Position numbers and translations under genes: made by a program. Positions 1-38,322 of a stretch of 38,322 nt of DNA are shown one piece after another. Numbering within the stretch: the first letter of the stretch is position 1; each line of letters starts with the position of its first letter. The notes under the pieces were generated by a model, which was given only the letters and a program-made list of their open reading frames with translations, was not told the DNA's origin and ran no database searches. The DNA is from Polaromonas sp. GTDB taxonomy: Bacteria; Pseudomonadota; Gammaproteobacteria; Burkholderiales; Burkholderiaceae_C. The DNA is taken from assembly GCA_025363315.1 (NCBI GenBank), contig JANYED010000121.1, positions 1 through 38,322 on the forward strand. Reading direction: 5' to 3'.

Positions 1-33
1 TTCAGAGCAGCTCGGCAAGATGGTCGCCCGTGA
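1..33 (+). CDS. 3' end of an upstream ORF, probably the antitoxin partner of the VapC-like toxin (truncated by window edge)
   Basis: Frame 1 reads FRAARQDGRP* and stops at 31-33, overlapping the GTG start of the next ORF (GTGA overlap), as is common in vapBC operons. Identity inferred from position only. Confidence 0.4.
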   Translation, partial: FRAARQDGRP

Positions 34-461
34 TTTGTGTCGTTGACGCCAGCGTGGCCGTCAAATGGTTTGCAGAAGGCGATTGGGCACTGCGTGAAGA
101 CGATGTTGAACCCGCACTTGAGATTTTGAAAGCCAGCACACGCGGCAAACTGGACTTTTATCAGCCACCCCATTTTTTGGCCGAAGTAGCAGCCGTGTTG
201 GCACGTTTAAGTCCAGACCGAGCACAAACATGCATCACCGACTTGGCTCAGCTCAACATCACTTGGGCAGCACCCATTGTGGCCTACGCCAAAGCCATTG
301 AACTGGCGCGCCAGCTAGACCACCACCTGTTCGACACGCTGTACCACGCGGTGGCGCTATCTGTTCCTGGCTCGGTGCTGGTAACTGCTGATAGGCGCTA
401 CTTTGACAAAGCCCGGCACTTGGGGCAGATTGCTTGGCTGGCCGACTTTAGTTATGCGTAG
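30..461 (+). CDS. PIN-domain (VapC-like) type II toxin
   Basis: MICVVDASVAVKWFAEGDW... start with the D-A-S-V/KW PIN signature, conserved acidic residues (E at LAEVAAVL) and ...HHLFDTLYHAVAL...LVTADRRYFDKA. Confidence 0.85.
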   Translation: MICVVDASVAVKWFAEGDWALREDDVEPALEILKASTRGKLDFYQPPHFLAEVAAVLARLSPDRAQTCITDLAQLNITWAAPIVAYAKAIELARQLDHHLFDTLYHAVALSVPGSVLVTADRRYFDKARHLGQIAWLADFSYA

Positions 462-472
462 TGGATTCTGAA

Positions 473-529
473 ATACTTATTAATTTTGGAGCAGTCAACC
501 CAACTATTGATTGGCTTTAAGACCAATAA
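473..529 (+). repeat. Possible degenerate copy of the ~55 bp dispersed element
   Basis: acttattaattttggagcagtcaacccaactattgattggctttaagaccaataa; resembles the 28374 and 10019 copies. Confidence 0.4.
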
Positions 530-602
530 CCCCCTGAATCTGTCATTCCGGGCGAAGACCCGGGATCAATCTTTGGTCATGCAAGCTCTACTGCGTGCAG
601 CT

Positions 603-670
603 AGCCCGCCTACCGCGCCGCACACAGCGGTTTGAGCGTCAAACCGACCCCACGGCGCAATAGGCGGGCT
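603..670. terminator. Large branched inverted repeat, candidate bidirectional terminator at a convergent gene junction
   Basis: AGCCCGCCTACCGCGCCG (603-620) pairs with CGGCGCAATAGGCGGGCT (653-670), 2 mismatches in 18 bp. Nested inside is GGTTTGA-GCG-TCAAACC (629-645). Confidence 0.5.
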
Positions 671-709
671 TTATGTCTTTGTGTCTTTGCATGTTGAACG
701 CTTGCCTGT

Positions 710-1347
710 TTACTTAGCAAGCAAAGTTTTGCCCCTGGCCAACAGACCTGCAACCAGCGGCAGCACCTCCGCCACGCCCGGGCTAGATTGCCTGGCCTGC
801 AGCTGTAGGTAAACAGCATTCAGCGCTTTAAAGTCTTCAGGGTTATTTGAGCCTGCGGTGATTTTGTCGGCTATTCGCTTGACCTCTTTAAGCAGTGCTA
901 TCAACTCATTGTTTGCCGCTATTTTCTGATCGGCTGCCGCTATGTCTGCTCGGCTGCCGCTATGTCTGCTCGGTTTGCCGCTATGTCTGCTCGGTTTGCC
1001 GCTATGTCTGCTCGGTTTGCCGCTATGTCTGCTCGGTTTGCCGCTATTTTCTGATCGGCTGCCGCTATTTTCTGATCGGCTGCCGCTATGTCTGCTTGTA
1101 ACGGACAAAGATTGGCAATCGCCTCACCACGCCGGCGCTCATAGATAGGTATCAAATGGGGCTTGCCGTCGGCCTGCGCTCGGCTGATTTTGTTGGCGTA
1201 GTCGGTCATCAGCTCTGCCTCGCATTTTTTAAAAGCGTCTTTACCTGCATCTTGCGCTTGCGCAGCCACTGGCGTCAGCGCCAGCCACGCCGCCATGACA
1301 AGACCCGTCAGGGGCATTAAATTTAGCTTTAGCGGTAGTTTGGTCAT
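710..1347 (-). pseudogene. Secreted heptad-repeat (coiled-coil-like) protein, reading frame interrupted inside a 21-nt tandem repeat (frameshifted or phase-variable)
   Basis: N-terminal part 1347..940: signal peptide MTKLPLKLNLMPLTGLVMAAWLALTPVAAQA then (AADQKIA/ANRADIA)n ending AAEQT*. The C-terminal part continues in another frame (ORF 710..1108: ...ADIAAADQKIAANNELIALLKEVKRIADKI...). Both halves carry the same heptads. Confidence 0.65.
911..1102 (-). repeat. Tandem 21-nt repeat array encoding heptads AADQKIA / ANRADIA, with one 20-nt hybrid unit
   Basis: Units on the minus strand: CAAACCGAGCAGACATAGCGG (x4), CAGCCGATCAGAAAATAGCGG (several), and one CAGCCGAGCAGACATAGCGG (20 nt, plus 937-956). 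Confidence 0.9.
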
Positions 1348-1386
1348 TAAAGTCTCTTGGGATTATTGGGTGGCAATCAATTGTGG

Positions 1387-1698
1387 TCAGACCGCACGAA
1401 CGGACGCAACCAGCGGCTGTACCGCCAGCCTCAGCCCCATGGCCTTAAGAATGGCCGACAGGCTACTCAGGGCAGGGTTGCCCTTTGGGGACAGCGTTCG
1501 GTAAAGCTGGGTGGGGTTGAGATGGGCTTGTTCAGCCACAGCTTGAACGCCGCCAAATGCTTGCGCCATCTGGCGCAGCACGATCAACAGCTCGGCCTGG
1601 TCGCCGTCTTCTAGCATGCCATTGATCACTTCAAGCGCAAAAGCTGGGTCATCACGGTACAGCTGGGCCATCGCTTCGTCGTTGGGTTTACTTTTCAT
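1387..1698 (-). CDS. HigA/HI1420-like addiction module antidote protein (orphan)
   Basis: MKSKPNDEAMAQLYRDDPAFALEVINGMLEDGDQAELLIVLRQMAQAFGGVQAVAEQAHLNPTQLYRTLSPKGNPALSSLSAILKAMGLRL: HTH antidote family pattern. Good RBS (AAGGAGAAT) upstream. No toxin ORF recognised next to it. Confidence 0.8.
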   Translation of the reverse strand: MKSKPNDEAMAQLYRDDPAFALEVINGMLEDGDQAELLIVLRQMAQAFGGVQAVAEQAHLNPTQLYRTLSPKGNPALSSLSAILKAMGLRLAVQPLVASVRAV

Positions 1699-1741
1699 TG
1701 TCTATTCTCCTTTGCCAGTGCTACCAATGAGTCGCCCTATT

Positions 1742-1873
1742 TCACCCCGAAATCGCAGCCAAATCCCCCGCCGTCAACCACCGCCACTGCCCCGCCTTCA
1801 AATCCTCCGGCAAAGCAAGCGACCCAATCCGTGAGCGGTGCAAACCGCCCGCGGCATTTGGCAGCAACATTGG
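1742..1873 (-). pseudogene. Diverged duplicate of the 3' end of rsuA
   Basis: Minus strand translates AGGLHRSRIGSLALPEDLKAGQWRWLTAGDLAAISG*, versus intact rsuA C-terminus AGGLHRSRIGALALPDDLKAGQWQWLTAGDLGLISG*. About 80% nt identity by eye over ~110 nt without gaps. Confidence 0.85.
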
Positions 1874-1876
1874 CAT

Positions 1877-2086
1877 TCACGACCAATTCAAATTGAGCTT
1901 GCGATGTGACGTGGCGCAGTCGCGCAAATACAAATTAATCAGGCTTTGATAAGGAATTCCGGCATCTTGCGATATGGACTTGAAATAGCTGATCGATTCC
2001 TCATCAAGTCGAATCGTGATTTGTTTTTTAAGTTGCGCTGCGTAGGGGTTCTTTCTGGCAGCGGTGAAGTCGTATTCTTTGCGCAT
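1877..2086 (-). CDS. brnA: BrnA-family antitoxin
   Basis: MRKEYDFTAARKNPYAAQLKKQITIRLDEESISYFKSISQDAGIPYQSLINLYLRDCA; immediately downstream of a BrnT-like ORF. Confidence 0.85.
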   Translation of the reverse strand: MRKEYDFTAARKNPYAAQLKKQITIRLDEESISYFKSISQDAGIPYQSLINLYLRDCATSHRKLNLNWS

Positions 2087-2095
2087 GTGACACCT

Positions 2096-2377
2096 TTACG
2101 GGTAGGACTTTGATTCTTGGGTACTTGCTTTGCGGGCTGAGATGATTCGTATCACAATGCCGTCACCCCGGTAGCAGTGACAAACCAGAAGCAATCGCAT
2201 AGCCGCACTCAAACCAAGCAGAACGAAACGATCTTCATCTTTGGAGTGATCGGGGTCATCAATCAGTTTGGCTAGTTCGTCGACGAAAACCGATTTCGCC
2301 TCGTCGAAGCTGACACCATGCTTCCTTACATTTGCCGCAGCTTTGCGTTCATCCCATTCAAAGCTTAGATTGCTCAT
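2096..2377 (-). CDS. brnT: BrnT-family ribonuclease toxin
   Basis: FEWDERKAAANVRKHGVSFDEAKSVF...DRFVLLGLS..LLLVCHCYRGDGIVIRIISARKAS matches the BrnT pattern. Confidence 0.9.
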   Translation of the reverse strand: MSNLSFEWDERKAAANVRKHGVSFDEAKSVFVDELAKLIDDPDHSKDEDRFVLLGLSAAMRLLLVCHCYRGDGIVIRIISARKASTQESKSYP

Positions 2378-2383
2378 ACATTA

Positions 2384-2412
2384 ATGATAACTACAGTGTA
2401 GTTATGTATCAA
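2384..2412 (-). promoter_or_regulatory. Putative brnTA promoter with autoregulatory operator
   Basis: Minus strand: TTGATA (2412-2407), 17 bp, TATCAT (2389-2384). Near-perfect palindrome ATAACTACA-c-TGTAGTTAT (2387-2405) fills the spacer. Confidence 0.65.
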
Positions 2413-2446
2413 GTACAGAATTTAAATTTAACTCCAGTGAGTCCCA

Positions 2447-3184
2447 TCACCCTGAAATCAACCCCAAATCTCCAGCCGTCAACCACTGCCACTGCCCGGC
2501 CTTCAAATCGTCAGGCAAGGCCAGCGCACCAATCCGCGAACGGTGCAGGCCCCCCGCACCACCCTCACCTTCCACCCGGTTGCCCACCGCTGCAATCATG
2601 CGTTTGACCTGGTGGTATTTGCCTTCCGTCAACGTCAGGCTCAGCTGATTCGGCCCGGTCTGCACACAAGCGGCGGCGCGTACCGGCTTGGGGTCGTCGT
2701 CGAGCACCACACCGCTCAGCAGTTTTTGCACCTGCTTGTCGTCTACCGCGTGCTTGGTCGTTACCTCGTACACCTTGGGCACGTGGTGTTTGGGCGAGCT
2801 CATGCGGTGAATGAATTTGCCGTCATCTGACAGAAGCAGCAGGCCTGTGGTGTCCTGGTCCAGCCGGCCCACGGCTTGCACGCCGGCTGCCGCGCCGCCG
2901 CCGCGCTGGCGTATGGGTGCGGGCAGCAGGGTGTAGATGCTGGGGTAGGTGCTGGGCTTTTGCGAGCATTCGTAGCCCGCAGGTTTGTGCAGCATCAGAT
3001 ACGCTTTCTCAAAGTACTGCCAGGGCGTGCCTTGCACCGTGAAGTGCATACCTTCTGCTACAAATTCAGTAGCTGGTAGCGCACATATCTCTTGGCCTAC
3101 AGCTACCAAACCCTGCTGAACCAGGCCTGCGCACACGCGCCGTGTGCCAAAGCCTTGCGAAAATAAAATGTCTTGTAATTGCAT
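2447..3184 (-). CDS. rsuA: 16S rRNA pseudouridine(516) synthase
   Basis: MQLQDILFSQGFGTRR...LMLHKPAGYECS...AVGRLDQDTTGLLLLSDDG...GKYHQVKRMIAAVGNRVE: S4 plus RsuA catalytic motif (GRLDxxTxGLLLL). The ORF opens at 3217 but 3184 is the likelier start. Confidence 0.92.
   Translation of the reverse strand: MQLQDILFSQGFGTRRVCAGLVQQGLVAVGQEICALPATEFVAEGMHFTVQGTPWQYFEKAYLMLHKPAGYECSQKPSTYPSIYTLLPAPIRQRGGGAAAGVQAVGRLDQDTTGLLLLSDDGKFIHRMSSPKHHVPKVYEVTTKHAVDDKQVQKLLSGVVLDDDPKPVRAAACVQTGPNQLSLTLTEGKYHQVKRMIAAVGNRVEGEGGAGGLHRSRIGALALPDDLKAGQWQWLTAGDLGLISG
3057..3107 (+). repeat. Dispersed element copy inside rsuA CDS
   Basis: tgctacaaattcagtagctggtagcgcacatatctcttggcctacagctacc. Confidence 0.6.
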
Positions 3185-3263
3185 GGGTCTATTGTCGCTG
3201 CACACAGGCGCTGGCAAAGCGTGAAAATGCTGGTTAACCTTTCTACCGCATCACAAAGCATTC

Positions 3264-4673
3264 ATGTCCGTACTACCTGCTTCTGCACCGCCTGCACCTC
3301 CCGAGCCACCCGCGCCATCTGCGCCAATATCCGCAACGACGCAGGGCAAATTCGTCACCGGCTCGACCCTCAAACATGTGTTGAACATGACCGCCGCAGG
3401 CTCGATTGGGCTGATTGCGGTGTTTGCAGTGGACTTGTTGAACCTGTTTTACATCTCGCTGCTGGGCCAAAAAGAGCTGGCCGCCGCCGTGGGTTATGCG
3501 GGCACGCTGCTGTTTTTTGTGGTCTCGATATCCATCGGTTTGGCGATTGCCGTCAGCGCCGTGACGTCGCGCGCCCTTGGCCAGGGCAACCGCGACAAGG
3601 CCCGGCATCTTGCAGGCGCGTCGCTGGTGCTGATGGTTGCCAGCATGGCCCTTAGCAGCGCGCTGTTGTACCCGCTGATCGGGCGGTTGCTGGGCCTCTT
3701 GGGCGCGACCGGGTTGACGGCTGAACTGGCGCTGCGCTTTAGCCACTGGGTGCTGCCTTCTGCGCCGCTTCTGGGCGCAGGCATGTGCATCAGCGCGCTG
3801 CTGCGGGCGCTGGGCGACGGCAAACGGGCAATGTACGTCACGCTTAGCGCGGCAGCGGCGGTAGCGGTGTTGGACCCGCTGTTCATTTTTGGCTTTGGCT
3901 GGGGCCTGGACGGCGCGGCACTGGCAACTGGCACGGCCCGGGTGGTCATGGTCTGCGTTGGGCTGTACGGCCTGGTGCGCGTCCACAAGCTGTTTGCATG
4001 GCCCACCAAAGCCGAATTGCTAGAAGCGTCCAAGCCATTTTTTGCGATTGGTTTACCGTCAATCCTGACGCAAGTTGCCACACCGGTAGGAAACGCTTTT
4101 GTGACAGCGGCCATCGCCCCGTTCGGCGACAGCGCGATTGCCGGTTGGGCAATTGTGGGCCGCATTATTCCTGTCGCGTTTGCGGCGCTGTATGCCTTGT
4201 CGGGCGCGGTCGGGCCCATCATTGGGCAGAACCTGGGCGCTGGCCGCTACGACCGTTTGCGGTCCACAATGCTGGACAGCCTCAAAGTGGTGGTGGTTTA
4301 TGTGCTGGTGACCTGGCTGGTGCTGGCGCTGTTCAGTGGCGTGATTGCCGATGCCTTTGGCGCGACAGGCCAAGCCCGCAATGTAATTGTGTTTTTCTGC
4401 CAGTTTGTAGCGGCGAGCTTTGTCTTTAACGGCGGCGTGTTTGTGGCCAACGCCGCCTTCAACAACCTGGGTTATGTGCTGTATTCAACCGCGCTTAACT
4501 GGGGCCGTGCCACGTTGGGCGTGGTGCCGTTTATCTGGCTGGGCGGGCATTACTTTGGCATCAAGGGTGTGCTGGCGGGCTACGGCCTGGGCGTGGTGCT
4601 GTTTGGGGTGGTGGGGGTATGGGGCTGCTTCAAGGTGCTGGGACAGATGGAGCGCAGAAAAGCAAAAAGTTAG
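3264..4673 (+). CDS. MATE family multidrug/metabolite efflux transporter
   Basis: ~469 aa polytopic protein with MATE-like repeats (LNLFYISLLGQKELAAAVGYAGTLLFFV, SGAVGPIIGQNLGAGRYDR). Confidence 0.88.
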   Translation: MSVLPASAPPAPPEPPAPSAPISATTQGKFVTGSTLKHVLNMTAAGSIGLIAVFAVDLLNLFYISLLGQKELAAAVGYAGTLLFFVVSISIGLAIAVSAVTSRALGQGNRDKARHLAGASLVLMVASMALSSALLYPLIGRLLGLLGATGLTAELALRFSHWVLPSAPLLGAGMCISALLRALGDGKRAMYVTLSAAAAVAVLDPLFIFGFGWGLDGAALATGTARVVMVCVGLYGLVRVHKLFAWPTKAELLEASKPFFAIGLPSILTQVATPVGNAFVTAAIAPFGDSAIAGWAIVGRIIPVAFAALYALSGAVGPIIGQNLGAGRYDRLRSTMLDSLKVVVVYVLVTWLVLALFSGVIADAFGATGQARNVIVFFCQFVAASFVFNGGVFVANAAFNNLGYVLYSTALNWGRATLGVVPFIWLGGHYFGIKGVLAGYGLGVVLFGVVGVWGCFKVLGQMERRKAKS

Positions 4674-4679
4674 CCGTGC

Positions 4680-4735
4680 GCTATGTAATCAATAGCTGCT
4701 TGCACCCGTATTGATTAGGCTACAGCCTGATTTAA
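4680..4735 (+). repeat. Dispersed element copy, intergenic after MATE gene
   Basis: gctatgtaatcaatagctgcttgcacccgtattgattaggctacagcctgattta. Confidence 0.88.
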
Positions 4736-4752
4736 CACAAAAAACGCTGATT

Positions 4753-5673
4753 TCAGGCGCTTTTGGCTTCCAGCAGCTTGACCAGCGCCCACAGCACCCG
4801 GTTGGCCGGTGTAGCAACGCCCAGCGCCAGGCCGCGCTGAACGATGAAGCCGTTGAGGTAGTCAATCTCGGTCGGTTTGCCGCGTGCCAGGTCTTGCGCG
4901 GTGGACGACGATTGGTTCGGCATGCTGCCTGCCAGCGCTGCAACCGCTGCCTGCACATCGCCCGTTACATGCACGCCCTCAGCCTGCGCCACAGCCAGGC
5001 ATTCGGCCACCACGTCCTGCATCAAGCCCTGCACCCCCACGCCCTGCACTGTTTTGCCATACGGCAGCTGCGCGATAGCCGACACCGCGTTGTAGGCGCA
5101 GTTCAAGATCAGCTTGGACCACAGCTCGCCGCGCACGTTGCTCGACACCTCTGTCGGCACGCCAGCGGCTAGCAGCGCCTGCACCACCGCAGCTGTACCT
5201 GATGCTTCGATGACCAAATCGCCCCGCCCGTTGTGCTTGACGTGGCCCGGACCGGCCATTTCAGTGGCCACATACACCACTGCTGCGGCTACGGCCTGAC
5301 CAGGTAGCACGGCGCGCAAGCGGTCGGCGTTGTCCACCCCATTTTGCAGGCAAATAATTAGCGCATCGGCACACAAGAAGGGCTGCATCAAGCGCCCTGC
5401 CGATTCGGTGTCGCTTGATTTGACACTGAACAGCACCACGTCAGCGATGGCTATCGAGGCGACGTCAGTGCTGGCCTTAACTTGCACCTGCTCGTCGAAA
5501 CTCAGCGTTTGCAGCCGCAGGCCGTCGCGGTTGATTGCATCGACATGCGACTGCCGCGCAACCAGCATCACATCATGCCCAGCCCGCGCCAGCATGCCGC
5601 CGTAGTAGCAGCCCACCGCGCCTGCGCCCATCACGGCGACTTTCAACTTGGGGGCAGTGATTTCATGGTTCAT
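4753..5673 (-). CDS. panE: 2-dehydropantoate 2-reductase (PanE/ApbA family)
   Basis: KVAVMGAGAVGCYYGGMLARAGHDVMLVAR Rossmann start; CLQNGVDNADRLR, ELWSKLILNCAYNAVSAI, PTEIDYLNGFIVQRG. Confidence 0.9.
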   Translation of the reverse strand: MNHEITAPKLKVAVMGAGAVGCYYGGMLARAGHDVMLVARQSHVDAINRDGLRLQTLSFDEQVQVKASTDVASIAIADVVLFSVKSSDTESAGRLMQPFLCADALIICLQNGVDNADRLRAVLPGQAVAAAVVYVATEMAGPGHVKHNGRGDLVIEASGTAAVVQALLAAGVPTEVSSNVRGELWSKLILNCAYNAVSAIAQLPYGKTVQGVGVQGLMQDVVAECLAVAQAEGVHVTGDVQAAVAALAGSMPNQSSSTAQDLARGKPTEIDYLNGFIVQRGLALGVATPANRVLWALVKLLEAKSA

Positions 5674-5702
5674 AGTTCATGGTTCATGGTTCATGGTTCA
5701 TC
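5661..5702 (-). repeat. Heptanucleotide tandem repeat (ATGAACC)n over the panE start codon
   Basis: Minus strand: ATGAACC ATGAACC ATGAACC ATGAACT ATGAACC ATGAAATCA. Confidence 0.9.
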
Positions 5703-5748
5703 GAGAACAAGCGCCTGTCTGCGCTTGAAAATCCGTCTATTTTGACGC

Positions 5749-6312
5749 CTGCAGAACCACATCACCCACCATGTCCGCCGTGATGGCGCTCAGCGTCCAG
5801 CTCAGGTGGCCGTGGCCAGTGTTATAAAACCCATTGGCCGCCCGACCCCGGCCTACACGCGGCAGCATGTTGCGCATCATTGGCCGCAGGCCTGCCCAGG
5901 GCACGACCTAACGCGTGTCAATGTTGGGGAAGCATTGCGCCACCCAATTGATCAGCGGCGCGATGCGGTCTGCGCCCAGACGGCTGGTGACCAGCTTGGT
6001 CTCGTCGTCTAGCAAGCTCACACTCGGCGCGCCTGCGCAAACGACGATGCCGTCAAAGGACTGCGCCTTGCCTGACGCGTTCTCTGACGCGTTGTCTGAC
6101 GCGTTATCTTGCGAGGTGGTCACGACGATGGCTTTGTTCCCATCGCTTTGTACTGACTGGACGTCTTGACCGTACAACGTGTGCACGCCCAGACGCTCGG
6201 CAGCCAAAGCCAGGCCGTGGGTGAACTTGTGAATGTCGCCGCCCCTGAACGCCAAAGCGCGGTTTGGCTTGGTCACCATCGCATCGCGTACCGAGCCGCC
6301 CTTGCTGGGCAA
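5749..6312 (-). pseudogene. D-amino acid dehydrogenase (DadA-like) C-terminal remnant
   Basis: RALAFRGGDIHKFTHGLALAAERLGVHTLYGQDV...FDGIVVCAGAPSVSLL... then an in-frame stop, then ...GLRPMMRNMLPRVGRGR..GFYNTGHGHLSWTLSAITADMVGDVV. N-terminal FAD domain absent. Confidence 0.75.
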
Positions 6313-6400
6313 AGTGCGTGCACTAATGCAAGACGTGCTGAAAGTCGCGTGCTCAACTGCTGCTTCAAAGCCTGAAAAACCCGTAAAATAGGGATCTTTT

Positions 6401-6453
6401 AGGCCTGTAGCCCAATATCTACCTGCGCAAGCAGCTATGAATTAAATAGCAAT
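6401..6453 (-). repeat. Dispersed element copy upstream of trhO
   Basis: Reverse complement: ttgctatttaattcatagctgcttgcgcaggtagatattgggctacaggcct. Confidence 0.88.
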
Positions 6454-6477
6454 AAACTTAGTGAAGCTCGTTCATCA

Positions 6478-7443
6478 ATGCCTTTCCTCACCGCCGCCCT
6501 GTACAAGTTTGTCGAGTTGCCTGACTACGCCGCCCTGCAAGCCCCGCTGCTGGCCGCGTGCGAGGCGCATGGCATCAAGGGCACGCTACTGCTGGCCTCT
6601 GAGGGCATCAACGGCACGATAGCCGGGCTGCCTGACAATATTTATGCCGTGTTGGCTTATTTGAGAAGTGACCCACGTTTGGTCGCGCTTGAGCACAAAG
6701 AGTCATGGGCCAGCGCCATGCCGTTTTACCGAATGAAGGTGCGGCTGAAAAAGGAAATCGTGGCTCTGGGCGTGCCCGATGTGCACCCTGCCCTGATGGC
6801 GGGCCAGTACGTCAAGCCTGATGACTGGAATGAATTGATAGAGCAACCCGGCATGGTGCTGGTCGACACGCGCAACGACTACGAAGTGTCCATTGGCACG
6901 TTCGCAGGCGCGGTAAACCCGGCAACCAGCAGCTTTTCAGAACTGCCTGGCTGGGTTGAGCGAGAGATGCAAAGCGGCGGCATGCTGGCCGAGGTAGACG
7001 GTGTGAAGCCCAGAGTCGCCATGTTTTGCACAGGCGGCATTCGGTGTGAAAAGTCCACCGCGTTTTTAAAGTCCAAAGGCTTTGACCAGGTGTATCACCT
7101 GCAAGGCGGGATTTTGAAGTACCTGGAGACCGTGCTCGAAGCGCAAAGCCGCTGGCAGGGCCAGTGCTTTGTGTTTGACGAACGCGTGTCCGTCGGCCAT
7201 GGGCTGGTAGAGGGCGAGCTGGAGCTGTGCCGTTCATGCCGCGACCCATTGCTAGGTGCTGCGAAAGCATCGCCCCTGTACGAGCGCGGCGTGAGCTGCC
7301 CCAGCTGCCATAGCCGCACAACCGATGCGCAAAAAGCGGGTTACCGGCAGCGTCAAAAGCAGGTGGACTTGGCGGAGGCGCGCAAGCAGGCACACATTGG
7401 TAATAAACAGGAAACAGCACACAGCGCTGTGAAACAAAAGTGA
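6478..7443 (+). CDS. trhO: tRNA uridine(34) hydroxylase (rhodanese-related, YceA family)
   Basis: LLLASEGINGTIAG, VDTRNDYEVSIGTFAGAVNP, MFCTGGIRCEKSTAFLKSKGFDQVYHLQGGILKYLE, C-terminal Cys cluster. Confidence 0.93.
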   Translation: MPFLTAALYKFVELPDYAALQAPLLAACEAHGIKGTLLLASEGINGTIAGLPDNIYAVLAYLRSDPRLVALEHKESWASAMPFYRMKVRLKKEIVALGVPDVHPALMAGQYVKPDDWNELIEQPGMVLVDTRNDYEVSIGTFAGAVNPATSSFSELPGWVEREMQSGGMLAEVDGVKPRVAMFCTGGIRCEKSTAFLKSKGFDQVYHLQGGILKYLETVLEAQSRWQGQCFVFDERVSVGHGLVEGELELCRSCRDPLLGAAKASPLYERGVSCPSCHSRTTDAQKAGYRQRQKQVDLAEARKQAHIGNKQETAHSAVKQK

Positions 7444-8084
7444 CCGCTACCCTGCCCGTTCTTTACAGCTTCAGGCGTTGCCCCTATGCGATGCGTGCCC
7501 GGCTGGCGCTGCAAGTCAGCGGCTTGCAATACGAGCTGCGCGAAGTGTCTTTAAAAAGCAAACCAGCCGGGTTGCTGACTGCATCCCCCAAAAGTACCGT
7601 GCCAGTTCTGGTGCTACCCAACGGCGAGGTCATTGACGAAAGCCTGGACATCATGCGCTGGGCGCTTGTTCAGAACGACCCGGACGGCTGGCTAAATGCC
7701 GGGTCGCTGCAAGACATGTGCACGTTGATCGCAGGCAATGACGGTGCCTTTAAACACGCGCTGGACCGCTACAAATACCCAAACCGCTACCTGCTGGAAT
7801 CTGGCGGCGACGCCAAGTCATTTGCACTGGGGCAAAGGCTTAAGGCTGCAAGTTGGCTGGCGGGGCTTGAATCACGCCTAACCAACGGGTGGCTTTACGG
7901 CCCCAAACCCAGCCTGGCAGACATGGCTACCCTGCCCTTCGTGCGCCAGTTTGCGCACACCGATGCTGCCTGGTTTGCAGCGCAACGCTGGCCGCAGCTG
8001 CAGGCATCGCTGGCGCGGTTTGAGGCTAGTGCGTTGTTTGAAAGCGTGATGGGCAAGCACATGCCCTGGCAGCCAGCGATTTAG
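7440..8084 (+). CDS. Glutathione S-transferase family protein (GTG start)
   Basis: LYSFRRCPYAMRARLALQVSGLQYELREVSLKSKPAGLLTASPKSTVPVLVLPNGEVIDESLDIMRWAL; start overlaps the trhO stop (GTGA). Confidence 0.9.
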   Translation: MTATLPVLYSFRRCPYAMRARLALQVSGLQYELREVSLKSKPAGLLTASPKSTVPVLVLPNGEVIDESLDIMRWALVQNDPDGWLNAGSLQDMCTLIAGNDGAFKHALDRYKYPNRYLLESGGDAKSFALGQRLKAASWLAGLESRLTNGWLYGPKPSLADMATLPFVRQFAHTDAAWFAAQRWPQLQASLARFEASALFESVMGKHMPWQPAI

Positions 8085-8086
8085 AG

Positions 8087-8139
8087 TTGCTATGCTTTGG
8101 TGAGCTGCTTGATCACGTGGATATTGAAGCTTACTTACT
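8087..8139 (+). repeat. Degenerate dispersed element copy between GST and LysE genes
   Basis: ttgctatgctttggtgagctgcttgatcacgtggatattgaagcttactta. Confidence 0.5.
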
Positions 8140-8749
8140 TTTCAGTCAGCGCAAGCTTGGCTGCAAGCCCAGCGAAGGCTGCGGTAAAACCGTAGCGCAT
8201 CCAGCTTTGCACGCGGGCTGAATGAACCACCAGCCTGCGAAAAGCGTGTGCTAGCAGGCCATAAACCACAAACACTGCGAACGTCATGGCCATGAAGACG
8301 GCGCTTAGAAGCAGCAGCTGCAGCAGCGGTTGATCGGCGCCGGGTTCGACGAATTGGGGCAAGAACGCCAGGAAAAAGATGGTGAGCTTGGGGTTCAAAA
8401 TATTGAGCAAAAACGCCTTGGCAACCAGGCCAATGGCTGATGTTTTGGACAGCGTGCCGTCCACTGCGAAGGCGGATTTGTCGCGCCAGGTGGCATAGGC
8501 CATGTAAAACAGATACACGGCACCTGCGTACTTGAGCGCCTGAAATGCCACCGCGCTAGCATGCATGATGGCCGCCAGGCCCAGCACCGTGGCCAACAGA
8601 TGCGGCACGATACCGGCCGTGCAGCCAAGCGCTGCGTAAATGCTGGCCTTGCGACCTTGAACAATACCCGTCGAGACAGTGAAAATAACGCCTGTGCCAG
8701 GAATCAGTACAACGACAAGTGAGGTAACGAGAAACTCAAGGCTGATCAT
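8135..8749 (-). CDS. LysE family amino-acid/homoserine exporter
   Basis: MISLEFLVTSLVVVLIPGTGVIFTVSTGIVQGRKASIYAALGCTAGIVPHLLATVLG...LNPKLTIFFLAFLPQFV. Confidence 0.9.
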   Translation of the reverse strand: MISLEFLVTSLVVVLIPGTGVIFTVSTGIVQGRKASIYAALGCTAGIVPHLLATVLGLAAIMHASAVAFQALKYAGAVYLFYMAYATWRDKSAFAVDGTLSKTSAIGLVAKAFLLNILNPKLTIFFLAFLPQFVEPGADQPLLQLLLLSAVFMAMTFAVFVVYGLLAHAFRRLVVHSARVQSWMRYGFTAAFAGLAAKLALTEK

Positions 8750-9051
8750 GGGTGCTCCGATGGGGTGAATGGTTTTCGCGCGGGAGTGTACGTTGCGCTG
8801 AACGTCATGTAAACCGCACAAACGTGGCGCATAAAACCTGTTTTTCGACTGGCTTACTTGTTTAGTAAACAACCATGTTGGACATTGACTTGAACACTGC
8901 GCCGCGCCTTCTCAGGGCGCTTGCAAATACGCCCCATCAATCAACAGTGCCGTAGGCACTCACCGACAGCAGGCGCTGGGGTCTTCCGACAGACGACGGC
9001 ACGTCGGTGGCAGACACTCCAATTCCAATTAATTAACTTGGATATTGCCCC

Positions 9052-9873
9052 ATGAATTACGTCACAACAGCCGACAAAACTCAGCTTTATTTTAAAGATT
9101 GGGGTACGGGTCGCCCCGTCATCCTGATGCACGGCTGGCCACTATCAGCGGACAGCTGGGACGACCAGGCAATGGCGATTGCCGATGCTGGCTACCGCGC
9201 TATTGCTTATGATCGCCGCGGGTTTGGCCGCTCAAGTCAGCCGTATAGCGGCTACGACTACAACACGCTGGCTGACGACCTGGCAGCAGTTATCGAACAC
9301 ACAGGGGCTGAAGATGCGGTCTTGGTAGGGTTTTCAATGGGCGGCGGTGAGGTGGCGCGCTACATGTCGCGCCACGGCGGCAAAAACGTCAGCAAGGCGG
9401 CGTTGATTGCCTCGGTGGTGCCATATATGCTGAAAACAGAAGACAACCCACACGGCACGCCGAAAGCAGTTTTTGATGAGATGACACAAGGTATGAAGGA
9501 AGATCGTGCCAAATTTTTTGCCGCGTTTTTCAAAGACTTTTACGGCGTCAGTTTGATGTCTCATCCAGTCAGCGATGCGTTGATTGCCAACTCGTGCAAC
9601 GTGGCCATGACAGCTGGGCTGCCGGGGACGCTGGCCTGCGCTGCAGCATTTGCCACCACCGACTTTCGTCCTGACCTGGCGCACTTTAAGGTGCCAACAT
9701 TGATCATTCATGGCACCGACGATAAAACCGTACCCATCGACGCTGCTGGCCGCGCTGCCGCCAGGGGTATCGCCAACGCAACGCTGATCGAATACGAAGG
9801 CGCACCACACGGCCTGTTTGCCACCCACAAAGAGCGCTTTACGAAGGACTTGTTGGAGTTCATTCGCCAATAG
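9052..9873 (+). CDS. Alpha/beta hydrolase (non-heme chloroperoxidase/arylesterase-like)
   Basis: LYFKDWGTGRPVILMHGWPLSADSWDDQ, YDRRGFGRSSQPYSGYDYNT, VGFSMGGGEVARY nucleophile elbow, IHGTDDKTVPID. Confidence 0.9.
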   Translation: MNYVTTADKTQLYFKDWGTGRPVILMHGWPLSADSWDDQAMAIADAGYRAIAYDRRGFGRSSQPYSGYDYNTLADDLAAVIEHTGAEDAVLVGFSMGGGEVARYMSRHGGKNVSKAALIASVVPYMLKTEDNPHGTPKAVFDEMTQGMKEDRAKFFAAFFKDFYGVSLMSHPVSDALIANSCNVAMTAGLPGTLACAAAFATTDFRPDLAHFKVPTLIIHGTDDKTVPIDAAGRAAARGIANATLIEYEGAPHGLFATHKERFTKDLLEFIRQ

Positions 9874-10018
9874 ATTTCCGCATAACGAGAGCTGACTGAC
9901 GCAACAGCAAAAGGCACTTTATGCGATTTATCGATCACAACAGCGGCCTTCGGGGTACTTGGTTATGCCCGGGCAGACGGCTGGTGCATCGGCGTTTGTG
10001 GCAGCTTGCTGTTGCAAA

Positions 10019-10077
10019 TTGCTATTTTTTCAGGAGCTGATCGCACCCGTATCTATTGGCCTGCAGGTGTTTTTATT
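10019..10077 (+). repeat. Dispersed element copy, intergenic
   Basis: ttgctattttttcaggagctgatcgcacccgtatctattggcctgcaggtgtttttatt. Confidence 0.88.
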
Positions 10078-10113
10078 AATCCAGAGAGCTCTTTGACGAT
10101 ATTTTTTGCGCGC

Positions 10114-11445
10114 TCACCCTGTCACCGCCGTTACCAGCCGCTCGGCAGCACGCAGTGCCTGGTCAGCATCGCGCGCCTCCACCATCAAGCGCAGCAGCGG
10201 CTCGGTGCCGCTGGCGCGTATCAGCACGCGGCCGGTTTGGCCGAGTTCGGCTTCGATTGCTGCGGTCTCGCTTTTAAGAAGCGCATTGCTTGCCCAATCC
10301 TGGCCGGGCTTGAGGTGTACGTTAAGCAGCGTTTGCGGGAACAGCGTCACGCCCGCCAGCAACTGGGCAACGGTTTTGCCGCTTCGCACGCAGGCTTGCA
10401 GCACTTGCAGGGCGCTGATCAAGCCGTCGCCAGTCGTGTGTTTGTCCAGCGCCAGCAAGTGGCCTGACCCCTCGCCGCCCAGCAGCCAGCCGCGCTTTTC
10501 CAGCTCTTCCAGCACGTAACGGTCACCGACCTTGGTGCGGACCAACTCAACGCCTTTGTTCTTCAGCGCCAGTTCAATCGCCATATTGGTCATCAACGTG
10601 CCGACAGTACCGGGCACTTTTTCGCCACGGGCCAAGCGCTCGTTGACCATCAGGTAAAGCAGTTCATCGCCATTGAACAATCGACCGTGGCTATCCACCA
10701 ATTGCAGGCGGTCGGCGTCGCCGTCCAGTGCAATGCCGTAGTCGGCTTTGTGCTGTTTGACGGCAGCGATCAGCGCCTGAGGGTGCGTTGCGCCCACGCC
10801 AGCGTTGATGTTCATGCCGTCAGGTGCGCAGCCGATGGCGGTGACTTCGGCTCCCAGTTCATGAAACACCTTGGGGGCAATGTGATATGCCGCGCCATGC
10901 GCACCGTCGACCACGATGCGCAGGCCCTTGAGCGTCAGGTCGTTGGCGAAGGTGCTCTTGCAGAACTCAATGTAGCGACCTGCTGCGTCGTCCAACCGCC
11001 TGGCTTTGCCAAGCGCGGCAGAATCAGCCCAAACGGGCGGCTCTTCAAGCGCGGCTTCGACTGCCAGCTCCCACGCGTCGTCCAGCTTGGCACCTTGCGC
11101 GCTGAAAAATTTGATGCCGTTGTCAGCGTAAGCGTTGTGGCTGGCGCTGATGACCACGCCCAGGCTTGCGCGCTGCGCACGCGTGAGGTAGGCCACGCCG
11201 GGTGTCGGCAGCGGTCCCAGCAGCACCACGTCGACGCCTGCGGAATTAAAGCCTGATTCCAAAGCGCTTTCCAACATGTAGCCAGAGATACGGGTGTCTT
11301 TGCCAATCAGCACGGTAGGGCGGGCCTCCGTGCGCTTGAGTACGCGGCCCACAGCGTGGGCCAGACGCAGCACAAAGTCAGGGGTGATCGGCGGTTGGCC
11401 GACTGTGCCGCGAATGCCGTCTGTACCGAAGTATTTTCTGATCAT
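10114..11445 (-). CDS. glmM: Phosphoglucosamine mutase
   Basis: [34 protein letters not shown] active site; [28 protein letters not shown]. Confidence 0.97.
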
Positions 11446-11474
11446 TTTTTTGTTATCTTTTTTGAAGGCTTTGG

Positions 11475-12344
11475 TTAATCAGCCATTTTAGAAGCTACCC
11501 ACACTTTCAAAGCCTGCACCGTCTCACGCACGTCATGCACCCGCACCACGCGTGCGCCGCGCTCAACTGCCAGCACGGCAGCCACCACACTGGCAACCAT
11601 GCGGTCGGCCACATCCATTTGCGCCACCAGCTCTAACGATGTGCTGCTGACTGCGGCCAGAGACGATTTGCGCGACCAGCCTGCCAGCAATGGATATCCA
11701 GCAGCTAAAAACTCACGCTCCCGCGCAAGCAACTCGAAATTTTGCGCCACGGTTTTGCCAAAGCCGATGCCTGGGTCTAACACGATACGATCTTTATCGA
11801 TGTGTAGCGCCCGTAGATCCTCAGCTCGTTGCTCTAAAAAAGAGAGCACTTGCGCCACCACATCGCCGTGCATCGGGGCGGCCTGCATGGTTTGCGGCTC
11901 GCGGTGCATGTGCATCAGGCACACGCCGCAAGCCGGGTGAGCAGCCACCACATCCAGCGCACCGGGCTGACGGAGCGCCCAGATGTCGTTGATGATGTCA
12001 GCGCCCAAGTCGAGAACCGCCTGCATGACTTCAGGCTTATAGGTATCAACCGACACCGGCACGCCCAAACCAATGGCATGGCGCACCACCGGCAGCACGC
12101 GCGCCAGCTCGTCAGCCAACGGCAGCGGCTGCGCGCCAGGGCGGGACGATTCACCGCCAATGTCGAGTATGTCTGCACCGTCAGCCACCAGTTGATCACA
12201 ATGCGCCAGCGCAGACAGCATGCTGCTGCCTAGCTCAAAAAATTTGCCGCCGTCTGAAAATGAATCGGGCGTGACGTTGACGATACCCATGACCTTGGGC
12301 TGGATAAGGTTAATTTGAAATCTGCTGGTTTGCCAAAGCATCAA
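11475..12344 (-). CDS. folP: Dihydropteroate synthase
   Basis: [76 protein letters not shown]. Confidence 0.96.
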
Positions 12345-12360
12345 AGCATCCGATGATCAG

Positions 12361-12389
12361 AATAAAAAAACCCGGGACAAGCCCGGGTT
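12361..12389 (-). terminator. Rho-independent terminator downstream of ftsH
   Basis: Minus strand AACCCGGGCTTGTCCCGGGTTTTTTTATT: 8-bp GC-rich stem followed by a T-run. Confidence 0.9.
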
Positions 12390-12408
12390 GTGCAGATACG
12401 TCAACTTT

Positions 12409-14355
12409 TTAAACGTCAACCTTGGCTGCAGCTGGTGTTGGATCAGGGTTGATAGCGGGTGCACCACCACTTGGGCCACTACCGCCGCCCACTGATGGAT
12501 TGCGCGGTGTCCAGTCTTTCGGTGGCCGTGGTTGCTTGCCGGCGATGATGTCGTCGATTTGCTCCGAGTCAATGGTTTCCCATTCAATCAGCGCCTTGGC
12601 CATGGCGTGCATTTTGTCTTTGTTGTCTTCAATCAGCGTGCGGGCAACCGTATATTGCTGGTCAATGATGCGGCGCACCTCCGCGTCAACCTTCTGCATG
12701 GTGGTCTCGGACATGCTCGTTGTCTTCGTGACGGAGCGGCCCAAAAACACTTCGCCTTCATTTTCGGCATAAACCATCGGGCCCAGAGCCTCGGTCATGC
12801 CGTAACGGGTCACCATGTCTCGGGCCAACGCCGTGGCACGCTCAAAGTCATTGCTGGCGCCGGTGGTCATCTGGTTCATGAAGACTTCTTCCGCAATGCG
12901 GCCCCCAAACAGCATGCTGATCTGGCTGAGCATAAATTCTTTGTCGTAGCTGTAGCGATCAGCTGCAGGCAGGCTCATCGTCACGCCCAGCGCACGGCCA
13001 CGCGGGATGATGGTCACTTTGTGCACCGGGTCGCACTTGGGCAGCATCTTGCCAATCAGCGCATGGCCCGACTCGTGGTACGCGGTGTTGCGGCGTTCTT
13101 CTTCGGGCATAACCATGCTCTTGCGCTCTGGACCCATCAGGATCTTGTCTTTGGCTTTTTCAAAATCGACCATTTCAACTGTGCGGGCGTTGCGGCGTGC
13201 GGCCATCAGCGCCGCTTCATTGCACAGGTTGGCCAAATCGGCACCACTCATGCCGGGCGTGCCGCGTGCAATCACGCCAGGGCTCACGTCCTGGCCGAGT
13301 GGCACTTTGCGCATGTGCACGTTCAAAATTTGCTCACGACCACGAATGTCGGGCAGTGTCACGTACACCTGGCGGTCAAAACGACCGGGGCGCAGCAAGG
13401 CTGCATCCAAAATGTCAGGGCGGTTGGTGGCGGCCACCACAATCACGCCAACGTTGGTTTCAAAGCCATCCATTTCGACCAACATCTGGTTCAGCGTTTG
13501 TTCACGCTCGTCATTGCCGCCGCCCAAGCCAGCGCCGCGCTGGCGACCGACTGCATCGATCTCGTCGATGAAAATGATGCAGGGTGCATTTTTCTTGGCG
13601 TTGTCAAACATGTCGCGCACGCGGGACGCGCCCACACCGACAAACATTTCGACAAAGTCTGAACCGGAGATGGAGAAGAAAGGAACCTTGGCCTCGCCAG
13701 CAATGCTTTTAGCCAGCAGGGTTTTACCCGTGCCCGGGGGGCCAACCAGGAGCAGCCCGCGTGGAATACGCCCACCCAGCTTTTGAAATTTGGTCGGGTC
13801 TTTCAAAAAGTCAACGACTTCCTTGACTTCTTCTTTGGCCTCGTCGCAACCTGCAACATCAGCAAAGGTGACTGGATTGGTAGATTCGTCAAGCAGCCGC
13901 GCTTTGGATTTGCCGAAGCTGAACGCCCCGCCCTTGCCGCCGCCCTGCATTTGCCGCATGAAGTAAACCCAAACACCAATCAGCAGCAGCATAGGGCCCC
14001 AGCTGACCAGAAGTGTCATCAGCAGCGAGCTTTCTTCCCGCGCCTTCACGTCGAACTTCACATCGTTGGCGATCAGGTCGCCGACCAGGCCGCGATCGAG
14101 GTAAGTGGCCGTGGTGCGCACTTTGCGGTCGTCGGTAGTGGTTGCCACAATTTCTGTGCCGCCCTGGCCTTCAGCGATGGTGGCGGTCTTGATGCGCTTG
14201 CCGCGCACCTCTTCCAGGAAGTCGGAGTAGCCTAGGTAGTTAGCACCGACGCCGCCGCGGGTGTCGAACTGTTTGAAAACAGTGAAAAGCACCATGCCGA
14301 TCACCAGCCAGATTGCAACTTTAGAAAACCACTGATTGTTCAAGGAGAACTCCAA
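12409..14355 (-). CDS. ftsH: ATP-dependent zinc metalloprotease FtsH
   Basis: [18 protein letters not shown] Walker [21 protein letters not shown] region, [12 protein letters not shown] zinc motif. Confidence 0.98.
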
Positions 14356-14493
14356 TCAAAAAACCCAAATGCCGAAGAGAAATGTCTCTGACTGGGCACA
14401 TGCGTCGCATTTTATGCCTTTCAAGGGCAAAAACTGTGTAATTTGAAGCGTACATCCCTTAGGCGGGCACGGGTTTAGGTATTTTTGTGCAGT

Positions 14494-15216
14494 CTAAGGG
14501 CGGGATTTAAGCCCCAGACCGACCAAAAAAGTCTCTGACGAGCCGGGCCGCGACGCTTTCGGTTTGACGCGCTTGACTACGTCAAACGTCTGTTTGAACA
14601 GCTTGACCATCGGGTCATAGGCACCGCCATGAAACAGCTTGACAACCAGCGCGCCATCTTCCTTCAAATGCTGAACTGAAAAGTCAACCGCCAGCTCCAC
14701 CAGATCACTGATGCGCGCCGCGTCGGCTGATTCAATACCAGACAAATTCGGCGCCATGTCTGACATGACCAGATCGAGCTTCTTGCCGCCGCCTGAGGCC
14801 GTCAAAGTTTGCTCCAGGAGTTGTAGCACCTGTGCTTCCCGAAAGTCGCCTTGAATAAACACCACACCCTCAATGGGTTCCATCGCCAGCAAATCCAGCG
14901 CCACAATCTGACCGTTTAGTTCTCTGGTTGCCGCGCCTTTGGGCGACATTTTCCGGCGTGCGTACTGGCTCCACGCACCAGGCGTGCTGCCCAGGTCCAC
15001 TACCAAGCTGCCAGGCTTGATGAGGCCCAGGCTTTCGTCAATTTCTTTGAGCTTGTAGGCCGCGCGCGCACGATAGCCTTCACGCTGAGCCAGCTTCACA
15101 TACGGGTCGTTGATGTGGTCATGCAGCCACGCCTTGTTCACCTTGCTGCCCCGCTTGGCACTGTCTGCATCGGTTTTTTTGACTTTTTCGGTGCTCTTGC
15201 TGGCGTTTGGCTTCAT
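14494..15216 (-). CDS. rlmE: 23S rRNA (uridine2552-2'-O)-methyltransferase
   Basis: [71 protein letters not shown] can extend to a GTG at 15231. Confidence 0.95.
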
Positions 15217-15243
15217 CGCTTGATTGTCCACCGATAATCAGGG

Positions 15244-15720
15244 ATGCCTCAAATACTCCTGACCCCCGCCCAGCGCAAAGACCATCGCGCTAAAGCCCAT
15301 TATTTATCCGCAGTTGTCATGATCGGCTCTGGCGGCTTGACCCCTACCGTTAAAAAAGAAGTTGACGCTGCGCTGAATGCCCACGGCCTGATCAAAGTGC
15401 GGGCACAAATGGATGCTAAATCCGCCCGCGACGCAGCCTTTCAGGAACTGACCACCGAATTGAACGCCGCGCCCATCCAGCATATTGGCAAACTGCTGGT
15501 GCTGTGGCGGCCCGTGCCAGAAAAGGAAAAGAAAGTCGACGATGACCGCAAGGCGGGCCCACGCGAGATAAAAGTATTGAAAAACAGCTCCCGCTACGGC
15601 CAGCGGCCAGAGGTCAAAGTGCTGCGCGTGTTGGGTAACCAGCGCCTGACGCCCGGCGGTACCGTCAAACGAGCGAAAAAGCCCCAGCTAAAAAGTCTGA
15701 AAAAACGTTCGCAGGATTAA
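15244..15720 (+). CDS. yhbY: YhbY family (CRM-domain) ribosome-associated RNA-binding protein
   Basis: LTPAQRKDHRAKAHYLSAVVMIGSGGLTPTVKKEVDAALNAHGLIKVRA; divergent to rlmE, as in other proteobacteria. Confidence 0.92.
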   Translation: MPQILLTPAQRKDHRAKAHYLSAVVMIGSGGLTPTVKKEVDAALNAHGLIKVRAQMDAKSARDAAFQELTTELNAAPIQHIGKLLVLWRPVPEKEKKVDDDRKAGPREIKVLKNSSRYGQRPEVKVLRVLGNQRLTPGGTVKRAKKPQLKSLKKRSQD

Positions 15721-15754
15721 TTGTGTTTGGCGGTTTTGCCCATAATTGCACACC

Positions 15755-17788
15755 ATGACACCTCAAAACCCGCTCCTCGACTTTTCTGACACACCGCTTT
15801 TTGACCGTATTCAGCCTGAGCATGTCAGCCCGGCTATCAACGCCCTATTAACTGACGCGCAAGCGGCTCTGGACAAGGTCACCGCGAACGACTTTCCCGC
15901 TGACTGGAACGGCATTTCTGCCGTGTTGGACGTCGCCACTGAAAAGCTTGGCCGTGCCTGGGGCGCTGTGAACCATCTGAACGCCGTGGCCGATACATCC
16001 GAAATGCGCGCCGCCTACAACGCCGCCCTGCCTGTCATCACCGAGTTTTATACCCGGCTGGGAGCCGACGAGCGGCTTTATGCCAAGTACAAATCGATTG
16101 AGGTCAGCACGCTTAACGCTGAGCAAAAACAGGCGCATAAAAACGCGATGCGTAATTTTTTGCTGTCCGGTGCTGAACTGGTTGGCGCAACCAAAGAACG
16201 CTTCGCCAAAATCCAGGAACGACAAGCCGAGTTAAGCCAAAAATTCAGTGAAAACGCGCTGGATGCTACCGATGCATTTGCCTATTACGCGAGCGAATCC
16301 GAACTTGCAGGCGTACCAGCAGACGTGGTGGAAACCGCACGTGAGCTAGCCAAAGCCGACAGCAAAGACGGCTACAAAATCACGTTAAAAATGCCCAGCT
16401 ATCTCCCGATCATGCAGTTTGCCACCAACTCTGCGCTGCGGGAAATCTTGTACCGCGCTTTCTGCACCCGAGCCAGCGATCAGGCGCCTGTCGAGTTCAA
16501 TAAATTTGACAACAGCGCGATCATTGATGAAATTCTGGCCCTGCGTTTGGAAGAATCCAAACTATTGGGTTATGACAACTTCGGTGAAGTGTCCGTAGTC
16601 GCCAAAATGGCCAAATCGCCTGCTGAAGTGGTCACCTTTTTACGCGACCTGGCAAAACGCGCACGGCCGTTTGCTGAAAAAGACGCAGCAGATTTGCGCG
16701 AATTTGCAGCAAAGCATTTGAGCATGAAAGACCCGCAGCCCTGGGACTTTACGTACATCGCTGAAAAGCTGAAAGAAGCGCGCTATTCATTTGGCGAGCA
16801 GGAAGTCAAGCAATACTTCACCGCGCCCAAGGTGCTGGCGGGCTTGTTCAAAATCATCGAGACGCTGTTTGAAGTGGCGATTCACAAAGACGAGGCCCCG
16901 GTATGGAAACCAGGCGTGCAGTTCTTTCGCATTGAGCGAGCCGGAATTTTGGTCGGCCAGTTTTATCTGGACCAGCCTGCCCGCACTGGCAAACGTGCTG
17001 GCGCCTGGATGGACGACGTGCGCGCCCGCTGGTTGCGACCAGACACGGGCAAGCTTCAAACGCCGGTGGCGCACCTGGTGTGCAACTTTGCAGACGGCGT
17101 GGGCGGCCGGCCCGCGCTTTTAAGCCATGATGATGTTACGACGCTGTTCCATGAGTTTGGTCATGGTCTGCACCACCTCTTGAGCCAAATCAACGAGCGC
17201 GATGTGTCGGGCATCAGTGGGGTGGAATGGGACGCTGTCGAGCTGCCGAGCCAATTTATGGAGAACTTTTGCTGGGAATGGGATGTGCTCAAGCACATGA
17301 CGGCACATGTCGATACGGGCGAGCCGCTCCCGCGCGCACTGTTCGACAAAATGCTGGCCGCGAAAAACTTTCAAAGCGGCATGCAGACCCTGCGACAGGT
17401 CGAGTTTTCATTGTTTGACATGTTGCTTCATACGTCACATAACCCTAGCGATGACGTGATGACATTGCTAAACGAAGTACGGGCCGAAGTCGCCGTCATC
17501 AAAGCGCCCCCCTACAGCCGCACCGCCCATACCTTCAGTCACATTTTTTCGGGCGGCTACGCTGCCGGTTATTACAGTTATAAATGGGCTGAGGTGCTGT
17601 CAGCAGACGCCTATGCCGCGTTTGAAGAAGCTGCACAGGCGGGCTTGCCCCAAGTTGACACAGGCCGAAAATACCGCGCCGCAATTTTGGAAGCAGGCGG
17701 GAGCCGCCCGGCAATGGAGTCGTTCAAAGCCTTCAGAGGCCGGGAACCGTCGATAGACGCTTTGCTGCGTCATCAAGGTATGGCGTAG
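15755..17788 (+). CDS. prlC: M3 family metallopeptidase, oligopeptidase A
   Basis: TPQNPLLDFSDTPLFDRIQPEHVSPAI...TTLFHEFGHGLHHLL zinc motif; ~678 aa. Confidence 0.95.
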   Translation: MTPQNPLLDFSDTPLFDRIQPEHVSPAINALLTDAQAALDKVTANDFPADWNGISAVLDVATEKLGRAWGAVNHLNAVADTSEMRAAYNAALPVITEFYTRLGADERLYAKYKSIEVSTLNAEQKQAHKNAMRNFLLSGAELVGATKERFAKIQERQAELSQKFSENALDATDAFAYYASESELAGVPADVVETARELAKADSKDGYKITLKMPSYLPIMQFATNSALREILYRAFCTRASDQAPVEFNKFDNSAIIDEILALRLEESKLLGYDNFGEVSVVAKMAKSPAEVVTFLRDLAKRARPFAEKDAADLREFAAKHLSMKDPQPWDFTYIAEKLKEARYSFGEQEVKQYFTAPKVLAGLFKIIETLFEVAIHKDEAPVWKPGVQFFRIERAGILVGQFYLDQPARTGKRAGAWMDDVRARWLRPDTGKLQTPVAHLVCNFADGVGGRPALLSHDDVTTLFHEFGHGLHHLLSQINERDVSGISGVEWDAVELPSQFMENFCWEWDVLKHMTAHVDTGEPLPRALFDKMLAAKNFQSGMQTLRQVEFSLFDMLLHTSHNPSDDVMTLLNEVRAEVAVIKAPPYSRTAHTFSHIFSGGYAAGYYSYKWAEVLSADAYAAFEEAAQAGLPQVDTGRKYRAAILEAGGSRPAMESFKAFRGREPSIDALLRHQGMA

Positions 17789-17853
17789 ACACGTTGTGTT
17801 GGCGTTAGACAACGCTTGCAGATGCTTAAAATTTATCTGACGGAGAAATCAAG

Positions 17854-18498
17854 ATGAAGTTCACAGTCAATTCGTTTACTACTAAATCAATAGCTGCTTA
17901 CGCGCTATTCTCTTGGGCTGCAGCCTTTTCTTACGCTCAACCAGTGTACCGAATTGTTGGGCCGGAAGGCAAGGTAACTTTTTCAGACAAGCCGCCGGTA
18001 GAGCCTCAAGCCAAAGTCACCTCGGGTGCAGCCGCATCGGGCAGCGGCGTGGCCAGTGCCTCACTGCCTTTTGAACTTCGTCAAGTCGCCCAAAAATACC
18101 CAGTCACGCTTTACACGGGCGACAACTGCAGCCCCTGCCAGTCCGCCAAAACCATGCTGATGAGCCGGGGCGTTCCTTTCACTGAAAAAACGGTGAACAC
18201 CAATGACGATAGCCAGGCCCTGCAGCGCTTGAGCGGTGACAACACCCTGCCGTTTGCCACCATTGGCGGTCAACAGCTTAAGGGCTATTCGGACTCGGAG
18301 TGGACACAATTTTTAAATGCCGCAGGGTATCCAGCAACGTCCGTCCTGCCTGCCAGCTACCGCCAACCCGCTGCAACGCCGATGGTGGCGGTGTCAGCCG
18401 CACCAGCAGCAGCGGTCCCTGCAGTACCCGTTCGTGCCGCTGCGCCAGCACCACAGCCCGCGCCAGCAGCCACCAACCCATCAGGTATCCGCTTCTAA
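17854..18498 (+). CDS. Exported DUF4124/glutaredoxin-domain fusion protein with Pro/Ala-rich tail
   Basis: Signal peptide ...[36 protein letters not shown] (DUF4124-like); [31 protein letters not shown]...[23 protein letters not shown] (glutaredoxin, CSPC). Confidence 0.85.
17878..17932 (+). repeat. Dispersed element copy inside the signal-peptide coding region of the DUF4124/glutaredoxin gene
   Basis: tactaaatcaatagctgcttacgcgctattctcttgggctgcagccttttcttac, compared with the intergenic copy at 4680. Confidence 0.8.
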
Positions 18499-19179
18499 AT
18501 TTGATTGCGGAAAGATCAAGGTCTTCACGCCAGCACCCGTCGCCAGCAGACACAAACTGGCTTTTTGAAACGCAAACACGCCGACTGTGACCACGCCGGG
18601 CCAGTTGTTAACGCTGGCTTCAAACCCCAATGGGTCGGTTATTTTTAAGCCCCTCACATCCAGAATGTGCTGGCCGTTGTCAGTCACCATCGGCGTCCCA
18701 GCCTTCATTCGCACTGTAGCGACGCCGCCCATGGCTGCAAACTGCTTTGCGATGCGCTTGACGGCCATCGGTACCACTTCAACAGGCAAAGGGAAAGCGC
18801 CCAACGTCGTCACCAGTTTTGACGCATCGGCAATGCACACAAACTGCCGGGCCTGCGCCGCCACAATTTTCTCGCGTGTGAGCGCCGCGCCGCCGCCTTT
18901 GATCATGTAGCCCGCATGATCAATCTCGTCTGCACCATCGATGTACACCGCCAGTTCGTCCACGTCGGCTGCATCAAACACCGCAATGCCCAGCGCCTGC
19001 AAGCGCTCTGTCGAGGCAACAGAGCTTGACACCGCACCCTTGATTTGATGTTTTATCGTGCCCAAAGCGTCGATAAATTTGTTGACCGTCGAGCCGGTAC
19101 CGACGCCCACAACGCTGCCGGGGAGCACATAGGCCAAAGCGGCTTGGCCGACCAGGGTTTTGAGTTCGTCTTGGGTCAT
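18481..19179 (-). CDS. rpiA: Ribose-5-phosphate isomerase A
   Basis: [69 protein letters not shown]. Confidence 0.96.
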
Positions 19180-19229
19180 AAGAGGTTTGCGACAATATGG
19201 CAGGTTGAATCAACAAATCAAATTATCCA

Positions 19230-20291
19230 ATGGCATTACTCCCCTATGCGTTAGCCCGTCCTTTTTTATTTGGCCTGGACGCCGAAACCGCACACGACGT
19301 AGCGATGGGGTCGCTGGCAAAAACCCAGAACACACCGCTATCGTTGCTTTACCGGACCGCCAGGATAGAAGATCCCATTGATTTGGCGGGCTTAACGTTT
19401 CCAAACCGGGTGGGTCTTGCAGCAGGACTGGACAAAAACGCTCGCTGCATTGATGGGCTGGCTGCGATGGGATTTGGTTTTATTGAAGTCGGCACCGTGA
19501 CTCCAAAACCGCAAGCCGGCAACCCAAAGCCGCGCATGTTTCGCCTGCAAGGCGCGAACGCGCTCATCAACCGGCTCGGCTTCAACAACGACGGTCTGGA
19601 TGCATTTATTGCCAACGTACAGAATTCAAGGACTCGCCGAGCCAAGGCAAAAAGCCCCATTGTTTTGGGACTGAACATTGGCAAAAACGCGACCACGCCG
19701 ATTGAAAACGCGGTCGATGATTATCTGATTTGCCTCAATGGCGTGTACCCACATGCTGACTATGTGACGGTCAATATTTCTAGCCCCAATACCAAAAATT
19801 TGCGCGCGCTGCAAAGCGACGATGCACTTGACGCGCTGCTCAGTGCCATTGCCAAACGTCGGGGTGAGTTGGTCAAACAACACGGCAAACGCGTGCCGAT
19901 CTTCGTGAAAATCGCGCCTGATCTGGACGCCACGCAGGTCGATGCGATTGCTGCAGCCCTGAAGCGCCACGACATGGATGGCGTAGTAGCCACTAACACC
20001 ACCCTGTCCCGAGATGCCGTCGACGGTGTGCGCCATGCGAATCAAGCGGGAGGCCTGAGCGGCTCACCGGTCCTTAAAGCCAGCAACCAGGTCATCGGCC
20101 AGCTGCGCGCCGCTTTAGGCAAAGGCTTTCCCATCATTGGTGTGGGCGGCGTGATGAGCGCTGAGGATGCGGTGTCAAAAATAAAAGCTGGCGCAGACGT
20201 GGTGCAAATTTACACTGGTTTGATTTACAACGGGCCAGAACTGGTGACGCAATCAGCAAAAGCCATGCGAAACGCAACCCACAGCGCGTAA
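19230..20291 (+). CDS. pyrD: Dihydroorotate dehydrogenase (quinone), class 2
   Basis: [100 protein letters not shown]. Confidence 0.97.
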
Positions 20292-20301
20292 TCAACACAC
20301 C

Positions 20302-20772
20302 ATGCAACGATTTACCATCTCACTTGACGACGCGTTGGCCCTTGAATTCGATGCGCTGATTGCCGCAAATGGTTACAGCAATCGGTCTGAGGCCGTGCGG
20401 GATTTGATCCGTTCACAGATCGATGCTGCGTCATTGGCACCTACGGCCTCGTTTTGGTGCGCCGCCACGGTGAACTATGTTTATGACCACCATGACAAAA
20501 CAGTTGTGGAACGGGTGCTGTCACTTCAGCACGAACACCACGACCTGGTGGTCACCAGCTTGCACACCCACCTGGATCACCATGATTGCCTCGAGACCGT
20601 GGTGATGCGCGGGCCCATACAAGCAGTTCGCGAGTTTTCACACATGCTGATCGCTCTGCGCGGGGTGCGCCACGGGAGCGTCCAAATGGTGCCGCTCGAT
20701 GTGGATCGCCGCAAACTTGCCCATAGCCATGACCAAAGCGGTCAGCATTTGCATTTCAAGCCGCTCAGTTAA
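20302..20772 (+). CDS. nikR: Nickel-responsive regulator NikR
   Basis: RHH start MQRFTISLDDALALEFDALIAANGYSNRSEAVRDLIR; metal-site region LVVTSLHTHLDHHDCLETVVMRG. Confidence 0.92.
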   Translation: MQRFTISLDDALALEFDALIAANGYSNRSEAVRDLIRSQIDAASLAPTASFWCAATVNYVYDHHDKTVVERVLSLQHEHHDLVVTSLHTHLDHHDCLETVVMRGPIQAVREFSHMLIALRGVRHGSVQMVPLDVDRRKLAHSHDQSGQHLHFKPLS

Positions 20773-20819
20773 ACCGATGTTGTTGCGGTTTTCGCAAGTG
20801 GTTTTGATGTGTGCCTTTG

Positions 20820-22892
20820 TTAGAAATTAGCCACCAACGTCAACCTGAACGAGCGTGTCTCAATCGGGTGAAAGTGAATGTCATTGACCGGTGCTGTCTC
20901 GGTTTTCAGCTGCGACGCGTAGTAATAATCAATCGCCGAGTTTTTACGGTTGGTCAGGTTAAAGCCTTCCAGCTCCAGCTTGAGCTTGGGGCCAATTTTG
21001 TAGCCAATGCGGCCATTGAGCGTGGCCGTGCTTTGTGACCGGACGGTGTTGTCTTCAATCAAAGGCCGGGGCCCAAAATAGCGCAGCTGAATGGCACCAA
21101 AATACGGCCCCAGGTTGTCGACCGCCAGCGCCAGTGACGCCACGCCCTCGACCGCGCCAGGTATGCGGTCACCGGCAGGGTCAAAGCCGCGAAAGCGTGC
21201 ACGCGCAAAGGACACATCAGCATCGATAGTCAACCATCTGGTGGGCTTGTAGTAATTCGAAAACTCAAACCCCAGCCGCCTGCTGGGCCTGCCGGCTTGC
21301 GTGGTGCCGGCGTCGCCAACAAACGTTAACTCAGAATCAAAGTCCAGCCGGTAGACCGACAGCGCACTTTGCAGGCCCGGAATCACCTCCGAACGCACGC
21401 CGAGCTCCAGCCCGCGTGAACGCACCAGCGGCGGCACCTTGTCTGCTGGCAAACCGCTTTTTGGATCAACCGTGATGGTGGTGCCACGCGCGTCGTTGCT
21501 GTGAAAGCCGTTGCCCGCGCTGGCATAAAACTCGGTCTTGTTAAACGGGCCAAAAATCAGGTTGAACTTGGGGCTGGCCTTGGTGGCAGACGCGTTGCCT
21601 GAATTGGCGCTGTTGCTGCTGTCAACTCTAAAGCTGAAGGTGTCAGCGCGAAGGCCCGCGACCGTGCGGATTTTGTCGGTCCACGCGGTTTTGTTTTCAA
21701 CATACAAACCGAGACTGCTCTCATTGATTTTGTCGTCGCGCGTTACGCTGATAACCTGTCGTGCAACCGTGCTCGCCAGGCCGTTCTTGATCCGGTCAGT
21801 TTGAAATTGCAAACCGATGGTGTTTTCTGACCCCCGTCCAAACAGCAGTGCATTGAACGTGTGGCTTGCATTGATGCCGACTGTCACTCGTCTGTCAGGC
21901 TGATTGAACTGGTCGCCATTGACCGGGTCATCCAAAAAGTAGGTGAAATTGGAATACAAATCGAGCTTGTTGCGAATCACGTAGGCGTTCACCTGTGTCA
22001 ATGATGTGCCGCTGGTGGCGCGCCAGTTGCCAGACAAGCTGTAGCGACTCGCGCTGCCGCCGTCGGTTTGGTCTGCTGCGTCGAATCGGCCCAGCGCGCC
22101 TGACTGAACCGCTCTCAGGGGAATCTGGTCAGTCGCGTGCCACTTGGCGTTGTAGCCCATCAGCGTAACGTTAAAGCCGTCTGACTCACTGCCCTGGCTG
22201 TAGCGCAAAACGCCGTTTTGCTTCAGGTAGTTGTCGCCCACTGTGAACGGGCCATTGCTGCGCTGCAGTTCCAGCGCATACAGCAAGTTGCCGTCCAGCC
22301 ACTTTGGTGATGCCGCTATCAGCGTGCGGCCAAAACCGTTAGAGCCCAAAGTGAACGAGCCAATGCCTTTGTCAAGCTTGTTGGCGTAGTTGACACTGAC
22401 CGCCCCGGCCGAGGCAAAGTCGCCCTCAGTCGCGTAAAACGGCCCTTTGCGGTAGTCCAGCAAGGTGGCCAGCTCAGGAATCAAAAAGTTCACATCAGTC
22501 CAGCCCTGGCCGTGGCTGTGGCTGCGCTGGTTGACCAGCATGCCGTCAATCGTGGTGCGCAGGTCAGTGCCGTGGTCGAGGTTGAAGCCGCGCAGGTAAA
22601 ACTGGTTGGCTTTGCCTTCACCGCTGTGCTGGCTGACGATCAGGCCCGGCACGGCTTCCAGCACCTCGCCGGGGCGGTACACGGTGCGCGCGTCCAGCTG
22701 CTGCTGGGTGACCACGCCCTCATTGGCGGTGCCAGCCTCGCCCAGCACGCTGTTGCGCGAGCTTTCGACGTTCACCGTAGCAAGGCTAGGTGGATTATTG
22801 ACGGCGCTATTTTGCCCCCAGGCTTGACCGGTCAATGCACAGAAGCTGGCCACCAAAACATGGGTTGAATGAAGTTTGAAGTTGTTTGGCAT
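20820..22892 (-). CDS. TonB-dependent outer-membrane receptor (candidate nickel/metal receptor)
   Basis: Signal peptide; plug domain (VVTQQQLDARTVYRPGEVLEAVPGLIVSQHSGEGKANQFYLRGFNLDHGTDLRTTIDGMLVNQRSHSHGQGW); C-terminal aromatic residue (LTLVANF). Substrate inferred from convergent nikR. Confidence 0.9.
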   Translation of the reverse strand: MPNNFKLHSTHVLVASFCALTGQAWGQNSAVNNPPSLATVNVESSRNSVLGEAGTANEGVVTQQQLDARTVYRPGEVLEAVPGLIVSQHSGEGKANQFYLRGFNLDHGTDLRTTIDGMLVNQRSHSHGQGWTDVNFLIPELATLLDYRKGPFYATEGDFASAGAVSVNYANKLDKGIGSFTLGSNGFGRTLIAASPKWLDGNLLYALELQRSNGPFTVGDNYLKQNGVLRYSQGSESDGFNVTLMGYNAKWHATDQIPLRAVQSGALGRFDAADQTDGGSASRYSLSGNWRATSGTSLTQVNAYVIRNKLDLYSNFTYFLDDPVNGDQFNQPDRRVTVGINASHTFNALLFGRGSENTIGLQFQTDRIKNGLASTVARQVISVTRDDKINESSLGLYVENKTAWTDKIRTVAGLRADTFSFRVDSSNSANSGNASATKASPKFNLIFGPFNKTEFYASAGNGFHSNDARGTTITVDPKSGLPADKVPPLVRSRGLELGVRSEVIPGLQSALSVYRLDFDSELTFVGDAGTTQAGRPSRRLGFEFSNYYKPTRWLTIDADVSFARARFRGFDPAGDRIPGAVEGVASLALAVDNLGPYFGAIQLRYFGPRPLIEDNTVRSQSTATLNGRIGYKIGPKLKLELEGFNLTNRKNSAIDYYYASQLKTETAPVNDIHFHPIETRSFRLTLVANF

Positions 22893-23047
22893 CGTCACAA
22901 AGACTCCAGCAAAGAGCAAGTCGCCGCAGGATCGGCAATTTAACTAAATACGGCTACAATTGTAAGCTGGATTAAATTTTCTTCTTACCCAACCGTATTC
23001 TCCGGCTGTTTGATTGGGCACTGATGAACGCGAATCAAGTCCTCTAG

Positions 23048-24855
<1,808 letters not shown>

Positions 24856-24857
<2 letters not shown>

Positions 24858-24909
24858 GTCTGTAGCCCAATAGATTCGGGCGTAAGCAGCTATTTTTTCA
24901 ATAGCATTT
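24856..24909 (-). repeat. Dispersed element copy between the fadH and lhgO remnants
   Basis: Reverse complement: aaatgctattgaaaaaatagctgcttacgcccgaatctattgggctacagacct. Confidence 0.9.
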
Positions 24910-25921
24910 GACTGACGTACTCTCCAATCGCCAGGCAGCTCGTCAAGCCCGGGGACTCGATGCCGAACAGATTGATGAGACCTGCCGCTTAGTGAACACT
25001 TTCGCCGTGAATCACAAAATCTCCAGCTGGCGCATCCAGTCTTGCAGCTTGGGGCGGACGCCTGCGTAGCCTGCCTGGAGCGTGCCGTCTTGTAAGCCTG
25101 GCCAGTATTTGCGCACCTCTGCGTAAAAGGCGTCGCCCCGGCTGGGGTCAACATCCAGTTCGTCTGGTGAGTTAACCCACTCAACATCTGGCCCAAACCT
25201 GGCTTGACAGCCCAAGTCAATTGTCAGATGCACGCCCAAGCCTGCCGCGTTGGGGACTGGGTAAATCAGGCGTTTGAAAGGAAATTTGCCTTGTAGGTTG
25301 AAGTAGTACCTTTGGCGCAGTAAGTGGTTGGCACATGCTTGGCGTCCAGGCCTTTGATGCATCTGACAACTTGCGGCGCGTTGAGTCCAGCGGCGTTGAT
25401 GCCGGTGTTGGCAGACAATTTGGTACTGTCTTTCGCTATCACTTCAATAGCTGCTCGCGCCCCGTTTAATTGGGCTACAGCCGTATTTAGTACTAAAAAT
25501 CCGCCCACATTTTCAGTATTAACTTGTAGCGACAGCATCAGCGCATGGCTGTCGACGATGCCCGTGCTGGGGGAGTGGATGGCCGCTACGCGTTCTACTT
25601 GCCGCTCCATCGCCAGGGCTTGCTCACGGCCTAAAAGCACCAGGTCATTCACCCTGTTGGCCGCCGCTTTGGCAACGATACCTTGTAGCTGCGCAACCTG
25701 CGCTTTGCTGGTCGCCACTATCAGCTTGCCACAGCGGCTGTGACCGATGCCGCGCTCGATGCAATAGTCATGCAGCAGCACTTCGCCGCGGATGCAAAGC
25801 TGGGCGTTGGCGGCGTCAAGCACCATGACTTCCCTGCCCCTCAAAGCCAGCGCTGTGGCAACTGCCAGCCCCACCACGCCTGCGCCTTTGACGATGCAAT
25901 CGACGTTTTCCCATTTCTGCG
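24900..25921 (-). pseudogene. L-2-hydroxyglutarate oxidase (LhgO)-like FAD oxidoreductase, disrupted
   Basis: GAGVVGLAVATALALRGREVMVLDAAN...LLHDYCIERGIGHSRCGKLIVAT...GIVDSHALMLSL, frame change to [45 protein letters not shown]..., then stop, then [27 protein letters not shown]. Confidence 0.88.
25434..25492 (+). repeat. Dispersed element copy inside the lhgO pseudogene
   Basis: tcgctatcacttcaatagctgctcgcgccccgtttaattgggctacagccgtatttagta. Confidence 0.88.
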
Positions 25922-25923
25922 CC

Positions 25924-26772
25924 CTAAAGTTTGCGCGGATCGGTTTTGAGCAACAAGGTTACCAGCGACTGTAGATGCACTTTCAGCGGCGCAAAACCCG
26001 CCGTTGTCTCCAGCGTGTCCTCATTCATATAAATCTTGCGGTTGATCTCCAGTTGAATACTATGGCGCTGCGCTGCTGGATTGCTGTAGCGGCGCACCAG
26101 CTCCACGCCTTTGTAGGGGTGGTTGTAGGCCACGCTGTAACCCAGGCCTCGAAGGTGCGCGCAAACCAGTTGTGACAACATGGGGTGGGCAGTTGTACCG
26201 TCCCGGTCACCCACCACAAAGTCTGCATGCACTTCACCCGGAAAGTCGGTTGCGTTGCTCGATGCAATGGCCGGCATGGAATGGCAGTTGATGTGAATGC
26301 TGTAGCCGTGCAGTGCATGCGCTGCACCAATCGCAGATGCCAGCGCCGCATGGTAGGGCTGCCAGCAATTGGCAATGCGCGCCTGCACTTCAGCCACGCC
26401 AAGCTGGCGGCTGTAAATCGGAAGGCCATCATCCGTTGTGCGCCAGATCAGCCCTTTGCCCAAACGGACTTTACTTAGAACTTTGGGGTCTGTCGCTATG
26501 GGTTCAGGCCATGATGCGTCTAGCAGCGTCTCGTCAATCTCGGTGGTGTTGCGGTTCGCGTCCAGGTAGCTGCGCGGGAAGAATGCCTCGACCCAATGCG
26601 CCCCCAAACCAGGTGCGAAGTCGTAGAGCTTTTCAACATGCGTGTCCTCAGCACGGCGCAAGACCAGCGGGTCGCAACTGAACAAAAAGTCTGCCGGGTA
26701 CTGCGTGCCGCTGTGCGGGGAGTCCAGCACCAAAGCGGTGTTACCGGATAAATGATGAATCATCGGGGACAT
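25924..26772 (-). CDS. N-formylglutamate amidohydrolase family protein
   Basis: ALVLDSPHSGTQYPADFLF, DTHVEKLYDFAPGLGAHWVEAFFPRSYLDANR, SIHINCHSMPA, NHPYKGVELVRRYSNP. ORF extends to 26856; start uncertain. Confidence 0.88.
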   Translation of the reverse strand: MSPMIHHLSGNTALVLDSPHSGTQYPADFLFSCDPLVLRRAEDTHVEKLYDFAPGLGAHWVEAFFPRSYLDANRNTTEIDETLLDASWPEPIATDPKVLSKVRLGKGLIWRTTDDGLPIYSRQLGVAEVQARIANCWQPYHAALASAIGAAHALHGYSIHINCHSMPAIASSNATDFPGEVHADFVVGDRDGTTAHPMLSQLVCAHLRGLGYSVAYNHPYKGVELVRRYSNPAAQRHSIQLEINRKIYMNEDTLETTAGFAPLKVHLQSLVTLLLKTDPRKL

Positions 26773-26855
26773 ATTTGCGATTGTGCCTTCCTTCAAGCGT
26801 GGGTACCCTGCTTTCAGGCGGACTCGCTTGAGGAGCAACAGGCTTGCGGGTTGCA

Positions 26856-27625
26856 TCAGCCCAGGCTGATCTTGGCAAACTTGGCGATGCGCTGCATTTT
26901 GTCAATTGCTTTTTTTATCTGAATCGCAAAATGAACGCTCGTGGCATCTGACGGAAACAAGCCCTGAGCGGTCAACTTGTCGCGTACCGCAGGCTCTTTC
27001 AAAACCGCGGCCGCTGCATCGTTGATGCGTTTGACAGCCTCTACAGGCGTACCCGCGGGCTCAACCAGGCCAAACCACGATGGGTCATTGTTCGAGAACA
27101 GCTTCAACTCGCCATAGGTAGGCACATTAGGCAGCACATCCAGCCGCATGCCCCAAGACACAGCAATCGCCCGCAACCTGCGTGACTGGATGAACGGCAG
27201 CGACGATGCGACTTGGTCAAAGTACACATTAACCTGCCCTGCCACTACATCGTTCAGCGCAAAGCCTGCGCCAGGGTGCGGGATATGCACTATGACGGTG
27301 TTGGTCGTGCTTTTGAACAGCTCGCCCCGCATCTGGCCAATGGTGCCGTTGCCGGGCGACGCAAAAGTCACCTTGCCACGGTTGATTTTGAGGTATTTGA
27401 TGAACTCTGCAAAGTTGTTGTCAGGCAAGGCCGCGTCGACGACCAGCACGCCTGGCGCTTTGACAAGTTCAGTCACGGCAACAAAATCTTTGATCGGCTC
27501 ATACGGCAATTTTTTGTAGACCGACGGGTTGACGCCATGGGTCGACAACGTGGCCACACCCAGCGCGAAGCCGTCAGATGAAGACTTGGCAACTTCAGCC
27601 ATGCCGATAGAGCCGCCCGCGCCAG
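26856..27625 (-). pseudogene. Bug-family tripartite tricarboxylate transporter substrate-binding protein, 5'-truncated
   Basis: GAGGSIGMAEVAKSSSDGFALGVATLSTHGVNPSVYKKLPYEPIKDFVAVTEL...GFALNDVVAGQVNVYFDQV...VLPNVPTYGE. Signal peptide and first ~60 aa missing. Confidence 0.82.
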
Positions 27626-27661
27626 CCTAGATTCAGTCTTAAATGGAATGAAGTTAAACAA

Positions 27662-28350
27662 ATGAAACGGCTGCAACCAACCCTGCTCGCGCAACTGGAA
27701 GCGGCCACATTTGAGCTGATCACCAGCGGCGACGGTGGTGGTGGTGGTGGTGCGGTTCATCTTTCAACCCTGCCCACTTTTGGCTCGAAGTGCCTGATGC
27801 CGCGCTTGCCCGCCTTTCAAAGGCTGCATCGGCAAATCGCGCTGCACTTTGTGCCCTATGTGCAGGGATATGACTTTACGCGGGCTGATCTGGACTGCTC
27901 CATTTTGTTTGGCGACGACAACTGGCCGGGCGCTGTAACTGAGTACATTGCCGGGCATGAGATGGCGCTAATTGCCCTGCCTTCGCCACCCTCGCGGCAC
28001 ATCAAGTCTGCACAAGACGTAACCAACATCACCTTGCTTCACCGCGTCAGCGTGCCGCAGGCTTGGGTGCATTGGGCTAGCGTACGCGGCGTAAAAAACT
28101 TCAACCCACTGGCTGGGCCGCAGCTGGATCAATTCCACAGCCTGATACGGGTGGTGATGGCGGGCATGGGCGTGGCGCTCGTCCCGCACTGCTTGGTGAA
28201 AGACGACATTGCTGCTGGGCTGGTGTCTGCGCCTTTGAAGACTAACTGCTACGGTGGCTTCCTGGCTACCTAGCTACCTGGCTAACACCGGCTATTACCT
28301 CTGCTACCCCGAGGCATGTAGCCACTTGCTACCCTTAAGCCACTTCAAAA
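27662..28350 (+). pseudogene. LysR-family regulator (GcvA-like effector domain), HTH lost and 3' frameshifted
   Basis: LSTLPTFGSKCLMPRLPAFQRLHRQIALHFVPYVQGYDFTRADLDCSILFGDDNWPG...GPQLDQFHSLIRVVMAGMGVALVPHCLVKDDIAAGLV; after the stop, ANTGYYLCYPEA continues in another frame. Confidence 0.82.
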
Positions 28351-28373
28351 CCTGGTTGTTGTCAGCAAGCTGA

Positions 28374-28432
28374 CTGCTACTTAATAAGGAGCTGCTCACG
28401 CCCGTATTCATTGGGTTGCAGGTGTTTTTGAT
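28374..28432 (+). repeat. Dispersed element copy between the LysR remnant and dnaE
   Basis: tgctacttaataaggagctgctcacgcccgtattcattgggttgcaggtgtttttgata. Confidence 0.88.
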
Positions 28433-28455
28433 ACCTGTAATCGGCGTTTTTTACC

Positions 28456-31400
28456 TCACTCGTAGACAATCCTCGCCAGCCCCTTGTCGGCTTGCGCCAT
28501 CCAGCTGGCCAGCGCAGCATCAGTCGGGAAGAACTTCGCCCCGTCGCCCAAAACAACATCCGCTGTCACGTCTGCCGTCACGTCACCAAAATCAGCATGC
28601 CGACTGATCTGTAAACGCACTGGCAGGCCGCGCACCAGCTCGCCCTGCTCGGTCATCTCCCGGCGCGGCGGAAAGTCTTTGACCATGCGGGAAATATCAG
28701 GCGCAGCACCATTCACCGCGACCAACAAACACTTCCCAAACTTGCAGCGTGCGGCCTCCAGGTCCCATACCTGCGTGACTTTGAAGCGCCTGCCGAAACG
28801 CTCTGACGCACCTTGCAGTGTGCCCTGCACAATCACCAGTTCATCATCCTTGAGCAAGTTGCGGTTGACGTTGTAGGTGGCTTCATCGACCGATGCTTCG
28901 AGCGTGTCGGTTTTGTCGTCGAGCTTGAAGATGATCACCTTGCCACGATTGCCGTTGATGACGCGCAGGTCTGTCACGATGCCAGCCAGCACGCGCGTGT
29001 CGCGTGAGTCGAACAAGTCCTCAATCTTCAGCTTTGCAAACTGGCGCACCTCAGATTCGACCTCGTCAAACAAGTGGCCAGACAGGTAAAAGCCGATGGC
29101 TGTTTTTTCAGCTACCAGCCGGGCCTTTATGCCAAACGGCATCGCCTCCACCAGCGCAGGTTCTTGCGTGCTGGCGGCGTGCGAGTCGGACATGTCAAAC
29201 AACCCGCCCTGGTTGGCGTTGGCCTCTGCGGCCAGTGCAAATTCAAAAGCCTGGTCAACCGATGCGAGGAGCGACGCACGATTTAATTGAAGGGTGTCAA
29301 AAGCGCCTGCCTTGATCAAGGCTTCAACCGTGCGTTTGTTGATTTTGGTGCGCTCGACGCGCACGCAAAAGTCATACAGAGATGTGAATAGGCCGCCATC
29401 AACTCTTGCCGCCACTATCGCCGCAATGGCCTGCTCACCCGTACCTTTGATAGCGCCCAGGCCATAGCGCACAGCACTGTTGCTGGTCGGCTCAAAGCGG
29501 TAGTCACCCCGGTTCACATCAGGCGACTCAAACGTCAACCCCATCTCAAGCGCGTCGCGGTGCAGGATTTTCAGCTTGTCGGTGTCGCCCATTTCAACCG
29601 TCATGTTGGCGGCAAAAAACTCGGCCGTGTAATGCACCTTCAGCCAGGCCGTGTGGTACGCCAGCAGCGCGTAAGCAGCAGAGTGCGACTTGTTAAAGCC
29701 GTAGCCTGCAAACTTTTCCATCAGGTCAAAAACTTCGTCGGCTTTTTCCTGTGTCAAGCCGTTTTCACCCGCACCCTTGCGGAACACCTCGCGCTGGGAG
29801 GCCATTTCTTTTTCGTCTTTTTTACCCATCGCGCGGCGCAACATGTCGGCACCGCCGAGTGAATAGCCACCCAATATCTGGGCGGTCTGCATCACCTGCT
29901 CCTGATAGACCATGATGCCGTAGGTCTCTTCCAGCATCGATTTGACGCGCGGGTCGGGGTACTCAGGTGTTTCTTTGCCTTGCTTGCGGGCAATGTAATT
30001 AGGAATCAGCTCCATCGGGCCGGGCCGATACAGCGCATTCATTGCAATCAGGTCTTCCAGGCGATCAGGCTTGGCATCCTTCAGCAAGCGCTGCATACCG
30101 GTACTTTCAAACTGGAAGACCGCCTCGGTCTGGCCGTCGGCAAACAGTTTGTAAACCCGCGCATCGTCCAGCGGCAGGTTCTCAAATGCAAAGTCTTTTT
30201 GCGACGGATGACGCGCAACGATGAAGTCTTTGGCAATCTCCAAAATCGTCAAGGTGGCCAGGCCCAAAAAGTCAAACTTGACAAGGCCAATCGCCTCCAC
30301 ATCGTTCTTGTCAAACTGGCTAACAGCCGATGTGCTGCCGGGCTGCAAATACAGCGGGCAAAAATCAGTCAGCTTGCCCGGCGCAATCAACACACCACCG
30401 GCATGCATGCCGACGTTGCGCGTCAAGCCTTCGAGCTTGCGGGCCAATTCAAGCAGGGTGTAAACGTCTTCTTCTTTGCGCTCACGCTCGGCCAGAATCG
30501 GCTCGGCTTCCAACGCGTAAACCATCTTGTCGTTTTTCTTGCGCTCGGCGGGCAACAGTTGCAGCGTGACGGCCTGGCCGGGTTTGTTGGGTATCAGCTT
30601 GGAGATACTGTCGCAAAAGCCATACGGAAAGTCGAGCACGCGGCCCACGTCGCGGATAGCCGCACGCGCTGCCATGGTACCGAAGGTCACAATCTGGCTC
30701 ACTGCATCGTGGCCGTATTTGTCTTTCACGTAGTCAATCACGCGGTCGCGGTTGGTTTGGCAAAAGTCAATGTCAAAGTCGGGCATGGACACCCGTTCGG
30801 GATTCAAAAACCGCTCGAACAGCAGGTTGTAGCGCAGCGGGTCCAGGTCAGTGATTCGCAAAGAATACGCCACCAGCGAGCCAGCACCCGAGCCCCGCCC
30901 AGGCCCCACCGGACAACCATTTTTTTTGGCCCAGTTGATGAAGTCGCCCACAATCAAAAAGTAACCGGGGAAACCCATGCCCAGAATGGTTTTGATCTCA
31001 AACTCCAGCCGCTCCACGTAGGTCGGCCGCTTTTTGTCGCGCACTTCGACGTTGGGGTAGAGATGCGCCAGGCGTTCTTCAAGCCCTTCAAACGATGTTT
31101 GCCTGAAGTAATCATCTGCCGCCATGCGTACGCCGTTGACTTCGGGCGTGGGGTAGTCGGGCAGCATGGGCTTGCCCAAGTCAAGCTTTAAATTGCAGCG
31201 CTTGGCAATCTCCAGCGTATTGGTAATGGCGGTGGGAATGTCGGCAAACAGCGCCTGCATTTGTGCAGCAGACTTGAAGTATTGGTCACGTGTGAACTTG
31301 CGCACGCGACGTGCGTTGCCCAGTATTTCACCTTCAGAAATACACACCCGCGCCTCATGCGCCTCGTAGTCTTCATAGGTCAAAAACTGCACCGGATGGG

Positions 31401-31992
31401 TGGCCACCACCGGCAGCTTGAGCCGCGCAGCCAACTGCACAGCTGCTGGCACGTGCCGCGCGTCGTCAGCCTGTTCAGCGCGCTGCAACTCGATGTAAAA
31501 ACGGTGAATAAAAATGTCTGAGAAATGCAGCGCGTATCCCATAGCCCGCGCAACATCGCCCTGCACCAGCGCCTGACCTATCGCGCCGCGCTGGGCGCCC
31601 GACAACGCAATCAACCCCTCGTTCAACTCACTGAGCCAGTCCAGGCTGATGATGGCCTGGTCACGCACCACACCGCGCGTCCAGGCTCGGGTTAAAAGCT
31701 CTGACAAGTTCAGGTAGCCCCGATGGCTTTGTGCAATCAACAACAAGCGTGCGGGTGGCGCAGCGGCGTCTTTGCCGGGCACTTGCACCCATACGTCAGC
31801 GGCGATGAGTGGCTTGACGCCGTTGCTGCGGGCGGCCTTGTAAAACTTGACGGTGCCGAACAGGTTGCTCAGGTCACTGATGGCCAGCGCAGGTTGCTGG
31901 TCAAGCGCGGCCGCGGCGGTGATCTCGTCAATGCGGTTGGTGCCGTCGACGACGGAGAATTCTGTATGGAGACGTAAATGGACAAACATCAC
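28456..31992 (-). CDS. dnaE: DNA polymerase III subunit alpha
   Basis: FVHLRLHTEFSVVDG PHP start; GPGRGSGAGSLVAYSLRITDLDPLRYNLLFERFLNPERVSMPDFDIDFC; full ~1178 aa. Confidence 0.98.
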   Translation of the reverse strand: MMFVHLRLHTEFSVVDGTNRIDEITAAAALDQQPALAISDLSNLFGTVKFYKAARSNGVKPLIAADVWVQVPGKDAAAPPARLLLIAQSHRGYLNLSELLTRAWTRGVVRDQAIISLDWLSELNEGLIALSGAQRGAIGQALVQGDVARAMGYALHFSDIFIHRFYIELQRAEQADDARHVPAAVQLAARLKLPVVATHPVQFLTYEDYEAHEARVCISEGEILGNARRVRKFTRDQYFKSAAQMQALFADIPTAITNTLEIAKRCNLKLDLGKPMLPDYPTPEVNGVRMAADDYFRQTSFEGLEERLAHLYPNVEVRDKKRPTYVERLEFEIKTILGMGFPGYFLIVGDFINWAKKNGCPVGPGRGSGAGSLVAYSLRITDLDPLRYNLLFERFLNPERVSMPDFDIDFCQTNRDRVIDYVKDKYGHDAVSQIVTFGTMAARAAIRDVGRVLDFPYGFCDSISKLIPNKPGQAVTLQLLPAERKKNDKMVYALEAEPILAERERKEEDVYTLLELARKLEGLTRNVGMHAGGVLIAPGKLTDFCPLYLQPGSTSAVSQFDKNDVEAIGLVKFDFLGLATLTILEIAKDFIVARHPSQKDFAFENLPLDDARVYKLFADGQTEAVFQFESTGMQRLLKDAKPDRLEDLIAMNALYRPGPMELIPNYIARKQGKETPEYPDPRVKSMLEETYGIMVYQEQVMQTAQILGGYSLGGADMLRRAMGKKDEKEMASQREVFRKGAGENGLTQEKADEVFDLMEKFAGYGFNKSHSAAYALLAYHTAWLKVHYTAEFFAANMTVEMGDTDKLKILHRDALEMGLTFESPDVNRGDYRFEPTSNSAVRYGLGAIKGTGEQAIAAIVAARVDGGLFTSLYDFCVRVERTKINKRTVEALIKAGAFDTLQLNRASLLASVDQAFEFALAAEANANQGGLFDMSDSHAASTQEPALVEAMPFGIKARLVAEKTAIGFYLSGHLFDEVESEVRQFAKLKIEDLFDSRDTRVLAGIVTDLRVINGNRGKVIIFKLDDKTDTLEASVDEATYNVNRNLLKDDELVIVQGTLQGASERFGRRFKVTQVWDLEAARCKFGKCLLVAVNGAAPDISRMVKDFPPRREMTEQGELVRGLPVRLQISRHADFGDVTADVTADVVLGDGAKFFPTDAALASWMAQADKGLARIVYE

Positions 31993-32130
31993 TACATTCT
32001 AGAACTTGCGTTCCAATGTCCAGCGCTTAAACACTGCATAAATCGGCCGCTTGACCTACACACCGAAATGGTTGCACGTAAGAGGATTTACGTCTTGTCC
32101 AAAAACCTGAAGTTAACAGTTGAGAACGAT

Positions 32131-33432
32131 ATGCCGATCCTGCAAAGCGCACATTACAGTTCATCCCGCCTGGCACAGCAGTTCCAGCGGGTTCGCACGC
32201 AAACGGAAAGCCTGGTGCGGCCACTTAGTGCCGAAGACTGCCAGTTACAGTCCATGCCTGATGCCAGCCCCGCCAAATGGCATTTAGCGCACCTGACCTG
32301 GTTTTTTGAGACTTTTATTCTTGAAAAGTATGAGGCCGCATTCAAGCCATTTGATGCTAGCTTTCGCGTGCTGTTCAACAGCTATTACAACGGCATTGGT
32401 GACAAGCACCCGCGAGCGCAGCGCGGCTTGATCAGCCGGCCGGCGCTGGCCCAGATAATGGCTTATCGAAACGCAGTTGATGAGCGGGTGCTGGCTGTTC
32501 TTCAGCGCCTCCCAAACGACAAGGCATTGACTCAGCTCATTACGCTTGGGTTGCAGCACGAGCAGCAGCACCAGGAGTTGCTGTTGACCGACATCAAACA
32601 TGCGTTCGCAATGAATCCGGCAAAACCTGCTTATGCCAAGCGTTGGCCGCTGTCGAGTATTGCGCCACAGCCGCTGGCCTGGCACGACTTTGAAGGCGGC
32701 CTGGTGGGGCATGGCTTTGATGCTGCCACGGGAGATGCGTTTGCATTTGACAATGAAACGCCGCGCCACCCGGTGTACATCGCACCGTTCGAGCTGGCCA
32801 GCCGACTGGTCACCAACGGCGACTACCTGGCGTTTATGGCGGACGGCGGTTATCAGCGGCCTGAGCTCTGGCTGTCGTTGGGATGGGACTGGGTACAGAC
32901 AGGTCAGCATGCGCTGCCGCTGTATTGGCAAACCAGTGAGTCAAGCCATACTGGACACGCGAATTTCACGCTGCAAGGCATGGTGGATGTAGACCCCAAC
33001 ACGCCGGCTTGCCATTTGAATTATTTTGAGACCGATGCCTATGCGCGCTGGTCAGGAGCGCGCCTGCCCACCGAGTTTGAGTGGGAACTGGCAGCAGCCA
33101 GCTTAAGCGTGCCAGCAATACACGGCAATTTTGTCGAGAACGCCGCATACCACCCCATCCCGTTGCAGCAGGCCAGCCATGTGGCCCCTGCGCAAATGTT
33201 TGGCGATGTGTGGGAATGGACGCAATCGAACTACAACCCATATCCTGGCTACAAGCCTTGGGAAGGGCTGGTAGGGGGATACAACGGCAAATTTATGTGC
33301 AACCAGTTTGTGCTGCGTGGCGGGTCATGCGCCACGCCGCACAGTCATATGCGCGCCAGTTACCGCAACTTTTTTCCTCCGGATGCGCGCTGGCAGTTCA
33401 GTGGCTTGCGCCTCGCGCGCGACGTCCCCTGA
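32131..33432 (+). CDS. egtB: EgtB-like ergothioneine biosynthesis sulfoxide synthase (DinB/FGE-sulfatase)
   Basis: KWHLAHLTWFFETFIL; LGLQHEQQHQELLLTDIKH (HX3HXE iron motif); C-terminal GDVWEWTQSNYNPYPGYKPWEG...LRGGSCATPHSHMRASYRNFFPPDARWQFSGLRLARD. Confidence 0.93.
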   Translation: MPILQSAHYSSSRLAQQFQRVRTQTESLVRPLSAEDCQLQSMPDASPAKWHLAHLTWFFETFILEKYEAAFKPFDASFRVLFNSYYNGIGDKHPRAQRGLISRPALAQIMAYRNAVDERVLAVLQRLPNDKALTQLITLGLQHEQQHQELLLTDIKHAFAMNPAKPAYAKRWPLSSIAPQPLAWHDFEGGLVGHGFDAATGDAFAFDNETPRHPVYIAPFELASRLVTNGDYLAFMADGGYQRPELWLSLGWDWVQTGQHALPLYWQTSESSHTGHANFTLQGMVDVDPNTPACHLNYFETDAYARWSGARLPTEFEWELAAASLSVPAIHGNFVENAAYHPIPLQQASHVAPAQMFGDVWEWTQSNYNPYPGYKPWEGLVGGYNGKFMCNQFVLRGGSCATPHSHMRASYRNFFPPDARWQFSGLRLARDVP

Positions 33433-33445
33433 GTGCCGGGTAGTT

Positions 33446-33979
33446 TCAGCCGCGAAGCTTCTTTGCTACTTCAGCCACACGCTTGCCGTACGCAGACGCG
33501 GTGTCCAGATCGCCTTGCGGAATCGCACTGGCCGGGTCTTGTGGGCCCACTTGCGCCATCACGCCTGAGTTGGAGCCAATCCGGTTGATGGTGCCATCGT
33601 TAAGTGACGGCTGGCCGACCCAGATCATGCCCTGCTGCATCGCCAAAGTAATGAAGTACTGCAGCGTTGACAGTTTGTCGCCGCTTGGGCTGGCAGAGCA
33701 GGTAAAGCCGCCGGCGACTTTGTCTTTCCAGGCACTGGTGAACCATTTTTTACTTGTGGCATCAGCAAACTTTTTAAACTGCCAGCTGGCCATGCCCATA
33801 TAAGTCGGGCTGCCCATGATGATCGCGTCGGCAGCGTCGAGGCTGGCCCAGTTCGCGTCGGTCAGGTTGCCGTCTGCATCGATGGAGATGAGCTCTGCGC
33901 CTGCGCCATCCGACACAAATTGCGCGACGCGCTGGGTGTGGCCATAACCTGAGTGATAAACAACAACTACTTTTGACAT
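33446..33979 (-). CDS. Flavodoxin/NAD(P)H:quinone oxidoreductase family protein (WrbA-like)
   Basis: KVVVVYHSGYGHTQRVAQFV, ADAIIMGSPTYMGMASWQFKKFAD. Confidence 0.88.
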   Translation of the reverse strand: MSKVVVVYHSGYGHTQRVAQFVSDGAGAELISIDADGNLTDANWASLDAADAIIMGSPTYMGMASWQFKKFADATSKKWFTSAWKDKVAGGFTCSASPSGDKLSTLQYFITLAMQQGMIWVGQPSLNDGTINRIGSNSGVMAQVGPQDPASAIPQGDLDTASAYGKRVAEVAKKLRG

Positions 33980-34031
33980 GAAGAGATCCTAAAAAATAAA
34001 AAAGGGAACACCCGCCGAAAATTATGGCGCT

Positions 34032-34424
34032 TTATTGACCGCGCCGGGCGTCCAAGCTCCACGCCCCTGCGCCCCCCGCGGCGACTGACAGCAAACCACC
34101 AACAATTGCCATATTTTTAAAAAACGACTGAGCTTGCGACGGGTCCGATAAGGGGTGAAAAATAAACGAGATCACAAATGTGAAGAACGCCATGCCAAAA
34201 GCTGCCCAGCGCGTTTGAAAACCCACAAGCAGCAACAGGCCAAGGCCAAGCTCGACAAAAATGGCGATTGCGATGGCCAGTTCAGGCAGAGGCACACCTT
34301 TGGAGGCAGCGTAGCCAGCCGTGGCCGCAAAGCCGCCGATTTTGCCGAAGCCAGCAGGAATGAACAACAACGCCAGCAAGAGGCGGCCTGCCAGAGACAA
34401 CGGGGTTTGAAGAGCAGTCAACAT
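34032..34424 (-). CDS. DoxX family membrane protein
   Basis: LAGRLLLALLFIPAGFGKIGGFAATAGYAASKGVPLPELAIAIAIFVELGLGLLLLVGFQTRWAA. Confidence 0.9.
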   Translation of the reverse strand: MLTALQTPLSLAGRLLLALLFIPAGFGKIGGFAATAGYAASKGVPLPELAIAIAIFVELGLGLLLLVGFQTRWAAFGMAFFTFVISFIFHPLSDPSQAQSFFKNMAIVGGLLSVAAGGAGAWSLDARRGQ

Positions 34425-34483
34425 AAGAAGTCCTTTCGCTTGCGGTGAATAAAAATTTGGCGGGTTGTCAGGCGGTATCTGCG

Positions 34484-35185
34484 TTAGGCAGCGAGGTCAA
34501 ACACCAGCACTTCTGCATCCTGCCCCGCAGTCAATTGCAATTGGCTTTCAGACACCAATAACGCAGCATCACCCGCATCAAGCAGCAGGCCATTAACTAG
34601 CAGCGCTCCGGTGAGCAGTTGCACATAGGTTTTGCGCGCCGGATGCAGCATCAGCGAAGCTGACTCGCTACCGTTTATCAAACCCGCAAAAATTTTGGCA
34701 TCTGCATGCAACGTGACCGACCCGTAAGCGCCGTCATTTGACGCCACCAGCCGCAGCTTGCCGCGTTTATCACCCGCATTGAAGGTTTTTTGTTCGTAAC
34801 TGGGCGCGATCCCTTTGACATTCGGCTCAATCCAAATTTGCAAAAAATGAGTGGTCTGCCCTTCAGCGTGGTTGAACTCGCTGTGCTGCACGCCGGAGCC
34901 TGCGCTCATGCGCTGCACGTCGCCGGGGGGAATGCCTTTGACGTTTCCCATGCTGTCTTTGTGCGCCAGGTTGCCCTCCAGCACATAGCTGATGATTTCC
35001 ATATCTTTATGGCCGTGGGTGCCAAAGCCAGTGCCAGGCGCTATGCGGTCCTCATTGATGACGCGCAGGTTGCCAAACCCCATGTGCTTTTCATCGTAGT
35101 AGCCGGCGAACGAAAACGAGTGGAAGGACTTGAGCCAGCCGTGGTCGGCATAGCCGCGCTCCTGAGATTTTCGAAGTGTCATCAT
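34484..35185 (-). CDS. Pirin family protein
   Basis: RGYADHGWLKSFHSFSFAGYYDEKHMGFGNLRVINEDRIAPGTGFGTHGHKDMEIISYVLEGNLAHKDSMGN...MSAGSGVQHSEFNH. Confidence 0.95.
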   Translation of the reverse strand: MMTLRKSQERGYADHGWLKSFHSFSFAGYYDEKHMGFGNLRVINEDRIAPGTGFGTHGHKDMEIISYVLEGNLAHKDSMGNVKGIPPGDVQRMSAGSGVQHSEFNHAEGQTTHFLQIWIEPNVKGIAPSYEQKTFNAGDKRGKLRLVASNDGAYGSVTLHADAKIFAGLINGSESASLMLHPARKTYVQLLTGALLVNGLLLDAGDAALLVSESQLQLTAGQDAEVLVFDLAA

Positions 35186-35268
35186 GTCAACAGCCTTTCA
35201 AAATAAGTTTTCAGATGGCTTAACTGTAGGAGGCCAAGCTCCGCCGAGGACCATTTTCATTTGATGGC

Positions 35269-35291
35269 ATCATTCAATTTAATTGAATGAT
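35269..35291. promoter_or_regulatory. Perfect palindrome, candidate LysR operator between pirin and lysR
   Basis: ATCATTCAAT-TTA-ATTGAATGAT; contains TCAATTTAATTGA (T-N11-A). Confidence 0.6.
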
Positions 35292-36225
35292 CAAGCTATA
35301 CATGAAACAAAATGCTATTCGCGACGCGCTGACTCCCGAAACCATCGGCCTGATTGACGCAGTGCACCGCACTGGCAGCATGGCCGCCGCTGCACGTGAG
35401 CTGGGCGTTGTACCCAGCGCATTGACCTACCGCATCAGGCGCGTTGAAGATGCGCTCGATGTGCTGCTGTTTGACAGATCGTCACGCCAGGCAAAATTAA
35501 CTGAGGCAGGTCGAGAATTGGTGCGTGAGGGCAACCGCCTGCTGGCTGAACTGGATCAACTGGCCAACCGCGTCAGGCGCGTGGCCACCGGCTGGGAGCC
35601 GCAACTGACATTGGCAGTTGACAGCGTTGTTTCGCGCAACACGATCATGGAATTGTGTGAATCGTTTTTTGCCCTCAAGCCGCCGACGCGCCTGAAATTT
35701 AGGGAAGAAGCGCTGTCGGGCACGCTGCAAGCACTGACGTCTGGCCAGGCCGATTTAGCCATCGGCGTGGTGTTGGAGTCAAGCGCCAGCAAGCTGCTGC
35801 AAAGTACAGCGCTGGGCAAGATCCGTTTTGTTTACGCCGTGGCACCTCATCACCCACTGGCAAAAGCCGACCAGCCCATCACCGATGACATGATGTTGGC
35901 GCACCGCGTGGTAGCGGTGGCAGATTCGGTGCAGCGCGGCAGTGGCATCAGCGTAGGTCTGCTCGGCGGCCAGGATGTGTTTACCGTGCCGGGCATGCTG
36001 GCCAAGCTGGACGCGCAGATGCGCGGGTTGGGCGCTGGGTTTTTGCCCGAATACCTGGCGCGGCCCTACATTGACGCAGGCCGGCTGGTGGAGAAAAAAG
36101 TCGCACAGCCTCCGCGTGTGGTGAGCGTCAGCTACGCTTGGCGCAAAACCGATGGCAAGGCGCTGCAATGGTGGCTTAAACAATTGGAAAGTGCCAAGAC
36201 GCGTAGTGCCTTGCTTGAGAGGTGA
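35287..36225 (+). CDS. LysR family transcriptional regulator
   Basis: AVHRTGSMAAAARELGVVPSALTYRIRRVEDALDVLLFDRSSRQAKLTEAGRELV HTH; divergent from pirin/DoxX/flavodoxin genes. Start may be the ATG at 35302. Confidence 0.93.
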   Translation: MIKLYMKQNAIRDALTPETIGLIDAVHRTGSMAAAARELGVVPSALTYRIRRVEDALDVLLFDRSSRQAKLTEAGRELVREGNRLLAELDQLANRVRRVATGWEPQLTLAVDSVVSRNTIMELCESFFALKPPTRLKFREEALSGTLQALTSGQADLAIGVVLESSASKLLQSTALGKIRFVYAVAPHHPLAKADQPITDDMMLAHRVVAVADSVQRGSGISVGLLGGQDVFTVPGMLAKLDAQMRGLGAGFLPEYLARPYIDAGRLVEKKVAQPPRVVSVSYAWRKTDGKALQWWLKQLESAKTRSALLER

Positions 36226-36294
36226 TCAACATCGGGTTTAGAGTACATTGACAACAACAGTCTCGTACATCCGCATTACCAACATAAAAACACC

Positions 36295-37377
36295 ATGACA
36301 AAAAAAGCCGCCCCCTCCAAAACGCCCGCGCCTGTTCGCAACATCGCCGTCATTGGCGCTGGCATTGCAGGCATGGCTTGCGCCCGCACGCTGGCGCAAG
36401 CCGGCCACCACGTCACAGTGTTTGAAAAAAGTCGCGGCGCGGGTGGCCGCATGTCCACCCGCAACACTGAATTTGGCAGTTTTGACCATGGCTCTCAGTA
36501 CTTCACTGTGCGCGACGCCCGCTTTGAAAAAGCCTTGGCCACCAGCCCCGAACTGGTTCGCCGATGGAGCGCCAACACTGTGCGCATACTTGACGAAGCG
36601 GGCCGCGTGGTGGCGTCTAGTCTGCCGCCGAAAGAAGCGCATTGGGTGGCCGCGCCAGGTATGAACGCGCTGGTCAGGCACTGGGCCCAGCCACTGCAAG
36701 ATCACGGGCAGATTCGTTTTCAAACCCAGGTTACGCGCATCCAAAAAGACGTGCTAAACCCCAAGCGCTGGCAACTACAAACAGAAGGCCCAGACGAAAG
36801 TTCAGGCGCGAGGGCGGTGTACCCAGGTTTTGATGCGGTCGTGATGGCTGTGCCTTCAGTGCAAGCGCATGCGCTGCTGCTGTCGTCGCAGGTTGCCAAG
36901 CCCCTGATGGGTGACATTTCAAAAGTTAGTGTTGCCCCGTGCTGGACCTTGATGGTGGCTTTCCCGCAGGCTTCGCAACCCAACTTGCCGCACCTGGGGC
37001 CGCAGTGGAATGCCGCACGCAGTACCCACCACCGCATCGCCTGGCTGGCGCGCGAGTCGTCCAAACCCGAGCGCGGCGGCGTTGAGCGGTGGACCGTACA
37101 GGCCAGCCCCGAGTGGTCTAAACGCCATCTGGAAGACGATGCCGAACGCGTCAAGGCCAAGCTGCTCAAGGCGTTTACCGAAGTCACCGGCATACGCGCC
37201 CAGCCGCCGTATGCAGAAGTTCACCGTTGGCGCTATGCGCAAACCACCGAGCCACTGGGCCAGAGCCACCTGTGGGACGCCAAGCTGGGCATAGGCGTTT
37301 GTGGCGACTGGTGTTTGGGGCATCGGGTTGAGGACGGATTTGTGTCGGGCCTTGAAATGGCTCTGGCAGTTTTATAA
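36295..37377 (+). CDS. FAD-dependent amine oxidase/renalase-like oxidoreductase
   Basis: NIAVIGAGIAGMACARTLAQAGHHVTVFEKSRGAGGRMSTRNTEFGSFDHGSQYFTVRD; C-terminal GVCGDWCLGHRVEDGFVSGLEMA. Confidence 0.9.
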   Translation: MTKKAAPSKTPAPVRNIAVIGAGIAGMACARTLAQAGHHVTVFEKSRGAGGRMSTRNTEFGSFDHGSQYFTVRDARFEKALATSPELVRRWSANTVRILDEAGRVVASSLPPKEAHWVAAPGMNALVRHWAQPLQDHGQIRFQTQVTRIQKDVLNPKRWQLQTEGPDESSGARAVYPGFDAVVMAVPSVQAHALLLSSQVAKPLMGDISKVSVAPCWTLMVAFPQASQPNLPHLGPQWNAARSTHHRIAWLARESSKPERGGVERWTVQASPEWSKRHLEDDAERVKAKLLKAFTEVTGIRAQPPYAEVHRWRYAQTTEPLGQSHLWDAKLGIGVCGDWCLGHRVEDGFVSGLEMALAVL

Positions 37378-37386
37378 AACTGCGTC

Positions 37387-38319
37387 GTGGCGGCTCCCGG
37401 ATATATCGGTCGTTTTGCCCCCTCGCCCACCGGGCCGTTGCATGCAGGTTCTTTGGTCGCGGCGCTTGCCAGCTGGCTGGATGCCAAAGCCCATAGCGGT
37501 CTGTGGCTGGTGCGCATTGAAGATGTGGACACCCCGCGCTGTGTATTAGGTGCGGCCCAAACGATCCTGCAGCAGCTTGCCGATTGCGGTTTGCACCCTG
37601 ACCAGCCGCCGGTCTATCAGTCGCAGCGCGGCATTTTGTACCAACATGCTTTGGATCAGCTGGTTGCGCAATCGCACGCCTACCCGTGCGGTTGTTCAAG
37701 GCTAGACATTCAAACCGCTCTGGCGACTACCCACCAGCAGCACGAGCGGCATGATGAGCTGGTCTACCCAGGCACCTGCCGCGCTGGACTGGACGGCAGA
37801 AAAGCGCGCTCATGGCGCTTTTTAAGTGCTTTTAACCCGTCAAATGAGCCTGAAGCCCAACAAATACGGGCGCGAGCAGCTCCTGATATTATAGCAAATC
37901 AAGTTGACTGGGTGGATCGACGTTTAGGTGCGCAACGGCAAAACGTCAGCGCCGAGGTGGGGGACTTTGTGCTCAAACGCGCCGATGGCCTGTGGGCTTA
38001 CCAGTTAGCAGTGGTCGTCGACGATGCCGCTCAAGGGGTGACGCACATCGTTCGAGGCTGTGATTTGGCCGACAACACAGCGCGGCAAATCATGCTGCAG
38101 CGCGCCTTGGGCTTGCCGCAGCCCCAGTACCTGCACACCCCCCTGGTGCTTGGCCTTGACGGCCATAAGCTGTCCAAGCAAAACGGCGCGGCCACTTTGG
38201 ACGCTTGCGAGCCGGTTCTTGCCTTGCAATCAGCCGCACTCACGCTTGGGCTGCATGTAAAGGCGGATTCTGTGCAGGAATGCCTCGATATGGCGTTACG
38301 AGCCTGGCTTGCCGCTTAA
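37387..38319 (+). CDS. gluQ: Glutamyl-Q tRNA(Asp) synthetase (GTG start)
   Basis: [94 protein letters not shown]. Confidence 0.94.
37841..37899 (-). repeat. Dispersed element copy in frame inside gluQ
   Basis: Reverse complement: tttgctataatatcaggagctgctcgcgcccgtatttgttgggcttcaggctcatttg. Confidence 0.85.
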
Positions 38320-38322
38320 AAT

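Follow-up and report, generated by a model that had tools for sequence, protein, structure and literature searches.

How do small defence and toxin–antitoxin (TA) modules enter the chromosome without transposases? This old and open question is raised by a stretch of Polaromonas DNA of 38,322 nucleotides, referred to here as the window, in which a brnT-brnA pair is bracketed by two copies of the 3' end of rsuA. The minus strand reads, in order, rsuA (3181-2447), brnT (2377-2096), brnA (2086-1877) and a second rsuA 3' end (1852-1742). The features of the locus are the following:

2447-3181, minus strand: rsuA-like pseudouridine synthase gene, complete, with the proximal tail copy as its end (Pfam PseudoU_synth_2, E = 6e-17; partial S4 domain)
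2447-2557, minus strand: proximal copy of the rsuA 3' end, the gene's present working end (direct repeat, 82% identity to 1742-1852)
2389-2403, no strand assigned: palindrome AACTACAcTGTAGTT just upstream of brnT, conserved in an alignment of brnTA loci from different contexts
1873-2413, minus strand: 541-bp brnTA unit, common to brnTA loci in unrelated genomic contexts (blastn)
2096-2377, minus strand: brnT, ribonuclease toxin of 93 aa (Pfam BrnT_toxin, E = 4e-28)
1877-2086, minus strand: brnA, antitoxin of 69 aa (Pfam BrnA_antitoxin, E = 1.3e-8)
1742-1852, minus strand: distal, detached copy of the rsuA 3' end including the stop codon (direct repeat)
1387-1698, minus strand: HigA-type gene resembling the antidote of an addiction module, located past the distal tail (Pfam PF21716 dnstrm_HI1420, E = 4e-11)

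The identities given to brnT, brnA and the pseudouridine synthase in the original prediction are upheld by Pfam (E = 4e-28, 1e-8 and 6e-17, respectively), and the BrnT toxin domain precedes the BrnA antitoxin in one operon on the same strand with 9 bp between the genes, which is the organisation of a type II toxin–antitoxin system. The two rsuA tails lie in direct orientation on either side of the pair, as had been proposed; 1742-1852 and 2447-2557 align over 111 nt without gaps at 82% identity (BLAST E = 3e-28), a value that rules out a chance repeat as the origin of the tail pair. The distal copy had been drawn as reaching from 1742 to 1873, and this holds as far as 1852, where the similarity to rsuA ends; bases 1853-1873 are outside the tail copy, and the brnTA unit shared with other loci occupies 1873-2413. 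On the other side the similarity includes the stop codon, as predicted, and extends about 20 nt beyond it with a small indel, the string GACTCA.TGG being present in both copies. The distal tail copy translates to AGGLHRSRIGSLALPEDLKAGQWRWLTAGDLAAISG and stop, the other to AGGLHRSRIGALALPDDLKAGQWQWLTAGDLGLISG and stop. No third copy was found in the host assembly (386 contigs), so that 1742-1852 is the only second one.

The boundaries of the brnTA unit emerge from blastn comparisons of the window with 80 brnTA loci that were picked by BrnT similarity alone. In the closest loci the similar segment includes approximately 36 bp in front of the start of brnT and runs to the stop codon of brnA, in some cases continuing for a few bases; in L036 and L005, and likewise in others, it starts near 2413 and stops near 1873, and the surroundings are unrelated. 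The palindrome AACTACAcTGTAGTT within the upstream segment is probably the operator of brnTA, judging from its place and conservation. The unit consists of two genes, and neither an integrase nor anything resembling a mobility gene was seen in it. Combinations of an rsuA tail and brnTA in other genomes had been suggested as a check; none of the 80 closest loci contains rsuA, and no plasmid in PLSDB carries a similar stretch. On the far side of the distal tail lie the antidote-like gene and a PIN-domain gene; no toxin partner was seen beside the antidote-like gene, which sits between the distal tail and a repeat-rich gene. The latter (710-1347, minus strand) contains 21-bp (7-residue) tandem repeats, one unit of which is 20 bp long and splits the reading frame in two, as repeat slippage would.

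The origin of the two tails can be read from their divergence. One explanation of the locus is a strict insertion with a long target duplication, in which a cut with a long stagger would leave two copies of the resident tail that diverged later. Such duplications, on the order of 100 bp, are described for restriction-modification genes in the account given in PMC3874152, and the bracketing repeats of the window are of that size (111 nt, 82% identity). However, the proximal and distal tails are identical at 73 of the 87 compared positions, whereas each of them matches the tails of the relatives G039, G040, G067 and G073 at 76-78 of 87. Copies that arose by duplication within a lineage would be each other's closest relatives, and because the window tails are more distant from each other than from the tails of other species, they represent the ends of two different rsuA lineages rather than a recent local duplication. 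The differences are moreover those of a functional gene: between the two copies 14 of 20 fall on codon position 3 (p = 9e-4), and the distal tail departs from the clade majority at eight sites, all eight of them third codon positions, which argues that the detached tail diverged as part of a working rsuA. Two different lineages are thus shown in the window tails, and an old duplication with later drift of the detached copy appears unlikely. The attempt to pick the native tail of the window by its identity to relatives failed, both tails being equally distant.

In a scan of 87 genomes of the genus, many of them metagenome-assembled genomes (MAGs), two further genomes, G085 and G040, proved to carry another rsuA tail in the same orientation and on the same contig. 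The insert at the rsuA end of G085 is a type II CRISPR-Cas system (L120, G085:C17, 4227-11343) comprising cas9, cas1, cas2 and an array of about 20 repeats with a 66-bp period (PADLOC: Cas9, E = 4e-64; Cas1 type II, E = 3e-83; Cas2, E = 5e-30). Its two flanks map to a single uninterrupted segment of G067 at 95.5% and 97.3% identity, with an overlap of 214 bp, and likewise in G073; these two sister genomes provide uninterrupted, clean empty sites for the insert. The distal tail of G085 ends like the rsuA of G067 itself, including unusual residues (...AACSLAGSKIAGAFDALKT and stop), and the proximal tail ends ...AAIAGSGK and stop. Here, too, most differences between the copies (10 of 13) are at codon position 3 (p = 0.0016), and the left half gives mixed signals as to which copy is native and which foreign. 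In G040, the insert of which encodes a TctC protein along with a sulfatase, there is near-identity between the two copies of rsuA over about 110 bp, after which they split abruptly into a clade-type end on the proximal and a divergent end on the distal side; the latter is followed by the conserved genus order c11-c5-c4-c2. A foreign proximal end combined with a native distal end and flank is therefore seen in both genomes, and an uninterrupted single-copy target is demonstrated for the G085 insert and, by gene order, for that of G040; in the window, the tails tell of two lineages only. The ends in G085 and G040 differ in a way that copies of a single target cannot, which counts further against target duplication. 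The replacement of the terminal codons of rsuA, another element of the original prediction, was shown for the CRISPR-Cas and sulfatase inserts, and we infer it for the window.

We propose that brnTA entered together with a foreign rsuA 3' end from the same clade by homologous recombination, and we put the probability of this reading at about 60%. The brnTA module would have arrived with an rsuA 3' end attached to it, derived from a different lineage of the clade, and homologous recombination within the conserved end of the gene would have linked resident and incoming DNA. One tail would then complete rsuA, the module would come next, and beyond it the other tail would remain, cut off from its gene; the proximal tail of the window would be the incoming one. 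Regarding the molecular route, it appears likeliest that a circularised donor molecule unable to replicate was integrated into the chromosome through one crossover, or else through a one-sided variant with one homologous and one illegitimate joint, which fits G040 better. The same anatomy with different cargo and a native far flank in G085 and G040 lends support to the earlier suggestion that a foreign segment of rsuA tail and brnTA recombined with the resident gene.

The contig could also be conceived as a chimera, in which the assembler joined the rsuA regions of two species; the host assembly is split into 386 contigs with 4.3% contamination, and G040 has 7% contamination. Yet neither the brnTA unit nor the stretch from brnA to the distal tail repeats the rsuA region, so that there is no shared sequence for an assembler to join, and the same anatomy recurs on a 79-kb contig of G085 (98% complete, 2% contamination) with exact empty sites in two sisters. 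An assembly artefact is accordingly very improbable.

The earlier comparison to integration at tRNA 3' ends evokes a different process, in which a recombinase acting in trans would integrate cassettes with the rsuA end as attachment site, like satellites at tRNA genes. The targeting of a gene's 3' end, the restoration of that end and the displacement of the native tail downstream are all in keeping with such a mechanism, and some related brnTA loci are found in gene arrays separated by tRNA 3' ends. Nonetheless, neither the brnTA unit nor the CRISPR-Cas insert of G085 holds an integrase, the duplicated lengths (about 111, 214 and 246 bp) and their end points differ among the three genomes, and the tails in the window share no identical run longer than about 11 nt. 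A short attachment core may be common to all inserts at the rsuA end, but the comparison with an integrase-driven process is not supported, and we consider site-specific integration in trans quite unlikely.

Beyond the three genomes with duplicated tails, the genus scan revealed that the site itself is used repeatedly. The gene order downstream is kept in nearly all of the 86 rsuA neighbourhoods, and five genomes have insertions directly at the rsuA end: brnTA in the window genome (G000), another brnTA in G039, hsdM in G018, CRISPR-Cas in G085 and the sulfatase with TctC in G040. The pair in G039 (L122, 7105-7687, minus strand), which directly follows rsuA, is a different BrnT-BrnA (Pfam E = 9e-13 and 1e-21), next to a probable HNH protein for which no Pfam or PADLOC family match gave confirmation. 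The hsdM gene of a type I restriction-modification system in G018 (L134, 173-1813, minus strand; N6_Mtase, E = 2.5e-116) likewise lies directly after rsuA. The five insertions all belong to one clade of 11 genomes (support 92/92) in a tree of rsuA built from its first 600 nt; there they are interleaved with empty sites, and several events are therefore needed to explain them. Insertions occur in 5 of 11 genomes inside the clade and in 0 of 74 outside (p = 1.4e-5, a descriptive value given that the clade was noticed after the fact). For this count G067 and G073 were treated as empty; G067, G073 and G085 have in common two additional genes (c18, c17) that separate rsuA from the usual gene order and were not scored as an insertion, and G085 was counted for CRISPR-Cas only. 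The unrelated neighbourhood in G016 was not scored either. The rsuA end is thus an insertion hotspot of one clade with varied cargo.

Tail duplications are confined to genomes with an insert (G000, G040 and G085), and a duplicated tail without an insert, the case named beforehand as contrary to the prediction, was looked for and is absent from the genus genomes scanned. Several candidates were discarded on the way to this tally. In G033 and G023, the incomplete rsuA copies are genes that run off the end of a contig rather than tail duplications, and a second full rsuA in G039 is probably contamination. The arrangement is not a family-wide habit either: among single genomes of other genera, the only second tail on the same contig was that of G000 itself. 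The usual downstream gene c4 (beta-propeller) has no close match in the host assembly, and the window contig stops at base 1, so that more inserted DNA may follow the distal tail of the window. The site would be reused because rsuA stays intact and because cargo such as TA, restriction-modification and CRISPR-Cas systems is self-retaining; a mostly self-retaining or protective cargo would favour the survival of such rare events.

Target duplication draws support from brnTA loci elsewhere, which are often bracketed by repeats of unrelated sequence. In the 68 of the 80 loci with enough flank, direct repeats within 300 bp bracket brnTA in 16 cases, the background in these loci being 23 of 9018 positions. 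Multi-copy arrays account for 5 of the 16: those of L033, L039, L051 and probably L066 are made of tRNA 3'-end repeats, and that of L078 is attC-like. In the remaining 11 the repeat is present in two copies. Among these repeats are the end of an ABC-transporter ATPase gene (L031, L038) and that of a patatin-like gene (L058), both named from their translations; in L067 the repeat is a segment of a small cyanobacterial gene, of which two relatives have a single copy at the matching place. All five two-copy loci tested (L031, L038, L058, L010 and L067) lack a bias of differences towards third codon positions and may, on this evidence, be plain target duplications; third-position bias is not borne out as a general rule for repeat-bracketed brnTA. 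For the window, the divergence of the rsuA tails described above makes target duplication an improbable explanation. Bracketing is not a property of all TA modules, considering that in an order-wide sample it was seen for 3 of 25 BrnT, 0 of 24 ParE and 0 of 28 cold-shock genes.

The multi-copy arrays deserve a description of their own. In L051, L039 and L033 (also in L066 and L056) brnTA resides in tandem single-gene arrays in which every gene has behind it the 3' half of a tRNA, CCA included, and then a terminator. These arrays are cassette-like and built on tRNA ends; that of L039 starts with an intact tRNA-Phe, and in that of L051 no integrase was evident among the listed ORFs. In L078 (4871-12279) brnTA is located inside an integron-like array of attC-like repeats of about 98 bp with inner inverted repeats. 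Loci of this kind could suggest that the window module is an integron gene cassette flanked by attC sites, but its repeat is the coding end of rsuA, present in two copies only, with neither an array nor an attC site, and the chance that it is such a cassette is negligible. In L036, from Rhodoferax, the unit is bracketed by the start rather than the end of a gene that looks like an enoyl-CoA hydratase (1917-1987 and 2646-2716; 71 nt, 89% identity).

Entry by recombination with a foreign rsuA end has precedents in part. In E. coli, in work that dealt with single-crossover integration and homology-facilitated illegitimate recombination, the integration of non-replicating plasmid DNA by a single crossover yielded a duplication in 56 of 60 clones, and gene-end duplications of 109-950 bp bracket the integrated DNA in sequenced clones (PMC3240628); those events concerned laboratory plasmids at lacZ, whereas the ones reported here are natural, interspecies and repeated at one site. 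The variant with one homologous and one illegitimate joint has been proposed for T6SS effector modules (PMC5361080). The displacement of T6SS effector-immunity modules and Rhs tips likewise uses a conserved gene part as anchor and keeps the old 3' part downstream as a remnant, but in that case the toxin system provides its own anchor, and here the anchor is the end of an unrelated housekeeping gene (PMC5361080). The long target duplication of restriction-modification genes (Nobusato et al. 2000), as summarised in PMC3874152, shares with our locus an addiction-type unit without its own transposase between target-derived direct repeats of about 100 bp; in contrast to what that summary describes, the cargo here is a TA module (CRISPR-Cas in the sister), and the repeats belong to different lineages and are not simple target duplicates. 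A type II TA pair between two long direct repeats is also found in Microcystis, although the 152-bp repeats are identical, reported as intergenic and endowed with inner inverted repeats (PMC7935541), unlike the coding end of a neighbouring gene seen here. Finally, the hotspots and defence islands of E. coli are a parallel for one chromosomal site with varied defence systems across strains (PMC10121019), the differences being the rsuA end, the betaproteobacterial genus (probably Rhodoferax, to judge by the named brnTA loci nearest to that of the window) and the lack of a recognised mobile element.

Together, the locus and its sister genomes provide an unoccupied site, the repeated use of one site by varied cargo, and a two-lineage tail signature. 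This signature separates recombination via a foreign homology arm from duplication by a staggered cut, and it can be applied to repeat-bracketed defence genes elsewhere; the complete CRISPR-Cas system that entered the chromosome with a 214-bp gene-tail duplication offers a clear test case. We tentatively suggest that defence and addiction modules of this clade might spread without a recombinase of their own, coupled to a housekeeping-gene 3' end that serves as a homology arm and restores the gene when they enter. If this were true, the long 'target duplications' around such modules would be traces left by recombination between lineages, and it is in this way that the rsuA end would have become a hotspot, whether for TA, restriction-modification or CRISPR-Cas systems.
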